A DNA stretch of 64,000 nt from contig JAFXGM010000024.1 of NCBI GenBank assembly GCA_017513195.1, positions 124,001 to 188,000 of the forward strand. The letters run 5' to 3'. Each line of letters starts with the position of its first letter. Within the stretch, counting starts at the first letter, position 1. Below, piece after piece: positions 1-64,000 of this stretch. Both the position numbers and the translations under genes were made by a program. Source of the stretch: Clostridia bacterium. Its GTDB lineage: Bacteria; Bacillota; Clostridia; Oscillospirales; Acutalibacteraceae. Under the pieces are notes generated by a model. The model was not told the origin of the DNA, made no database searches, and saw only the letters and a program-made list of their open reading frames with translations.

Positions 1-2
1 AC

Positions 3-359
3 TTCTATGACAACCGCGTTGTTGAAATGGCTAAAAAGGTGAAACCTTCTGCACGTGGCGAACTTGAAATTACCGACCTTAACAAGCTTTATCTTGAGGA
101 CGATACCCTCAATGTTGTAACACTCGGCCGCGGCTACGCTTGGCTTGACACCGGTACAATGGACGCATTGGCTGAAGCTACCGAATTTGTAAAGGTTATT
201 GAAAGCCGTCAGGGTATTCAGATTTCTGCTGTTGAAGAAATTGCTTACAAAAACGGTTGGATAAGCAAAGAAAAGCTTATTGAATCGGCAGAAAAGTATG
301 GCAAATCACCTTACGGCGAACACCTCCGCAAGGTTGCAGACGGCAAGATACTTTACTAA
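3..359 (+). CDS. rmlA: Glucose-1-phosphate thymidylyltransferase, C-terminal part (5' end outside window)
   Basis: The reading frame is open from the window edge; the visible 118 codons are the C-terminal end of RmlA, which makes dTDP-glucose from glucose-1-phosphate and dTTP, the first step to dTDP-L-rhamnose. Recognisable family features are FYDNRVV at the very start, SARGELEITDLN, then GRGYAWLDTGT with the conserved Asp, and the C-terminal helical part ending near GEHLRKVA. The ATG at 27 is internal, because homology continues upstream of it. A strong terminator follows directly, so this is the last gene of its unit; other rml genes, if present, lie to the left. It may feed the surface-polysaccharide genes at 53.6-57 kb, but that link is inference. 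Confidence 0.93.
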   Translation, partial: FYDNRVVEMAKKVKPSARGELEITDLNKLYLEDDTLNVVTLGRGYAWLDTGTMDALAEATEFVKVIESRQGIQISAVEEIAYKNGWISKEKLIESAEKYGKSPYGEHLRKVADGKILY

Positions 360-380
360 TTAGAAATACGAGTTAAATTA

Positions 381-420
381 AAGACTCCGCTTTTAAAGTG
401 GAGTCTTGATTTTTGTTTTT
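381..420 (+). terminator. Rho-independent terminator after rmlA
   Basis: A near-perfect inverted repeat (AAGACTCCGCTTT against AAAGTGGAGTCTT, one G-U pair) ends at 407 and is followed by a T-rich tail. The tail also supplies the -35 box of the next promoter. Confidence 0.85.
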
Positions 421-434
421 TACATTTGTATAAT
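406..434 (+). promoter_or_regulatory. Sigma-A promoter for the small membrane-protein pair
   Basis: TTGATT at 406-411 and TATAAT at 429-434 with a 17-bp spacer. The -35 box overlaps the last bases of the rmlA terminator stem. A GAGGTGG ribosome site precedes the ATG at 454. Confidence 0.7.
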
Positions 435-453
435 TAAATTATGAGGTGGTTTA

Positions 454-1020
454 ATGCCAAAAGAAAACATAAAAGAAATCTTAACTAAAGATATTATAAA
501 AAATGAAATAAGAAATATTTCTAAATTTACAATAATACATACCACAATAGAATTGGGTGCATTGTGTTCGCTTTTTATTCTTTTGTTATTTTTAAATATG
601 GGAAATGATTTCGTTGTAAAACTTTTATTATTAGGGTGGACGGGATTAGTGATTGCTTTTTTAAAGTGTTGGCTGATTTATATTTTGGTTTACAGTATAA
701 AAGCATATAAGGCTACCCAAAACGATGGCGTTAATATATTAGTTGAAAAATTGGTTGATATAAAAAATAACATACCAGATGGCGCTGATATAAGAATCAA
801 AGCGCGTTTTAACCCTTTTTTTGCATCATTGTTCTTTGAGTCGGGTAATAGATACAGTATTCCACGGGGAATTAATTATGGATGGTCGAAAAAATATAGT
901 ATGGATAATCGTGGTGTGTTTAGAGCGTCAAAAATAGGTGATGAATTTTATTTGGCGGTTATTGGGAATAAAAAGGTGCTTCTTGCCTATAATACAAAGT
1001 TTTTTGAATTAAGGGATTGA
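454..1020 (+). CDS. Unrecognised small membrane protein, copy 1
   Basis: 188 residues of unknown function. Residues about 30-50 and 60-85 are hydrophobic and should form two membrane segments, with a charged N-terminus (MPKENIKEILTKD) and a C-terminal soluble part of about 100 residues that contains GINYGWSKKYSM and GDEFYLAVI. I do not recognise a named family. A downstream gene at 1023-1573 is clearly a paralogue (same N-terminus, same GDEFYLAVI block, same ending). The region is visibly more AT-rich than its neighbours and rich in AAA/ATA/TTA codons, which fits an accessory or acquired gene pair. It has its own promoter and a GAGGTGG ribosome site. Confidence 0.75.
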   Translation: MPKENIKEILTKDIIKNEIRNISKFTIIHTTIELGALCSLFILLLFLNMGNDFVVKLLLLGWTGLVIAFLKCWLIYILVYSIKAYKATQNDGVNILVEKLVDIKNNIPDGADIRIKARFNPFFASLFFESGNRYSIPRGINYGWSKKYSMDNRGVFRASKIGDEFYLAVIGNKKVLLAYNTKFFELRD

Positions 1021-1022
1021 AT

Positions 1023-1573
1023 ATGAGTGAAGAAAACAAAAAAGAAATTTTGACAAGAGAGATAATTAAAAAGAAATTAAACATTTATATTTTGCTAATA
1101 TTAGGTTTACACTAATAATTTTAAGTATCTTTATTATTTGTATGTTTGGCTTGCGATTTACAACTGAACATATGTATAAAGATATTAAACATATTGAGGT
1201 TATATTTTTATTGGTAACAGTGGTGATTTGTATATTGTCAATGGCGTGCACCGGCTTTTATAAAAATGTCAAATATTTTTATAAAGCAAGTCGTGACGAA
1301 TTTAAAATAGTGATTGATAGTGTTGTGTATGGCATACCGGGAAAGCATAGAACAAAATTTGAACATGAAAGTTCATCATATAAATTGTTTTTTTCTTCTT
1401 ACGCTGAGTACGAAATTCCGGGTGGAATGAATTATAAATGGTCTAAAGAATTTTGTATGTTTAACGAATCTATATATAATGGCGCTATAAAAGGTGACGA
1501 ATTTTATTTAGCGGTTATTGATAACAAAGAAATACCTATAGCGTATAGTAAAAAACATTTTGAATTGCAGTAA
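1023..1573 (+). pseudogene. Paralogue of the 454-1020 gene, frameshifted near 1070
   Basis: An ATG two bases after the previous stop opens a frame whose start (MSEENKKEILTREIIKK) matches the upstream protein but which stops at about 1113. The homologous remainder continues in the -1 frame from about 1070 (KEIKHLYFANIRFT and onward) to the stop at 1573, including GMNYKWSKEF, GDEFYLAVI and AYSKKHFEL. The change of frame falls at a run of five A (1068-1072) followed by G. Loss of one A there explains everything. A real mutation, a sequencing error or ribosomal slippage (the site T-AAA-AAG is only partly like the A-AAA-AAG consensus) are the options; a simple deletion is most likely. Confidence 0.75.
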
Positions 1574-1581
1574 TGATTTTA

Positions 1582-1653
1582 CGGATGAGCATTGCTCATC
1601 CCTACGAATAAATTTGAGTTTTAACGTAGGGACGACCATTGGTCGTCCGTTTT
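1582..1653. repeat. Double-hairpin intergenic repeat
   Basis: Two near-identical perfect hairpins, GGATGAGCA-T-TGCTCATCC and GGACGACCA-T-TGGTCGTCC, flank a spacer whose edges also pair (CCTACG with CGTAGG). The second is followed by T-rich sequence and could terminate transcription. The design is that of a REP/MITE-like dispersed element rather than a simple terminator. Confidence 0.65.
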
Positions 1654-1673
1654 TATTTTGTGTAAAAATTTTC

Positions 1674-1702
1674 TTGCTTTAATAAGCTAAACATTATATA
1701 AT
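1674..1702 (+). promoter_or_regulatory. Promoter of uxaC
   Basis: TTGCTT (1674-1679) and TATAAT (1697-1702) separated by 17 bp; the AAGGAGAT ribosome site at 1721-1728 precedes the ATG at 1735. Confidence 0.7.
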
Positions 1703-1734
1703 AAACACGATAAATGTTTTAAGGAGATATTGCT

Positions 1735-3135
1735 ATGAGCTTTATTAACGATGATTTTATTTTAACCAACGAAACGGCTAAGCGTCTTTATCACGATTAT
1801 GCTGAAAAAATGCCGATTATTGACTACCACTGTCATATAAATCCAAAAGAAATTTATGAAAATAAAAAGTTTAAAAATATTACTGAAATTTGGCTTGGCG
1901 GCGACCACTACAAGTGGCGTTTAATCCGTAGCAACGGTACCCCCGAAAACGAGATTACGGGCGATGCTGACGATTACACCAAGTTTTTGCGTTTTGCCGA
2001 GATGTTGCCACGTGCAATAGGCAACCCAATGTATCATTGGAATCATCTTGAACTTAAGCGTTATTTTGATTATGACGGAATACTCAGCGCAAAGACAGCC
2101 GAAGAGGTTTGGAATCTTTGTAACGAAAAACTCCAGAGCGACGATATGTCGGCTTGCAGCATTATAAAGAAATCAAACGTTAAAATGATCGGTACTACAG
2201 ACGACCCAATCGATACGCTCGAATGGCACAAAAAGATTAAAGACGAGGGCGTGTGCGAGGCTTTGGTGCTCCCATCATACCGTCCTGACAAGGCAGTTAA
2301 CATTGACAAAGACGGTTTTGTTGATTACATAAAAGCACTTGAAAAGGCTGCTGATATGAAGATTAACTGTGTTGCCGATGTTAAGGCTGCTCTTATTAAA
2401 CGCCTCCAATTCTTCTGTGAAATGGGTTGTAAGGCTACCGACCACGGTCTTGACTATATTCCTTTTGAAATCGGCACCGAAAAGGAAATTGACGCCGCAT
2501 TTAAGGCAGCTATGAAGGGCAAAGCAATCACTGCAAAACAAGCCGATATGTATAAAACCGCTATACTTGTATGTCTTGGAAAAGAGTATGCAAAGCGCGG
2601 TATTGTAATGCAAATTCACTATAGTGTTCAGCGTAATACAAATAAGGCAATGTTTGCTAAAATTGGTGCTGACACAGGCTTTGACACCATTTCAAACCGT
2701 CCTTGCAGCGAGGCACTCACTGCACTGCTTAATGCGCTTGCAATTGATGATTTATTGTCAAAGACCATTATATATTCACTTAATCCTCACGATAATGAGA
2801 TGATAGATACCGTTATAGGTGCATTCCAAGGCACCGAGGCCGCAGGCAAAATACAGCACGGCTCGGCTTGGTGGTTTAGTGATACCAAATCAGGTATGGA
2901 AACACAACTTAAGTCCCTTGCTAACTTGTCACTTCTTGGCAACTTTGTTGGTATGCTTACCGACTCACGCAGTTTCCTCTCTTACACCCGTCACGAGTAC
3001 TTTAGACGTATACTTTGTAACGTGCTTGGCACTTGGGTAGAAAACGGCGAGTACCCCGCAGATATGGAAACACTTGGACAAATAGTAGAAGATATTTGTT
3101 ACAACAATGCAGCTCGTTATTTCGGCATAGAATAA
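1735..3135 (+). CDS. uxaC: Glucuronate (uronate) isomerase
   Basis: 466 residues, the usual length for UxaC, a metal-dependent amidohydrolase-fold enzyme that isomerises D-glucuronate to D-fructuronate (and galacturonate to tagaturonate) in cytoplasmic hexuronate catabolism. The metal-binding H-x-H is visible at residues 32-34 in IIDYHCHINP; later family blocks include GTTDDPIDTLEWH, VMQIHYSVQRN and NPHDNEM. It stands alone between its own promoter and a terminator, so the rest of the pathway (uxaB/uxuA, kdgK, kdgA) must be elsewhere. Growth on pectin or glucuronide sugars is a reasonable inference for a gut organism. Confidence 0.97.
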   Translation: MSFINDDFILTNETAKRLYHDYAEKMPIIDYHCHINPKEIYENKKFKNITEIWLGGDHYKWRLIRSNGTPENEITGDADDYTKFLRFAEMLPRAIGNPMYHWNHLELKRYFDYDGILSAKTAEEVWNLCNEKLQSDDMSACSIIKKSNVKMIGTTDDPIDTLEWHKKIKDEGVCEALVLPSYRPDKAVNIDKDGFVDYIKALEKAADMKINCVADVKAALIKRLQFFCEMGCKATDHGLDYIPFEIGTEKEIDAAFKAAMKGKAITAKQADMYKTAILVCLGKEYAKRGIVMQIHYSVQRNTNKAMFAKIGADTGFDTISNRPCSEALTALLNALAIDDLLSKTIIYSLNPHDNEMIDTVIGAFQGTEAAGKIQHGSAWWFSDTKSGMETQLKSLANLSLLGNFVGMLTDSRSFLSYTRHEYFRRILCNVLGTWVENGEYPADMETLGQIVEDICYNNAARYFGIE

Positions 3136-3141
3136 TAATTT

Positions 3142-3168
3142 AAGGCTCCCGTTCGGGAGCCTTTTTTA
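3142..3168 (+). terminator. Terminator after uxaC
   Basis: AAGGCTCCCG-TT-CGGGAGCCTT followed by TTTT. It lies between convergent genes and also faces the end of dpaB. Confidence 0.9.
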
Positions 3169-3738
3169 TATTATAACAGGCTGTATTTGACGGCCGTCAA
3201 GCACGGCTTCAATAGTTTGCGGTATTTTGGTAAAATCGCAAATAAGCGAATTGTTTTTGCCCACGGGGTCATCTTGACCGTAGGGGACAAAGTATATGTT
3301 TTTGGTGTTGTGCAGTAGTCCAATGTTTTTGGCTGTGGCGCCTAATGCATCGTTTGTAGCGATACCAAGTATTACGGGCTTATTGTTGCGCAAATGGGCT
3401 TTAACCGCCATTGTAACTGACGTATCGGTAATGCCAAGTGCTATTTTTGAAATGGTGTTACCTGTGCAGGGAGCTACCACAATGACGTCAAGTAAGTTTT
3501 TAGGGCCTATTGGCTCTGCGGCAGGAACGGTGTGTATAATTTTTTTGCCGCAAATTTCTTCTACTGTTTTATTAAATTCGTCTGCATTAGCAAATCGTGT
3601 GCTTGTGCTGTAAGTAATTTCCGACATAATCGGGGTAATATCTATATTAAGTTTTGCAAGTTCTTTTAGCGTTTCTAACGACTTATTGATGGTGCAAAAA
3701 GAACCGCAAAATGCGTAACCAAGTTTTATATTTTGCAT
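3166..3738 (-). CDS. dpaB: Dipicolinate synthase subunit B
   Basis: Flavoprotein-type subunit (SpoVFB) of dipicolinate synthase, which makes the spore-core solute dipicolinic acid in the mother cell. The family signature is seen in LGYAFCGSFCTI at the N-terminus, the PAAEPIGPKN stretch and VVAPCTGNT near residues 88-95, typical of the flavin-binding fold. I chose the ATG at 3738 (190 aa), not the one at 3744, because AGGAG is then seven bases away rather than one. It overlaps the dpaA end by 13 bases, so translation is probably coupled. Expression would be expected late in sporulation, but I could not identify a sporulation promoter. Confidence 0.95.
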   Translation of the reverse strand: MQNIKLGYAFCGSFCTINKSLETLKELAKLNIDITPIMSEITYSTSTRFANADEFNKTVEEICGKKIIHTVPAAEPIGPKNLLDVIVVAPCTGNTISKIALGITDTSVTMAVKAHLRNNKPVILGIATNDALGATAKNIGLLHNTKNIYFVPYGQDDPVGKNNSLICDFTKIPQTIEAVLDGRQIQPVII

Positions 3739-4523
3739 ACCCATTCTCCTATAAGTTGGTGTGTTGTTTGTGCTATTATTTTTCCGGCGGTAAGCGGTGC
3801 AATTTTACCGGGAATGCCGGGTAGTTTTTGCGCTTTTATGCCGCTTTGTTTTGCTTTATCAAAATCGATACAGCCCTTTGTTGAAAGGTCATATAGATAA
3901 CAGTTTTTAAGGCTGTTTAATTCATCAAAAAGTTTAACATCTATTGTGTTGAAAATTATATTGAAATCCTTTGCCTTTTTAGCAACCTCGCTTGTGTGAA
4001 TGTATTTTATACCCAAGGCATCAAGATGCGCGAAATCGCGTGTTTTACGAGCCGATACGGTGACATCGCATTTAAGCGCTTTAAGTCTGTCTGCAAGTAT
4101 TTTTGCTATGCGCCCATTACCTACAACAAGCACTTTTGTTTTCCACAAGCAAAACGGTGTATCGTTTATTGCTTTTGCAATAGCGCCCTCGGCTGTTGGA
4201 ACGGCATTTAGAAAACAAAAGGAATCGAGTTTTAGATAATCAATGCAATTTAAATCTTTAAACTCGTAACCACAGCTTAAAATAAGAGCATTTTTGTTTG
4301 CCTTTTTTACATATTCAAGCGGTATAATTTTATTGGTTTGTGGGCAAAAAATATTTTTACCGTCACGCGTTGTGGGTACGGGTAGCAACACAACGTCGAC
4401 ATACTCAATTTTGCCATTGTCGTCTTCTTTAAGTCCTAAGCTATCTACTATGTATCCTTGATTTTTTAACTCGTCAAAGGCGATGTTCATGCGCAAATCG
4501 CCGCCTATAATTAAAATGTTCAT
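3726..4523 (-). CDS. dpaA: Dipicolinate synthase subunit A
   Basis: 265 residues from the ATG at 4523, chosen because AGGTGA sits just upstream; a longer in-frame start at 4562 lacks a site. DpaA (SpoVFA) is the dehydrogenase-like subunit that acts with DpaB on the product of dihydrodipicolinate synthase. An N-terminal Rossmann-like start (MNILIIGGD) is followed by NAVPTAEGA and a second nucleotide-binding loop VLVVGNGRIA at about 131-140. The C-terminal GIPGKIAPLTAGKI block is typical of the family. The ribosome site lies only about five bases after a hairpin that follows cca, which leaves little room for a separate promoter. Confidence 0.95.
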   Translation of the reverse strand: MNILIIGGDLRMNIAFDELKNQGYIVDSLGLKEDDNGKIEYVDVVLLPVPTTRDGKNIFCPQTNKIIPLEYVKKANKNALILSCGYEFKDLNCIDYLKLDSFCFLNAVPTAEGAIAKAINDTPFCLWKTKVLVVGNGRIAKILADRLKALKCDVTVSARKTRDFAHLDALGIKYIHTSEVAKKAKDFNIIFNTIDVKLFDELNSLKNCYLYDLSTKGCIDFDKAKQSGIKAQKLPGIPGKIAPLTAGKIIAQTTHQLIGEWVCKI

Positions 4524-4538
4524 ACAATCACCTAAATA

Positions 4539-4581
4539 ATAAGCACCATAAATGTAATTCAATACATTTTATGGTGCTTAT
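4539..4581 (-). terminator. Long hairpin between cca and dpaA
   Basis: Arms ATAAGCACCATAAAATGTA and TACATTTATGGTGCTTAT pair over about 18 positions (one extra A). On the minus strand it is followed by TATTTAGG, a poor U-tract, so it may be a weak terminator or an RNA-stability hairpin instead. Confidence 0.55.
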
Positions 4582-4587
4582 GCCTCT

Positions 4588-5748
4588 TTAGTTACATATT
4601 AAATCTAAAAGTTTTTTGTGATTGTTAAGCTTTGGGTTTTCTATTGTTTTATCTAGTAGAAATTGCAATTTTTCACCAACTTGCTTACCGTTAAAGCCAA
4701 GCGAAATAATATCGTTTCCTGTAATGTCGAGGTGTGATATTTTATACGGCTCGTTAGAATTTATTATTTCTTTAAGTAATGACTTGTGGCTTGTAATATC
4801 AAGCTTTAAAATGGATTTCAAGTATTCAAAATAATCACAAACAATCTCGTAATCGGTGATGCATAATGCTTTTTTGATGCTTGTTTTATCTGTCTTTATT
4901 TCGTTTTTAATCAGGTAGGACAGCTTTGTGCAATAGTCCTTAAAAGCGTTGCTGCATTTAAGGGTATTAAGGGTATTTTGTAGGTTTGTGCTTGTAAGAT
5001 AAAGCAGTGCAAACACACGTAAATCCTCTTTGTTTTGTAGTTTTTGAAGCACGGTCAAATCGGTGTTTTCAAGAGAAAAATCTAATAAAGCGTTTGTGTC
5101 AAGAAGGGGAGATATAACCGAAACATTGTTGCCACACGCCGCTTTTTTAAGTTCGGTAAAAATGCGTTCGGCACTTATGTTTTTAAGAAGCGGCGCACAT
5201 TCTATTGCCGCATCAAACGTGTATTTTTCTATAGTAAATTCAATCGTCGCGGCAAAGCGAAAAAGTCGCAAGATACGAAGCGCATCTTCGCAAAATCTTG
5301 TTTTTGCATCACCCACAGCCTTTAAAGTTTTGTTTTTTATGTCTTCTTGACCGCCAAATAAATCAATCAAGCCCTCACGATTGTTATAGCACATAGCGTT
5401 TACCGTAAAGTCGCGACGGGAAAGGTCATCGCTTACGTTACGCACAAAATTAACACTTTCGGGGTGACGATTGTCGTTATACGTGCTTTCGGTTCTAAAG
5501 GTTGTAACTTCGATTTGTTCGTCGTCAATAATCACCGTAATGGTGCCGTGCTTTATACCCGTAGCAATCGTTTTTTCAAAAAGGCTTTGCGTTTCATCGG
5601 GCGTTGCGGATGTGGTAATATCATAGTCGTGAGGCTCCTTTCCACACAACAAATCACGCACACAACCACCCACAATATAGGCGCTGTGTCCGTTTGAAAT
5701 AAGAGTATCAATCACGTATTCAATTTTTTGCGGTAAATTGAACTTCAT
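4588..5748 (-). CDS. cca: CCA tRNA nucleotidyltransferase / poly(A) polymerase family
   Basis: 386 residues of the class II nucleotidyltransferase family that adds or repairs the CCA end of tRNAs. The nucleotidyltransferase head shows GGCVRD (27-32) and the catalytic DYD at 41-43 in PHDYDITT. RRDFTVNAM (111-119) and EDALRILRLFRFA (154-166) are the conserved neck motifs that bind ribose and base. No HD phosphohydrolase domain is visible. Enzymes of this family that add CCA, A only, or poly(A) cannot be separated by eye, but a single general cca gene is the usual situation in Clostridia. It is divergent from murC and followed by a hairpin before dpaA. Confidence 0.93.
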   Translation of the reverse strand: MKFNLPQKIEYVIDTLISNGHSAYIVGGCVRDLLCGKEPHDYDITTSATPDETQSLFEKTIATGIKHGTITVIIDDEQIEVTTFRTESTYNDNRHPESVNFVRNVSDDLSRRDFTVNAMCYNNREGLIDLFGGQEDIKNKTLKAVGDAKTRFCEDALRILRLFRFAATIEFTIEKYTFDAAIECAPLLKNISAERIFTELKKAACGNNVSVISPLLDTNALLDFSLENTDLTVLQKLQNKEDLRVFALLYLTSTNLQNTLNTLKCSNAFKDYCTKLSYLIKNEIKTDKTSIKKALCITDYEIVCDYFEYLKSILKLDITSHKSLLKEIINSNEPYKISHLDITGNDIISLGFNGKQVGEKLQFLLDKTIENPKLNNHKKLLDLICN

Positions 5749-5775
5749 TTTCTTGGACCTTTCTTAAAAAAGGGG

Positions 5776-5804
5776 TTTATTTTTTATATAAAAAATAGTA
5801 TAAT
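5776..5804 (+). promoter_or_regulatory. Probable promoter of the murC operon
   Basis: TATAAT at 5799-5804 with a weak -35 (TTTATT, 5776-5781) at 17 bp. The region is very AT-rich, so the -35 is uncertain. Confidence 0.45.
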
Positions 5805-5835
5805 ATAGATAACTATGATTATTTGAGGTGTTTTT

Positions 5836-7209
5836 ATGAAAAAACAACTTAATTCTGATAAATCTTTTCTGACTGCACGCCACATTCATATGATTGGTAT
5901 AGGCGGTAGCGGTATGTGCCCCATTGCCGAGCTTTTGTTATCAAGAGGTTACAAGGTTACAGGCTCTGACAGAAACGATAATGCGAATGTAAAACGTCTT
6001 CGCGAGCTTGGTGTAACGGTGTATAACGAGCACATTGGTAATAATATTCAAGGTGCCGATTTAGTAGCTTACTCTGCTGCTGTACCTGAAAGCAATCCTG
6101 AAATGGTAGCTGCAGGTGAAAATAATATACCTAAAATGGAGCGTTCAGAGCTGCTTGGTGCTATTACACGCTGTTATGATAACGTGATAGGCGTTAGCGG
6201 AACACACGGCAAAACCACCGTTAGTTCTATGATAACACAAATTCTTTTAATTAACAAGCAAAATCCTAACGCAGTTATAGGTGGCAAGCTACCAATGGCT
6301 AATTCATCCTGCGTGGTAGGCGAGTCAGAAACATTGGTTTGCGAATCGTGCGAGTTTGTTGACAGCTTTTTGCAGTTTTCGCCCGATATTACGGTGTTGC
6401 TTAATATTGATGACGACCATATGGATTATTTTAAGACTATGGAAAATCTTAAAAATTCATTTAAAAAGTTTGTGTCCATGGGTAAAATCTGCTATGCAAA
6501 TGGCGATGATGCCGATGTAAAAGACGTTATATCGACACTTGATTCAAAGGTTATAACCTATGGTTTTGACGAAACAAATGACTATCACCCTCAAAATATA
6601 AAGCCGGGTAAATACGGTTATTGCTTTGACGTTGTAAAAAATGGTGAAGTTGTTGGTAGCCTCGAAATGCATGCGCCCGGTAAGCATAACATTTATAACG
6701 GACTCGTTTCTTTTGCAGTTTGTTATGATATGGGTGTATCGCCAAGCGGAATTGCAGATGCATTATCAAAATTTACCGGTGCCGGCAGGCGATTTGAGTT
6801 TATAGGTGAGTCTGAAGGTATTACGGTTGTTGACGATTACGCTCACCACCCAACCGAAATGATGGCAACATTGCAAGCGGCCAAAACGCTTGATTATAAA
6901 AAGGTTATTGTTGTTTTTCAGCCTTATACCTATTCTCGTGTAGCACTACTTCGTGATGGTATGATACAGGCATTGTCTGTTGCCGATAAGGTGTTTATGA
7001 CGCCTATTGTAGCGGCACGTGAAGAAAATGTTTACGGTGTAAAATCCGAAAATGTAACCGATGCTTTGCCGGATGCTGAGGTTGTTGCCGATTATAATGA
7101 ATTGGCCGATAAAATGATTGCAGCGGCAAATGATGGCGATTTAATAATAACAATGGGTGCCGGCGATATTTATAAGGTTGCACACATTATTCTGGAGAAG
7201 TTGGTATGA
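5836..7209 (+). CDS. murC: UDP-N-acetylmuramate--L-alanine ligase
   Basis: 457 residues, the usual MurC length. The enzyme adds L-alanine to UDP-MurNAc with ATP in the cytoplasm, the first amino-acid step of the peptidoglycan stem. The UDP-binding GIGGSGM loop is at 21-27, the ATP P-loop GTHGKTT at 122-128, followed by the central NIDDDHMDY and the C-terminal DDYAHHP block. A GAGGTG ribosome site precedes the ATG. The stop overlaps the next gene's start in ATGA, so it heads a tightly packed housekeeping operon. Confidence 0.97.
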   Translation: MKKQLNSDKSFLTARHIHMIGIGGSGMCPIAELLLSRGYKVTGSDRNDNANVKRLRELGVTVYNEHIGNNIQGADLVAYSAAVPESNPEMVAAGENNIPKMERSELLGAITRCYDNVIGVSGTHGKTTVSSMITQILLINKQNPNAVIGGKLPMANSSCVVGESETLVCESCEFVDSFLQFSPDITVLLNIDDDHMDYFKTMENLKNSFKKFVSMGKICYANGDDADVKDVISTLDSKVITYGFDETNDYHPQNIKPGKYGYCFDVVKNGEVVGSLEMHAPGKHNIYNGLVSFAVCYDMGVSPSGIADALSKFTGAGRRFEFIGESEGITVVDDYAHHPTEMMATLQAAKTLDYKKVIVVFQPYTYSRVALLRDGMIQALSVADKVFMTPIVAAREENVYGVKSENVTDALPDAEVVADYNELADKMIAAANDGDLIITMGAGDIYKVAHIILEKLV

Positions 7210-8345
7210 CCGCAAAACTTTACGAAAAAGATGCATATATAAAAGAATTTACAGCTACCGTAATTGATTGTATATCTGCCGACAACGCTTTTAAAATTAT
7301 ATTGGACAAAACCGCCTTTTTCCCCGAAGGTGGGGGACAAGCAGCCGACATTGGCACGCTTGGGAACACCAATGTTTTTGACGTGCAAATCGAAAATGGC
7401 GCTATATATCATTACACTAACGAGCCTATTGAAATTGGTTCCGAAGTAATTGGTAAAATTAATTATGACCGTAGATTTAACTTTATGCAAAACCACACGG
7501 GTGAGCATATTGTGTCAGGAATTGCCCATAAATTATTTGGTGTTAATAATGTTGGTTTTCATCTTGGTGAAGAGCTTGTAACAATAGATTTTGATAAGGA
7601 ACTTATTCGCGAACAGCTTGACAAGATTGAGTATCTTGCCAATCAAAAGGTGTGGCAAAATCTACCTGTTAAAGCCTACCTTCCAACCGAAAAAGAACTC
7701 AAAAAAACCGAGTATCGAAGCAAAAAAGAGATAGACGGCGCTGTTCGTTTGGTCGAGATAAAAGATACCGACATTTGTGCTTGTTGCGCGCCCCACGTTA
7801 AAAACACGGGGGAAATTGGTATTATAAAATTACTTGATACCGAAAAAATGCGCGGTGGTATTCGGATTGTACTCAAGTGCGGAAATTTTGCACTACAAGA
7901 TTACAAAAACAAATATCAAAATGTTTCTCAAATTTCTGCATTGCTTTCATCAAAACAAGAAAAGGCTTATGAGGCAGTACAAAAGTTAGATGAAAAATGT
8001 ACTGCTGCTAGTCAGAAAATAACCGAGCTAAAAAAGAAAATTGCCGATATGGCAGTATCTGCTGCGGCGCAGAACGACACGTGTATTTTTGTAGACGGTT
8101 GTGACGTAAAAGAGTTGCAGTTGCTCGCTGACAAATTACATAAAAAGTTCGGTGGAATTAGGGCGGTATTCTCTGAAAATACGGGTAATTTCTCGTTTGC
8201 AATATGTGCTGGAGATGACGAGCTACAAGAGCTTTTTGCAAAATTTAAATCACAGTTTACCGTTCGCGGCGGTGGTCGTGGAGGCATGGTACAGGGTACT
8301 GTAGAAGCAACAAGTGAAAGTATAAATTTGTTCTTTGAATTTTAA
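7206..8345 (+). CDS. Alanyl-tRNA editing protein with DHHA1 domain (AlaX-like)
   Basis: 379-residue free-standing relative of the AlaRS editing half, expected to hydrolyse tRNA-Ala mischarged with Ser or Gly. An N-terminal beta-barrel (about 1-90) leads to the zinc-binding HTGEH at 97-101 and CCAPH around 193-197, which supply the H-x3-H and C-x3-H ligands. A helical linker is followed by a C-terminal DHHA1 domain ending in GGGRGGMVQGT (355-365), the tRNA-elbow-binding glycine motif. It lacks the aminoacylation domain. The start overlaps murC by four bases, implying coupled translation. Confidence 0.93.
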   Translation: MTAKLYEKDAYIKEFTATVIDCISADNAFKIILDKTAFFPEGGGQAADIGTLGNTNVFDVQIENGAIYHYTNEPIEIGSEVIGKINYDRRFNFMQNHTGEHIVSGIAHKLFGVNNVGFHLGEELVTIDFDKELIREQLDKIEYLANQKVWQNLPVKAYLPTEKELKKTEYRSKKEIDGAVRLVEIKDTDICACCAPHVKNTGEIGIIKLLDTEKMRGGIRIVLKCGNFALQDYKNKYQNVSQISALLSSKQEKAYEAVQKLDEKCTAASQKITELKKKIADMAVSAAAQNDTCIFVDGCDVKELQLLADKLHKKFGGIRAVFSENTGNFSFAICAGDDELQELFAKFKSQFTVRGGGRGGMVQGTVEATSESINLFFEF

Positions 8346-8381
8346 TGATTTTATGTTATACTAATTATTTGAGGTGTTTAC

Positions 8382-9299
8382 ATGGATTGGACCGAAATTA
8401 CGGCAAAAGTGCCTACAGAAAAAACCGACGAGGCAGCTGCCATCGCAAATATGACCGTGCCTTACGGAATATATATAGAAGATTATACAAATCTTGAGGC
8501 AGATGCCGAGGAAATTGCTCATATTGACCTTATAGATGATGAGCTTGTAAACAAAGACAGAACTCACTCGATAATTCATATGTATATTGCCGAAAGCGAT
8601 AATGCTATTGAGGCGGTGTCATATCTTCGTGAGCGTTTTACCGCTTGTGGAATTGATAATGAAATTAAGTGTGAGCTTGTTGATGATGCCAATTGGAACG
8701 AAAACTGGAAAAAGTATTTTAAGGCATTTGAAATAGGCGAAAAGCTTGCTATTTGTCCAAGCTGGGAAAGCTATGATAATAAGGATAATCGCACAGTTAT
8801 AAGTCTTGATCCGGGTGCTGCTTTTGGCACAGGCAGTCACGCTACAACGTCGCTTTGTCTTGAAATTCTTGAAAAGCGTGTCACAAATGATACCACCGTG
8901 CTTGACATTGGTACGGGCAGTGGTATACTTGCAATCGCGGCTGATTTATTAGGTGCTAAGAGCGCTATTGGCGTTGATATTGATGCGCAATCGGTTAAAA
9001 CTGCAATTGCCAATGCTGAAATAAATGGCGTGTCCGAAAAAACAGAGTTTTTGGTAGGAGATTTGGCTGAAAAAATAAGCGGTCAATATGATATTGTTTG
9101 TGCAAACATTGTTGCAGATGTTGTAATGCGACTTTTTGATAACGTAGCAGATTTTATGAAAGACGACGGCATACTTATAGTGTCCGGCATAATTGATATG
9201 CGTGCTTTAGAGGTTGAAAAATCAGCCATAGAGCACGGATTTAAAATTACTGAAAGTCTTATGCGTGAGGAATGGCACGCCTATGTGTTAACAAAATAA
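8382..9299 (+). CDS. prmA: Ribosomal protein L11 methyltransferase
   Basis: 305 residues. PrmA methylates lysines and the N-terminus of ribosomal protein L11 using S-adenosylmethionine. The N-terminal substrate-recognition part is followed by NWNENWKKYF, LDPGAAFGTGSH (142-153) and the SAM motif I VLDIGTGSGIL (173-183), then VCANIVADV, corresponding to the NPPY-like catalytic region. It starts 36 bases after the editing protein with a GAGGTG site. Confidence 0.95.
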   Translation: MDWTEITAKVPTEKTDEAAAIANMTVPYGIYIEDYTNLEADAEEIAHIDLIDDELVNKDRTHSIIHMYIAESDNAIEAVSYLRERFTACGIDNEIKCELVDDANWNENWKKYFKAFEIGEKLAICPSWESYDNKDNRTVISLDPGAAFGTGSHATTSLCLEILEKRVTNDTTVLDIGTGSGILAIAADLLGAKSAIGVDIDAQSVKTAIANAEINGVSEKTEFLVGDLAEKISGQYDIVCANIVADVVMRLFDNVADFMKDDGILIVSGIIDMRALEVEKSAIEHGFKITESLMREEWHAYVLTK

Positions 9300-9318
9300 T
9301 CTCTTTGGAGGAAAATAG

Positions 9319-10440
9319 ATGCTTGAATTTGAGCAATTAAAATTACGCCTTATTGCTAACGAACAAGAAATAAAAGACCTTCGTGATGCAATAGGATATG
9401 ACAAGCTGGTTCGTGATATCGAAGAATTAGAGCTTAAGCAAACGGCACCCGGTTTTTGGGACGATCTCGAAAACTCACAGGCCGTTGTACAAAAGACGGG
9501 AAAATTAAAAAATAAAGTAGAATCGTATGATAATATAGCATCATCATACGATGATCTTTTGGTGCTTATAGAAATGGCTGACGAAGAGGGAGATGCCACA
9601 ATGGTAGAGGAGATAACATCCTCTATTGACGAACTTGAAAAAAATCTATCATCCCTTCGTCTTACAACATTACTTACAGGTGAATATGACGGTAATAACA
9701 CAATTCTTACCTTCCACGCAGGTTCGGGCGGAACCGAAGCTATGGACTGGGCGCAAATGCTTGTTCGTATGTACACCCGTTGGGGTGAGCGACATGGTTT
9801 TAATGTTAAAATGCTCGACTTTCTTGATGGTGATGAGGCAGGTCTTAAAAGTGCTACCTTGCTGGTTGAAGGTGAAAATGCTTACGGCTATCTAAAGAGT
9901 GAATCGGGCGTTCACCGTCTTGTGCGCGTATCGCCGTTTGATGCTTCGGGCAGAAGACATACGTCTTTTGCATCTCTTGAGGTTATGCCTGAAATCACCG
10001 ATGATATGGACATTGAAATACGTGAAGACGACATTAAAATGGACGTTTTCCGTTCGTCCGGTGCGGGCGGTCAGCATATTAATAAAACCTCATCTGCTGT
10101 ACGTCTTACACACATTCCGACAGGTATAGTGGTTGCTTGTCAAAACGAGCGTAGTCAGGTACAAAACCGTGAGCAAGCAATGCGTATGCTTAAATCAAAA
10201 TTGCTTGAAATAAAAGAACGCGAGCATCTTGAAAAGATAGAAGATATCAAGGGTGTTCAAAAAGAAATTACTTGGGGTTCACAGATTCGTTCATACGTAT
10301 TTATGCCATATACTTTGGCTAAAGACCACAGAACAAGCTTTGAGTCGGGTAATATAAACGCCGTTATGGATGGCGATTTAGACGGATTTATTAACGCATA
10401 TCTTAAAGCCGCTTCTAAAGGCGAGTTAAATAATAATTAA
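9319..10440 (+). CDS. prfB: Peptide chain release factor 2, no programmed frameshift
   Basis: 373 residues, continuous from an ATG with a TTTGGAGG ribosome site. RF2 terminates translation at UGA and UAA. The anticodon-like SPF motif is at 205-207 (VSPFDASGRRH) and the catalytic GGQ at 250-252 (AGGQHINKTSSAV). Many bacterial prfB genes carry an in-frame UGA near codon 25 read by +1 frameshifting for autoregulation; here the N-terminal region runs through without a stop, so that control is absent. It lies between prmA and a lipoprotein gene, three bases from the latter. Confidence 0.97.
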   Translation: MLEFEQLKLRLIANEQEIKDLRDAIGYDKLVRDIEELELKQTAPGFWDDLENSQAVVQKTGKLKNKVESYDNIASSYDDLLVLIEMADEEGDATMVEEITSSIDELEKNLSSLRLTTLLTGEYDGNNTILTFHAGSGGTEAMDWAQMLVRMYTRWGERHGFNVKMLDFLDGDEAGLKSATLLVEGENAYGYLKSESGVHRLVRVSPFDASGRRHTSFASLEVMPEITDDMDIEIREDDIKMDVFRSSGAGGQHINKTSSAVRLTHIPTGIVVACQNERSQVQNREQAMRMLKSKLLEIKEREHLEKIEDIKGVQKEITWGSQIRSYVFMPYTLAKDHRTSFESGNINAVMDGDLDGFINAYLKAASKGELNNN

Positions 10441-10442
10441 GG

Positions 10443-11387
10443 ATGAAAATGATGAGAAAAATAGTTTCAATTTTAGTATTAATTGCTTTAATGGCAACCT
10501 TGTTTGCAGGATGTGGTAAGGGAAGAGAGTTTTTAAATAGTGCTGATATTAGCGACTATGTGGAAGTATGCGAATATAAGGGCATAGAGATTGATAGGGC
10601 TTCCAGCGAATACCAAGAGTTTTATGTATATTTTTTGTTTAGTGATATTTATCAGTACGGTGTATCTGAGGAAAACATTAAAAATTATGTAACATTTGAC
10701 AGTTCTGCAGAAACAACGGTTGAATTTGGAGATATAGTAAATATTGATTATACGGGTTACGTAGGTGGAACTGCTTTCGATAAAGGCAGTGCTACGGATT
10801 CGGTGCTTTTAATTGGCTCTAAATATTTTGTTGATACGTTTGAAGAACAGCTTATAGGTGCAAAACCAGGCGAGACAAGAGATGTTAATGTAACATTCCC
10901 GGCCAACTATAATAATAAGGACCTTGCCGGTGTTAAGGCAAAATTTGTCGTTAAAATAAACAGCATTGCAAAAGAACCCGAACAATTGCACAAGGCACTT
11001 AAAATTGATACAAAAGAAGAATATGCAAAATCGTTGGAATTACGTACAAAAAGAGAATACTTATTAGATTATCTTGTTAAGAACAGTAAATTTAGTGATT
11101 ATCCGGAAGATGATGTTGAAATTTTATATGAGGCTGTACTTGAACAATATAGTTTGACTTATGGCATCGATTTGAGCACAAGATCAAAGGATGAGGTGCT
11201 AAAAAACTATGTTTATCCGGTGATGAAGCAATATATGATTTTGTATTACATATATGACACGCAAGAGCTGGAACTTCTTGACAGTACAATAGAAAGTCAA
11301 GAAACAACCAATGCCGTAATTTCAGAGTGTTATGCAGTTTATGACACCACAATGAACTATCTTTTAGATAACGTAAAAATAAAATGA
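10443..11387 (+). CDS. FKBP-type peptidyl-prolyl isomerase lipoprotein
   Basis: 314 residues. The N-terminus (MKMMRKIVSILVLIALMATL, then FAGC) is a lipoprotein signal with the acceptor cysteine at 24, so the protein should be anchored to the outer face of the membrane. Residues about 90-178 are an FKBP-like domain: VEFGDIVNIDYTGYVGG, AFDKGSATDSVLLIGS, FEEQLIGAKPGE and VTFPANY. The C-terminal 130 residues are helical and resemble the trigger-factor C-terminal arm. A role in folding of exported proteins, like other surface foldases, is inferred. It overlaps the next gene by four bases. Confidence 0.85.
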   Translation: MKMMRKIVSILVLIALMATLFAGCGKGREFLNSADISDYVEVCEYKGIEIDRASSEYQEFYVYFLFSDIYQYGVSEENIKNYVTFDSSAETTVEFGDIVNIDYTGYVGGTAFDKGSATDSVLLIGSKYFVDTFEEQLIGAKPGETRDVNVTFPANYNNKDLAGVKAKFVVKINSIAKEPEQLHKALKIDTKEEYAKSLELRTKREYLLDYLVKNSKFSDYPEDDVEILYEAVLEQYSLTYGIDLSTRSKDEVLKNYVYPVMKQYMILYYIYDTQELELLDSTIESQETTNAVISECYAVYDTTMNYLLDNVKIK

Positions 11388-11956
11388 TAAAGTTTTATAG
11401 TGCTAAAATTTACGATTTCACACAGGCAGACTATGCAAAAATGTATAGTCTGCTTGATTGCGCAATAAAAGAAAAAATTGATAAAAAGCACAGTGAAAAA
11501 GATAAACAATTATCACTTGCGGGTTATATATTATTATGGCGAATGGTCAAAGAAATGTATAATAAAGACACTGTAAAAATAACATTTAACGAGCACGGAA
11601 AACCGCTGTGCGACTTTTGCTTTTTTAGTATTTCACACAGCGTTGACCGCATAGTATGCGCCGTAAGTGACGCGCCCATAGGTGTAGATATTCAGCAGAT
11701 TCGCGAAATAAAGCAACGTGAAAACTATAAGCTTTTAAGCTCTAAAGAAAGCATTTATGTGAATGAAAAAACACAAAATTTGTCTGGGCGATATATTGAA
11801 GTTTTTTCAAAAAAAGAAGCGGCAATTAAAATGTTAGGTTTAAGCCTTGGCGATGGTGCAAGCATTGATGTTTTTTCAAAAAAATATAATTTTAAAACAG
11901 AATATTTTGACAACTTTGTCCAAACAATTTGCACACAAAATGTTTCAATTGTGTAA
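11384..11956 (+). CDS. 4'-phosphopantetheinyl transferase, Sfp-like
   Basis: 190 residues. The superfamily transfers phosphopantetheine from CoA onto carrier-protein serines. Key motifs are FSISHS (81-86), IGVDIQQIR (Asp at 102, metal ligand) and FSKKEAAIKM at 141-150 with the Glu/Lys pair. The Sfp-type single-chain form usually serves NRPS/PKS carriers, but none is in this window; in the absence of acpS it could also act on the fatty-acid carrier protein. The start overlaps the lipoprotein stop (ATGA) and no good ribosome site is seen, so translation is probably coupled. Confidence 0.88.
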   Translation: MIKFYSAKIYDFTQADYAKMYSLLDCAIKEKIDKKHSEKDKQLSLAGYILLWRMVKEMYNKDTVKITFNEHGKPLCDFCFFSISHSVDRIVCAVSDAPIGVDIQQIREIKQRENYKLLSSKESIYVNEKTQNLSGRYIEVFSKKEAAIKMLGLSLGDGASIDVFSKKYNFKTEYFDNFVQTICTQNVSIV

Positions 11957-11969
11957 ACTTTGCGTTATT

Positions 11970-11990
11970 ATATATTTATAATAAATATAT
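11970..11990. repeat. AT-only perfect palindrome
   Basis: ATATATTTAT-A-ATAAATATAT lies in the 109-base gap after the transferase gene, just upstream of the next promoter's -35. It could be an UP-element-like sequence; without a U-tract it is not a clear terminator. Confidence 0.4.
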
Positions 11991-11993
11991 TAC

Positions 11994-12022
11994 TTGCAAA
12001 ATGACGATTTTTGGTGTAAAAT
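11994..12022 (+). promoter_or_regulatory. Promoter of the regulator-ftsEX operon
   Basis: TTGCAA (11994-11999), 17-bp spacer, TAAAAT (12017-12022). Confidence 0.65.
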
Positions 12023-12065
12023 ATATACGTATGTAACATAATATAGAAAGTGATGTGGGTTTATT

Positions 12066-13142
12066 ATGTCAAACAGATTATTCCAAGCGGTAATACATCA
12101 GATGAAGGATGCCATTGATAAGACCTTTGGTGTTATGGATGCTAACAATACTATAATAGCTTGTAGCGAGCTTGGTAGAATTGGCGAGCAGCTTGATGTT
12201 TCAAGCGTTCCGGTAGCAGAAGGTTTTGTTGATGGAGGCTACACCTTCAAACCGGTTATTTCAGCGCAAGGTGCTGATTACACCGTATTTGTGGAGGGTA
12301 CCGACATTATTTGTAATAAGTATGCAATTGTAATCTCGGTGGCTTTTGCAAACATTAAAAACTATTATGACGAAAAATATGACCGCGGTAACTTTATTAA
12401 AGATATCATTTTAGATAATATTTTACCCGGAGATATTTACATCAAAGCACGTGAGCTCTATTTTGATAGCGACGTTGCTCGTACCGTAATAATAATTCGT
12501 AATCTTGATTCAAGCGACGTTTCTGTTTATGAGGTTTTGCAAAATCTATTCCCCGAAAAAACAAAGGATTTTGTTATTAACATAAACGAAACCGATATTG
12601 CGCTTGTTAAAGAAACAAAATCTGATATCGACCGTAAGGATATTGAAAATCTTGCATCTTCTATTGCAGACACGTTATCGGGTGAATTTTATGTTCATAC
12701 CGTTATCGGTATAGGTACTACTGTTAACAATTTGAAAAACCTTGCAAAATCATTTAAAGAAGCTCAAACAGCTCTTGAAGTTGGTAAGGTATTTGATACC
12801 GAAAAGACAATAATTTCTTATGACAACCTTGGTATTGCAAGACTTATTTATCAGTTGCCGACCACCCTTTGTGAAACGTTTTTGAAAGAGGTGTTCAAGC
12901 GCGGATCGATTGAAAATCTCGATCAGGAAACATTGTTTACTATTCAGCGTTTCTTTGAAAACAATCTTAACGTATCTGAAACTTCGAGAAAGTTATTCGT
13001 TCACAGAAACACACTTGTTTATCGTCTTGAAAAAATTAAAAAGATTACAGGTCTTGACCTTCGCGAGTTTGACCATGCGATTATTTTCAAAATCGCACTT
13101 ATGGTAAATAAGTATCTTAGAAGCAACCCGATAAAATACTAA
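12066..13142 (+). CDS. PucR/CdaR-family transcriptional regulator
   Basis: 358 residues. The C-terminal part (about 285-350) contains the PucR-type helix-turn-helix: FFENNLNVSETSRKLFVHRN, then TLVYRLEKIKKITGLDLREF. The middle portion resembles the GGDEF-like region of CdaR proteins, and the N-terminus (SNRLFQAVIHQMKDAIDKTF) a ligand-sensing module. The effector is not known. It precedes ftsE by 19 bases, so it may control or simply be co-transcribed with the FtsEX operon; the sequence does not tell which. Confidence 0.85.
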   Translation: MSNRLFQAVIHQMKDAIDKTFGVMDANNTIIACSELGRIGEQLDVSSVPVAEGFVDGGYTFKPVISAQGADYTVFVEGTDIICNKYAIVISVAFANIKNYYDEKYDRGNFIKDIILDNILPGDIYIKARELYFDSDVARTVIIIRNLDSSDVSVYEVLQNLFPEKTKDFVININETDIALVKETKSDIDRKDIENLASSIADTLSGEFYVHTVIGIGTTVNNLKNLAKSFKEAQTALEVGKVFDTEKTIISYDNLGIARLIYQLPTTLCETFLKEVFKRGSIENLDQETLFTIQRFFENNLNVSETSRKLFVHRNTLVYRLEKIKKITGLDLREFDHAIIFKIALMVNKYLRSNPIKY

Positions 13143-13161
13143 TTGAAAGAGTGAAAATTTT

Positions 13162-13893
13162 ATGGCTGAAGAGCAGCTACTTGAGTCTTTTGCAGGGAAT
13201 ACGGCTTTAGAACCTGTAATAGAGTTTAGGGGTGTATCAAAAACTTATCCTAGTGGTACGCATGCGCTTGAGGATGTTAATATAAGAATAAATAAAGGCG
13301 AGTTTGTTTTCGTTGTTGGTTCATCTGGTGCTGGTAAAAGTACCTTTATGAAGCTTATAATGCGAGAAGAGAAAGCAAATACTGGTATTATAAACGTAAA
13401 CGGATTTAACCTAACTAAAATGTCGAGAAAAAAGGTGCCGTTGCTTCGCAGAACGATGGGCATTGTATTTCAGGATTTTAGACTTATTCCCACAATGAAT
13501 GTGTTTGATAACGTTGCGTTTGCAATGCACGTTGTAGGTGAATCAGGTCGTGGTGTTCGTCGTGAGGTTTCAAAAGCGCTTAGCAAAGTAGGTCTTGGTG
13601 ATAAAGCGCGTTCAATGCCAATGCAGCTTTCAGGTGGTGAGCAACAACGTGTGGGCCTTGCGCGTGCACTTGTGAATTCTCCTGACCTTATAATTGCGGA
13701 CGAGCCTACCGGTAACGTTGACCCTAATATGTCTTATGAAATAGTAAACCTACTTACCGAGATTAATAAACGTGGTACCACCATTTTAATGGTAACTCAC
13801 GATCATAATCTTGTTCGTGATTTTAAGCACCGTGTAATTATGCTTGATAAGGGCAGAATTATTGCTGACAATGCAGCAGGAGGTGCCGAATAA
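13162..13893 (+). CDS. ftsE: Cell division ATP-binding protein FtsE
   Basis: 243 residues. ABC ATPase that with FtsX couples ATP hydrolysis in the cytoplasm to activation of peptidoglycan hydrolases outside. Walker [10 protein letters not shown] is at 53-61, signature LSGGEQQR at 156-163 and Walker B DLIIADEP at 175-182; [14 protein letters not shown] is the family-typical Q-loop. A 20-residue N-terminal extension before the usual start is present. The stop overlaps the ftsX start by one base (TAATG). Confidence 0.96.
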
Positions 13894-14984
13894 TGAAATT
13901 TAGTAGCGTAAGATATCTTGTAAAAGAAGGCTTTAAGGGTGTTTGGGCTAATAGACTTATGTCGCTAGCATCAATAGGCGTGCTTGTTGCCTGTATGGTG
14001 GTTATAGGTTTAGCAATACTTATTTCTGAAAATGTTACAAAGGCCATTGGCAACTTGGAAAAAGAAAATGTTGTTATGGTCTATATGAAGGATTATAGCT
14101 GGGCACTTTATAGCGATACATTGGAAAGTGATGTAGAAAACGCTGAGGACACTTCAAGTGATGAAGCCACTTCCGGTGCTGAAAGTACAGAAAACAGCGA
14201 TAACTCAGAAGATAATGCTTCAACCGAAGATGGTGCTGACAAGAACGGTATAAAGGACACCGACTACGAAATACATAACGATGAGGAAGCAGAAGAACTT
14301 CGTGCTAAAATAGAGGCTTTGCCTAATGTCGATAAGGCAGAGTACATTTCTAGTCAGTCCGGATTAGAAAATGTAAAAGAAAATATGCTTGAAGGACAAG
14401 CTGATTATTTTACCTTCCTTGACGATGAATATGGTAATCCTTTGTCTGCGGCCGTGAAGGTTACAATGAAGGATATGGCTCTTTTTGATGAAACTATAAA
14501 GCAAATTGAGGAACTTAACGGTGTTGATACCATACGTTCTCACGGAGAATTGGCTGAAAAAATTGATGCTATAAAGCAGGGAATTTACGTTGCAGGTTTC
14601 TGGATTATTGCAATCCTTGTTATAATTGCGTTGGTAATAGTTTCTAATACAATACGCGTTACAATGTATAATCGTAAGCTTGAAATTAGCATTATGAAGG
14701 CAGTAGGCGCTACCGACACGTTTGTAAGAATACCGTTTTTGGTTGAAGGTTTAATTATCGGTATTATATCTGCACTTATTTCAGAAGGATTGATATACTT
14801 CTGCTATCGTGTTGCTACCGAAAAAATATCTGCGATACTGGGAACTGTTGTTAAATTTGGAGAGGTTTCATGGTATCTATTGCTCGTGTTTATTGGCATC
14901 GGGTTGTTTGCGGGTGCGTTTGGTAGCGTTATTATGATTCGTAAGTATCTAAAACGCGAAGGAAGCGAATTTACTGCAATTTAA
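13893..14984 (+). CDS. ftsX: Cell division protein FtsX with acidic extracellular insert
   Basis: 363 residues, longer than the usual 295-300. One membrane segment (about 24-45) is followed by the extracellular domain and three C-terminal segments (about 225-250, 282-304, 330-350), the FtsX topology. Between 80 and 136 there is a low-complexity insert rich in Glu, Asp, Ser and Thr (for example ENSDNSEDNASTEDGADKN) inside the extracellular loop before the folded part (EELRAKIEALPNVDKAEYIS). The insert explains the extra length. FtsX normally contacts the extracellular hydrolase, here most likely the product of the next gene. Confidence 0.95.
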   Translation: MKFSSVRYLVKEGFKGVWANRLMSLASIGVLVACMVVIGLAILISENVTKAIGNLEKENVVMVYMKDYSWALYSDTLESDVENAEDTSSDEATSGAESTENSDNSEDNASTEDGADKNGIKDTDYEIHNDEEAEELRAKIEALPNVDKAEYISSQSGLENVKENMLEGQADYFTFLDDEYGNPLSAAVKVTMKDMALFDETIKQIEELNGVDTIRSHGELAEKIDAIKQGIYVAGFWIIAILVIIALVIVSNTIRVTMYNRKLEISIMKAVGATDTFVRIPFLVEGLIIGIISALISEGLIYFCYRVATEKISAILGTVVKFGEVSWYLLLVFIGIGLFAGAFGSVIMIRKYLKREGSEFTAI

Positions 14985-15024
14985 TTTTGAAGAGAGAATC
15001 TAACAAATTGTTTTGGAGGATTTT

Positions 15025-16239
15025 ATGAAGAAAACTTTAAAGCGAGTTATTACTTTTGTGCTTTGTTTTTCTATAGCTATTACGGCACTATCTGTTGTAG
15101 CGCTTACACAATCAGAAAAGAATAATTTGCAAAATGATATTGCTAATTTAAAAGAACAAGCAAGTGATATTCAAGCTGAAATAAATAAATTAAAAACTGA
15201 AAAAGCGGATCAAGCAGCTATTCTTGCGGCTATACGCAAAAAGATTGCAAATACCCAAGCACAAATTGATCGTTGCAATCAGGAAATTAATTCAATTAAT
15301 ACAAAAATAGCCGATAATAACAAGGCAATAGCCGAAAAAGAAAGTGAGATTGAGGCTGATAAAACTGCTTTTAAAAAGCGTATCAGAGCGCTTTATATGA
15401 GCAATTCTGAAAGTAACATTCAAATACTTTTGGGTGCTGAAGATTTTTCTAACTTTTTACAGCTTATGCAGCTTACTTCGTCTATTTCGGCTCATGATAA
15501 GCGTTTGATGGATGACTTAAAGGCAGAGATTGATGTTTTAAACGAAAAGAACAAAGAAAATGAAGAACTGCTTAATGATCAAATTTCAATTAAGTCAACC
15601 ATAGACGAGCAACAAAAAGAGCTTGAAGCTCAGGAAAACGAGGCTGCGTCAATTTATAATGACATTGCCGCAGAGCAAAACGATCAGCAAAAGGATCTAA
15701 ATGCTGTAAATGCCGAAATTAAAAAGTTACAAAAGAAATTAGAAGACGATATTGCCAATAAGCAGTATGCTTCTTTTATAAATCCAAATACCGGTTTGCA
15801 ATGGCCTGTTAGCGGACATTATTATATTTCTGCACATTTTAAGAGCAATGATAAGGTTCATAAAGGCAAGCATAACGGTATGGATATTGCGGGTGGCAAT
15901 ATCGCAGGTCAACCTATTCGTGCTGCGGCCGATGGTTACGTAGATCTTGTATACAACGGATGCAGCCACAATTACAAAAAGTATGGCAACTGTTGTGGTA
16001 ACGGTTATGGTAACTATTGCGTAGTAAACCATGGTTCGCTTAAGATTAATGGTCAAACCTCTAATTACGTAGCTTATTATGCTCATGCTTCAAAGATTAT
16101 TGTATCAAAAGGACAGTACGTAAAGCAGGGTCAAATATTAGGTTACGTTGGAACTACAGGTTGGTCAACAGGTTATCACTTGCATTTTGGTATGCTTAAA
16201 AACGGTGGTTGGATAAATCCATATCCATTATTCTTCTAA
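15025..16239 (+). CDS. EnvC/PcsB-like coiled-coil M23 peptidoglycan hydrolase
   Basis: 404 residues from the ATG at 15025, eight bases after GGAGG; the TTG at 15013 overlaps that ribosome site and is rejected. A signal peptide (about 1-27) is followed by a long coiled coil (about 30-245: repeated Glu/Lys/Gln helices) and a C-terminal M23 LytM domain. The zinc motifs are intact: HNGMD and the closing YHLHFG near 385, suggesting an active endopeptidase rather than a degenerate EnvC. A cysteine-rich loop with four Cys (CSHN...CC...C) is inserted in the M23 domain. Placement after ftsEX matches the known FtsEX-activated hydrolase arrangement. Confidence 0.92.
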   Translation: MKKTLKRVITFVLCFSIAITALSVVALTQSEKNNLQNDIANLKEQASDIQAEINKLKTEKADQAAILAAIRKKIANTQAQIDRCNQEINSINTKIADNNKAIAEKESEIEADKTAFKKRIRALYMSNSESNIQILLGAEDFSNFLQLMQLTSSISAHDKRLMDDLKAEIDVLNEKNKENEELLNDQISIKSTIDEQQKELEAQENEAASIYNDIAAEQNDQQKDLNAVNAEIKKLQKKLEDDIANKQYASFINPNTGLQWPVSGHYYISAHFKSNDKVHKGKHNGMDIAGGNIAGQPIRAAADGYVDLVYNGCSHNYKKYGNCCGNGYGNYCVVNHGSLKINGQTSNYVAYYAHASKIIVSKGQYVKQGQILGYVGTTGWSTGYHLHFGMLKNGGWINPYPLFF

Positions 16240-16243
16240 TAAT

Positions 16244-17215
16244 ATGTCAAAAACAAAAAAATCAATAGTTTTCTATATTTTAATGTTGGGCTGGATGGCA
16301 TTTATATTTATTATGTCGGCTCAATCAGCAGTGCAGTCATCGGAGGTTAGTGGTGGAATTGTATCAAAACTAATCTCCGTATTTATAAAAGACTTTAATT
16401 CTTTATCTGCCGAAAAGCAGTTGGAAATTACCAATATAGTTACGGTTATTGTAAGAAAATCAGCACATTTTTTGGAATATTTTGTTTTAGGCATATTGTC
16501 GTTTTTATCAGCACGATATAATACAAAACACAAATATATAACAAAGATATTATACGCGCTTATAATATGTGTTTTGTATGCCGCCAGTGATGAAATTCAT
16601 CAATATTTCGTGCCCGGTAGAGCATGCAGGATTACCGATATATGTATAGATGCCTTGGGTAGTGCAGTAGCTATCTTATTGGTAGCAGCGATTGCACGTC
16701 CTAAAAAAGACAAAAATCAGGTGGAGTCAATGAATAAAAAGAAGTTAATTGAGCAAAATTTTTTGCTTTTTGAAAACTTGCAAAAGACTCAGCGTGAACT
16801 TGCAGATTTAAAGCAGGTGCTTAGTCAAAATATGGAAGAAATTAATGCGCTAAAATCTCAGCTGGAAAAAAGCAAAGAAGTGCAAGCAGAACCAAAAGTC
16901 ACCGAACCCATGCGACGATTAGAAGAAAAGATGATAGCAAATGCAGCGCTAAAGCCGGATATGGAATATGGTGCGCAAATTATCGGTAAAATTGTGGTAT
17001 GTGCCGCTGAGTATAGTAATAAATTAACTGCTGGCGGAAATGATACGCACAAAGAACTTTTAAACTTAATTCTCGGTAAGACTGAAATTGCAAAAGCAGA
17101 GATTTTATCTGTAATAGAAAGTGCAGATAATTTTGATGTTAAATGCGAAAAAATCGATAAGATTGCCGATGCTGCAAAAGAGTATTTTGACAGTGTATTA
17201 GCTCAAATAATTTAA
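16244..17215 (+). CDS. VanZ-like membrane protein fused to cytoplasmic coiled-coil module
   Basis: 323 residues. Residues 1-155 form a VanZ-family domain with four likely membrane segments and the conserved RKSAHFLEY (71-79) and DEIHQYFVPGR (116-126) blocks. From Met163 the protein turns into a soluble charged helical part (NFLLFENLQKTQRELADLKQ, then QNMEEINALKSQLEKSK) that I cannot assign. The Met163 codon (16730) is preceded by AGGTGGAG at ribosome-site distance, so the C-terminal 161 residues could also be made separately. No good ribosome site precedes the first ATG, only four bases after the hydrolase stop. VanZ function is poorly defined; relatives affect glycopeptide or lipoglycopeptide sensitivity. 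Confidence 0.8.
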   Translation: MSKTKKSIVFYILMLGWMAFIFIMSAQSAVQSSEVSGGIVSKLISVFIKDFNSLSAEKQLEITNIVTVIVRKSAHFLEYFVLGILSFLSARYNTKHKYITKILYALIICVLYAASDEIHQYFVPGRACRITDICIDALGSAVAILLVAAIARPKKDKNQVESMNKKKLIEQNFLLFENLQKTQRELADLKQVLSQNMEEINALKSQLEKSKEVQAEPKVTEPMRRLEEKMIANAALKPDMEYGAQIIGKIVVCAAEYSNKLTAGGNDTHKELLNLILGKTEIAKAEILSVIESADNFDVKCEKIDKIADAAKEYFDSVLAQII

Positions 17216-17218
17216 GAT

Positions 17219-17247
17219 AAAAGGTGTGCTGTAGCACACCTTTTTAT
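17219..17247 (+). terminator. Terminator of the ftsEX operon
   Basis: AAGGTGTGCT-GT-AGCACACCTT followed by TTT. Confidence 0.9.
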
Positions 17248-17275
17248 ATTTAATAAAAAATTCATTTTTATTTGG

Positions 17276-17304
17276 TTGACATTGGAAAATAAGGAGATTA
17301 TAAT
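17276..17304 (+). promoter_or_regulatory. Consensus promoter of marR-ABC operon
   Basis: Perfect TTGACA (17276-17281) and TATAAT (17299-17304) with a 17-bp spacer: the strongest promoter in the window, as expected for a repressed gene. Confidence 0.88.
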
Positions 17305-17307
17305 AAA

Positions 17308-17323
17308 TGTTAGTTTGCTAACA
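17308..17323 (+). promoter_or_regulatory. Palindromic operator, likely MarR site
   Basis: TGTTAG-TTTG-CTAACA, a perfect inverted repeat beginning three bases after the -10 box, so bound protein would cover the transcription start. Size and symmetry fit a MarR dimer site; autorepression is inferred. Confidence 0.75.
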
Positions 17324-17344
17324 ATATTTTATGGTGGTGTTTTT

Positions 17345-17785
17345 ATGGAGAAAGAACGGCAGCTTGGTTTTGAAATCAGAACACTTAATAACTGTGTAAA
17401 ACGCTTTGTTCATAGCACAAGACCCCCCGAGTTTGAGGAGTCAACGGGTGTTCACGGTTGGGCTATAAGATATTTTTATGAAAATAGAAATAAAGATATT
17501 TTTCAGCGTGATTTTGAGGCGCGTTTTTCAATACGTCGTTCAACCGCTACAAATATGCTAAAGCTTATGGAAAAAAACGGACTTATTACACGTGAAAGTG
17601 TTGCTTATGATGCGCGACTTAAAAGAATTGTTCTTACCCCAAAGGCAGTTGAAATTCATAAAAAGGCCGTAAAAAACATTAAAAAGATAGAAAACACTTT
17701 AAAATTAGGGATTAGTAAAGAAGAGTTGGACGCTTTTTATAGTGTGGTAGATAAAATTAAGGCTAATTTGGAGGTAGTGGAATGA
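17345..17785 (+). CDS. MarR-family transcriptional repressor
   Basis: 146 residues from the ATG at 17345, with GGTGGTG upstream. A longer frame from TTG 17276 is rejected because that TTG is the -35 box. The winged helix is visible at about 40-105: QRDFEARFSIRRSTATNMLK (recognition helix) and LMEKNGLITRESVAYDARLK (wing, with the Asp-x-Arg motif). It should respond to a small molecule and repress its own operon, which encodes a drug-exporter-like ABC pair; the start of the first transporter gene overlaps its stop by four bases. Confidence 0.92.
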   Translation: MEKERQLGFEIRTLNNCVKRFVHSTRPPEFEESTGVHGWAIRYFYENRNKDIFQRDFEARFSIRRSTATNMLKLMEKNGLITRESVAYDARLKRIVLTPKAVEIHKKAVKNIKKIENTLKLGISKEELDAFYSVVDKIKANLEVVE

Positions 17786-19524
17786 TTAGAAAATTAGCAA
17801 AAAGCATTCGTGAATACAAAACTCCCAGTATAATCACAATGTTGCTTATGGTTGGTGAAGTTGTAATTGAATGCTTAATACCTTTTATTACGGCAGATCT
17901 TGTCAACGATATTAAAGCCGGTGTAGAGCTTAGCGAACTTTTAAAAACAGGTTTAATTCTTGTTGCTCTGGCGGTGGTATCGCTTTCTTGTGGAGGTATA
18001 GCAGCTTATACCTGTTCTAAAGCGTCTGCGGGTTTTGCAAAAAACCTGCGTCATGATGTCTTTACAAGAATACAAAAGTTCTCTTTTCATAATATAGATA
18101 AGTTTTCTACGTCATCACTTGTGACACGTCTTACTACCGATATTACCCACGTGCAAATGTCATATATGATGATTATAAGAACTGCTATTCGTAGTCCACT
18201 TATGTTTGTTTTTGCGATTATTATGGCGTATAAGATGGGTGGCAGTTTGGCGACAACCTTTGTTGTGGTTGTTCCTGTTTTGATTTTTGGTCTTTTGCTT
18301 GTGGCAAGAACCGCTATGCCTGCATTCCGTCGTGTGTTTAAGAAGTATGATAGACTTAACGAGTCGATTGAAGAAAACGTACGTGCTATGCGTGTGGTAA
18401 AGGGCTTTTCACGCGAAAAATACGAAACTAAAAAATTCACTAACGCAGCAACAGATATTTGCAAGGACTTTACAAAAGCTGAACGTATAGTAGCGCTAAA
18501 CGGACCTATAATGCAAATATGTATGTATTTTAATATGATTTTTGTGCTCATCGTTGGTTCTAGGCTTACAATTTCAAGCAAGGGTGCTTTGCTTGACGTT
18601 GGTCAAATTTCTGCAATGTTGACATACGGTATGCAGATACTTATGTCACTAATGATGCTGTCAATGATTTATGTTATGCTTACAATGTCGATGGAATCTA
18701 TGAAGCGTATATGTGAGGTTTTGGACGAAGAGCCAAATCTTCACAACCCAGAAAATCCAATTTATACTGTTAAAGATGGTAGTATAGATTTTAACAACGT
18801 AAACTTTAAGTATTCGAAAACAGCCAGTAGAAATTCTTTATCGAATATTGATTTGCACATAAAATCAGGTATGACGGTTGGTGTAATCGGCGGTACCGGC
18901 TCGGGTAAATCGTCGCTTGTACAGCTTATTCCGCGACTTTATGACATTACCGAAGGTGAAGTGCTGGTAGGTGGCATAGATGTACGTGAGTATGATATAA
19001 AGACACTTCGTGACTCGGTAGCAATGGTGCTTCAAAAAAATCAGCTTTTCTCGGGCACGATAAAAGAAAATCTACGCTGGGGTAATGAAAATGCTACCGA
19101 CGAAGAAATGATAAAGGCGTGTCAACTTGCCCAGGCAGATGATTTTATAAAATCATTCCCTGACGGATACGACACGTATATTGAACAGGGCGGTACAAAC
19201 GTATCGGGCGGACAAAAGCAACGCCTTTGTATAGCGCGAGCCCTTTTGAAAAAACCAAAGATTTTGATTTTAGACGACTCCACCAGTGCGGTAGATACTA
19301 AAACCGACGCATTTATAAGGGCAGGCTTTAAAGAATATATACCAGAAACCACAAAAATAATTATTGCGCAACGCGTAGCTTCGGTTATGGATGCTGATAT
19401 GATAATTGTTATGGAAAATGGTAAGGTTGCAGCAGTTGGTAATCACGATGAGCTAATTAAAAACAGTGAAATTTATCGTGAAGTTTACGAACAGCAAACA
19501 AACGGAGGTGATTTTGATGAGTAG
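17782..19524 (+). CDS. Heterodimeric ABC exporter, subunit with degenerate ATP site
   Basis: 580 residues: an exporter-type membrane domain with six segments (about 15-300) and an ATPase domain. Walker A GGTGSGKSS is near 371, signature NVSGGQKQR near 472, Walker B ILILDDSTS near 494. The catalytic Glu after Walker B is Asp here (LDDSTSAVD), the mark of the degenerate half in heterodimeric exporters such as BmrCD or TM287/288. Partner is the next gene. The pair probably exports drugs, lipids or peptides; the MarR neighbour favours a toxic compound. Confidence 0.93.
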   Translation: MIRKLAKSIREYKTPSIITMLLMVGEVVIECLIPFITADLVNDIKAGVELSELLKTGLILVALAVVSLSCGGIAAYTCSKASAGFAKNLRHDVFTRIQKFSFHNIDKFSTSSLVTRLTTDITHVQMSYMMIIRTAIRSPLMFVFAIIMAYKMGGSLATTFVVVVPVLIFGLLLVARTAMPAFRRVFKKYDRLNESIEENVRAMRVVKGFSREKYETKKFTNAATDICKDFTKAERIVALNGPIMQICMYFNMIFVLIVGSRLTISSKGALLDVGQISAMLTYGMQILMSLMMLSMIYVMLTMSMESMKRICEVLDEEPNLHNPENPIYTVKDGSIDFNNVNFKYSKTASRNSLSNIDLHIKSGMTVGVIGGTGSGKSSLVQLIPRLYDITEGEVLVGGIDVREYDIKTLRDSVAMVLQKNQLFSGTIKENLRWGNENATDEEMIKACQLAQADDFIKSFPDGYDTYIEQGGTNVSGGQKQRLCIARALLKKPKILILDDSTSAVDTKTDAFIRAGFKEYIPETTKIIIAQRVASVMDADMIIVMENGKVAAVGNHDELIKNSEIYREVYEQQTNGGDFDE

Positions 19525-21463
19525 AGGACCAGCACCTCGCAATATGCCAAGAGGCCCCAGAGGAAAATTTAATCCTAATACCTTTAAACGCATTATTAAA
19601 ATGCTCTTCAAATTTTACCCCGTAATGATGCCGCTTACAATTGCGTGCATACTTTTTTCGGCAGTAACTGCAGCATTGCCGGCAGTTTTTCAACAAAAGG
19701 TAATTGCCGATATTGAAATATTTATTAAAACAGGCGATTGGGAAGCGGCTAAAAGTGTAATTTTGCCTAAGGTGTTTATTTTAATAGGTCTTTACGTGGT
19801 ATCAATTATAGCGATTACGCTTTATAATCAGTTGATGGTATTTATAACACAGGGATTTTTGAATAAGATGAGAATTCATATGTTTGAAACAATGCAAAAA
19901 TTGCCCGTAAAATACTTCGATCAAAATAAGCACGGTGATATTATGAGTCATTATACTAATGACGTTGATACAATGCGTGAGCTTATTTCTCGTTCTTTGC
20001 CATCGCTTTTACAGGCTGCGGTTATTGTTATAAGCGTGCTTAGCATTATGCTTTACTATAGCGTTTGGATGACACTAGTAGTACTATTGGGTGTAATTAC
20101 AATGGCTTTTGTTTCAAAAAAGGTTGGCGGTGGTTCTGCCAAATACTTTATGCGTCAACAAAAGGCCATTGGTAAAACCGAAGGCTTTGTTCAGGAAATG
20201 ATGAGCGGGCAAAAGGTAATTAAAGTTTTCTGTCACGAAAAAGAGTGCAACGAGGACTTTGATAAGGTAAATAATGAATTATTTAATGATAGCTTCCGCG
20301 CACATGCCTATGCTAACTGCCTAGGACCGATTATAGGTAATCTTGGCAATATACTTTATGTTCTTGTGGCTACTGTTGGTGGTGTGTTGTTATTGACCCA
20401 TGTGCCAAACATATCTATTGGCACACTTGTAAGTGGCAGTGTTGCAGTGCTTACTATAGATTTGGTTGTACCTTTTCTTAATATGTCGCGACAGTTTACA
20501 GGCAACATAAATCAGGTAACCCAGCAAATTAATACAGTTGTTATGGCAATGGCGGGTGCTGAACGCGTGTTTAATTTAATAGATCAGCAGCCCGAAGCAG
20601 ATGAAGGCTATGTAACGCTTGTAAATTGCGAGGTTGACGAGAGCGGGAACATAATCGAAGCCGATAAAAGAACGGGTAAATGGGCTTGGAAGCATCCACA
20701 TAGCGACGGTACCCTCACTTACGAATTATTAAAAGGTGACGTTACTATGACCGAGGTTGATTTCGGTTATGAAGAAGATAAGCTTGTTCTTCACGATGTA
20801 TCGGTTTATGCGCGTCCGGGTCAAAAGGTTGCCTTTGTAGGTGCTACGGGTGCGGGTAAAACCACAATTACCAATCTTATAAACCGCTTTTATGATATTG
20901 AGGATGGCAAAATTCGTTATGACGGCATAAATATCAATAAGATTAAAAAATCTGACTTGCGCCGTTCCCTTGGTATAGTTTTGCAAGAAACCAACCTGTT
21001 TACAGGTACTGTTATGGACAATATTCGATACGGCAGACTTGATGCTACCGATGAAGAATGTATAGAAGCTGCACGTCTTGCGGGCGCTGATGATTTCATA
21101 ACCAGACTGCCCCAAGGCTACGAAACACAGCTTTCTAACAATGGTTCTAACCTTTCGCAAGGTCAAAGACAGTTGATTGCTATTGCTCGTGCGGCGGTTG
21201 CCGATCCACCTGTAATGATACTTGACGAGGCTACATCATCAATCGATACGCGTACCGAAGCTATTGTGCAAAAAGGTATGGACAAATTGATGGAGGGTAG
21301 GACTGTATTTGTAATAGCGCATAGACTCTCAACCGTTATGAACTCCGATGTAATAATGGTGTTAGATAAGGGTAGAATTATTGAGCGTGGTTCACACGCC
21401 GATCTCATTGCACAAAAGGGCACTTATTATCAGCTTTATACAGGCTCGTTCGAGCTTGAATAA
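19517..21463 (+). CDS. Heterodimeric ABC exporter, canonical subunit
   Basis: 648 residues from the ATG at 19517, behind GGAGG; an upstream in-frame start at 19466 has no site. An N-terminal Pro/Arg-rich stretch (MSRGPAPRNMPRGPRGK) precedes six membrane segments (about 35-340) and the ATPase. Walker A GATGAGKTT lies near 441, signature NLSQGQRQL near 544, and Walker B VMILDEATSS near 566 has the normal catalytic Glu. An insert of about 50 residues (near 365-415, including EADKRTGKWAWKHPHSDGT) separates the two domains. It overlaps the partner by eight bases. Confidence 0.93.
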   Translation: MSRGPAPRNMPRGPRGKFNPNTFKRIIKMLFKFYPVMMPLTIACILFSAVTAALPAVFQQKVIADIEIFIKTGDWEAAKSVILPKVFILIGLYVVSIIAITLYNQLMVFITQGFLNKMRIHMFETMQKLPVKYFDQNKHGDIMSHYTNDVDTMRELISRSLPSLLQAAVIVISVLSIMLYYSVWMTLVVLLGVITMAFVSKKVGGGSAKYFMRQQKAIGKTEGFVQEMMSGQKVIKVFCHEKECNEDFDKVNNELFNDSFRAHAYANCLGPIIGNLGNILYVLVATVGGVLLLTHVPNISIGTLVSGSVAVLTIDLVVPFLNMSRQFTGNINQVTQQINTVVMAMAGAERVFNLIDQQPEADEGYVTLVNCEVDESGNIIEADKRTGKWAWKHPHSDGTLTYELLKGDVTMTEVDFGYEEDKLVLHDVSVYARPGQKVAFVGATGAGKTTITNLINRFYDIEDGKIRYDGININKIKKSDLRRSLGIVLQETNLFTGTVMDNIRYGRLDATDEECIEAARLAGADDFITRLPQGYETQLSNNGSNLSQGQRQLIAIARAAVADPPVMILDEATSSIDTRTEAIVQKGMDKLMEGRTVFVIAHRLSTVMNSDVIMVLDKGRIIERGSHADLIAQKGTYYQLYTGSFELE

Positions 21464-21467
21464 AATC

Positions 21468-21504
21468 AAAAGCAATCACGTTAAAACGTGGTTGCTTTTA
21501 TTAT
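21468..21504 (+). terminator. Terminator of marR-ABC operon
   Basis: AAAAGCAATCACGTT-AA-AACGTGGTTGCTTTT (one G-U pair) then TATTATA. Confidence 0.85.
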
Positions 21505-21523
21505 ATATTTATATATAAAAATA

Positions 21524-21552
21524 TTGAAATATATATGTTTTTATGTTATTAT
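21524..21552 (+). promoter_or_regulatory. Probable promoter of the recJ operon
   Basis: TTGAAA (21524-21529), 17-bp spacer, TATTAT (21547-21552); an overlapping TATAAA lies three bases on. AT-rich context lowers certainty. Confidence 0.5.
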
Positions 21553-21590
21553 AAATTGAATAATTATTTTCAAATTATGGAGGTGATATT

Positions 21591-23606
21591 ATGTCTGTTA
21601 AAAAGTGGATTGTTGGCGCTCCCGACCGTGAAAAAGCAAAGCTTTTAGCCGAAGAATGTGATATTGATCCGTTTGCCGCTTTAATTGCTGTTGGTCGTGG
21701 TATAGATAACGATGGAGAACTTGAGCTTCTTATGAGTGATGAGCCGATACTTTGCGATCCGTTAGAGCTTGCAGATATAAGAATCGCCGCCGATTATATA
21801 AATAGTGCTATTACAAACAATACAAAAATTGCAGTGTTTGGTGATTATGATTGCGACGGCGTTGTTGCTACGTCTTTACTCTACGATTATTTAAAAAGCA
21901 GAGGCGCTGAAGTTGTTGCATATATACCCGACCGTATTGATGAAGGTTACGGTATGAATTGTGCTGCAGTAGATAAGCTTGCGTCACAAGGCGTAGGTCT
22001 TATAGTTACTGTCGACAACGGTATTTCATGTGCTAATGAAATAGAATATGCTGAATCTTTAGGAATTAAGACGGTGGTCACCGACCATCATCTGCCGCCC
22101 GAAGAATTACCAAACGCTGTAGCTGTGGTTGATCCGCATCGCAAGGATTGTCCAAGTACATTTAAAGATATTTGTGGTGCAGAGGTAGCATTTAAGCTTG
22201 TTTGTGTGCTTGACGATAAAGAACCTGAAGAAATGTTACCCCGCTATGCCGATATATTGGCGGTTGCAACCATTGGTGACGTAATGCCGCTTACAAATGA
22301 AAATCGTTCTATTGTTAAAGCGGGTATTAGAAAAATTAAGTCGTCATCAAATATAGGAATTGCCGCTATACTTAATATGGCGGGTGTTGACCGCAATAAC
22401 ATAGACGCGGGTAAAATATCTTTTGGAATAGTTCCGCGTATTAATGCGGCAGGTCGTATGGGTAGCGCATATCGTGCGTTTAAACTTTTGACCTCAAATA
22501 ATACCATGGATGCGCTTAAAATAGCAGGACCTATAGATGACGATAATGTTCGTCGCCAGCAAATAGAAAAAGAAATTTTTAAAAGCGCCGTTAAAATGAT
22601 AGAGGATAACGATTATCAATATAACAGGGTTATAGTAGTTTGCGGTGAGAATTGGCACTTTGGTGTGCTTGGTATAGTGGCTTCTCGTATATGCGAACGT
22701 TATGGTAAACCGGCACTTGTTTTATCTAGTGAAAATGGTGTGGCACACGGTTCGGGCCGTAGCTTTTCGGGATTTCATCTTTATGACGCCATAAATGCGT
22801 GCAGTGACATTCTGATTAAATATGGCGGTCACGAGCTTGCGGCGGGTGTTAGTGTCAAAGACGATAAAGTAGATGAATTTCGTCAAAATATAAATCAATA
22901 TGCTACAACCAAACCCTTGGCAGTACCAAAGCTTAATATTGATTTTAGGCTTAATCCTGCCGGTATGAGCGTTGATATGGCATTTGCTATAAAATCGCTA
23001 GAGCCGTTTGGTATGGGTAATCCTGCGCCAATTTTTGGTATATTTGGTGTGACTCTTGAAAAAATAACAGCAATAGGCGGTGGCAAGCATCTAAAATTGC
23101 TATGCCGAAAAAACGGCAACGCTTTTCAAACGGTGTTATTTAGTGTAACACCTGAGCAGTTTTGCTTTATGCCTGGTGATATCATAGATTTGGCAGTTAC
23201 GCTTGACACTAATTTTTATCAAGATAAATACAACCTTTCTATACAAATAAAGGCAGTGAAAATGGCGAATATCGACCAAGATGCATATTTTGAAGGCAAA
23301 CAGCTGTTTGATGACTTTGTTTCGGGATATGATACCGATTATACCGCTATTTTTCCAACCAGAGCAGAGGTTGGTAGTGTTTATAAAATGATTACGGCAG
23401 GTCCTATAAGTGCGGAAAGGTTAAGACACGTTGAAACCGACATAGGTTATGGCAAAACACAGACGGCACTAAAAACACTTAATGAATTGGAACTTGTATC
23501 GTTAAATAATGGTGTTTGGGTTGGACACACCACAAACCAAAAAAGTGACCTTATGAATTCGGTTACTTATAAGAAATTATATGAAGGGGTGAATACAGAT
23601 GAATGA
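21591..23606 (+). CDS. recJ: Single-stranded-DNA-specific exonuclease RecJ
   Basis: 671 residues. RecJ degrades ssDNA 5' to 3' in recombination and repair. The DHH phosphoesterase motifs are clear: VFGDYDCDGV (about 80-89), VTVDNGISC, and VVTDHHLPP (about 161-169) plus a DHHA1 part with GSGRSFSGFHL and GGHELAAGVS. A C-terminal OB-like region (IDFRLNPAG...) and a further 100-residue tail (QLFDDFVSGYDTDYTAIFPT) finish the protein. The GGAGGTG ribosome site precedes the ATG. The stop overlaps the RSH start by eight bases. Confidence 0.96.
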   Translation: MSVKKWIVGAPDREKAKLLAEECDIDPFAALIAVGRGIDNDGELELLMSDEPILCDPLELADIRIAADYINSAITNNTKIAVFGDYDCDGVVATSLLYDYLKSRGAEVVAYIPDRIDEGYGMNCAAVDKLASQGVGLIVTVDNGISCANEIEYAESLGIKTVVTDHHLPPEELPNAVAVVDPHRKDCPSTFKDICGAEVAFKLVCVLDDKEPEEMLPRYADILAVATIGDVMPLTNENRSIVKAGIRKIKSSSNIGIAAILNMAGVDRNNIDAGKISFGIVPRINAAGRMGSAYRAFKLLTSNNTMDALKIAGPIDDDNVRRQQIEKEIFKSAVKMIEDNDYQYNRVIVVCGENWHFGVLGIVASRICERYGKPALVLSSENGVAHGSGRSFSGFHLYDAINACSDILIKYGGHELAAGVSVKDDKVDEFRQNINQYATTKPLAVPKLNIDFRLNPAGMSVDMAFAIKSLEPFGMGNPAPIFGIFGVTLEKITAIGGGKHLKLLCRKNGNAFQTVLFSVTPEQFCFMPGDIIDLAVTLDTNFYQDKYNLSIQIKAVKMANIDQDAYFEGKQLFDDFVSGYDTDYTAIFPTRAEVGSVYKMITAGPISAERLRHVETDIGYGKTQTALKTLNELELVSLNNGVWVGHTTNQKSDLMNSVTYKKLYEGVNTDE

Positions 23607-25788
23607 AGCGGCAGTTCGCGATTATAATGAGCTATTAGAATGTATGAAAATTCAGGGCGGCAGTTATGACGTAGAGCTTATCAAAAAAGCATTTAATTAC
23701 TGCGTAGATCATCATCTGGGTCAAAAGCGTCTTACAAACGAAGAATATTACATTCACCCATATAACGTAGCAAAGATAATTATTACTTTGGGTATGGATA
23801 GCCAATCCATAGCTGCGGCACTATTACACGACGTGGTAGAGGATACTGATGTTGAGATTGACGAAATCAAACGCCTTTTTGGCGATGATGTAGCGCTGCT
23901 TGTAGATGGTGTTACAAAAATAGGTAGGCTTAATATTTCATCTAAAGAGCAAGAGCAGGCCGAAAGTCTTCGTAAAATGCTAATTGCTATGGGTAAGGAT
24001 ATACGAGTTATTATTATAAAACTTGCCGATAGACTGCATAATATGCGTACCCTTGGCGCAATGCCGGAACAAAAGCAACGCGATAAGGCGCTTGAAACAC
24101 TTGAGGTTTATGCGCCTATTGCTCACCGACTTGGTATTAGACCTGTAAAAGAAGAACTTGAAGACCTTGCCATTAAGCATCTTGACCCGATTGCATATAA
24201 TGAAATTGAGCAGCTTTTGAAGGTGAGAAAAAATCAGCGAGTACAAATACTTGAGGACATTGAAAAACGAATAGAAACTCGTTTGGGTGAAGAACTTCCA
24301 AACGTTAAGATGTCTTTCCAGGGACGTGTAAAATCTATTCACGGTATTTACCGTAAAATGTACGTTCAAAATCGCGATTTTGACGAAATATACGACGTTT
24401 ATGCCATTCGTGTAATCACCGACACTGTAGCTGACTGTTATAATATTTTGGGTATAATGCACGATATGTTCCGTCCTATTCCAAATAGATTTAAGGACTA
24501 TATATCTACGCCAAAGCCCAATATGTATCAGTCACTTCATACCACCGTTATAAGTCGTGAGGGTGTTCCTTTTGAGATTCAGATAAGAACCTTTGAAATG
24601 CACCACACGGCAGAGTTTGGTATTGCGGCGCACTGGAAATATAAAGAGGGAATAACCGGTACAGACAAGTATATGGAAGATCAGCTGGCGTGGATTCGTC
24701 AGGTGCTTGAAACCTCTGACGTTTCGGGTGATGCGTCTGAAATAGTGCGCACTATAAAGGTTGACCTAAGCCAAGAAGACGTATTTGCCGTTACACCTCG
24801 TGGCGACGTTATAAATTTGCCGGTTGGTTCTACGGTAGTTGACTTTGCTTTTGCAATTCACTCGGCTGTCGGTATTAAAATGGTTGGCGCTAAGGCAAAC
24901 GGTAAAATAGTACCAATAAATCACGAAATTAAAACCGGTGAAATAATAGAAATTCTTACTACAAATCAGGCGGGTCACGGACCGAGCCGCGATTGGATGA
25001 ATATTGCGGTTACAAACTCTGCTAAAGCAAAGATTCGTTCTTGGTTTAAGCGTGAAAAACGTGAAGAAAACATCGTGCAGGGTAAGGATGACCTTGAGCG
25101 TGAGCTTCGTCGCAACAACATCAACTTTTCTGAAGACGAATATATTGAATACATTGATGATTTGGCTCGTCGTATGCATTTTACAGACGCTAATGAATTT
25201 TATGCCGCTATTGGTTACGGCGGTGTGCTTATTTCAAAGCTTTTGCCACGCATTAGAGAAGATTATACCAAGCGTAACAATGCGGCAAAAGCGGTAGAAA
25301 TTAAAACCGTTGCTCCTAAAAGGCATGCTTCATCAGAAGGTGTTGTTGTTGAGGGCATTGACAACTGTCTTGTTAAGCTTTCAAAATGCTGCGCACCACT
25401 ACCGGGAGACGATATTATCGGCTTTATAACACGCGGACACGGTGTATCTATTCACAAATGCGACTGTAGCAACGTACCAAAGGATATTTCAAACAGTGCC
25501 GAGCCTGATCGTTGGGTACACGCACACTGGGACAACGTAAGGAGTGAAAGCTTTACCTCTACATTACAGATTTCAGCCATTGACCGAGAGGGACTTGTAG
25601 GCGACGTAATGAACACAGCATATAATATGCGTATTGCGGTGCATCAAATTAATGCGCGTCAGTTAAAGGGCGGCAACAGCATAATTCATATCAATATCAG
25701 TGCAGAAAGCGTTGAACATTTACGCAGTATTATTGCCCGTATGGAAAAAATATCCGGTGTATTCAGCGTAGAAAGAGTGGTGCAGTAG
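23599..25788 (+). CDS. relA: Bifunctional (p)ppGpp synthetase/hydrolase (RSH)
   Basis: 729 residues, full-length Rel. The hydrolase domain has HDVVEDTD near 76-83, with the metal-binding His/Asp pair; the synthetase domain contains NRFKDYIS near 296-303, and the RFKD form is typical of bifunctional enzymes rather than synthetase-only RelA. Then follow TGS (DVFAVTPRGDVINLPVGST), helical, a Cys-containing CRD-like region (KLSKCCAPLPGD) and a C-terminal ACT domain (about 655-729). It controls the stringent response. Linked with recJ upstream and dtd one base downstream. Confidence 0.97.
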   Translation: MNEAAVRDYNELLECMKIQGGSYDVELIKKAFNYCVDHHLGQKRLTNEEYYIHPYNVAKIIITLGMDSQSIAAALLHDVVEDTDVEIDEIKRLFGDDVALLVDGVTKIGRLNISSKEQEQAESLRKMLIAMGKDIRVIIIKLADRLHNMRTLGAMPEQKQRDKALETLEVYAPIAHRLGIRPVKEELEDLAIKHLDPIAYNEIEQLLKVRKNQRVQILEDIEKRIETRLGEELPNVKMSFQGRVKSIHGIYRKMYVQNRDFDEIYDVYAIRVITDTVADCYNILGIMHDMFRPIPNRFKDYISTPKPNMYQSLHTTVISREGVPFEIQIRTFEMHHTAEFGIAAHWKYKEGITGTDKYMEDQLAWIRQVLETSDVSGDASEIVRTIKVDLSQEDVFAVTPRGDVINLPVGSTVVDFAFAIHSAVGIKMVGAKANGKIVPINHEIKTGEIIEILTTNQAGHGPSRDWMNIAVTNSAKAKIRSWFKREKREENIVQGKDDLERELRRNNINFSEDEYIEYIDDLARRMHFTDANEFYAAIGYGGVLISKLLPRIREDYTKRNNAAKAVEIKTVAPKRHASSEGVVVEGIDNCLVKLSKCCAPLPGDDIIGFITRGHGVSIHKCDCSNVPKDISNSAEPDRWVHAHWDNVRSESFTSTLQISAIDREGLVGDVMNTAYNMRIAVHQINARQLKGGNSIIHINISAESVEHLRSIIARMEKISGVFSVERVVQ

Positions 25789-25789
25789 T

Positions 25790-26251
25790 ATGCGTGCAGT
25801 AATTCAAAGGGTTAAAAATGCATCGGTCGAAATTGATGGCAAGGTTGTTGGCAAATGTGGTGTAGGATTTATGATTTTGTTTTGCGCAGTTGATGGTGAC
25901 ACCGAAAGCGATATAGAGTTGCTTGCCAAAAAGACTGCAAATCTTCGCATCTTTGAGGATGAAAACGCTAAGATGAATAAATCCATTCTTGATATTGACG
26001 GTGAGGTTTTATGTATATCACAGTTTACATTGGCCGCTGATACTAAAAAGGGAAATCGTCCGTCATTTATAAATGCCATGGAGCCTGTGACGGCAGAAAA
26101 GTATTATAAAATGTATTGTGAAACACTGAAATCAAACGGCATTAAAAACGTAGAAACCGGTGAATTTGGTGCCGATATGCAGGTTTCACTTGTAAACGAC
26201 GGACCGGTTACTATCATTTTAGACACAGATATATGGAATAAAAAGGGATAA
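25790..26251 (+). CDS. dtd: D-aminoacyl-tRNA deacylase
   Basis: 153 residues, normal length. Dtd removes D-amino acids (and Gly) from mischarged tRNA. The chirality-proofreading motifs SQFTL (77-81) and the NDGPVTI segment near 135, carrying the cis Gly-Pro, are both present. It follows the RSH gene after one base and precedes the metallo-hydrolase by two, an arrangement common in Clostridia. Confidence 0.96.
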   Translation: MRAVIQRVKNASVEIDGKVVGKCGVGFMILFCAVDGDTESDIELLAKKTANLRIFEDENAKMNKSILDIDGEVLCISQFTLAADTKKGNRPSFINAMEPVTAEKYYKMYCETLKSNGIKNVETGEFGADMQVSLVNDGPVTIILDTDIWNKKG

Positions 26252-26253
26252 AT

Positions 26254-26874
26254 ATGGAAGTTAAACTTTTACTTAAAGGGCATCTTGCTACCTATTCTAA
26301 CTGCTATGGTGTGTTGACTGATAAAGCAGCTATTGTAGTTGATCCCGGAAAATACACCTTGGAACTTGCAGATTTTTTAAAAAGCAATGCCGATAAAACC
26401 CGTCTTATTCTTATAACCCACGCGCATTACGATCACATTGGCGGTGCGTTAGAGCTTAGAGAAAAGACCGGTGTTAAGATTGCAATAGGTAAAAATGAGG
26501 AATTTGCGTTGTCTGACAAAGCGTTTAATCTATCGGGCAGATTTACACCCGCAATTCCTGCGTTCAACGCTGACTATACGATTGAGGATGAAGAAGAGTT
26601 TACGGTAGGTGATATTACCGTAAAGGCTTTTGAAACTCCCGGTCATACGGTGGGCGGTATGTGCTATCTTATGAACGATAATTTGTTTAGTGGTGATATG
26701 CTGTTTTACGAAACTGTTGGCAGGGTTGACCTGCCGGGTGGCGACATTAACGAAATGAAGCAGTCACTCGATAGAATGATGTGGATTTTTGATGATGAAA
26801 TAAAGGTTTATTCAGGACACGGTGAGGAAACAACTATTGGTCACGAAAGAAAATATAATCCTTATTTGAGGTAA
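26254..26874 (+). CDS. Metallo-beta-lactamase-fold hydrolase, glyoxalase II-like
   Basis: 206 residues. The zinc motif THAHYDHIGG (H-x-H-x-D-H at 56-61) is intact, with further ligands in ETPGHTVGG, FSGDMLF and the final SGHGEETTIG. Size and motifs match the YcbL/GloB-like thioesterase group rather than a beta-lactamase. Substrate unknown. It sits inside the rel-dtd-hemZ operon with three-base gaps. Confidence 0.88.
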   Translation: MEVKLLLKGHLATYSNCYGVLTDKAAIVVDPGKYTLELADFLKSNADKTRLILITHAHYDHIGGALELREKTGVKIAIGKNEEFALSDKAFNLSGRFTPAIPAFNADYTIEDEEEFTVGDITVKAFETPGHTVGGMCYLMNDNLFSGDMLFYETVGRVDLPGGDINEMKQSLDRMMWIFDDEIKVYSGHGEETTIGHERKYNPYLR

Positions 26875-26877
26875 AAA

Positions 26878-28350
26878 ATGAAGTTATGTAACATAGGTCA
26901 CCAGTTTGACTATGAAATGGAAAAATTAATACGTCTTTTTTTGCCCTTTGAAAAGATTGAGGTTTTGCACACCGAAGAAACGGGCGAAAATATTGCCGTT
27001 TGTAAGGTGTTATATGATGGTGACGATACTGTAGTAACCGTTAAATTGACGTTAGATAACGGCGAGGCCCAGTTTTCTGCAGTGGTTGATAAAAGTATTT
27101 TAGACCAAAGAAAAGAAACCCAGCACGAGCTAGGTCGTCAGCTTTTTTACTGTTTTGAAAAACTAATGGGTTACAGACCAGATTGGGGAATACTAACCGG
27201 TGTGCGACCTGCAAAGTTGTTTTTACGTTATTGGAACGAATATGGTGCTGAATATGCCGAAAACTTTTTTAAAAATAAATTTTTGGTGAGTGAACAAAAA
27301 CTTGCATTATGCAAAAAAACGGTAAAGAGCGAAGAAAATATTATTTCTTTATCTTGTGATAATTCTTTTAGCCTTTACTTATCAATACCGTTTTGCCCTA
27401 CAAGATGCTCATATTGCTCGTTTGTATCACATTCTATTGAAAGGGCAAAGGACATAATTCCGCAGTATGTAGAGTTGTTATGTCGTGAGCTTGAAATAAC
27501 CGCAGAAATTGCTAAAAAATTAAATTTAAAGCTTGAGACCATTTATATGGGCGGCGGTACACCGACAACACTTACTGCCGAGCAGTTAGACCAGGTGCTT
27601 GGCACGGTGAGAAATAATTTTGATATGTCTGCTGTTCGCGAGTTTACGGTAGAGGCCGGCAGACCTGATACTATTACCAAAGAAAAGCTGTTGGCTATAA
27701 AGAAAAACGGAGTTACACGTATTAGTATAAATCCGCAAACTATGAATGATGGTGTGCTTGAGTGCATAGGCAGAAAGCATACTGCGCAAGATACAGTTGA
27801 CGCCTTTAATTTAGCGCGCGAAATAGGTTTTGATAATATAAATATGGATTTAATTGCAGGATTGCCGAGTGATACGTTTGACAGCTTTAAATCTACAATG
27901 GAAGAAATTTTAAAGCTTTACCCTGAAAGTGTTACGGTACATTCGCTTTCGATGAAGCGCGCATCAACACTGAACACTACAGGTCAGCATGACGAAATTA
28001 AAATGGGTAGTGAAGCTGCAAAAATGGTAAACTATTCTCGCGAGGTTTTAAGCGAAAACGGTATTATGCCATACTATATGTATAGACAAAGCAAGACGGT
28101 TGGAAACCTTGAAAACGTTGGTTATGCAAAGCCCGGTTTTGAAGGACTTTATAACGTTTATATTATGGATGAAACCCACACAATACTTGCGTGTGGTGCT
28201 TCGGCTGTAACCAAGCTTAAAGACAAAGAAAGCAAAAACATAAAAAGAATTTTTAATTTTAAGTATCCTTATGAATATATAAATGGGTTTCATGAACTCA
28301 TGATACGCAAAACGGAAATAGGTGAATTTTATGATAAATACTTTAAATGA
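26878..28350 (+). CDS. hemZ: Radical SAM coproporphyrinogen dehydrogenase-like HemZ
   Basis: 490 residues. An N-terminal domain of about 165 residues, usual for HemZ, is followed by the radical SAM core with CPTRCSYCSF near 172-181 (C-x3-C-x2-C for the iron-sulfur cluster), YMGGGTPTTL and VEAGRPDT. HemZ is the oxygen-independent coproporphyrinogen III oxidase relative found in Clostridia beside rel and dtd; its exact role without a full heme pathway is unclear. The last 20 bases overlap the next gene. Confidence 0.92.
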   Translation: MKLCNIGHQFDYEMEKLIRLFLPFEKIEVLHTEETGENIAVCKVLYDGDDTVVTVKLTLDNGEAQFSAVVDKSILDQRKETQHELGRQLFYCFEKLMGYRPDWGILTGVRPAKLFLRYWNEYGAEYAENFFKNKFLVSEQKLALCKKTVKSEENIISLSCDNSFSLYLSIPFCPTRCSYCSFVSHSIERAKDIIPQYVELLCRELEITAEIAKKLNLKLETIYMGGGTPTTLTAEQLDQVLGTVRNNFDMSAVREFTVEAGRPDTITKEKLLAIKKNGVTRISINPQTMNDGVLECIGRKHTAQDTVDAFNLAREIGFDNINMDLIAGLPSDTFDSFKSTMEEILKLYPESVTVHSLSMKRASTLNTTGQHDEIKMGSEAAKMVNYSREVLSENGIMPYYMYRQSKTVGNLENVGYAKPGFEGLYNVYIMDETHTILACGASAVTKLKDKESKNIKRIFNFKYPYEYINGFHELMIRKTEIGEFYDKYFK

Positions 28351-29257
28351 TATTAACCGAATGGCGCAAGAACGTCCCGAGGAATTTATCAAGGAATGTA
28401 ATAAAGAGTATTTAGAAAATATGTTAAGTATTGCTCGTCGCATTGGTATGGACGATGATATAAAAATAGTAGCAATTGCCGGACCTTCAGGCTCGGGCAA
28501 GACAACAACCGCTCATATTTTACAAGAAAAGTTAAAGTCACTAGGGGAGACGGTTGAGGTTGTATCACTTGATGATTTTTATCTCTCTGCTGATAAATTG
28601 CCAATATTGCCCGACGGCAGTAAAGATATAGAATCGGTAAATGCGCTTAATATATCACTAATAAAGAAATGCTTTAATGATATAATTAAAGACGGTAAGA
28701 CAAAGTTGCCTCATTATGATTTTAAGACTCAATCAAGCTTGATTGACGCAAAAGCTATTGATATAGGTAATAAAGGTATTATTATTGTTGAGGGACTACA
28801 TGCTATGAATCCGCTTATTTCGGATTTGGTTCCAAGAAAAAATATTTTTAAAATCTATATTAGTGTTAATCGCTCGGTTGACGACCAAAACGGCGTACAA
28901 CTGCTTTCAAGCCGTCAAATCCGCCTTGTAAGGCGAGTGCTGCGAGATGATAAGTTTAGAGGTGCTACTGCGACACAAACGCTACATTTATGGAATAATG
29001 TAATAGATGGCGAAAGAAAATATTTATACTGCTTTAAAGATACAGCAGACGTTCAGCTTGTTACGTTTCATCCTTATGAACTTGGCGTATATAAAGAACG
29101 TTTTGGAAAGATGCGCAGTGCGGTGAATAAAAATGCGCCTTGCTATGATTATTTTATTAAAACTGCAAATGCACTTGAAAGATTTACTGCAATCGGTAGC
29201 GAATTGGTACCGCAAGATTCACTTATTAGAGAGTTTATTGGTGGACTTGAGCTTTAA
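28331..29257 (+). CDS. Uridine kinase-like P-loop kinase
   Basis: 308 residues from the ATG at 28331, chosen because AGGTG is at the right distance; the GTG at 28322 lies within that site. The P-loop GPSGSGKTT (about 51-59) is followed by SLDDFYLSADKLP and HYDFKTQSS, and later IIVEGLHAMNP, all as in uridine/phosphoribulokinase family members. Clostridial relatives often carry an N-terminal TGS-like part that is absent here. Phosphorylation of uridine/cytidine is likely but not proven by sequence. Starts within hemZ, so coupled. Confidence 0.88.
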   Translation: MINTLNDINRMAQERPEEFIKECNKEYLENMLSIARRIGMDDDIKIVAIAGPSGSGKTTTAHILQEKLKSLGETVEVVSLDDFYLSADKLPILPDGSKDIESVNALNISLIKKCFNDIIKDGKTKLPHYDFKTQSSLIDAKAIDIGNKGIIIVEGLHAMNPLISDLVPRKNIFKIYISVNRSVDDQNGVQLLSSRQIRLVRRVLRDDKFRGATATQTLHLWNNVIDGERKYLYCFKDTADVQLVTFHPYELGVYKERFGKMRSAVNKNAPCYDYFIKTANALERFTAIGSELVPQDSLIREFIGGLEL

Positions 29258-29279
29258 AATTTATTGGAGGTAAGTGTAA

Positions 29280-29567
29280 ATGGGATTTTTGGATGATGCA
29301 ATAATCAAGACCAAAGAGGTATTAGATGTAGCCTGCAAAAAAACGGATGAAATTGTAACCGTTGAAAAACAAAAATTTAATATAGCTTCGCTTAAATCCA
29401 AACGCGAAAAGGATTTTGCGAAACTTGGTAAAATTTATTTTGAAATGATAAAAGAAAACTCGGAAGACCAAAGTGAAGAAGTGTGTAGCCTTGTTGATGA
29501 TATCTGTAACAAGAACGATGAGATAGCAAGGCTTAATGATGAAATAGATAAAATAAAAAATGGTTAA
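29280..29567 (+). CDS. Small coiled-coil protein of unknown function
   Basis: 95 residues, almost entirely helical and charged (MGFLDDAIIKTKEVLDVACK start; CNKNDEIARLNDEIDKIKNG end). TTGGAGG precedes the start. Similar short proteins occur in many Clostridia, but I know no assigned function. It lies 22 bases after the kinase and 12 before the nucleosidase, so it is part of the operon. Confidence 0.8.
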   Translation: MGFLDDAIIKTKEVLDVACKKTDEIVTVEKQKFNIASLKSKREKDFAKLGKIYFEMIKENSEDQSEEVCSLVDDICNKNDEIARLNDEIDKIKNG

Positions 29568-29579
29568 AGGAATAATAAT

Positions 29580-30272
29580 ATGAAAATTGGTATAGTGGTT
29601 GCCGACTATGATGAGTACGCACCGTTTTTAGAAGAAATTAAGCAGTACAGTCCGCAGGAATATAAATATTTTAATCGTTTGGCAGTAGGCTTTAACTGCG
29701 GTGGTGTCGATGTGATTTGCATAAATTGCGGTATCGGCAAGGTAAATGCTGCGACTGCCGCTACACATCTTGCGGATATGGGCTGTACATATATTTTAAA
29801 TTACGGTCTGTCCGGGGGGATAAGTCGTGTGCATCGTGGGGAAGTCGTATTGCCCGATAAGTTTTTAGAACACGATTTTGACCTTACGGGTATTGGCTAT
29901 AAGCCGTGTGAAAAACCGTCGCAAAAATATATTTATGAGGCCGATAACAAGCTTTTGCAAAAGGCGGAAGCGGTAATAGGTAAGTGTGTTGGCGGTACTG
30001 CGGTTTGCGGTGATAGATTTGTATGCAGTGCAGATGATCGCGACTTTTTACGCGATACATTTGACGGCACCACTTGTGATATGGAAACTGCGGCAATTGC
30101 CAGCGTTTGCGATATGGCAAACATTCCGTTTTTAAGCATTAGACGTGTGTCGGACGATGCAGGCGAGGATGCCTATGCTAACTATAGTGATATGAACACT
30201 CTTGAGGGTCAAACACTGTCTCAAGTATTTATGAAGGTGCTTTTTGCACTGTGTTGTAAGGAAGGTCAATAA
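29580..30272 (+). CDS. mtnN: 5'-methylthioadenosine/S-adenosylhomocysteine nucleosidase
   Basis: 230 residues, the typical length. The enzyme removes adenine from MTA and SAH, clearing by-products of SAM-dependent reactions. Recognisable are the GIVVADYDEY start, NYGLSGGIS, CDMETAAIA (about 165-173, the Glu-x-x-x-Ala nucleoside-binding motif) and RRVSDDAGEDA with the catalytic Asp near 190. Its stop overlaps the flippase start by one base. Confidence 0.93.
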   Translation: MKIGIVVADYDEYAPFLEEIKQYSPQEYKYFNRLAVGFNCGGVDVICINCGIGKVNAATAATHLADMGCTYILNYGLSGGISRVHRGEVVLPDKFLEHDFDLTGIGYKPCEKPSQKYIYEADNKLLQKAEAVIGKCVGGTAVCGDRFVCSADDRDFLRDTFDGTTCDMETAAIASVCDMANIPFLSIRRVSDDAGEDAYANYSDMNTLEGQTLSQVFMKVLFALCCKEGQ

Positions 30273-31957
30273 TGCAAGGAAAAGAAAGAAAACAGCAAAG
30301 TTTTGAATATGGTGCAATAATACTCCTTTGCTCTACGTTGTTAGTAAAGGTAATTGGCGCAATATTTAAAATTCCGCTCTCTAATCTTATAGGTGATCTT
30401 GGATTTGGCTTTTTCTCTTCAGCCTATGATTTATTCACACCAATATATACACTTGCAATGGCGGGATTACCGATAGCAATTTCTCGTATGGTTGCCGAGC
30501 ACATGGCTAAAGAAAATTATCGTGATGTTAGAAAGACATTTAAGGTAACTAGCAAAATCTTCATTATAACCGGTTTGGTAGCTATGTTGCTTATGTTGTG
30601 CTTTACGGATGATTTTGTAGAAAAAACAGATCCTACAGGTAGAACAACCTATAGTATTTATGCAATTGTTCCGGCACTTTTGGTTTGTTGTGTAACATCC
30701 GCTTTTAGAGGATACTATGAAGGTCTTAGAAATATGTATCCTACAGCTTTTTCTGATGTTATAGAATCTTTAGGTAAGTTGATTTTAGGCTATGGTTTTG
30801 CCTATATTGTACTAAAAACAACAAATGATGTTGCCTATGCAGCGGCGGGAGCAATGTTTGGTATTACAATAGGTAGTGTGGCCGCAGCGTTATTCTTGTT
30901 TATACGTCACAAGGTAAAGGGTGATGGCATAACGAAACAAGAACTTGACAGTTCACCTACACCCCAGAGAACAGCTATAATTATTAAAAGCGTAGTTATA
31001 ATTGCTGTGCCGGTTGTATTTGCTTCATTGGCAAACAGTTTTTCGTCGCTGGCGGATGCGTTTTTTGTGAAGAAACACCTCGCCACTATGATGGGAGATC
31101 ATGCAGAGCTCATACGCAATATGTACCAGAATTCTATTGCAGATTACAATATGCACTCGGCAACAGAATTGATAGATAAGGAAATTCCTACCTTTCTTTA
31201 TGGAATTAGGGGAAAAGCATTTACTCTTTATAATTTGGTTCCTGCAATAACATCTGTACTGGGTGTAAGTGCCTTACCGGTTTTGGCAACCGCATGGACA
31301 AAAAAAGATAAATCACTTTTGAAACGTAATATTGAGTCTCCATTAAAATTAACCGCTATAATTTCGATGCCAATAGGTATGGGATTTGTATTTTTAGGCG
31401 ATCAAATAATGGGCCTAATTTATAGTACTACAGCGTCGGTTGAAATCGGTGGGACTATACTTCAAATTTACGGTTTTGCGGCTATTTTCGCCGGAATATC
31501 AATACCTATGACAAGTATGCTTCAGTCGGTTAAGAAAGAGTTATTTGCATTTATAAATATAGCAGTTGGTGCTGTTATAAAGGTTGCTGTAAATTACTTC
31601 TTAGTAAGTGTACCAAGCATTAATATTAAGGGTGCGGCGATAGGTACATTGGCGTGCTTTGCGTATGTATTTATAGCACACTTCATCACTCTTATCGTTG
31701 CAACTAAAGTAAAACCGAATGTTTGGAAAACTATTTTAAAACCACTAATTTCTGCTTTGGCTTGCGGATTTTCTACCGTTGTTTTAGATCTAAGTTCTAT
31801 GGGTAAAATCGGAACAATACTTGAAATCGGTGTGGCGGCTGTTGTGTATGTATTAGTTCTTATAATACTTAATACATTTGAACCCGAAGACGTAATATCT
31901 TTACCAAAGGGTGAAAAGATACTAAAAGTATTTAAAAAGCTGAAAATAATCAGATAA
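30272..31957 (+). CDS. SpoVB/YabM-like polysaccharide flippase (MOP superfamily)
   Basis: 561 residues with about 14 hydrophobic segments. The family start is visible (LLCSTLLVKVIGAIFKIPLS, then NLIGDLGFGFFSSAYDLFTP), which resembles SpoVB, YabM and MurJ-type lipid flippases that move lipid-linked sugars across the membrane. The position just upstream of hup-rlbP-yabP-yabQ-divIC matches the Bacillus yabM locus, so a sporulation or cortex-related role is favoured over general MurJ function, though both remain possible. Confidence 0.88.
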   Translation: MQGKERKQQSFEYGAIILLCSTLLVKVIGAIFKIPLSNLIGDLGFGFFSSAYDLFTPIYTLAMAGLPIAISRMVAEHMAKENYRDVRKTFKVTSKIFIITGLVAMLLMLCFTDDFVEKTDPTGRTTYSIYAIVPALLVCCVTSAFRGYYEGLRNMYPTAFSDVIESLGKLILGYGFAYIVLKTTNDVAYAAAGAMFGITIGSVAAALFLFIRHKVKGDGITKQELDSSPTPQRTAIIIKSVVIIAVPVVFASLANSFSSLADAFFVKKHLATMMGDHAELIRNMYQNSIADYNMHSATELIDKEIPTFLYGIRGKAFTLYNLVPAITSVLGVSALPVLATAWTKKDKSLLKRNIESPLKLTAIISMPIGMGFVFLGDQIMGLIYSTTASVEIGGTILQIYGFAAIFAGISIPMTSMLQSVKKELFAFINIAVGAVIKVAVNYFLVSVPSINIKGAAIGTLACFAYVFIAHFITLIVATKVKPNVWKTILKPLISALACGFSTVVLDLSSMGKIGTILEIGVAAVVYVLVLIILNTFEPEDVISLPKGEKILKVFKKLKIIR

Positions 31958-32025
31958 ATATGGTGAAATTTGCACAAAATTATGCAAACATATTTGAATA
32001 TTTTTAATAAATCTATTAAAATCTG

Positions 32026-32053
32026 TTGATTTTTTTAAAAGATAAGTTATAAT
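32026..32053 (+). promoter_or_regulatory. Promoter of hup
   Basis: TTGATT (32026-32031), 16-bp spacer, TATAAT (32048-32053), followed by a leader of about 80 bases before AGGAGG. Confidence 0.7.
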
Positions 32054-32143
32054 TAGATTAGACGTTTGAAAAATTTTTTGAACGCTTATAATTCTGGTGT
32101 AAAACACTTTAAGAAAACCAAAAATATTCAGGAGGTTCTAACA

Positions 32144-32416
32144 ATGAACAAGACAGAATTAGTAGCAGCAGTTGCAGAGAAAGCAGGTCTTTCTAACAAA
32201 GATGCAGCAAAGGCAGTAGCAGCAGTAGTTGACGCTATCACTGATACTCTCAAGGCAGGCGACAAGGTTGCTCTTGTTGGCTTTGGTACATTCTCAGTTA
32301 AGGCTCGCGCAGCTCGTGAAGGCATCAATCCTCTTACCGGTAAGAAGATTAAGATCGCTGCTTCAAAGTCTCCCGCATTCAAGGCTGGTAAAGCTCTTAA
32401 AGACGCTATCAACTAA
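32144..32416 (+). CDS. hup: HU-family DNA-binding protein
   Basis: 90 residues from the ATG at 32144, nine bases after AGGAGG; a longer frame from 32066 is not needed. HU bends and compacts DNA as a dimer. The start [20 protein letters not shown], the [16 protein letters not shown] core and NPLTGKKI arm are canonical. Codon use is richer in GCA/GCT than neighbours, typical of a highly expressed gene. A strong terminator follows, so it forms a separate unit. Confidence 0.97.
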
Positions 32417-32433
32417 TTGAAAATTAGTAAAAG

Positions 32434-32466
32434 ATGAGCCGCCTATTTTGGCGGCTCATAGTTTTT
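32434..32466 (+). terminator. Terminator after hup
   Basis: ATGAGCCGCC-(6 nt)-GGCGGCTCAT, two bases, then a T-run. Confidence 0.9.
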
Positions 32467-32486
32467 ATATTTAGAAAAGGTTCGCT

Positions 32487-32729
32487 ATGAGATTAGATAA
32501 ATATTTAAAGGTTTCAAGAATCATAAAACGCCGTACCATTGCAAATGAAGCCTGCGATGCAGGTAGAGTAATGGTAAATGGTCGAGTGGCGCGCGCATCG
32601 TTGGACATAAAGGTGAATGACACTATAGAAATAGCTTTTGGCGCAAAAAATGTTAAGGTTCAGGTTTTAAATGTTGCCGAAACGGTCCGCAAAGATGATG
32701 CATCGTTAATGTATAAAATAATAGAATAA
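32487..32729 (+). CDS. rlbP: S4-domain RNA-binding protein RlbP/YabO-like
   Basis: 80 residues, one S4 RNA-binding fold: MRLDKYLKVSRIIKRRTIAN, followed by AGRVMVNGR and KVNDTIEI. Small S4 proteins of this kind (YabO, Hsp15-like) bind stalled 50S particles with peptidyl-tRNA and help ribosome rescue. Its position between hup and yabP is the standard Firmicute order. A terminator-like hairpin starts two bases after the stop. Confidence 0.92.
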   Translation: MRLDKYLKVSRIIKRRTIANEACDAGRVMVNGRVARASLDIKVNDTIEIAFGAKNVKVQVLNVAETVRKDDASLMYKIIE

Positions 32730-32731
32730 GA

Positions 32732-32774
32732 AAAACACCTCACCAATATATTTAAAGTGAGGTGTTTTGTTTTG
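32732..32774 (+). promoter_or_regulatory. Terminator-like hairpin overlapping the yabP ribosome site
   Basis: AAAACACCTCAC (32732-32743) pairs perfectly with GTGAGGTGTTTT (32757-32768), 12 bp with a 13-base loop. The second arm contains the AGGTG ribosome site of yabP, and the following T-rich TTTTGTTTTG includes its TTG start. It can act as terminator, or as a translational lock when transcription comes from upstream. Confidence 0.75.
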
Positions 32775-33044
32775 GAAGAAAATATTGCTACTGTTCAGAA
32801 TGTAATAATTGAAAATCGAAAAAATCTAAACATATCTGGTGTGAAAGAAGTGGCATCTTTTGATGATGAAACCATTCTGCTCGATACTCTGCTTGGTCAA
32901 ATGACGATAAAAGGTGACAACCTGCGCATTGAAAGTTTTAATACTACCACAGGGGATTTAAGTGCGACAGGTAAGGTTCATGCTGTTGTTTATATGTCAG
33001 ATGCAAGGTCGTCAGGCGGCTTTTGGTCGCGGCTTTTTAGATAA
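32772..33044 (+). CDS. yabP: Sporulation protein YabP
   Basis: 90 residues from TTG at 32772, seven bases after AGGTG; GTG at 32757 lies in the ribosome site and is less likely. YabP is a small beta-rich mother-cell protein needed for spore formation in some Firmicutes. The family block NRKNLNISGVKEVASFDDET, later LLGQMTIKGDNLRIE and TGDLSATGKV, is clear. Only three bases separate it from yabQ. The start region is sequestered in a hairpin (32732-32768). Confidence 0.93.
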   Translation: MEENIATVQNVIIENRKNLNISGVKEVASFDDETILLDTLLGQMTIKGDNLRIESFNTTTGDLSATGKVHAVVYMSDARSSGGFWSRLFR

Positions 33045-33047
33045 CAT

Positions 33048-33566
33048 ATGTGGGAGATCAGTAACAACAATCAAATTACAACCTTTGTATTATCGTTATT
33101 GTTAGGTTGTATTTTTTGCCTTTTATATGATATATTACGTGCATTGCGGAAAGTATGTTTAAATTCATTTATGGCAATAAATATTTGTGATTTAATATGT
33201 TGGATTATTTATGGCTTTATTACGTTTATTTTTTTAATAGCACGTACAAACGGCGAGATTAGGGGATTTGTGCTTTTAGGTGAGTTGATAGGATTTGTAT
33301 TGTTTAGGGTTAGTATATCGAAATATATTGTTGGTATTTTAGGTTGGTTTTTTATTAAATTAGCATATATAAAACAGAAAATAGATGGTCTTTTTTACTT
33401 GTATTTTCATAAATTAGAAAAAGGTGTTTTAAAAACAATAAAATATGTGCCTAAAATTTTTAAAAGTATAAAAAAGTTCTTGAAAAGTAGGCTTAAACTG
33501 TTGTATAATAAATTAAATATTATAGATGTGAAGAGGTCTTTGAATGAAACAGAAACCAAAACGTAG
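33048..33566 (+). CDS. yabQ: Spore cortex biosynthesis protein YabQ
   Basis: 172 residues with about four or five hydrophobic segments in the first 115 (FVLSLLLGCIFCLLYDILRA, IICDLI..., IFLIARTNGEIRGFVLLGEL), then a Lys-rich cytoplasmic tail. This matches YabQ, a mother-cell membrane protein required for cortex formation in Bacillus. AT-rich codon use. Its end overlaps divIC by 23 bases. Confidence 0.9.
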   Translation: MWEISNNNQITTFVLSLLLGCIFCLLYDILRALRKVCLNSFMAINICDLICWIIYGFITFIFLIARTNGEIRGFVLLGELIGFVLFRVSISKYIVGILGWFFIKLAYIKQKIDGLFYLYFHKLEKGVLKTIKYVPKIFKSIKKFLKSRLKLLYNKLNIIDVKRSLNETETKT

Positions 33567-33834
33567 AAAAAGCGTTATTGTGCGTCTTATTGTTCTGGGG
33601 ATTGCTGTATATTTTGTAGCTTCACTTATTAGCTTAAATAACGAGCTTACCGAACTACAAACGGAAAAAGACGGACTGATAAAAGAGGTTAATACTCTTG
33701 AACTTGGAAATGAAGAACTTCGAAAACTTTTAGATAGCGGTTCGTATGATGAGATTATTGAAAAAGCCGCGAGAGAACGATTGGGTTGGGTATATTCCGG
33801 AGAGGAAATATTCATAGATACATCAGGTAATTAA
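33544..33834 (+). CDS. divIC: Septum formation initiator, FtsB/DivIC
   Basis: 96 residues: a basic N-terminus (MKQKPKRRKS), one membrane segment (about 12-31), then a coiled coil (NNELTELQTEKDGLIKEVNT) and the conserved C-terminal AARERLGWVYSGE. DivIC/FtsB works with FtsL and DivIB/FtsQ at the division septum. Placement after yabQ is the standard order. The start lies inside the yabQ frame. Confidence 0.93.
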   Translation: MKQKPKRRKSVIVRLIVLGIAVYFVASLISLNNELTELQTEKDGLIKEVNTLELGNEELRKLLDSGSYDEIIEKAARERLGWVYSGEEIFIDTSGN

Positions 33835-33855
33835 TTAGGGGGACATTTTAAATTT

Positions 33856-34311
33856 ATGGAGCTTAAGGTTGGCGACATTGTAGAGGGAAAAATTACAACA
33901 ATAACTACATTCGGTGTTTTTGCGGATATTGGCGACGGCAAGTCGGGTATGGTGCATATATCTGAGGTAGCAAAAAATTACGTTAGTGATATTAAAGAAC
34001 ACGTAAAAGTGGGCGACGTAGTTAAAATGAAGGTTTTAACCATAGGTGAAGATGGTAAAATATCACTTAGTATAAAGCGTGCATTGCCACCTGAAAAAAA
34101 GGTAAGTGAAGCACCAAAGCGCACACCGAAGAATGCGCCTGAAAAAAGCACTATCGATTCTACATATACTTGGACTCCAAAGAAAAGCGAGCCCGCAAGT
34201 TTTGAGGAAATGATGAATCGCTTTAAGCAAGCAAGTGATGAAAAGTTTTCAGACCTAAAGCGCAAAAATCCGGATGCAAATCGTACAAAACGCGGTTCGG
34301 GTGTAAGATAA
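33856..34311 (+). CDS. S1 RNA-binding domain protein, YabR-like
   Basis: 151 residues. Residues 1-72 form one S1 domain: MELKVGDIVEGKITTITTFG, GKSGMVHISEVA, VGDVVKMKVLTIGEDGKISL. The remaining half is basic, low in structure (KKVSEAPKRTPKNAPEKS) and ends FSDLKRKNPDANRTKRGSG. RNA or ribosome binding is the expected activity; no enzyme is indicated. Last gene of the unit. Confidence 0.92.
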   Translation: MELKVGDIVEGKITTITTFGVFADIGDGKSGMVHISEVAKNYVSDIKEHVKVGDVVKMKVLTIGEDGKISLSIKRALPPEKKVSEAPKRTPKNAPEKSTIDSTYTWTPKKSEPASFEEMMNRFKQASDEKFSDLKRKNPDANRTKRGSGVR

Positions 34312-34319
34312 ATAAATCA

Positions 34320-34363
34320 GGGTGGGTTCCGTTTGTTATTGGAAACTGCCCTTTGTTTTTTAA
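34320..34363 (+). terminator. Imperfect terminator after the S1 gene
   Basis: GGGTGGGTTCC pairs with GGAAACTGCCC around a 10-base loop, with wobble pairs and one mismatch, then TTTGTTTTTT. Confidence 0.65.
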
Positions 34364-34408
34364 GAAAATAAGTTTACAATGGTGCTATAAACTTATACGG
34401 AGATGAAA

Positions 34409-35542
34409 ATGGAAAAAATAAAATTAATTGCTCCTTGCCTTTTTGGAGTGGAAAGTATTGCTGCTGACGAATTTCGTCGAATGGGTTTTGAAAGCGTCGA
34501 GGCTGAAAATGGTCGAGTGCTTTTAGAGGGCGATTTTAATATGCTGGCTCGTGCCAATATTAATTCGCGCTTTGCAGAACGAATTCTTATAAATATGGGG
34601 CAGTTCCGTGCTACCACATTTACAGAGCTTTTTGATAAAGTAAAAGCGCTTCCTTGGGAACGCTTTATTGGTAAAGATGACGCTTTCCCCGTAAGTGCAG
34701 GGTCAAGTATAAATTCAACTCTTTTTAGTATTCCTGACTGTCAGTCAATAATTAAAAAGGCTATTGTTAACCGCCTTTCATCAAAATACGGAATAAGCTG
34801 GTTTGCTGAGACGGGTGCTGAATTTAAAATTCGTTTTACTATAATCAAGGATAACGTAACGGTTACGATTGATACCTCGGGTGAGGGACTTCATAAAAGA
34901 GGTTATCGTCGCAACTCTAACGATGCACCGCTTAAGGAAACATTGGGTGCTGCAATGTGCGATTTGGCGCGAATATTTCCCGATACTCAAGTTTATGATC
35001 CGTTTTGCGGAAGTGGCACGTTGCTTATAGAATCGGCACTTATGGCTACCAAGACGGCCCCGGGTTTGCGTCGTTTCTTTGCAGCAGAGCGTTTTGCGTC
35101 TATTCCAAAAATCGTGTGGCAACAAGAGCGTATGCGCGCACAGGATCTTATTATTAAAAATGTTGATTTTAGAGCACAAGGTTATGATATTGACCCAAGT
35201 GCGGTAGAGCTTACACTTGCTAATGCCAAAAAAGCGGGTGTAGAAAAATACGTTAAAGCGGCGGTAGCCGAAATAAAGGATTTTAAAACTCCTGATGAGC
35301 GTTTGTTGGTTATTACAAACCCACCTTATGGTGAAAGATTGCTTGACGTAGCAGAAGCTGAAAAACTATATAAAATAATGGGCGAACGCTTTGATAGAAC
35401 ACAGGGTAAAAAGTATTTTGTAATTAGTCCTCATGATGAGTTTGAAAAACATTTTGGCGCTACTGCCGATAAGCGTAGAAAGCTTTATAACGGTATGATT
35501 AAGTGTCAACTGTTTATGTACTTTAAAAATAAAGGAATATAA
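34409..35542 (+). CDS. THUMP-domain rRNA methyltransferase, RlmL/YpsC-like
   Basis: 377 residues from ATG 34409; the ATG at 34403 would touch its ribosome site (CGGAG). An N-terminal ferredoxin-like and THUMP part (about 1-160) is followed by the SAM domain with DPFCGSGT near 200 and the catalytic TNPPYGERL near 303 (N-P-P-Y). This is the COG0116 group, which makes N2-methylguanine in 23S rRNA in E. coli RlmL. It is single-domain, without the RlmK half. Confidence 0.92.
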   Translation: MEKIKLIAPCLFGVESIAADEFRRMGFESVEAENGRVLLEGDFNMLARANINSRFAERILINMGQFRATTFTELFDKVKALPWERFIGKDDAFPVSAGSSINSTLFSIPDCQSIIKKAIVNRLSSKYGISWFAETGAEFKIRFTIIKDNVTVTIDTSGEGLHKRGYRRNSNDAPLKETLGAAMCDLARIFPDTQVYDPFCGSGTLLIESALMATKTAPGLRRFFAAERFASIPKIVWQQERMRAQDLIIKNVDFRAQGYDIDPSAVELTLANAKKAGVEKYVKAAVAEIKDFKTPDERLLVITNPPYGERLLDVAEAEKLYKIMGERFDRTQGKKYFVISPHDEFEKHFGATADKRRKLYNGMIKCQLFMYFKNKGI

Positions 35543-35546
35543 ATAT

Positions 35547-36467
35547 ATGAGATACGTTTTTTATATTAATCCTACAGCGGGCAAAGGAAAGACTCAAGAA
35601 AATATTAAAAAAGCAATAGACGAATACTTTGCGGATAAAGATAGTGAATATAACATACATATTACAACCCGTGCAGGCGATGCGCAAGGTGATGCTAAAA
35701 TTCAAGCTGAAACAGGCGATAAGATTCGTATGTTTGCATGTGGTGGCGAGGGCACTGTTTTTGAAGTGCTTAATGGCGTTGTGGGCTATGATAATGTTGA
35801 GCTGGGTGTTATTCCTTGCGGTTCGGCAAACGATTTTTTAAAGTTTTTTAATACTCGTGAAGAGTTTTTGGACATTGCCGACCAAATTGATGGCGAAGCC
35901 GTTGATATGGACCTTATAAAGGCAGGCGATAAATACTGTCTAAATGGGTGTTCAGTGGGTATGGATGCAGTTGTGGCTAGTCGCATGTCAAGTTTTAAAA
36001 AATGGCCGCTTGTTTCGGGCTCTTTTGCATACACCTTGGCAATAGTAAGGACCTTTTTGGGTAAGCTTGGAATTACTGCCAATATATCGGTTGATGGTGA
36101 GGAATATGAGCAAAAAAATTGTTTGTTTGCAGTTATTGCCAACGCACCATACTATGGTGGTGGTTATAAGGGCGCACCGGAGGCAGTGCCTTATGATAAT
36201 AAGCTTGATTTTACGTTGGTTGATAAAATATCAAAGCTTAAGATACTTAAATTTTTAGGTATTTATAAAAAAGGCGAACATAAAAAACTTGATTGTTGCA
36301 CGCTTAAAAATTGCACAAGTATGGCATTTACTGCTGAAAAGCCAATACCGGTAAATCTTGATGGTGAGATAGTAGAAACCACCAATATGAAGTTTGAACT
36401 TGTGAAAAATGCGGTCAAATTCGTAGTGCCTCGTAGCGTTGCAAATAAAGTGTTAACAAAAGTTTAA
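35547..36467 (+). CDS. DAGK/YegS-type lipid kinase with GGEGT motif
   Basis: 306 residues. Family start YVFYINPTAGKGK, nucleotide-binding ACGGEGTVFEVLNGV at 64-78, VIPCGSANDFLKF, and a C-terminal LDGEIVET block. It should phosphorylate diacylglycerol or a related lipid. The usual GGDGT is GGEGT (66-70), replacing Asp by Glu. The start is four bases after the methyltransferase stop. Confidence 0.88.
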   Translation: MRYVFYINPTAGKGKTQENIKKAIDEYFADKDSEYNIHITTRAGDAQGDAKIQAETGDKIRMFACGGEGTVFEVLNGVVGYDNVELGVIPCGSANDFLKFFNTREEFLDIADQIDGEAVDMDLIKAGDKYCLNGCSVGMDAVVASRMSSFKKWPLVSGSFAYTLAIVRTFLGKLGITANISVDGEEYEQKNCLFAVIANAPYYGGGYKGAPEAVPYDNKLDFTLVDKISKLKILKFLGIYKKGEHKKLDCCTLKNCTSMAFTAEKPIPVNLDGEIVETTNMKFELVKNAVKFVVPRSVANKVLTKV

Positions 36468-36483
36468 ATGTTTTTGACTTTAC

Positions 36484-36511
36484 TTGACTTTTAAAAAATA
36501 TTGGATATAAT
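36484..36511 (+). promoter_or_regulatory. Promoter of groESL
   Basis: TTGACT (36484-36489), 16-bp spacer, TATAAT (36506-36511); a second TTGACT lies at 36474. No CIRCE element (TTAGCACTC/GAGTGCTAA) is seen. A short inverted repeat ACTGC-AAC-GCAGT (36528-36540) lies in the leader. Confidence 0.72.
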
Positions 36512-36558
36512 TACTAATATAAACTAAACTGCAACGCAGTAAAAAGGAGATTTTTATT

Positions 36559-38492
<1,934 letters not shown>

Positions 38493-38496
38493 TAAT

Positions 38497-38530
38497 AAAA
38501 AAGGCCTTGCTAAAAGCAAGGCCTTTTTTT
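38497..38530. terminator. Bidirectional terminator between groEL and the LOG gene
   Basis: AAAAAGGCCTTGCT-AAA-AGCAAGGCCTTTTT; A/T tracts on both sides serve both converging units. Confidence 0.9.
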
Positions 38531-39107
38531 ATTTTATAAACTTAAATTCTGCTGCTTCGTAATCGGTAGGGTTGTAGTTTGCAAAATAATCAATAATTTC
38601 TTGTGGATTATCGGATATAAAGAGAAGATCCATATTTGTTTGTGGCATGAATTTTTTATCAATCGCATTATTTAGCATATCTATAAGCGGATTATAGTAG
38701 CCGTTTGTATTGTAAATAGCAATCGGTTTTTTGTGTGTAGCAAGCTGACGAAGTGTGTAGATTTCAAAGAATTCGTCAAACGTGCCGATACCACCAGGGG
38801 TAATAATAAACGCATCAGACATTTCGTCAAGAAGTTGTTTTCGCTCACGCATGGTTTCGGTGTAAATCATTTCGGTGCAGTCTTCAAACAGTATGCCGTC
38901 AACGTTAAAAAATGATGGGCTGATACCAATAATTTCACCATTTTTGGCTTTTGCTCCACGTGCTACTGCGCCCATAAGACCTGCGGCGCCGCCGCCAAAA
39001 ACAACCGAGTGATTGTTTTGTGCTATTGTTTTACCAAGCAGCTCACCAGCGTCTATAAATGATTTATCAATAGCATTTGATGATGCGCCATATATACAAA
39101 TTTTCAT
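38529..39107 (-). CDS. LOG-family (TIGR00730) Rossmann-fold protein
   Basis: 192 residues with FGGGAAGLMGAVARG (37-51) and PGGIGTFDEFFE (104-115), the nucleotide-monophosphate-binding and catalytic PGGxGTxxE motifs of lysine-decarboxylase-like LOG proteins. Family members hydrolyse nucleoside 5'-monophosphates to base and ribose phosphate; the substrate here is unknown. It overlaps the NUDIX gene by four bases. Confidence 0.9.
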   Translation of the reverse strand: MKICIYGASSNAIDKSFIDAGELLGKTIAQNNHSVVFGGGAAGLMGAVARGAKAKNGEIIGISPSFFNVDGILFEDCTEMIYTETMRERKQLLDEMSDAFIITPGGIGTFDEFFEIYTLRQLATHKKPIAIYNTNGYYNPLIDMLNNAIDKKFMPQTNMDLLFISDNPQEIIDYFANYNPTDYEAAEFKFIK

Positions 39108-39574
39108 ACAATAACCTCATCGTTTAAAATTGCACTTATTAGCGTATCGCCCTTGTACTCAAGCCTAAGTGAAAAGAACGGGGTGTATGGGTTTTCGATA
39201 AGTTTTAAAAATATTTTATCGCCCTGCCAAAGTGGAAGAGAGTATATTTTTTGCTTATCAACCCACTCAAGTACGCCTTCGTCACATTCTTTTATTTCGC
39301 CGACATAGTCAGAGCTTGTAAAAAGGTGCATATATTCGGTAGGCCACTTATCTGATACAAAGGTTATAATACCGCGATAATTGCACGCATTAAGTGTAAG
39401 ACCTGTTTCCTCTAAAACCTCGCGCCGAACGCACTGCTCGGGGCTTTCACGGTCCTCAAACTTGCCGCCTATACCAATCCATTTGTCCTGATTTAAATCG
39501 TTTTGCTTCTTGATGCGATGAAGCATCAAATACTTTCCGTCTTTTTCGATATAACAGAGGGTGGTGTTAATCAT
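39104..39574 (-). CDS. NUDIX hydrolase, MutT-like
   Basis: 156 residues. The NUDIX box is perfect: G37, E43, REVLEETGL at 51-59. The KWIGIGGKFEDRESPEQCVR lead-in is like 8-oxo-dGTP diphosphatases of the MutX type, so sanitising oxidised nucleotides is plausible but not certain. It is in the middle of a three-gene minus-strand operon with four-base overlaps at both ends. Confidence 0.9.
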   Translation of the reverse strand: MINTTLCYIEKDGKYLMLHRIKKQNDLNQDKWIGIGGKFEDRESPEQCVRREVLEETGLTLNACNYRGIITFVSDKWPTEYMHLFTSSDYVGEIKECDEGVLEWVDKQKIYSLPLWQGDKIFLKLIENPYTPFFSLRLEYKGDTLISAILNDEVIV

Positions 39575-41877
39575 TCTCTTGTTTCCTCTGTTTCTGCCGA
39601 TTCTTCTGATTCTTCCGTTTCGAGTGTTTCGGGCATTACATAACCGTCTAAGAAGAAAATCTCGTTTTTCTTATTTTCAGGGTCGAAAATATTGTTGTAC
39701 TGAATTTTTTCGTATTCACTAATTGTTTGCTTATAAGGGCTGTTGTCGCTCCATTTGTAGTAGTTGTTTTCGGCGTCAATGTAACCGACTGTATCTATTA
39801 CCGGCAATGTTTCTGATAGCTTTAACAAATATTTGTTATATTCGGTTTGCTTAACGCCCGCAACATCTAACATATACGCTGACAAATAGTTTGAACTAAG
39901 CTTGTCAATTTGTTTTTCCTCAATATCATAGTTAGCCCAAATGTAGAAAGGAGTGACGTGACGAGCTTGCTCTTGTTCAACTGTAAGCGAGTTGATATTA
40001 TCTGTTCCTAATAGTGATGCAATAAATTCGGTTTCAATATTTGGTTGGTGATCACCGAACATGCAAATAATGGTTGGTTCATCAACACCCTTGAAGTACT
40101 CAATAAGATCACGGAATGCGTCGTCACTAGCCTTTACAAGAGAAAGATATTTGCTTGCTTTGTTGTAGTATGGTGGAGTAGTGTTTTGTCCTATCGATTG
40201 AATTTGGATACACTCGTCGAAATTTTCTGCGCTGTTTGAATAACCACCGTGATTTTGCATTGTTACGTTGAATGCAAAATATGGTTTAGATTTGTCGCGA
40301 TTTTCATAATTGTCAATTATAACGTCATAGTTGTAGCTGTCGCTTACATATTGACGAATAAGCATTTTTTCGCGGTCTGGATAGTAGGTATCAACAAGAG
40401 ATTGTAAATATTCGGCATTACCGCCGTTTGTTCTGTAGTCTTCAAGGATTGATTCGTCTAATAAGTTCTCAAGGAACATTGTGGAGTTAAAGCCCAAGTG
40501 ACCATAAACAGGCACACGGTCCCATCCTGTTGAATAATAAGGATGGAAAGCCCATGATGAATAACCCTGACCTTCAAGTGTGGATACAATAGACGCAAGA
40601 GGGTCTTTTACGTAAAGCATATATGCGTTGCTTCCTGAGGGTAAAAATGCTGTTGAATGTCCTGTAAGGAATTCGAATTCGGTGTTAGAAGTACCTGCAC
40701 CAATTACAGGAACGTATAAATTACCTTTTACGGTGTTTTCTGTAAGGCTACGCATAAAAGGCATATAATCTTCGTTGGTTGTAAATTCGCCAAGAACACT
40801 TAAATCTGAAAGAGATTCATTCATTATACAGATAATGTTTGGTTCGTTTCCGGTTGGTTTTATTACGTTGGTGTCCTCTTTATCAATTGTACTTGAAACG
40901 TAGTCACCAATTTCATCTGCATTATAGCCGCTAGGTTCGGACATATACATATACTTTGTATTACAAAAGAAGCTGAAAACGAATCCGTAATTTCGATAGC
41001 CACGTGCCTGATTCCAAAAGTCTGGTTTTACGCCTGCATCTGCAAAAATAGAAGTAAAATAGAATATTATTACCAAGCAGGTGAAGAAAGAACCCATAAA
41101 TGCACGCGAAATAATTTTTGAAATAAGGGTGAATTTTGGTGTGCTCATTCTAAGGCTTATTACTACCATTAAAATGAATATTAGCGTTGCTAAAATAATT
41201 GTATATGTTGGGGTGTAGTTGTAGGTGTTAGCAACGTTTGCTGCGGTTGTAATGGCGAAAAAGTCCATAGGAATAAACGGAGTACCTCTAAACATCATAA
41301 CATAGCAGTTAGCAAGTGCAAAACCGTAACAAATACAGTTTACAAGTAGTAGTGATACCCTAAAGCTGCCACTGATGGCAAAGAAGAAAAATTGGAATAA
41401 TAATATGACAACGTAGTTTGCCAAAAAGCCGAGATAGGTCATATCATAAACGAAGATTCCATTTAAACACTCCGTCATAGTCATTGTAATGATTGGGGAA
41501 AGGAAAAAGAATATAAAATGCCACGACTTATTAAGTAAATTGCGCTTGATTTTGATGTTAAATACTATTAACACACCGATTATCAAAGGTGCAACCAATG
41601 CAAGTATAAAAAGCAACCACTTGGTACCAATGGCTAATTTCATAAATTGGTTGTTAAAGAATGTTACAAGGAATAATAGGATACCTGCGATAACAGAGCC
41701 TGATATTATAGATCTTTTTGTAGCAGAAACTTCGAAAAAACGTCCCGAAGCAAGAACTCTTTCAGGACCTTTGGCGCTAACGATTTTCTTGAAAAAGTTT
41801 TTAATTAATATGAAAAATGCCGGAATTTTCTTGGTGAAAAAATGCGATATTTTGCCCAATACCGTTTGAGTATCCAT
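39571..41877 (-). CDS. LTA synthase-family phosphoglycerol transferase
   Basis: 768 residues. About five to seven membrane segments in the first 300 residues are followed by an extracellular sulfatase-like domain with the metal-binding NESLSD segment, GAGTSNTEFEFLTGHS (the Thr there is the likely nucleophile), AFHPYYSTGWDR, NVTMQNHGGYS and MFGDHQPNIE. It should transfer glycerolphosphate or a similar group to a surface polymer. The C-terminus ends in an acidic tail (ETEESEESAETEETRE). It heads the operon with NUDIX and LOG. Confidence 0.92.
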   Translation of the reverse strand: MDTQTVLGKISHFFTKKIPAFFILIKNFFKKIVSAKGPERVLASGRFFEVSATKRSIISGSVIAGILLFLVTFFNNQFMKLAIGTKWLLFILALVAPLIIGVLIVFNIKIKRNLLNKSWHFIFFFLSPIITMTMTECLNGIFVYDMTYLGFLANYVVILLFQFFFFAISGSFRVSLLLVNCICYGFALANCYVMMFRGTPFIPMDFFAITTAANVANTYNYTPTYTIILATLIFILMVVISLRMSTPKFTLISKIISRAFMGSFFTCLVIIFYFTSIFADAGVKPDFWNQARGYRNYGFVFSFFCNTKYMYMSEPSGYNADEIGDYVSSTIDKEDTNVIKPTGNEPNIICIMNESLSDLSVLGEFTTNEDYMPFMRSLTENTVKGNLYVPVIGAGTSNTEFEFLTGHSTAFLPSGSNAYMLYVKDPLASIVSTLEGQGYSSWAFHPYYSTGWDRVPVYGHLGFNSTMFLENLLDESILEDYRTNGGNAEYLQSLVDTYYPDREKMLIRQYVSDSYNYDVIIDNYENRDKSKPYFAFNVTMQNHGGYSNSAENFDECIQIQSIGQNTTPPYYNKASKYLSLVKASDDAFRDLIEYFKGVDEPTIICMFGDHQPNIETEFIASLLGTDNINSLTVEQEQARHVTPFYIWANYDIEEKQIDKLSSNYLSAYMLDVAGVKQTEYNKYLLKLSETLPVIDTVGYIDAENNYYKWSDNSPYKQTISEYEKIQYNNIFDPENKKNEIFFLDGYVMPETLETEESEESAETEETRE

Positions 41878-41954
41878 TATAATCGCTTTCCTTTCAAATC
41901 TTCAAATTTTATAATTCATATAAATAAGCATAATATTCTAGTTTAGCATCATAT

Positions 41955-41982
41955 ATTATATCACTTTTTTGACAAAAAACAA
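41955..41982 (-). promoter_or_regulatory. Possible promoter of the LTA-synthase operon
   Basis: On the minus strand TTGTTT (41982-41977), 16 bp, TATAAT (41960-41955), about 80 bases before the start. The -35 is only fair. Confidence 0.45.
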
Positions 41983-42040
41983 GGTATAATATATTAATAA
42001 TTATTTAATATTACATTAGGTAAAATGTTGCAAAATGCAT

Positions 42041-42071
42041 AAAAAAATGCCCTGCAATTAAGCAAGGCATT
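42041..42071 (-). terminator. Terminator of ileS
   Basis: On the minus strand AATGCCTTGC-(6 nt)-GCAGGGCATT (one wobble) followed by seven T. Confidence 0.85.
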
Positions 42072-42094
42072 ACTTTACTTATATTTGTTTTTGA

Positions 42095-45000
42095 TTATAG
42101 GCATTTAACGCCGATTGTAAGCTTTTCACCGTTGATATCCCACTCTTTAACATAACCGTCTGCTTCACCAATAACAATTGAATCGGCAAGGGTATCACCG
42201 GAAATATCAGCTGATAACTTGTTTACAATAGCTATAACCTTTTCGCTACCATTCATAGTAACGGTGATATGGTCGGTAACGTTAAAGTTTGCTTCTTTAC
42301 GCATTGTTTGAATCTTACTTACAATTTCACGAACAAAGCCTTCTTCGATAAGCTCGTCGGTGAGTGTTGTATCAAGAGCAACTGTAACACCGTGGTCGCT
42401 AACGGTATAGAAGCCTTCTTTTTGTTTTGCTTCAATAAGAAGGTCATCAACACCCAAACGAACTTCACCTGAAGCGAAATTAAATACCAATTCGCCGTTT
42501 TGGTCAAGCTCTGCTTTAGCGGCATTGCCATCAAGCTCTGAAAGGGCGGTACGGATTTCGCCAAGCTGTTTGCCGTATTTTGGACCAACCGTTTTAAGCT
42601 GTGGTTTAAAGCTATACGAAACAAGGTTGTCAACCTCGTTTGTGAAATCAACCGCTTTGATATTAAGCTCATCCTTGATGATATCGGCATAGAAGCTGTC
42701 AAGCGGTGTATCGCACTTAACGTACATAGTGCTAAGTGGCTGACGGTTCTTTATTGCTGAACCGTTACGAGCGCTACGACCAAGAACTACTATGTCGAGT
42801 ACGCTTTCCATATTTGCTTCGAGTTTTTGGTCAATTGCAGCTTCATCAACAACGGGGAAGTCGCAAAGGTGAATACTTTCTGGGGCAGACTTATCGACGT
42901 TGCGAACAAGATTTTGGTAAATGCTTTCGGCCATAAACGGAATCATAGGTGCGGCTGCTTTTGCAGTTGTAACAAGCGCGTTGTAAAGTACCAAGTATGC
43001 GGTTTCCTTATCGGCTGTCATACCTTGTACCCAATAACGCTCACGACCGCGACGAACATACCAGTTACTCATTTCGTCAACAAATTCCTGTAATGCGCGA
43101 GCAGCCTCAGGAATACGGTAGTTAGCGAGGTTTTCGTCTACAGCCTTTACCATAGAATTAAGCTTTGAAATAAGCCATTTGTCCATAACGGTAAGGTTGT
43201 CAGGGTTAAGAGTATGAGCTGTTGGGTCAAATTTATCAATATTAGCATAAAGCACATAGAACGCGTAGGTGTTCCAAAGTGTGCCCATAAACTTGCGCTG
43301 ACCTTCAACTACGGCTTTGCCGTGGAATCGGTTAGGAAGCCAAGGAGCAGAGTTGGTGTAGAAATACCAGCGAATTGCGTCAGCGCCGTAGCTTTCAAGC
43401 GCATCGAACGGGTCAACTGCATTGCCCTTTGACTTGGACATCTTTTGACCGTTTTCGTCCTGAACGTGGCCTAGAACTATTACGTTTTTATAAGGAGCCT
43501 TATTGAAAATAAGGGTTGAAATTGCCATAAGTGAATAGAACCAACCACGAGTTTGGTCAACAGCCTCTGAAATGAAGTCGGCAGGGAACTGTGATTCGAA
43601 TAAATCCTTATTTTCAAAAGGATAGTGGTGCTGTGCAAAAGGCATAGCACCCGAGTCGAACCAACAGTCTATAACCTCAGGCACGCGGTGCATAGCTTTG
43701 CCGCAATGTGGACACTTAATGGTAACTTCATCAATGTATGGACGGTGAAGCTCGATATCGTCGGGGCAGTTGTCGGACATAGATTTAAGCTCTTCTATGC
43801 TACCAATAGAGTGCATATGGCCGCATTCACAGGTCCAAATATTAAGTGGAGTACCCCAATATCTGTTACGAGAAATACCCCAGTCCTGAACATTTTTAAG
43901 CCAGTCGCCAAAACGACCTTTACCGATGCTTTCGGGAATCCAGTTAACTGTATCGTTGTTACGAATAAGGTCATCCTTAACATCGGTCATCTTGATAAAC
44001 CAAGACTCACGCGCGTAGTAGATAAGCGGAGTATCACAACGCCAGCAGTGTGGGTAGTCGTGCTCAAACTTAGGAGCGTCAAAGAGTAGACCTGCTTTTT
44101 CGAGGTCAACGAGTACTAACGGGTCAGCCTTTTTAACAAATGTGCCGGCGTATGGTGTCTCGGCAGTAAGATTACCCTGACCGTCAACAAACTGAACGAA
44201 GGGTAAATCATATTTTCTGCCAACCTTAGCGTCATCTTCACCAAATGCAGGAGCGATATGAACTATACCTGTACCGTCGGTCATAGTAACATAGCTGTCA
44301 CAGGTGATAAAGTGACCTTTTTTATTTTGCTTTTCGCAAACTGGCTTTACGTAGTCAAATAGTGGCTCATATTCTTTGTATTCAAGTTCTGCGCCCTTGT
44401 AACTTTCAAGAATTTCATAAGCAGGGGTATCTTCGGTAGCAAGCTTACCAAGAACCTTGTCAAGAAGAGCCTCTGCCATATAATAGGTGTAGCCGTCAGC
44501 AGCCTTTACTTTACAATATGTTTCGTCTGGGTTTACGCAAAGTGCCACATTGGATGGAAGTGTCCAAGGTGTAGTGGTCCAAGCAAGGAAGTAAGCGTCT
44601 TCACCTACAACCTTGAAGCGAACAACCGCGCTACGCTCTTTAACGTTTTTGTAGCCTTGTGCCACTTCGTGTGAAGAAAGCGGTGTGCCACAGCGCGGGC
44701 AGTAGGGAACAATTTTGAAGCCTTTATAAAGTAAGCCTTTGTCAAAGATTTGTTTGAGCGCCCACCATTCTGACTCGATAAAGTTGTTATCATAGGTAAC
44801 GTATGGATTGTCCATATCGGCCCAGAAACCAACGGTTTTTGAGAAATCTTCCCACATACCCTTGTATTTCCAAACGCTTTCTTTACAGTGACCGATAAAT
44901 GGGTCGAGGCCATATTCTTCGATCTGTTCTTTACCGTCAAGCCCTAAAAGCTTTTCAACCTCAAGCTCAACAGGAAGACCGTGTGTGTCCCAACCGGCTT

Positions 45001-45244
45001 TTCTTGGTACCATACAGCCTTTCATTGTGCGGTAACGTGGAATCATATCCTTGATAACACGTGTAAGCACGTGACCTATATGTGGCTTACCGTTAGCGGT
45101 AGGAGGACCGTCGTAGAACACGTAAGGTGTGCCTTTAGCCTTGGTTTCGATACTCTTTTCAAAGATTTTGTTGTCGTCCCAAAACTGTTTGATTTTCTTT
45201 TCTTGCTCTACAAAATTAAGATTTGGAGAGATGTTGTCGTACAT
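42095..45244 (-). CDS. ileS: Isoleucyl-tRNA synthetase, type 2 (eukaryote-like)
   Basis: 1049 residues from the ATG at 45244 behind AAAGGA; an upstream in-frame start at 45280 falls inside the T-box terminator. HIGH is present in GKPHIGHVL (about 52-60) and KMSKSKGNA near 600. The GWDTHGLPVE wording, greater length and lack of the C-terminal zinc finger of E. coli-type IleRS mark it as type 2, the form associated with natural mupirocin resistance. The editing domain lies between about 200 and 400. Expression is governed by the T-box leader upstream. Confidence 0.96.
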   Translation of the reverse strand: MYDNISPNLNFVEQEKKIKQFWDDNKIFEKSIETKAKGTPYVFYDGPPTANGKPHIGHVLTRVIKDMIPRYRTMKGCMVPRKAGWDTHGLPVELEVEKLLGLDGKEQIEEYGLDPFIGHCKESVWKYKGMWEDFSKTVGFWADMDNPYVTYDNNFIESEWWALKQIFDKGLLYKGFKIVPYCPRCGTPLSSHEVAQGYKNVKERSAVVRFKVVGEDAYFLAWTTTPWTLPSNVALCVNPDETYCKVKAADGYTYYMAEALLDKVLGKLATEDTPAYEILESYKGAELEYKEYEPLFDYVKPVCEKQNKKGHFITCDSYVTMTDGTGIVHIAPAFGEDDAKVGRKYDLPFVQFVDGQGNLTAETPYAGTFVKKADPLVLVDLEKAGLLFDAPKFEHDYPHCWRCDTPLIYYARESWFIKMTDVKDDLIRNNDTVNWIPESIGKGRFGDWLKNVQDWGISRNRYWGTPLNIWTCECGHMHSIGSIEELKSMSDNCPDDIELHRPYIDEVTIKCPHCGKAMHRVPEVIDCWFDSGAMPFAQHHYPFENKDLFESQFPADFISEAVDQTRGWFYSLMAISTLIFNKAPYKNVIVLGHVQDENGQKMSKSKGNAVDPFDALESYGADAIRWYFYTNSAPWLPNRFHGKAVVEGQRKFMGTLWNTYAFYVLYANIDKFDPTAHTLNPDNLTVMDKWLISKLNSMVKAVDENLANYRIPEAARALQEFVDEMSNWYVRRGRERYWVQGMTADKETAYLVLYNALVTTAKAAAPMIPFMAESIYQNLVRNVDKSAPESIHLCDFPVVDEAAIDQKLEANMESVLDIVVLGRSARNGSAIKNRQPLSTMYVKCDTPLDSFYADIIKDELNIKAVDFTNEVDNLVSYSFKPQLKTVGPKYGKQLGEIRTALSELDGNAAKAELDQNGELVFNFASGEVRLGVDDLLIEAKQKEGFYTVSDHGVTVALDTTLTDELIEEGFVREIVSKIQTMRKEANFNVTDHITVTMNGSEKVIAIVNKLSADISGDTLADSIVIGEADGYVKEWDINGEKLTIGVKCL

Positions 45245-45260
45245 AGTAATAATCCTTTCA

Positions 45261-45512
45261 AAAATAAAATCCCCGTCCATAATAGGACGAGGATGAAAAT
45301 ATACATCACAAGCTTAAACCACCTATTAGAACGGACCAATATCCGCACTCCCGATAACGGTGGAGATAACCGTCTTACGCTACTTGAAACCTTTCACGCA
45401 GAAGCTCGGAAGTGATATTCACGTCTTTTCATACCGCTGACCTTACACCATCGTCAACTCGCTTATGGTAATTATAAAACACGCTACTGTCTTCGTCACA
45501 GCCTTTACCGAG
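45261..45512 (-). promoter_or_regulatory. T-box riboswitch of ileS
   Basis: On the minus strand, the leader shows the Stem I core GAGTTGACGATGGTGTAAGG, then GAATATCACTTCC in which ATC (45416-45414) is a likely isoleucine specifier. The antiterminator T-box appears as TAGGTGGTTTAAGC, a divergent form of AGGGTGGNACCGCG. The terminator follows as ATCCTCGTCC-TATTAT-GGACGGGGAT with TTTTATTTTT. Uncharged tRNA-Ile should favour antitermination. Confidence 0.88.
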
Positions 45513-45516
45513 CATA

Positions 45517-45545
45517 ATATTAACACAAAGTTATAAAAAAATCAA
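45517..45545 (-). promoter_or_regulatory. Promoter of the ileS T-box transcript
   Basis: On the minus strand TTGATT (45545-45540), 17-bp spacer, TAATAT (45522-45517). Confidence 0.6.
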
Positions 45546-45606
45546 TAGTTAAGTGTTTAAAAATAATACTTATGTTTAAGAATATATATTAAGGGAAGTG
45601 TTGTAA

Positions 45607-46932
45607 TTGATAAAAAAGAGAACATTTATAGGCGTAATATCTATTTTATCGGTCGTTATTTTGATTGTAGGCGTTTTTGCAGTCAAAGAAAAAAAGAAAA
45701 ATGACAAATACGTATTGATGATAGAAAATCAGTATTCACGCGCGTTTGAGCAACTAAACAGCAGTCTTAACAACATAAGCGTCGCCATGCAAAAAACGGC
45801 ATACGTATCTTCGGCCAAAACGATGGGAGCATTAGCAACCGAAATTTTCAGTGAAGCAGAGCTTGCTAAATCGGCACTTTCGGAGCTGCCAATGGGGGCA
45901 AATAATATTTCAACAATTTATAGGTTTTTGTCACAGGTAGGCAATTATGCGATTAGCGTTGCTAAAAAAATTACAAGCGAAAACAGCGTTACTTCAAAAC
46001 AACGGGAAGAGCTTAAATTATTAAGTAATACGGCAAATATTATAACACAGGTTATAAACGACGTTGGTATAGAATATAACAATGCAGATGAGTGGGCAAA
46101 GGTTATTGAAAATAAATTAGATGAAGCTGTTGATGAGGGGGGACTTGCCGACTCTCTTACTGAATTAGAGGAGGATTTGTCTGATTACCCGACGCTTATA
46201 TTTGACGGACCATACTCTGATCACATATTAAATAAACAACCGCTTATGACCGCTGTAGCAAATGAATTTTCAAAAGAGGAGGCACTTGCGGTTGCGCGCA
46301 AGGTAAGTGATAAAAGTGGTTTAGGCTTTAGCGGAATGCAAGAGGGGAAAATAGTATGTTATCGTTTTCAAAACGATGACATGAATATAGCAATTAGTAA
46401 AAAAGGCGGATATCCTGTATTTATGCGTAAAAATCGAGCGGTCAAACAAAATAAAATTAAGTATGAACAGGCAATATTAGCTGCTAAAGAATTTTTGGAA
46501 AAAATAAAATTTAACAGTATGGTAGACACTTATTATTACACGGACGACGGCATTTGTGTTGTAAACTTTGCATATTTAGACCACGATACAATATGCTATA
46601 CCGATCTTATAAAAGTAGGTGTGGCAATGGATACGGGCGAGATTATGTTGCTTGAAACGGCGGGCTACCTTGCAAATCACACCACCAGAGCATTTAGAGA
46701 ACCGATGTTTACAATAGAAGAAGCGGCACAAAAGATAAGTAGTGATTTGAAAATAGAAAAAAGTACGTTGGCGCTTATTCCTACAGATTCCGGTGGCGAA
46801 ATAAGGTGTTATGAGTTTTTGTGCAAAACGCAAGATAACAGGGAGGTTTTGGTGTATATAAATGCAAATACGCTTGAGGAAGAGCGAATTTATATACTTC
46901 TTAAAAGTGATGGGGGAACGTTGGTAAAATAG
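45607..46932 (+). CDS. ypeB: Germination protein YpeB
   Basis: 441 residues starting at TTG, with AGGGAAG upstream. One N-terminal membrane segment (about 7-26), a helical domain, the signature DYPTLIFDGPYSDHILNK, then PepSY-like repeats (FSKEEALAVARKVSD; YEQAILAAKEFLE; FTIEEAAQKISSDL). YpeB stabilises and localises the cortex-lytic enzyme SleB in spores. sleB usually lies directly upstream; here the upstream gene is the divergent ileS, so sleB must be elsewhere or absent. Confidence 0.92.
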   Translation: MIKKRTFIGVISILSVVILIVGVFAVKEKKKNDKYVLMIENQYSRAFEQLNSSLNNISVAMQKTAYVSSAKTMGALATEIFSEAELAKSALSELPMGANNISTIYRFLSQVGNYAISVAKKITSENSVTSKQREELKLLSNTANIITQVINDVGIEYNNADEWAKVIENKLDEAVDEGGLADSLTELEEDLSDYPTLIFDGPYSDHILNKQPLMTAVANEFSKEEALAVARKVSDKSGLGFSGMQEGKIVCYRFQNDDMNIAISKKGGYPVFMRKNRAVKQNKIKYEQAILAAKEFLEKIKFNSMVDTYYYTDDGICVVNFAYLDHDTICYTDLIKVGVAMDTGEIMLLETAGYLANHTTRAFREPMFTIEEAAQKISSDLKIEKSTLALIPTDSGGEIRCYEFLCKTQDNREVLVYINANTLEEERIYILLKSDGGTLVK

Positions 46933-46965
46933 CCTTGATATTTAAAGGGTAAAATATTATAATAG

Positions 46966-47000
46966 TTCCGTACGGGTACTGTACGGAATTTATTTTTTAT
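46966..47000 (+). terminator. Terminator after ypeB
   Basis: TTCCGTAC-(7 nt)-GTACGGAA followed by TTTATTTTTTATT. Confidence 0.85.
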
Positions 47001-47010
47001 TGAGGTAATT

Positions 47011-47376
47011 ATGCCGTTAGTAGAAAAAGTTGAACATATTTATGAGCCTAATCCGCTTGCGTGTGGGCAGGCTGTGCTTGCGATGCTTTCGGGGCTTGAC
47101 GTAAATGAAATTTTTGATTTAGTGAAAACCGAAAAAGAGACCACCCTAAAAGATATGAAAATGGCCCTATTGAAGCTTGAAATTTTGTATAAAAATGAAA
47201 GGGTAGAGGTTAAAAATAAGGGTGAATTACCGCGTGTAGCGATTCTTAGTCTTGAAACGCCTAAGTGCTGGCATTGGTCGCTTTTTTTTGATGACAAATT
47301 TTATGACCCCGAATACGGTGTGCTCACAGATTTTCCGCCTAGTAATCGCCGCTATTTTTGGGAGATAACGGGTTGA
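47011..47376 (+). CDS. Small C39-like cysteine-peptidase-fold protein
   Basis: 121 residues. ACGQAVLAML places a candidate catalytic Cys at 18, with HWSLFFDDKFYDPEYG giving His88 and Asp99, the Cys-His-Asp order of C39-type and related papain-like peptidases. It lacks a signal peptide or transporter domain, so it is not a standard bacteriocin processing enzyme. It may cleave an unknown cytoplasmic target or be a non-catalytic relative. It starts 11 bases after a terminator, so the promoter must be within or very close to that hairpin. Confidence 0.65.
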   Translation: MPLVEKVEHIYEPNPLACGQAVLAMLSGLDVNEIFDLVKTEKETTLKDMKMALLKLEILYKNERVEVKNKGELPRVAILSLETPKCWHWSLFFDDKFYDPEYGVLTDFPPSNRRYFWEITG

Positions 47377-47417
47377 CAAGATAGTGCATACAGATTAAAA
47401 TTATAAAGAAAAAACGG

Positions 47418-47446
47418 ATTGCCGCGCCGACCAATCGGCTCGCAAT
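47418..47446. repeat. Intergenic hairpin repeat, REP-like
   Basis: ATTGC ... GCCGA-CCAA-TCGGC ... GCAAT forms a two-part imperfect hairpin inside GGATTGCCGCGCCGACCAAT, then CGGCTCGCAATGACG. This wording resembles dispersed palindromic repeats seen between genes in several bacteria. Confidence 0.6.
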
Positions 47447-47481
47447 GACGATTTATTAAAATAAAAAACTTGGGTGATTTT

Positions 47482-48126
47482 ATGGTAAAGGTTTCTCCGT
47501 CGGTGCTTACAGCCGACTTTTTGACACTTGGTGACAGTATAAAAAAACTTGAAAATGCAGGGGTAGATATGCTGCATCTTGACGTTATGGATGGTATTTT
47601 TGTGCCGAATATTTCGTTTGGCAACCCCGTTATAAAATCAATAAAGGCGCACACAAATTTGCCGCTTGATGTGCACCTTATGATAGACAGACCACACAGA
47701 TATATAGAGGAATTTGCAAAATATGCCGACCTTTTAGGCTTTCATTATGAAGCGGGTTCCGATAATGCCGAACTGCTAAAAAAAATACGCGAGCTAGGTT
47801 GCAAGTCTTGCATAACCATTAAGCCTGCAACAGCGGCGGAAGAGATTTTTGAGTTATTACCACTTTGTGATATGGTGCTTGTTATGTCGGTAGAGCCGGG
47901 CTTTGGTGGGCAAAAGTTTATGCCCGCAGCGCTTGATAAAATTAAGGCTATTAAGGCTGAATGTGAGCGCCAAGGACTAAACATCGACATTGAGGTTGAT
48001 GGCGGCATAAATGCTGAAACGGCGCCACTTGCTGTAGCTGCCGGAGCTAACGTGTTGGTGGCAGGCAATTTTTTGTTTTCTGCTGATGATATGGGTGCTC
48101 GTGTCAAAGAGATTAAAGCACTTTAA
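47482..48126 (+). CDS. rpe: Ribulose-phosphate 3-epimerase
   Basis: 214 residues from the ATG at 47482 behind GGGTGA. Rpe interconverts ribulose-5-P and xylulose-5-P in the pentose phosphate pathway. TIM-barrel motifs: VSPSVLTADFL, LDVMDGIFVPNISFG, DVHLMI, VMSVEPGFGGQKF and EVDGGIN. All active-site residues expected for the family appear intact. Confidence 0.96.
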   Translation: MVKVSPSVLTADFLTLGDSIKKLENAGVDMLHLDVMDGIFVPNISFGNPVIKSIKAHTNLPLDVHLMIDRPHRYIEEFAKYADLLGFHYEAGSDNAELLKKIRELGCKSCITIKPATAAEEIFELLPLCDMVLVMSVEPGFGGQKFMPAALDKIKAIKAECERQGLNIDIEVDGGINAETAPLAVAAGANVLVAGNFLFSADDMGARVKEIKAL

Positions 48127-48182
48127 AATTTGAATATTCGTTTTTGTTTTGCCAATACTTTTTTTGAGAGGAAAGTGGTAAA

Positions 48183-48305
48183 ATGCAAAACAAAAAAAGA
48201 GATTTTTGGGGTGTCGTTTTTAAATCAATGGTGGTTACCTTTTCGGTGATAGCACTAATTTTAATAGGATATTTTACGGCAGGTTTTTTGTCGGGAGGAT
48301 TATAA
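48183..48305 (+). CDS. 40-residue single-span membrane microprotein
   Basis: A short frame beginning ATG at 48183 after GAGAGGAAAG. The N-terminus is basic (MQNKKRDFWG), and about residues 15-37 are hydrophobic (SMVVTFSVIALILIGYFTAG). The stop shares its last A with the ATG of the phosphohexomutase gene (TAATG), so translation is probably coupled, and the GGGAGG within its end serves as the next ribosome site. Function unknown; it may be a real microprotein or mainly a coupling leader. Confidence 0.72.
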   Translation: MQNKKRDFWGVVFKSMVVTFSVIALILIGYFTAGFLSGGL

Positions 48306-49777
48306 TGGAATACATGTTTTTAAAAAGCGGTACTGATGTACGTGGTATTGCATCGAATTTAGGTGGCAAAGAGGTAGAGCTTACCGACAAGGCGGTTTAT
48401 GATATATCGGCTGCATTTGTAGCGTGGTGTGTTAACAAGCTTTCAAGACCTTCAAGTGAACTGCGTATTGCGCTTGGTCATGATTCACGCATTACTGCCG
48501 ATAGAATATGCGAGCAGGTAAAAAAGGCACTTATAAATGCGGGTGTAACTGTGCTAGACTGTGGCTTGGCTTCAACACCGGCAATGTTTATGACCACTGT
48601 TGATTTACATACCGATGCCGCTATACAGATTACCGCAAGTCATCATCCTTTTGATAGGAACGGACTAAAATTCTTTATAGGCACAGGCGGTCTTGAGGGC
48701 AGTGATATTGCCGAAGTATTAGAGATTGCTGAAAACGAAGAAGAGTGTATTAGTGAAAAACCGGGTGTTGTAGAAAAGGTTGATTATATGACCGATTATG
48801 CAGCCCGACTTCGTGATATGATTATTCGTGAGGTTGGCAAAGGCGATAAGCCGCTTAAAAACTACCACATAGTAGTTGATGCGGGTAACGGCGTTGGCGG
48901 ATTTTATGCAAATAATGTTTTATCACCTTTGGGTGCCGACATTTCGGGCAGTCAGTTTTTAGAGCCTGACGGCATGTTCCCCAATCATATACCAAATCCC
49001 GAAAACAAGCAGGCTATTGAGAGCATTTGTGAAGCGGTTAAAAACAGTAATGCCGACTTTGGCGTGATATTTGATACCGACGTAGACCGTGCGGGCTGTG
49101 TTGACGGAGACGGAAACGAGATAAACCGTAACAGACTTATAGCTATCGCTGCATATATTGCTTTAGGTGGTAAAAAGGGTGGTACAATAGTTACCGACTC
49201 GGTCACATCTGATGGACTTAAAAAGTATATAAACGAAGACTTAGGTGGTGTACACTACCGCTATCGTCGCGGATACAAAAATGTTATAAACAAGGCTATT
49301 GAACTTTGTGAGCAGGGAATTGATTGCCCGCTTGCTATTGAAACTTCGGGACATGCGGCGCTAAAAGAAAATTACTTCCTTGACGATGGCGCATATCTTG
49401 CGACCAAGATTATAATTGAGCTTGCAAAGGGTACCGATATTAAGGCACTGCTCTCTACAATGGAAATGCCTGCTGAGGAAGAAGAACACAGATTTAACAT
49501 AAAGGCTGACTATTTTAAGGTTTACGGTCAACGTGTTATAGATGAATTAGAAGAATTCGCAAAACAACAGCAGGGTTATGTTATTGCTGATGATAACCGT
49601 GAGGGGATAAGGGTATCAACACCAAACGGTTGGTTTTTGTTGCGTCTTAGTGTGCACGACCCTGTTATGCCGATGAACCTTGAAAGCAACAGGTTAGGTG
49701 GCATTGCTGTTATGAAAAAAGAACTAAAAGCGTTTTTTGAAGGCTTTAGTGAACTTGAAATGCCAAATGGATTTTAA
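48305..49777 (+). CDS. Phosphomannomutase/phosphoglucomutase
   Basis: 490 residues of the alpha-D-phosphohexomutase superfamily, which moves phosphate between C6 and C1 of hexoses. The active-site serine is in TASHHPFDRNGLKFF (Ser112), the metal-binding loop is DTDVDRAG near 256-263, and the sugar-binding ETSGHA and phosphate-binding NREGIRVS are present. HHP rather than the common HNP follows the serine. It would supply mannose-1-P or glucose-1-P for surface polysaccharides, including substrate for RmlA. Confidence 0.93.
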   Translation: MEYMFLKSGTDVRGIASNLGGKEVELTDKAVYDISAAFVAWCVNKLSRPSSELRIALGHDSRITADRICEQVKKALINAGVTVLDCGLASTPAMFMTTVDLHTDAAIQITASHHPFDRNGLKFFIGTGGLEGSDIAEVLEIAENEEECISEKPGVVEKVDYMTDYAARLRDMIIREVGKGDKPLKNYHIVVDAGNGVGGFYANNVLSPLGADISGSQFLEPDGMFPNHIPNPENKQAIESICEAVKNSNADFGVIFDTDVDRAGCVDGDGNEINRNRLIAIAAYIALGGKKGGTIVTDSVTSDGLKKYINEDLGGVHYRYRRGYKNVINKAIELCEQGIDCPLAIETSGHAALKENYFLDDGAYLATKIIIELAKGTDIKALLSTMEMPAEEEEHRFNIKADYFKVYGQRVIDELEEFAKQQQGYVIADDNREGIRVSTPNGWFLLRLSVHDPVMPMNLESNRLGGIAVMKKELKAFFEGFSELEMPNGF

Positions 49778-49787
49778 TTATTTTTTT

Positions 49788-49822
49788 AAAAAAAGAACCT
49801 GCAAAAGCAGGTTCTTTTTCTA
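49788..49822. terminator. Bidirectional terminator
   Basis: AAAAAGAACCTGC-AAAA-GCAGGTTCTTTTT between convergent units. Confidence 0.88.
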
Positions 49823-49824
49823 TT

Positions 49825-50607
49825 TTATAAAACTTTGCTTAAAAATTCTTTAAGTCTTGGACACTGTGGGTTTCCAAAAAGCTCTTCGGGAGTGCCTTCT
49901 TCGGCTATTACGCCTTCGTCAATAAATATTACTCGGTCGGCAACCTCACGTGCAAAGCCCATTTCGTGTGTAACAACAACCATTGTCATACCTTCGTGAG
50001 CAAGTTCCTTCATAAGCTCTAATACCTCGCCAACCATTTCAGGATCAAGTGCTGAGGTTGGCTCATCAAAGAGTATAACGTCGGGATTCATTGCCAAAGC
50101 TCTAACAATAGCTACACGTTGTTTTTGACCGCCAGATAGTTGAGAGGGGAAAACGTCAGCCTTTTCTTCAAGACCGATACGTTTAAGTAGCTTCATAGCA
50201 TTTTCTTTTGCTTCTGCCTTAATTTGTTTAGTAGACTTAATTTCTTCACCGTTTGGATTGCTAAAACGCAATTTGCGCATTCGCTTTTTCTCAACGTATA
50301 TAGGAGCTAACATGATATTATCTATAACTGTTTTGTTATTGAAAAGATTAAAGTGTTGGAAAACCATTCCCATTTTTTGACGGTGCACATTGATGTTTAC
50401 ACTCATATCGGCAATATCTACACCGTTAAAAATAATGCTACCGGAGGTTGGGTCTTCCATACAGTTAAGGCAACGCAAAAAGGTTGATTTACCGGAACCT
50501 GATGGGCCGAGAACAACAATTTTTTCGCCCTTATTGATAGTAACGTTAATGCCTTTTAAAACGTCAACGTTTTTAAAAGATTTTGTAAGATTAACAACTT
50601 CTATCAC
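49825..50607 (-). CDS. Polar amino-acid ABC transporter ATPase (GlnQ-like)
   Basis: 260 residues. Walker [10 protein letters not shown] (about 34-42), [16 protein letters not shown], and [14 protein letters not shown] are canonical. An insert of about 20 residues ([20 protein letters not shown]) lies after the ILMLAPIYV-like region and makes it longer than the usual 240. It drives uptake through the permease encoded just upstream, overlapping by 17 bases. Confidence 0.95.
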
Positions 50608-51301
50608 TTTTTCTCAAGCTCCTTTCTAAAAGTTTTACCAAACCGCTGATGAAAAGCACCAATACAATGTAAATGATTGCCATTACAAGATAGGGCACCA
50701 TAAATTCATAACTGTTAGAACCAATTCGGTTAAATGCAACATACAGGTCAAGCGCACCAACAAAGCTTACGACAGAGGTTTCTTTGATAAGGGTTATAAA
50801 CTCATTGCCGAGAGTAGGCAAAATATTTTTAACCGCTTGTGGAATTATGATTGAAAGCATAGTTTTCGAAAAAGAAAGACCAACAGCTCGGCCACCCTCC
50901 ATTTGACCGGGGTCAACCGACAAAATACCACCACGCATTATTTCTGATATGTATGCGCCGGAATTTAGTCCGAATACTATAATGGCGACAGTTACTGACG
51001 GAAGGTTGATTTCCATTAAAGGCAGGGCAACGTAGTAGGACAACAAAAGTTGTACCACCATTGGTGTTCCACGGAAAAATGCAACATAAAAAGTACATAT
51101 TCCGTTAAGAATTTTTGGCAATACCTTATACTTTGGTAACACGCGAACCGTTGCAATCAGTGTACCTATAACAATACCGATTATAAGACCGATTACTGCG
51201 ATTTTAAGGGTGTTTTCTAAACCGGTTAAAACCTCTTTGTAGCCGCCATTATCAATAAAAACTTCTATGAAACGTTCAATTTTTAAACCTAAATTTCCCA
51301 T
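50591..51301 (-). CDS. Polar amino-acid ABC transporter permease
   Basis: 236 residues with about five membrane segments. The HisMQ-type signature [19 protein letters not shown] is at the N-terminus, [15 protein letters not shown] follows, and the EAA-like loop [20 protein letters not shown] and GGRAVGLSF contacts the ATPase. It probably forms a homodimer. AAGGAT precedes the start. An intercistronic hairpin separates it from the binding protein gene. Confidence 0.95.
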
Positions 51302-51317
51302 AATAAATAATCCTTAT

Positions 51318-51357
51318 AACAACACAATACCCCACCTTGCGGTGAGGTTATTGTTGT
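51318..51357 (-). promoter_or_regulatory. Intercistronic hairpin between binding protein and permease genes
   Basis: ACAACAATAACCTCACC-GCAA-GGTGGGGTATTGTGTTGT on the minus strand pairs nearly throughout. No U-tract follows, so RNA stabilisation of the upstream message or partial attenuation is likely. Confidence 0.6.
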
Positions 51358-51371
51358 AAATTTAATATTGA

Positions 51372-52256
51372 TTAAGCTACAGCGTTGATAGCTTCAACAA
51401 TAAATGTTGCAGGGTCAGAGTCAATTACAACATATTTGATGTTGCCGTTGATAAGATCTTGTACTGCAAGAGAACCAGAGCCATAGCCCTTACCTTCTAC
51501 ATCGTAACCATCAAAGCCCCAGTCAGCATCACCCTGAACATAGAGGCTACCGGTTGTGCCGTTTTGGTAACCAATCTTTGTTGTCTTGTCTAATGATTTA
51601 AGGATTGCTTCAACATCTTCTGTTGTTTTGCAAGCATCGAATGTTGTATCGTCACCCTTAACGATAAGCTTTTGGTTTGCAGTGTAGTATGATGTTGAGA
51701 AGGTAACGTGCTCCTCACGCTTTTCGTTTACTGTAAGACCGGCCATAGCGATATCGCACTTGTGCTGACCCACTGACAAGCAAACAGCGTCAAATTCCAT
51801 ATCTTTAATAACGAGTTCTTTGCCGAGATAATCAGCAAGGAGCTTTGCGATTTCCATATCAATACCATAGAAGTTTTCGCCTACTTTGTACTCGAAAGGC
51901 TCAAACTGTGCGTTTGTAGCAACTACTAACTGATCCTTTGAAGCATCTTCTGCTGCTGACTTAACGGGAGTCTTTTCGCCGTCACCAAAGTATTTGTCGC
52001 AGATTTCATCAAATGTGCCGTCGTCCTGAATTTTCTTAACGAATTCATTAACCTTTGTTAAAAGTTCAGGTTGGTCTTTGTCAACACCAAAGGCATATTC
52101 TTCTTCGGTAAGGTTGATGTCGATTACCTTAACCTTAGCGGTAGCCTTAGCAGTGTCATCAGCGGTGCTGCTTGTTTCGGTGTCGCCGCAGCCAACGAAG
52201 CAGAAAAGCATACAAAGTGCTAAAGCGGCTGCCAAAATTTTCTTTAGATTTTTCAT
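51372..52256 (-). CDS. Amino-acid-binding lipoprotein, circularly permuted SBP family 3
   Basis: 294 residues. Lipoprotein signal with FVGC and lipidated Cys23. Residues 42-91 (KVIDINLTEEEYAFGVDKDQ, PELLTKVNEFVKKIQDDGTF, DEICDKYF) match what is normally the C-terminal end of GlnH/FliY-like proteins. After a linker (92-107) the usual N-terminal start follows at 108 (DQLVVATNAQFEPFEY, then GIDMEIAKLLADYLG, FDAVCLSVGQHKCDIAMAGL), and the protein ends at VVIDSDPATFIVEAINAVA, where others continue. The order is therefore rotated. It should still bind a polar amino acid and feed the permease downstream. GAGG ribosome site and extended promoter upstream. Confidence 0.9.
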   Translation of the reverse strand: MKNLKKILAAALALCMLFCFVGCGDTETSSTADDTAKATAKVKVIDINLTEEEYAFGVDKDQPELLTKVNEFVKKIQDDGTFDEICDKYFGDGEKTPVKSAAEDASKDQLVVATNAQFEPFEYKVGENFYGIDMEIAKLLADYLGKELVIKDMEFDAVCLSVGQHKCDIAMAGLTVNEKREEHVTFSTSYYTANQKLIVKGDDTTFDACKTTEDVEAILKSLDKTTKIGYQNGTTGSLYVQGDADWGFDGYDVEGKGYGSGSLAVQDLINGNIKYVVIDSDPATFIVEAINAVA

Positions 52257-52322
52257 TTTGTTTACCTCATTTCAAGATTTTAATTTAATTACAATGTTAT
52301 GTAACTTTTTTAGGATGAACCG

Positions 52323-52351
52323 ATTTTAGCATACTAAAGTGGTTTTGTCAA
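52323..52351 (-). promoter_or_regulatory. Promoter of the amino-acid transporter operon
   Basis: On the minus strand TTGACA (52351-52346), 17-bp spacer, TAAAAT (52328-52323) with an upstream TG (extended -10). Confidence 0.82.
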
Positions 52352-52392
52352 GTGAAAATGCATAAATATTTTAAAGTTTTGCAATTTTATAA

Positions 52393-52443
52393 AAAATATG
52401 CAAAAAATAATGCATATTTTCGTTTTTAACACAAAAATATGCA
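52393..52443. repeat. Three alternating copies of a decamer
   Basis: AAAATATGCA at 52393-52402, its reverse complement TGCATATTTT at 52411-52420, and AAAATATGCA again at 52434-52443, with a related AAAATGCATA at about 52355. The first pair can also form a hairpin with a T-rich end that may terminate the DUF4363 transcript. Confidence 0.6.
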
Positions 52444-52450
52444 TATAGGT

Positions 52451-52804
52451 TTAATAAAAACTGTGCAAACCGAATTTTTGTTCCGCCTTAATTAGAACTA
52501 AAACACTTTCAATGTTTTTATAAACGGCGTTTAATTCGAGTGAAGTGTTGTCCGTGGAGGCAACGGTTAGTTGACCGATATAAATTGAAATTTTATCTAA
52601 AAATCCGTGATTTACAAAAAGGGACATATTTTCTTTTTGTTCTTGCCATTTGTTTTCGAGTTGGGTGCCCGTGATTTTTTTATTACGAAACTGTTCGATG
52701 TCGTTAAGTGTTTTGTTACAAGCGTTTTCGACATATATATGTGCCCAAAAGCAAATTATAATCACCAATACAAAAATTATTGTGGCAGGTATTAGTCTTT
52801 TCAT
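52451..52804 (-). CDS. DUF4363 family protein
   Basis: 117 residues with one N-terminal membrane segment (about 5-24, TIIFVLVIIICFWAHIYVEN) and an outside helical part. Members are found beside DUF421 genes in Clostridia, as here, with a four-base overlap. Function unknown; a partner role in a sporulation- or envelope-related membrane complex is inferred only. Confidence 0.82.
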   Translation of the reverse strand: MKRLIPATIIFVLVIIICFWAHIYVENACNKTLNDIEQFRNKKITGTQLENKWQEQKENMSLFVNHGFLDKISIYIGQLTVASTDNTSLELNAVYKNIESVLVLIKAEQKFGLHSFY

Positions 52805-53481
52805 TTTTTGACACCGCCTTTTTTTATTATTGTGTGGTTGCCGTCACGGTCAAGCGTCATTAAAAATACGTCTTTTACGCTGTCACATTGATGCTTTAAA
52901 ATTTTATTTAACTTTTGTTTGGTTATTTCAAGTGCTTTAAGAGATTCGTAAACGATTTTTCCATCGCTTATAACAGGTAGAGGTAGTTTGCTGTCGGGTA
53001 GATTTAATTTTGCATCTTTTACCGAAATGGGTTGAGCGTCTTTTTTAAGCAGTACACTTAAATTACCGTTGACCTCTAAAACTGCAAAGGCGACATCTTC
53101 AATATTGAATACATCTTGTCCACGAAGCTGTTCAATAAGGTCAACCACAGTCATACGAACGTTACGCATGGCGTGCTGGTCGATAACACCGTTTTTAATT
53201 ATAACAACCGATTGACCGTTTAATAGTTTCCTTACGAAAAAACTTTTCATAGCAAGAATAGATATTATTATTTCAAGAAAAACTAAAACAAAAATTGCCG
53301 CAAGGCCTATGGACATTGGTTGCTCTGTGTCTTGCAAAGGTATTGCTGCAATTTCTGAAATTAGTAACGTTATTACAAGTTCGTTAGGCTGCATATCACC
53401 GATTTGGCGCTTGCCCATAAGTCGTATTGCTACCGTTACTGTGACGTATAGTATAAACGTTCTTATTACCGTAGAAATCAT
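52801..53481 (-). CDS. DUF421 membrane protein, YetF-like
   Basis: 226 residues from the ATG at 53481 behind GGTGAT; the frame extends to 53556 but without a ribosome site. Three N-terminal membrane segments are followed by the conserved GKRQIGDMQPNELVITLLIS, IIKNGVIDQHAMRNVRMTV, DLIEQLRGQDVFNIEDVAFA and AVLEVNGNLSVL blocks of the YetF C-terminal domain. The family is linked with spore envelope and membrane processes, without an assigned reaction. Confidence 0.9.
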   Translation of the reverse strand: MISTVIRTFILYVTVTVAIRLMGKRQIGDMQPNELVITLLISEIAAIPLQDTEQPMSIGLAAIFVLVFLEIIISILAMKSFFVRKLLNGQSVVIIKNGVIDQHAMRNVRMTVVDLIEQLRGQDVFNIEDVAFAVLEVNGNLSVLLKKDAQPISVKDAKLNLPDSKLPLPVISDGKIVYESLKALEITKQKLNKILKHQCDSVKDVFLMTLDRDGNHTIIKKGGVKK

Positions 53482-53516
53482 TAATAAATCACCAAGTGTA
53501 GTATTTGCTTTTTTTC

Positions 53517-53545
53517 TTGCATTATTATTGATGTAATGATATAAT
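53517..53545 (+). promoter_or_regulatory. Promoter of the polysaccharide export operon
   Basis: TTGCAT (53517-53522), 17-bp spacer, TATAAT (53540-53545). A perfect inverted repeat ACTTTAA-TG-TTAAAGT at 53563-53578 lies in the short leader just before the ribosome site. Confidence 0.65.
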
Positions 53546-53590
53546 AAACATACCAATATATTACTTTAATGTTAAAGTGAGGAAATGTGT

Positions 53591-54394
53591 GTGTCAAAAG
53601 ATACTTTAAATAAAGCGAACTTTTTTTCTGATATGAAAAAGTTTATGCCGCTACTTAAAAATTTGGTATCAAAAGATTTTAAAATAAAATATCGTCGCTC
53701 GGTGCTTGGTGTAGCATGGAGTGTGCTTAATCCACTTTTTACAATGTTGGTAATTACCACGGTGTTTGGCAAATTACTTAAAATTGAAGTAGATAACTTT
53801 GCTACCTACTATATAGTTGGTTTTGCAATATGGAACTTTTTCTCTGAGGCAACATCAAGCTCGCTTAGTTCTATTTTAAGCTCGGCGGCGCTTATAAAAA
53901 AAGTGTATATTCCCAAGTATATATTCCCACTTGAAAAGTGTCTGTTTTCGCTTGTGAACTTTTTCTTTACACTTATAGCGGTCGTAATTGTTATGCTGTT
54001 CCAAGGTTTTGTGCCAAGCATTACAACTATATTGTTCCCGATACCTGTTATTTATTGTTTTGTTTTTGTATGTGGTGTAAGCCTGTTTTTAAGTGCTGCT
54101 ACGGTGTACTTTAGAGATATACAGCACCTTTATGGCGTTTTGCTTACTATTCTTATGTATCTTACTCCCATAATTTATCCGTTGGAAATACTTAAAGATT
54201 ACAAGCTTGTTTTAAGAATAGTTGAGCTTAATCCAATTACTCATTACGTTGAGTACTTTAGAGGTTTGGTTATGTATAATCATATTCCGGGACTTAAGGA
54301 AAATCTTATTTGCGCCGGTATGGCTATAGGCGTATTTTTGATTGGTGCGCTTGTATTTAAAAAGGCGCAACGCAAGTTTATTCTTCATATATAA
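53591..54394 (+). CDS. Polysaccharide ABC-2 exporter permease (TagG/Wzm-like)
   Basis: 267 residues from GTG 53591, seven bases after AGGA; the ATG at 53585 is only one base from that site. About six membrane segments. The family core KDFKIKYRRSVLGVAWSVLN, PLFTMLVITTVFG, LSSAALIKKVYIPKYIFPLE and ELNPITHYVEYFRGL matches teichoic acid, O-antigen or capsule exporters. Works with the ATPase downstream (15-base gap). Confidence 0.94.
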   Translation: MSKDTLNKANFFSDMKKFMPLLKNLVSKDFKIKYRRSVLGVAWSVLNPLFTMLVITTVFGKLLKIEVDNFATYYIVGFAIWNFFSEATSSSLSSILSSAALIKKVYIPKYIFPLEKCLFSLVNFFFTLIAVVIVMLFQGFVPSITTILFPIPVIYCFVFVCGVSLFLSAATVYFRDIQHLYGVLLTILMYLTPIIYPLEILKDYKLVLRIVELNPITHYVEYFRGLVMYNHIPGLKENLICAGMAIGVFLIGALVFKKAQRKFILHI

Positions 54395-54409
54395 TAAAGG
54401 AGTGTATTT

Positions 54410-55150
54410 ATGATTAACGAAAATGCAGTTGAACTTCGCAATGTCGAAATGCACTTTAACATGAGCAAGGAAAAGCTTGAAAGCCTTAAAGAGTATTTTT
54501 TAAAGCTTGTTAAGCGTCAGCTTCATTATGAAGATTTTGTAGCGGTAAACGACGTATCTTTTGATATTAAAAAAGGTGACGTTTTTGGCATAGTTGGTCT
54601 TAATGGTTGCGGTAAAAGTACAACCCTTAAAATTATTTCGGGCATACTTGAGCCGACAAAGGGTACGGTAAAAACTTATGGTACTATTGCGCCGCTTATA
54701 GAATTGGGTGCCGGCTTTGATATGGACCTTACTGCGAGAGAAAACATTTATCTTAACGGCTCAGTGCTTGGATATTCTAAAAAGTTTATTGACGAAAAAT
54801 TTCAAGATATCGTTGATTTTTCGGAGATGCATGAATTTTTAGACGTGCCAATGAAGAACTATTCTTCGGGTATGGTCGCGCGTATTGCCTTTGCGATTGC
54901 TACTGTTACTACGCCTGATATACTTATAGTCGATGAAATACTAGCTGTAGGTGACTTTTTATTTCAGCAGAAGTGCGAGGAACGCATTAACTCTATGATA
55001 AACGATGATACTACTGTTATTATCGTTTCGCACTCTATTGAGCAAATAGAACGTCTTTGCAAGCACTGTGTATGGCTTGAAAAAGGCAAAATAAAGATGA
55101 TCGGTGACGCGTTGGAGGTTTGTGACGCGTATAAAAATTCTCAAAGGTAG
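54410..55150 (+). CDS. Polysaccharide ABC exporter ATPase (TagH/Wzt-like)
   Basis: 246 residues. Walker A GLNGCGKST (63-71), the PLIELGAGFDMDLTARENIY block and NYSSGMVARIAFAIA (signature region) plus DILIVDEILAVGDFLFQQKC identify the polysaccharide-exporter class. It lacks a C-terminal carbohydrate-binding domain as in some Wzt. AAAGGAG precedes it. The next gene starts 11 bases later. Confidence 0.95.
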   Translation: MINENAVELRNVEMHFNMSKEKLESLKEYFLKLVKRQLHYEDFVAVNDVSFDIKKGDVFGIVGLNGCGKSTTLKIISGILEPTKGTVKTYGTIAPLIELGAGFDMDLTARENIYLNGSVLGYSKKFIDEKFQDIVDFSEMHEFLDVPMKNYSSGMVARIAFAIATVTTPDILIVDEILAVGDFLFQQKCEERINSMINDDTTVIIVSHSIEQIERLCKHCVWLEKGKIKMIGDALEVCDAYKNSQR

Positions 55151-55161
55151 GCAAGCATTAA

Positions 55162-56976
55162 ATGTTTGAAAAAACACCTGTGCAGGAAAAATCTTTTAAA
55201 GGCTTTTTAAAAAGATTGGCACTGCGACTTAAAGAACATCCGCACGTCTTTGCGTTTATAAGGTTTTTTATAGTTGCTTTAAGAAAATTCCGCCGCAAGT
55301 TAAATCGACTTGTCGGCGGCTTTGCTGTGCGTTATAGAATAAGTGGTCGCCGTAGAAAAAGAGAAAAGGCTACCGTATTTAACAAAAATGTAAAGTTTAG
55401 TATTGTTGTGCCGCTATATAACACGCCCATTAAGTTTTTGCGTGAAATGATTAAGTCAGTGCAAAATCAAACGTATGCCAACTGGCAGTTGTGTATGGCT
55501 GATGGTAGCGATAGCGAACACAGCTATGTAGGCGAGTATGTGCAAAGCGTAGCAGATGATAGAATTTGCTATAAAAAATTAGAAAAGAATATGGGCATTG
55601 CCGATAACACTAATGCTTGCATAGAAATGGCCAGTGGCGATTTTATAGCGCTTTTTGATCATGATGATCTGCTTCATCCGTCGGCGCTGTTTGAAATGGC
55701 AAAGGCAATAGATGAGGGTGCTGATTTTGTATATACCGATGAAGTTACCTTTGTCGGCAGAACCTCTAATATAACAATTTATAATTTTAAACCCGACTAT
55801 TCGCCTGACACTTTGCGTTCATATAATTATATATGTCATTTAACGGCTTTTAGCAAAGAATTGCTAAATAAGGTTGGCGGATTTAACCGAGATTATGACG
55901 GCAGTCAGGACTATGATTTGATTTTGCGACTTACCGAAAAGGCGAAAAATATAGTGCATATACCCAAAGCGCTTTATTTTTGGCGCTCTCATAAAGCGTC
56001 GGTGGCATCCGACGTATCGGCGAAGCCCTATGTTGTAGAAAGCGCTAAGCGCGCGCTTGTATCCCATATTGAAAGATTAGGTTTATCCGGCAGGGTAGAG
56101 GATGCAACAGTACCTACAACCTACAAAATTCAGTATGACATTATAGGCGAACCGTTGGTTTCGATTATAATACCAAATAAAGATCATACTGACGACCTTG
56201 AAAAATGTTTGAGTTCGGTATATGAAAAATCGACATATAAAAACTTTGAGGTTATTGTTGTTGAAAACAACAGTACCGAGCCCGAAACCTTTGAGTATTA
56301 TAAAACGGCGCAAAGCAAGTATAGTAATTTAAGGGTTATTACTTGGGAAAGTGGTTTTAATTATTCGGCAATAAATAATTTTGCTGTAGAACAAGCAAGT
56401 GGAGATTATATTTTATTGCTCAATAATGACATAGAGGTTATAACTTCTGATTGGATTGAGCAGATGCTTATGTTTGCTCAGCGCAAGGATGTAGGTGCGG
56501 TTGGCGCAAAGCTTTACTACGATGATGACACAATTCAACATGCGGGCGTAATAGTTGGTCTTGGCGGTGTGGCCGGTCACTCTCATAAAGGCTTTGCAAG
56601 AGATAATCCCGGATATATGGCAAGAGCTAGCATAGCCCAAAATTTAAGTGCTTGTACGGCAGCATGCCTTATGATAAGAAAAGATGTGTATAATGAGGTT
56701 GGTGGTCTTGACGAAGGTTATGCCGTTGCGTTTAATGATATTGATTTTTGTATGAAAATTCGCGACTTCGGGTACTTGATTGTGTTTACACCGTTTGCAG
56801 AGTTTTATCATTATGAATCCAAAAGCCGCGGTGATGAAGACACACCTGAAAAGCGAGCACGTTTTAACGGTGAAATATTCCGTTTCCAAGAGCGATGGGG
56901 AAAAGAACTAAAAGCAGGTGACCCATATTACAATCCAAATCTAACGCTTGATAGTGAAGATTTTACATTAAGATAA
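55162..56976 (+). CDS. Glycosyltransferase with two GT2 domains
   Basis: 604 residues. About 70 basic N-terminal residues are followed by GT2 domain 1 (about 75-330: KFSIVVPLYNTPIKFLREMI; FDHDDLLHPSALFEM with DxD-like DHDD) and domain 2 (about 330-570: SIIIPNKDHTDDLEKCLSS; LLLNNDIEVITSDWIEQML; AFNDIDFCMKIRD). Such dual transferases assemble rhamnan-like or other repeating surface glycans. Co-transcription with the exporter suggests it builds the polymer that is exported. No predicted membrane segment. Confidence 0.92.
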   Translation: MFEKTPVQEKSFKGFLKRLALRLKEHPHVFAFIRFFIVALRKFRRKLNRLVGGFAVRYRISGRRRKREKATVFNKNVKFSIVVPLYNTPIKFLREMIKSVQNQTYANWQLCMADGSDSEHSYVGEYVQSVADDRICYKKLEKNMGIADNTNACIEMASGDFIALFDHDDLLHPSALFEMAKAIDEGADFVYTDEVTFVGRTSNITIYNFKPDYSPDTLRSYNYICHLTAFSKELLNKVGGFNRDYDGSQDYDLILRLTEKAKNIVHIPKALYFWRSHKASVASDVSAKPYVVESAKRALVSHIERLGLSGRVEDATVPTTYKIQYDIIGEPLVSIIIPNKDHTDDLEKCLSSVYEKSTYKNFEVIVVENNSTEPETFEYYKTAQSKYSNLRVITWESGFNYSAINNFAVEQASGDYILLLNNDIEVITSDWIEQMLMFAQRKDVGAVGAKLYYDDDTIQHAGVIVGLGGVAGHSHKGFARDNPGYMARASIAQNLSACTAACLMIRKDVYNEVGGLDEGYAVAFNDIDFCMKIRDFGYLIVFTPFAEFYHYESKSRGDEDTPEKRARFNGEIFRFQERWGKELKAGDPYYNPNLTLDSEDFTLR

Positions 56977-56981
56977 TATTT

Positions 56982-57014
56982 AAAGGATGCTGTCTTTTGC
57001 GACAAGCATCTTTT
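56982..57014 (+). terminator. Terminator of polysaccharide operon
   Basis: AAAGGATGC-TGTC-(6 nt)-GACA-A-GCATCTTTT, with a one-base bulge. Confidence 0.75.
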
Positions 57015-57077
57015 AAATTCACTATATTGTTAAAAAAATAACAATAAAATTTACCGGGAAAAAGAAATTTTTAAAAA

Positions 57078-57099
57078 GTTTGTTTATTTTTTAACAAAC
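57078..57099. promoter_or_regulatory. Inverted repeat upstream of the serC promoter
   Basis: GTTTGTT-(8 nt)-AACAAAC ends three bases before the -35 box. It could be a regulator site or a weak terminator loop. Confidence 0.45.
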
Positions 57100-57102
57100 C
57101 TA

Positions 57103-57131
57103 TTGACATTGAATATACTGTAATGTATAAT
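57103..57131 (+). promoter_or_regulatory. Consensus promoter of serC-serA
   Basis: TTGACA (57103-57108), 17-bp spacer, TATAAT (57126-57131). The leader is about 40 bases with a small GGGA/TCCC hairpin (57144-57158) and a GGAGG site. Confidence 0.87.
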
Positions 57132-57178
57132 AGTGAGCAAATTCGGGAAAACAAGTCCCAATATGGAGGTTTTATATT

Positions 57179-58261
57179 ATGGCAAGAGTTTATAATTTTA
57201 GTGCAGGTCCTTCAATGCTACCTGAAGACGTACTTAAGACTGCTGCGGCAGAGATGTTAGAATACGGTAATAGCGGTCAATCGGTTATGGAGATGTCACA
57301 CCGATCAAAAGAGTATCAGGCAATATTTGATGAAGCTGAGGCTAATTTGCGTGAGATTATGAATATTCCTGATAATTATAAGGTGCTGTTCTTGCAGGGT
57401 GGTGCTTCCACTCAGTTTGCGATGATTCCGCTTAATCTTATGAATAAGAATAAAAAGGCCGACTTTATTATTACAGGTCAGTGGGCTAACAAGGCTTATA
57501 AAGAGGCAGCACGCTATGGTGAAGCACGTGCTGTTGCATCAAGTGCTGATAAGACCTATTCGTACATTCCAAAGACAACTGCAGCTGATTTTGACCCCGA
57601 GGCTGACTTTGTTCATATTTGTATGAATAATACCATTTACGGTACAAAGTATAACGAATTGCCCGATACAGGTGATGTTCCGCTTATTGCTGATATTTCA
57701 AGCTGTATTCTTTCAGAACCGATTGACGTAACAAAGTTTGGTATGCTTTATGCAGGCGCTCAAAAGAACGTTGCTCCTGCAGGTGTTACCATTGTAATTA
57801 TTCGTGAAGACCTTATTGGTAACGCTATGGATATTACACCTACAATGCTTAACTATGTAACGCACGCCGAAAACGGCTCTATGTTTAATACACCTCCTTG
57901 TTATACAATTTATATAGCAGGTCTTACGTTTAAATGGATTAAAAAGATGGGCGGACTTGAAGCAATAAAGGAAATGAACGTTAAGAAGGCTAAGGTTCTT
58001 TACGATTTTCTTGATAACAGCAAGCTCTTTAAGGGCACCGTTGTGTCAGAGGACCGTTCACTTATGAACGTACCTTTTGTTACGGGTAACGATGAGCTTG
58101 ACGCTAAGTTTGTAGCAGAATCTAAGGCGGCTGGCTTTGTAAACCTTAAGGGTCACCGTAGCGTTGGCGGTATGAGAGCGTCAATTTATAACGCAATGCC
58201 AATTGAAGGCGTAGAAAAACTTGTAGAGTTTATGAAGAAATTTGAAGAGGAGAACGCATAA
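57179..58261 (+). CDS. serC: Phosphoserine aminotransferase
   Basis: 360 residues. PLP enzyme converting 3-phosphohydroxypyruvate and glutamate to phosphoserine. RVYNFSAGPSMLPEDVL start, LFLQGGASTQFAM, DISSCILSEPIDV and YAGAQKNVAPAG with the PLP lysine near 195 are canonical. GGAGG ribosome site. Its stop overlaps the serA start by one base, giving coupled synthesis of two successive enzymes of the serine pathway. Confidence 0.97.
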   Translation: MARVYNFSAGPSMLPEDVLKTAAAEMLEYGNSGQSVMEMSHRSKEYQAIFDEAEANLREIMNIPDNYKVLFLQGGASTQFAMIPLNLMNKNKKADFIITGQWANKAYKEAARYGEARAVASSADKTYSYIPKTTAADFDPEADFVHICMNNTIYGTKYNELPDTGDVPLIADISSCILSEPIDVTKFGMLYAGAQKNVAPAGVTIVIIREDLIGNAMDITPTMLNYVTHAENGSMFNTPPCYTIYIAGLTFKWIKKMGGLEAIKEMNVKKAKVLYDFLDNSKLFKGTVVSEDRSLMNVPFVTGNDELDAKFVAESKAAGFVNLKGHRSVGGMRASIYNAMPIEGVEKLVEFMKKFEEENA

Positions 58262-59421
58262 TGTATAAGATTAAAACCTATAACAAAATCTCTAAAATCG
58301 GTCTTCAGGTTTTTGATGACAAATATACCGTAGGTGATGAGGTTGATAATGCTGATGGCGCGATTGTGCGTTCGGCAGCTCTTCACGATACTGAATTTCC
58401 TGTAACACTTAAGGCAATTGCTCGCGCCGGTGCAGGTACTAATAATATTCCGATTGACCGTTGCAGTGAACAGGGTATAGTTGTGTTTAATACACCCGGT
58501 GCTAATGCAAATGCCGTTAAAGAGCTTGTGCTTGCAGGTATGCTTATATCATCTCGTCGTGTTATTCCTGCAATTGAGTGGGCAAAAACTCTTAAAGGTG
58601 AGGGCGACGCAGTAGGAAAGCTTGTAGAAAAAGGCAAAGGAGCATTTGCTGGCCCTGAGCTTAAGGGTAAGACCTTGGGTATTATAGGTCTTGGTGCAAT
58701 AGGTGTTATGGTAGCGAATGCCGCTAATCACCTTGGTATGACCGTTTACGGTTATGACCCATATCTTTCTGTAAACTCTGCTTGGAACCTTAACCACAAT
58801 GCAGTTCATATTTACGATATTAACGAAATCTACAAGAAATGTGATTATATTAGCGTTCACGTGCCGCTACTCGACAGCACAAAAAATATGATTAATGCTG
58901 ATGCCATTGCTATGATGAAGGAGGGGGTAAGAATCCTTAACTTCTCACGTGCAGCCTTGGTTAATTCGGATGATATGCTCAAAGCACTTGAAAACGGTAA
59001 GGTAGCAGCATACGTTACCGACTTTCCAACAGAAGAAATGCTTTGTGTTGATGGTGTTATTGCAATTCCTCACCTGGGTGCATCTACACCTGAGTCTGAA
59101 GATAACTGCGCTGATATGGCAGCCCGTCAGCTTGTTGATTATATTGAAAATGGTAATATCGTTAACTCGGTTAATATGCCTGCAATTACGATGCCAAGAA
59201 GTGGTAAGCACCGTGTGTGCGTAATCCATAAGAACATACCTAATATGCTTACTGCAATTACCGGTATTGTTGCTGAAAACAACGTTAACATTGAAAATAT
59301 GCTTAACAAATCACGTGGCGACTACGCATATACCATGATTGACGTTAGCGTTGATGACACTGCAGCAGTAGAAGAAAGAATTGCTGCGATTGATGGCGTA
59401 ATAAGAGTACGCGTTATCTAA
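58261..59421 (+). CDS. serA: D-3-phosphoglycerate dehydrogenase
   Basis: 386 residues. Oxidises 3-phosphoglycerate with NAD, the entry to serine synthesis. Catalytic-domain ARAGAGTNNIP, NAD-binding LGIIGLGAIGV, KCDYISVHVPL, LNFSRAALV and IPHLGASTPESE are clear; an ACT domain fills about 320-386 (CVIHKNIPNMLTAITGIVAE). It is shorter than the 525-residue type, with a usual three-domain 380-410 residue form. The final serB is not in this window. Confidence 0.96.
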   Translation: MYKIKTYNKISKIGLQVFDDKYTVGDEVDNADGAIVRSAALHDTEFPVTLKAIARAGAGTNNIPIDRCSEQGIVVFNTPGANANAVKELVLAGMLISSRRVIPAIEWAKTLKGEGDAVGKLVEKGKGAFAGPELKGKTLGIIGLGAIGVMVANAANHLGMTVYGYDPYLSVNSAWNLNHNAVHIYDINEIYKKCDYISVHVPLLDSTKNMINADAIAMMKEGVRILNFSRAALVNSDDMLKALENGKVAAYVTDFPTEEMLCVDGVIAIPHLGASTPESEDNCADMAARQLVDYIENGNIVNSVNMPAITMPRSGKHRVCVIHKNIPNMLTAITGIVAENNVNIENMLNKSRGDYAYTMIDVSVDDTAAVEERIAAIDGVIRVRVI

Positions 59422-59437
59422 TTAAATATTTGTAATG

Positions 59438-59475
59438 AAAAACACCTGCTTAAACCGAAGCAGGTGTTTTTGTTT
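59438..59475. terminator. Bidirectional terminator after serA
   Basis: AAAAACACCTGCTT-(6 nt)-AAGCAGGTGTTTTT, serving serA and the opposing glycosyltransferase gene. Confidence 0.88.
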
Positions 59476-60938
59476 TAGGTTTTCGTTGTGTAATTGTCTT
59501 TAAGTGGTCCGCCCTTGCGAATATCTTCAATCTTTACGCTTGAAGTGTGGGGGATTGCTTTCCACTCGACCTTTTTAAATAATGCGACAAGTAATGAGAA
59601 TTTACCGATAAGATCAAAAATTGGGAATGTAATACAGTACCAAACCTTTTTGAAAAGCGGTATATGCTCAATGTGCTTGCGTTCGATAAAGTAAATATAA
59701 ACTGCTGAAAATATATTCTTAAAGTAACTTACAAGTGAAGCATAGAAAGCGGAAAGTGTCATAATGCCGATTACAGCGCCTGTACCGTGATTTGCACTAA
59801 TGAATTTAAGTCCGTCAATAACCGGTGTGCCAAACACGCCAACCTTGAAGAAATCAAAATTATAACACTGCCAACCGATAAGAATAAGTGATAGAACTAA
59901 GTAATATTTTACTATTCTTTTAAACAAAATTAAAAGTGCACGTGGATAAACTACCGACAACATATCAAGACTCATAAAACGGAGTCTAATATTGTTGAAT
60001 AACTTTTTCCACCAAGGTGCATTTTTACATTCGCGATTTGCGGCACCCCCGGTTACAAAGATGTGTTTTAGTAATTGTGGTCCCGTTTCGGCAAGTGCCT
60101 GTAGATGGCCTTTTGACCAACGAACACGTTGACGCCAAGCAATTTTCATATCTACGGGTTGTTCGTCATAAAACTCGGCATCGTTATTGTATGAAATTTG
60201 ATATCCTTGTGCTACCGCATCGGCGCAAAATGCGCGGTCTTCTGTAAGAGATACATAATTCCAGCCGTCTTTGATAAGCTCGTGCGCAAATAAAAATCCG
60301 GTACCTTGAATACGTGTAGCTAAATGGAACAATGAACGTGCGCGATGCTCGTTACGTATTGTGCGAAGCCAGTGCACGCCGTAGGATGCTGAAATCCAGT
60401 TGTCGCCAAAGTTTTTGGTGTTGCGGTATGATGTTATAATTTTTTGACCGGCATCAAATGATTCGTTCATACGGGTGATATAGTCCTCTTTTAAAAGGTT
60501 GTCCGCATCAAAAATGAAATAACCTTCGAAGCTGTCAATGCCGTAATCACGTCTGATGTTTTCGACCAAGAACTGCAATGCATAGCCTTTGGTGCGATGA
60601 TCTGGGTCAAAACGCTCATAGCAAATAGCACCAAGCTCGCGTGCGATTTTTGCAGTATTGTCGGTACAGTTATCGGCAACTACAAAAACTGTTACAAGCT
60701 CACTAGGGTAATCTTGCTTGTTTATACTGTCGACAAGATTGCCTATAACCGTTTCTTCATTTCGGGCTGCAACAAGTATTGCGTACTTGTGATTTTGTTT
60801 TGCCTCCTTGAATTTTCTTGTGAAGAAAATACCGGTTATTTTATAAATGATCTTGTATTTTAGCAGATAGCCGATAGAGTCTGATACAACGTCAATAACA
60901 TCTCTGATAATCAGTAAAATTTTCATTAAAGTTTTCAT
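59475..60938 (-). CDS. Membrane-bound GT2 glycosyltransferase
   Basis: 487 residues counted from the ATG at 60938 (a GTG at 60947 touches the -10 box). One hydrophobic N-terminal region, a GT2 domain with ILVAARNEETVIGNLVDSI, FDADN (DxD), SLTEDRAFCA (catalytic TED) and RQRVRWSKG (Q-x-x-R-W), then three or so C-terminal membrane segments. The motif set is of processive synthases such as cellulose or hyaluronan synthase, but the product is unknown. It stands alone. Confidence 0.88.
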   Translation of the reverse strand: MKTLMKILLIIRDVIDVVSDSIGYLLKYKIIYKITGIFFTRKFKEAKQNHKYAILVAARNEETVIGNLVDSINKQDYPSELVTVFVVADNCTDNTAKIARELGAICYERFDPDHRTKGYALQFLVENIRRDYGIDSFEGYFIFDADNLLKEDYITRMNESFDAGQKIITSYRNTKNFGDNWISASYGVHWLRTIRNEHRARSLFHLATRIQGTGFLFAHELIKDGWNYVSLTEDRAFCADAVAQGYQISYNNDAEFYDEQPVDMKIAWRQRVRWSKGHLQALAETGPQLLKHIFVTGGAANRECKNAPWWKKLFNNIRLRFMSLDMLSVVYPRALLILFKRIVKYYLVLSLILIGWQCYNFDFFKVGVFGTPVIDGLKFISANHGTGAVIGIMTLSAFYASLVSYFKNIFSAVYIYFIERKHIEHIPLFKKVWYCITFPIFDLIGKFSLLVALFKKVEWKAIPHTSSVKIEDIRKGGPLKDNYTTKT

Positions 60939-60947
60939 AGCCAGCAC

Positions 60948-60976
60948 ATTATATCACCAAACGACAAAAAAATCAA
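60948..60976 (-). promoter_or_regulatory. Promoter of the membrane glycosyltransferase
   Basis: On the minus strand TTGATT (60976-60971), 17-bp spacer, TATAAT (60953-60948) with TG at -15. Expected RNA start about 60941, three bases from the ATG at 60938. Confidence 0.65.
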
Positions 60977-61016
60977 TAGAATTAAATTTTAAGAAACAAT
61001 TAAGGCTATATTTTGC

Positions 61017-61045
61017 TTGTAATTTTATTAGTAATGTTATATAAT
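61017..61045 (+). promoter_or_regulatory. Probable promoter of the site-2 protease/scpAB operon
   Basis: TTGTAA (61017-61022), 17-bp spacer, TATAAT (61040-61045), in AT-rich sequence. Confidence 0.5.
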
Positions 61046-61080
61046 AAATTGAATAATTATTTAGATTGGAGTGTTAGTGC

Positions 61081-61779
61081 TTGTTACTAGACGCTATTAC
61101 AAATAAATACCCGTTATCTGAAATAATAATGATGATATTGTCGGCGGCAGTGGTTGTATTACTTACTTTACCGGTACACGAATGGGCTCATGGATTTGTA
61201 TCAACAAAGCTTGGTGACCCAACACCACGCATGCAGGGAAGGCTGACCCTTAACCCGCTAGCGCATATTGATTGGATTGGTGCTTTATGTATATTGCTTG
61301 TAGGTATTGGTTGGGCTAAGCCTGTACAGGTTAACGCGAGATATTATAAGTATCCTAAGTGGGGTATGGCGCTTGTAGCTTTAGCAGGACCACTTTCCAA
61401 TTTGATAGTTGCGTTTTTATTTTTGTTTTTATATGGCTTGATAGTTACAATTTTTATTGCTACGGAAATATATTGGGACTATATTGCTTTAATAAGTGTA
61501 ATGGAATATTTCTTTGGAACAGTTGCTATGATAAACGTATATCTTGCGGTGTTTAATCTAATACCGGTGCCACCGTTTGATGGTTCAAGAATACTGTTTA
61601 CATTCTTGCCGCAAAAATATTATTTTAAAATTATGCGATACGAACAAATTATTTTTATCGGCGTTTTTGCGTTGCTGTGCAGTGGCGTTTTAGATCCGAT
61701 TATTAGTGGCATTGCGACTAATGTTTTTAATGAAATATCAAATATCGCATCACTGCCTTTTACCTTACTTGGAGTGTGA
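61081..61779 (+). CDS. Site-2 protease family (M50) membrane metalloprotease
   Basis: 232 residues starting at TTG, seven bases after GGAGTG. The metal motif LPVHEWAHGF (HEWAH at 33-37) lies in a membrane segment, and the third ligand is in NLIPVPPFDGSRI near 160. About six membrane segments, no PDZ domain. It belongs to the short M50 group found next to scpA in Firmicutes. Substrate unknown. Confidence 0.93.
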   Translation: MLLDAITNKYPLSEIIMMILSAAVVVLLTLPVHEWAHGFVSTKLGDPTPRMQGRLTLNPLAHIDWIGALCILLVGIGWAKPVQVNARYYKYPKWGMALVALAGPLSNLIVAFLFLFLYGLIVTIFIATEIYWDYIALISVMEYFFGTVAMINVYLAVFNLIPVPPFDGSRILFTFLPQKYYFKIMRYEQIIFIGVFALLCSGVLDPIISGIATNVFNEISNIASLPFTLLGV

Positions 61780-61783
61780 AATA

Positions 61784-62512
61784 ATGGAACAGACGGTTAC
61801 GCTGTCTTATAAAATAGAAAATTTTGAAGGCCCGCTTGATTTGCTTTTACAGCTTATAGCGCGCAACAAACTTAATATTTATGACATACAGTTGTCCGTG
61901 CTTATTGAGCAGTATCTTGAGCAGATGGAGGTATTTCGCTCTCAGGATATGGAAATATCAAGTGAGTTTTTAGAGATGGCATCACGCCTTATCTATATAA
62001 AAACTGTAAGCCTGCTACCTAAGCATGACGAGATTGTAAGGCTAAAGGAAGAGCTTACTGGCGAATTGCTTGAGTATCAGCTTTGTCGTGAAATGGCAGC
62101 AAAGCTTGGTAATATGACGAGTGGCTTTGACCGCTTTGTTCGTGTGCCTACAGAGTACGATTTTGATAAGACGTACGAGCTTGTTCACGATAGTGAAGTT
62201 ATGTATCAGTATTATCTTGCTGCGGTAGGTCGTGGACAGCGAAAATTACCACCGAGTGTTGCGCCGTTTACAAAAATTGTTGCAAAAAAAATAGTTTCGG
62301 TATCAACAAAGATAGTTTTTGTAATACGTAATCTTGTAAAAGGCGGCAAAAGTAAGCTGTCTTCGCTGTACAAAACAGCGCGCAGCCGTTCGGAACTTGT
62401 TGCAACGTTTTTGGCGGTGCTTGAGTTGTGTAAGGCAAACCGTGTTGAAATAACGGGAGATAGCGCTGATACAGCAGAAATCAAGATAGTTAAGGGGCAC
62501 AAAAGAGGATGA
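61784..62512 (+). CDS. scpA: Segregation and condensation protein A
   Basis: 242 residues from the ATG at 61784 behind GGAGTG; the frame is open from 61706 but that part lies in the protease gene. ScpA is the kleisin that links SMC heads. SYKIENFEGPLDLLLQLIAR, LNIYDIQLSVLIEQYLEQM and EFLEMASRLIYIKTVSLLP are canonical; the C-terminal winged helix ends TFLAVLELCKANRVEI. Overlaps scpB by four bases. Confidence 0.96.
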   Translation: MEQTVTLSYKIENFEGPLDLLLQLIARNKLNIYDIQLSVLIEQYLEQMEVFRSQDMEISSEFLEMASRLIYIKTVSLLPKHDEIVRLKEELTGELLEYQLCREMAAKLGNMTSGFDRFVRVPTEYDFDKTYELVHDSEVMYQYYLAAVGRGQRKLPPSVAPFTKIVAKKIVSVSTKIVFVIRNLVKGGKSKLSSLYKTARSRSELVATFLAVLELCKANRVEITGDSADTAEIKIVKGHKRG

Positions 62513-63093
62513 ACAAACAACAAACAATAGCGGCGCTTGAGGCGGTTTTATTTGCATCGGGCGATCCTATAAGCATAGACCGACTTTCTCAAACCTTTGA
62601 AATTAAGCCTGAGGAAATAGAAAAATATATTAAAGAGCTTGAAAAGCGTTATGATGAGCAGGGTAGCGGTTTTTACGTTGTAAGACTTGAAAACACATAC
62701 CAGCTTGTAACACGAGAGGATTATGCTCCATATATTAAAACGGCATTTGACATTAAGCGTCGAACACCGTTATCACCTGCGGCGCTTGAGGTTTTGGCAG
62801 TAATTGCGTACAATCAGCCTGTAACGCGTGCTTTTATAGAGCAGGTGCGAGGAGTTGACTGTTCGGGTGTAGTATCTACACTTATTGAAAAAGGTCTTAT
62901 TGAAGAAAGAGGAAGGCTTGAATTACCGGGTAGACCGCTTTTATATGGAACTACCAAGACGTTTTTACGTAGCTTTAGCTTAAACGATTTAAGCGATTTG
63001 CCGCCGTTACCAAAGGACAATCCGGAAGTAAACGATATAGGCGAGCAGTTGCAGATTAGTGAAGAAGAAATGACCAACGAGGAAGTGTCATAG
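62509..63093 (+). CDS. scpB: Segregation and condensation protein B
   Basis: 194 residues, partner of ScpA and SMC in chromosome condensation. Two winged helices: AALEAVLFASGDPISIDRLS and VLAVIAYNQPVTRAFIEQVR, followed by GRPLLYGTTKTFLRSFSLND and an acidic tail. It shares its stop with the next gene's GTG start. Confidence 0.96.
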   Translation: MNKQQTIAALEAVLFASGDPISIDRLSQTFEIKPEEIEKYIKELEKRYDEQGSGFYVVRLENTYQLVTREDYAPYIKTAFDIKRRTPLSPAALEVLAVIAYNQPVTRAFIEQVRGVDCSGVVSTLIEKGLIEERGRLELPGRPLLYGTTKTFLRSFSLNDLSDLPPLPKDNPEVNDIGEQLQISEEEMTNEEVS

Positions 63094-63752
63094 TGATAGC
63101 ACTGATTATTATAGGTGCGATAGTAGGACTTTTGTTGATTGCAATTTTTTTGCCGATTACAATAGATTTGTCTTATGACAGTGAATTTTTAATAAAAATT
63201 AAATATTCGGGAATAACTGTTTTTGATAACAAAAAAAGTGAAAAGAAGCAAAAAAATAAATATAAAAAGCAAAAAGTAACCAATGAAAAGTCTGCTAAAA
63301 CTAAAAAAGATAATTTCTTTATAAGAACCTATAAGCAAAAGGGTTTAATGGGAACAATTAAATATTTTAGTGCGATACTAAAGATCGTTCTAAAAAAGCT
63401 TATGTGGCTTTTAAAGAAATTTAAATTCAGACGGTTTAAATTTGACTTAACCGTGGCGACATCCGATGCCGCTGATACTGCAATAAAATATGGCGAGGTT
63501 TGCGCGGCAACCTATCCGGTGTTTGCATTAATACAATCGGTTGCGGATTTTAAGCCTAAAGATATAAACATTAGTGCCGATTTTGATAAATCAAAATGGG
63601 AGTTTAAATGTGCGGCTTTGGTTAAAACATCGGCTATAAACTGGATTATTGCCGGAATTTCGGTATTGATAGAAATATTTAAAATACAACGTAAGGAAAG
63701 TGAAGAAAATGAGCGAAAACAATCTAAAGACCGTAATGGACACAACACTTGA
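63093..63752 (+). CDS. DUF2953 membrane protein (YtfI-like)
   Basis: 219 residues from GTG. One N-terminal membrane segment (about 2-22), a Lys-rich stretch (KKSEKKQKNKYKKQKVTNEK), then a domain with FKFDLTVATSDAADTAIKYG typical of DUF2953. The pairing with ytfJ downstream is conserved in spore formers. Function unknown; possible sporulation role is inferred from context. Overlaps ytfJ by 44 bases. Confidence 0.87.
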   Translation: MIALIIIGAIVGLLLIAIFLPITIDLSYDSEFLIKIKYSGITVFDNKKSEKKQKNKYKKQKVTNEKSAKTKKDNFFIRTYKQKGLMGTIKYFSAILKIVLKKLMWLLKKFKFRRFKFDLTVATSDAADTAIKYGEVCAATYPVFALIQSVADFKPKDINISADFDKSKWEFKCAALVKTSAINWIIAGISVLIEIFKIQRKESEENERKQSKDRNGHNT

Positions 63753-64000
63753 AAATCTTCGCACAATGGTTGACGCCGATACAATTATCGGTACACCTAT
63801 TGTAGTTGGCAACGTTACGCTTTTGCCGGTGTCTAAGGTTTCGTTTGGACTTGCTACCGGTGGTAGTGATTTTCCAAGCAAGAACGGTCAGCAGCTCTTT
63901 GGTGGCGGTGGCGGAGCAGGTGTTACCGTTAATCCTGTTGCATTTATTTGCATAAATGGAGATAACGTGCACATGATGCCTATATATAATGAAATGAACA
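63709..64000 (+). CDS. ytfJ: Sporulation protein YtfJ/GerW, N-terminal part (cut by window end)
   Basis: The frame from ATG 63709, after AAGGAAAG, is open to the window edge: 97 codons. MSENNLKTVMDTTLENLRTM, DADTIIGTPIVVGNVTLLPV and SKVSFGLATGGSDF, then a Gly-rich GGGGGAGVTVNP are YtfJ hallmarks. In Bacillus the protein is made in the forespore and helps germination. The normal length is about 130-150 residues, so roughly a third is missing. Confidence 0.92.
   Translation, partial: MSENNLKTVMDTTLENLRTMVDADTIIGTPIVVGNVTLLPVSKVSFGLATGGSDFPSKNGQQLFGGGGGAGVTVNPVAFICINGDNVHMMPIYNEMN

Follow-up and report, generated by a model that had tools for sequence, protein, structure and literature searches.

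The window, a 64,000-nucleotide stretch of DNA from a Clostridia genome, carries on its reverse strand a gene for a permuted solute-binding lipoprotein of family 3 (51372..52256; 294 residues), followed by a permease gene (BPD_transp_1; 50591..51301) that forms its partner and by an ATPase gene of the same ABC importer (49825..50607), the latter two recognized by Pfam and by gene order in related loci. The ORF, coordinates and strand given for the first gene in the original prediction are correct. Gene order was compared in 80 named loci, which are the best 80 of 561 relatives and thus selected for likeness. The permease gene came next in 78 of these 80 loci and the ATPase gene followed it in 76; the two loci lacking the permease were one at a contig end (L095) and one with no permease within about 5 kb downstream (L118), and three of the four ATPase misses were contig ends. 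This genetic link to a permease and an ATPase is what family 3 calls for.

The gap between the binding-protein and permease genes holds a stem-loop (51329..51348, reverse strand; z -3.33 for the interval 51296-51376). Within 79 type A loci examined (type A being the segment order described below), 56 of the 67 gaps of at least 25 bases fold better than mononucleotide shuffles (z < -2), and the hairpin perhaps sets the ratio of the proteins. Upstream of the binding-protein gene lies a promoter-like TTGACA-17-TAAAAT (52323..52351, reverse strand), recognized by consensus match only. Farther upstream are an A+T-rich inverted repeat (52410-52444), terminator-like for the DUF4363 gene, and the adjacent DUF4363 and DUF421 (YetF) genes (52451-53556, reverse strand). 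Rfam, at gathering scores, gave no match across 49500-53700.

Segment order of the binding protein

To place the segments, we used the lobe limits of E. coli GlnH given in the accessible part of PMC7400645 (large lobe, here lobe 1, 5-84 and 186-224; small lobe, here lobe 2, 90-180; hinge 85-89 and 181-185), with which those in the accessible part of PMC13229503 agree. The protein begins with a lipoprotein signal peptide and a lipid-accepting Cys23 (residues 1-23; 52188..52256), whose lipobox, FVGC, is read from the sequence and whose cysteine is kept in 76/76 aligned rows; a spacer follows. In the alignment, residues 42-49 (52110..52133) correspond to the final lobe-2 strand of GlnH (173-180), which is N-terminal here, and residues 50-54 (52095..52109) to hinge strand 2 (GlnH 181-185). 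The C-terminal part of lobe 1 (GlnH 186-222) follows as residues 55-91 (51984..52094), placed by PDB match and alignment. A 17-residue linker joining the old C- and N-termini, delimited by the 76-row alignment, occupies residues 92-108 (51933..51983), as the original prediction had proposed. The chain continues with the N-terminal part of lobe 1 (GlnH 4-84) as residues 109-189 (51690..51932), where N115, F118, F155, G173, T175 and R180 are on the ligand side, then with hinge strand 1 (GlnH 85-89) as residues 190-194 (51675..51689), and closes with lobe 2 up to its last helix (residues 195-294; 51375..51674), carrying Q231, T234, T235 and D279 and forming the new C-terminus. All these features are on the reverse strand, and we call this order (C-segment, linker, N-segment, lobe 2) type A.

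The translation bears out the sequence marks on which the original prediction was built: LTEEEYAFGVDKDQPELL (residues 49-66) and DDGTFDEICDKYF (78-90) place the C-terminal family-3 segment at the front, the usual first segment QLVVATNAQFEPFEY begins only at residue 109, and the protein ends at VVIDSDPATFIVEAINAVA before the stop. Its assignment of residues 42-91 to the C-terminal segment stands with one refinement: in the GlnH alignment residues 42-49 match the strand that closes lobe 2, and the N-terminal segment therefore begins in that lobe before passing through hinge 2 into lobe 1.

Profile and structure searches gave the same picture. Pfam SBP_bac_3 matches the ORF in two stretches (E 4.2e-32), the family-3 model (PF00497) scores 111.1 bits against a curated cut-off of 26.4, and a profile search of the genome placed the end of SBP_bac_3 (97-131) at window positions 51984-52265, before the profile's beginning in the gene. 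The NCBIfam TIGR01096 and GlnH models likewise match in two stretches, and the score for the GlnH equivalog NF007029 (95.9 bits) is below its cut-off of 303. The sequence search of the PDB returned 83 distinct sequences passing E 0.001; the best solved relative, AncQR (4zv1), aligns in swapped order, with query 109-284 on 11-172 and 39-92 on 180-233, while many weaker matches among the best 60 of the 83 cover only one of the two pieces. The order native to family 3 is N-terminal part of lobe 1, lobe 2 and C-terminal part of lobe 1, and the order here is C-part, N-part and lobe 2. Judged by its sequence, this gut-bacterial gene encodes a naturally circularly permuted family-3 lipoprotein, and the ORF is a permuted variant of PF00497 rather than a regular member.

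Mapped on GlnH with the limits from PMC7400645 (accessible part), the type A chain is opened in lobe 2 between about residues 172 and 173, before the last strand of that lobe. Both hinge strands are uncut and the old lobe-1 termini are joined; the loss of one hinge strand by rotation was considered and was dropped on this mapping. Both native termini lie in lobe 1, which agrees with the earlier statement that they share a lobe. The suggestion that the rotation alters membrane tethering gains support from the new termini in lobe 2, the effect itself, like any on docking, being a prediction; the lipid anchor, separated from K43 by 6-30 residues in the aligned rows, would now be on lobe 2 rather than lobe 1.

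The same rotation in other genomes

Rotated proteins of this kind are common in the source family, and other rotations exist (see below), neither of which the original prediction foresaw. When 200 genomes of this family were searched at the protein level (E 0.001), 187 gave some match and 34 (own genome included) matched 255 or more of the 294 residues at 51-100% identity. The order C-segment, N-segment, lobe 2 was found in 30/30 loci examined from these 34 genomes (the locus check leaves out G109, G153, G062 and G094), and likewise in 80/80 of the named loci, again the best 80 of 561, a few of which are near-duplicates (e.g., L078 and L079). Three of the named carriers bear strain names in their records and are not labelled as MAGs (Acetivibrio mesophilus N2K1, Faecalicatena contorta ET52 and Eubacterium ruminantium FB3002). 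The same order was seen in 16/16 type A-like loci examined (L187-L194, L207-L214) from a 391-genome sample of the class that was queried with type B (see below), and a phylum-wide sample of 398 genomes had two full-length type A proteins among the matches listed (the window's own and that of G421). The window's genome holds one other family-3 locus by Pfam, in native order (L001; G000:C10:10860-11501); the protein search gave six matches there, the window's own being the sole one among the matches listed.

The permuted order, for which the original prediction advised a search in related genomes, recurs in these loci, and sequence and relatives together uphold the circular permutation. As the window sits in a 47-contig draft assembly, one might suspect that the apparent rotation of an ordinary binding protein stems from a frameshift, an assembly error or a truncated gene, but the recurrence of the order in many genomes, the three strain-named ones included, excludes the frameshift that had been named as an alternative. 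Furthermore, exactly 12 residues follow P282 in 69/76 aligned rows, a shared ending, and the permease starts 70 bases downstream of the ORF, so that we give an artefact of this kind practically no weight.

The linker bears on a different alternative, a domain-swapped dimer in which each chain would have its lobe 1 completed by residues 42-91 of its partner. A 17-residue linker might permit either closure; however, its length is tightly kept (17 residues in 73/76 aligned rows), as for a fixed connection, which is an argument rather than a test, and we regard the swapped dimer as improbable.

Other cut points, tandem arrays and the number of origins

Two further rotations were found among the relatives. 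In type B the order is lobe 2, C-segment, N-segment; the cut follows the first lobe-2 strand, at about GlnH 96-105 as judged from row L039. This order was present in 19/19 family-sample loci examined (from 23 type B-like family genomes listed, with G192, G130, G157 and G111 left out) and in the 22/22 best class-sample loci (L165-L186), with G020 common to both lists; it was fused to the permease in 4/19 family loci (510-546 aa) and 3/22 of the best class loci. Type C is opened in the middle of lobe 2, at about GlnH 129/130 in rows L204 and L223, and occurs in 10/19 genomes of one family (8 complete copies and 2 truncated at the ends of contigs), with a further copy, L204, in another family; a permease adjoins 8/8 complete type C loci in that one family. 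Types A, B and C have in common that the old lobe-1 termini are joined by a linker. All three cut points fall in lobe 2, in searches that start from the C-N junction and so favour lobe-2 cuts and under-detect lobe-1 cuts.

Arrays of binding units also stand ahead of a permease, with three units in L197 (G640) and two each in L205 (G333) and L196 (G851), the last being a protein of 1151 aa that includes the ATPase too. Whether L195, L196, L197, L199, L201 and L205 consist of rotated units or of native-order units whose end pieces close up is ambiguous: in L197 Pfam's best stretch follows the native order, and some segments of L195, L199 and L201 were undetected. L206 is a native-order tandem. 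Separately, a 619-aa ORF (L202, G777) joins a sugar-type (type I)-like region to a type B rotated domain, as read from its sequence.

For the trees, which are quick searches, domains of the binding proteins were first rearranged to native order and identical ORFs of class-sample loci were merged. The 120-row binding-protein tree took 31 of 120 distinct type A ORFs and 28 of 37 single type B ORFs and was made without L202 and the type C copies cut by contig ends (L221 and L224); it needed 14 label changes for five groups. A 98-row set was obtained by removing 22 rows (tandem units, L001 twice, L200, L206 twice, L045 and L164), and a 94-row permease set was without L001, L226 and ten type A rows. 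A 45-row set, free of tandem units, was chosen after seeing the 120-row tree, and a 44-locus permease set comprised the loci of these rows, no permease being found for L159.

On these selected rows, a single clade of all permuted forms was rejected by the binding-protein tree (p 1.6e-4, 45 rows) and by the permease tree (p 3.2e-5, 44 of the same loci), and the same held for a single type B clade (p 1.4e-53 and p 1.7e-6, respectively, on the same 45 and 44 selected rows). The permease, which is untouched by the rotation, thus gives a tree that agrees with that of the binding protein. Types A and B taken together as one clade were also rejected (p 2e-58, 45 selected rows). Type A as a single clade was not rejected with p 0.17 (45-row binding-protein set), 0.367 (44-locus permease set) and 0.432 (94-row permease set), and had p 0.0295 on the 98-row binding-protein set. 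Two origins of type A were not established by these four tests, three of which do not reject the single clade. A second group with type A order (L187-L194) lies among type B and native-order proteins, apart from the group of the window.

The finding of the same rotation and two others among the relatives suggests that rotation evolved more than once, and repeated permutation would be the simplest reading, with types B and C probably having arisen independently; recombination between binding proteins could have scattered the labels on the tree. A history with one ancient permutation that then spread by recombination, with returns to native order, would draw on the failure of three of four tests to reject type A as one clade, on the inability of label changes to separate gain from loss and on the well-supported branches of the 98-row tree, which force at most one change for A, B or N. 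It is opposed by the rejection of an all-permuted clade on both trees and by the three different cut points, and we consider it unlikely as an explanation of all permuted forms, though not negligible.

A possible route to repeated permutation is offered by the 460-residue GlnPQ structure 6h30, on which query residues 54-282 align with chain positions 187-395 in one unrotated stretch. We read this stretch as crossing the joint between SBD1 and SBD2. The structure aligns in this way with both type A and type B, and is the only match whose best stretch spans the C-N joint among the best 60 PDB matches per query. A tandem of two native domains contains each rotated order as a contiguous stretch. 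The unrotated alignment of the GlnPQ tandem points to a tandem duplication, or a fusion of two binding domains, with both ends then trimmed off, as the most likely origin of type A. For the broader proposal, that Clostridia and other classes of the phylum have undergone several independent permutations with at least three cuts, all in lobe 2, that the tether (a lipid or a fused permease) thereby shifts from lobe 1 to lobe 2 and that permease-fused tandem arrays are the intermediates, we see about even chances.

Proposed function and comparison with known systems

Ligand-side positions were compared in the same rows as the 120-row tree. Contacts of GlnH named in the accessible part of PMC7400645 are Gly68, Thr70, Arg75, Asp10, Ala67, Asp157 and Gly119, and the equivalents of Thr70, Arg75 and Asp157 are T175, R180 and D279. 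R180, T175, D279, F118 and Q231 are each kept in 30/30 type A rows besides the window's own. The arginine equivalent to Arg75 is kept in 34/34 type B, 9/9 type C and 15/15 tandem rows, and the aspartate equivalent to Asp157 in 33/34 type B rows (with one gap), 9/9 type C rows and 10/15 tandem rows. Residues expected to contact the ligand are thus present on both lobes, as in family 3. Four positions are replaced relative to GlnH (Asp10 by N115, Lys115 by Q231, Gly119 by T235 and His156 by I278), and for this reason the substrate need not be glutamine.

We are highly confident in the reading as a whole, in which a circularly permuted family-3 lipoprotein with an ordinary fold would serve an amino-acid importer together with the permease and the ATPase. 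The protein would adopt the two-lobed flytrap fold with both hinge strands uncut, and an amino acid would be bound between the lobes through the equivalents of GlnH Thr70 and Arg75 on lobe 1 and Asp157 on lobe 2. The bound amino acid would then be passed to the permease encoded next door, which is probably a homodimer, since there is a single permease gene, driven by the neighbouring ATPase; the rotation's predicted consequence would be the placing of the lipid anchor on lobe 2. The transport role is drawn from gene order and the conserved residues. These same observations make it very unlikely that transport has been lost and that the protein is now a sensor or a scavenging decoy, even though family-3 domains have other roles and the NCBIfam list includes a kinase and MltF.

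In the accessible parts of the open-licence literature, the only natural permutation of a substrate-binding protein that we found is TpMglB-2, a type I sugar-binding protein, and we found no report of a natural permutation in family 3, the other papers listed seeming, from their titles and the start of their abstracts, to concern engineered proteins or different subjects. Since domain models match in pieces, the rotation probably escapes routine annotation. A collection of relatives in native order and in three rotated ones, most of them next to a permease gene, would make it possible to test how permutations arise by duplication and trimming, if chain connectivity plays a part in flytrap closure, and if docking on the permease depends on which lobe is tethered.

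Compared with E. coli GlnH and family 3 (PF00497, type II fold) in general, the window's protein has segments, hinge and several ligand-side positions that align (56 identities in 223 aligned positions of the rotated alignment) and is likewise the partner of a BPD_transp_1 permease, whereas its order is rotated and its termini are in lobe 2. TpMglB-2 (Tp0684) of Treponema pallidum, termed "Type Ic", is similarly a natural circularly permuted lipoprotein of an ABC importer, and its authors propose tethering as a possible reason for the permutation; unlike the window's protein, it has a type I (cluster B) sugar-binding fold that gained a fourth crossover, belongs to another family and is cut elsewhere (PMC4990184, accessible part). 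The predicted fold here is not the type I, cluster B one, the Pfam matches being SBP_bac_3 and a related glutamate-receptor domain and the PDB matches among the best 60 of 83 being family-3 proteins and their kin. On sequence alone, then, the window's protein would embody the same idea as TpMglB-2 without being a member of "Type Ic". The tandem domains of GlnPQ (6h30; L206 in our samples) differ in that each domain is in native order, and are alike in that SBD1-SBD2 holds the rotated order contiguously, which makes them a model for its origin.
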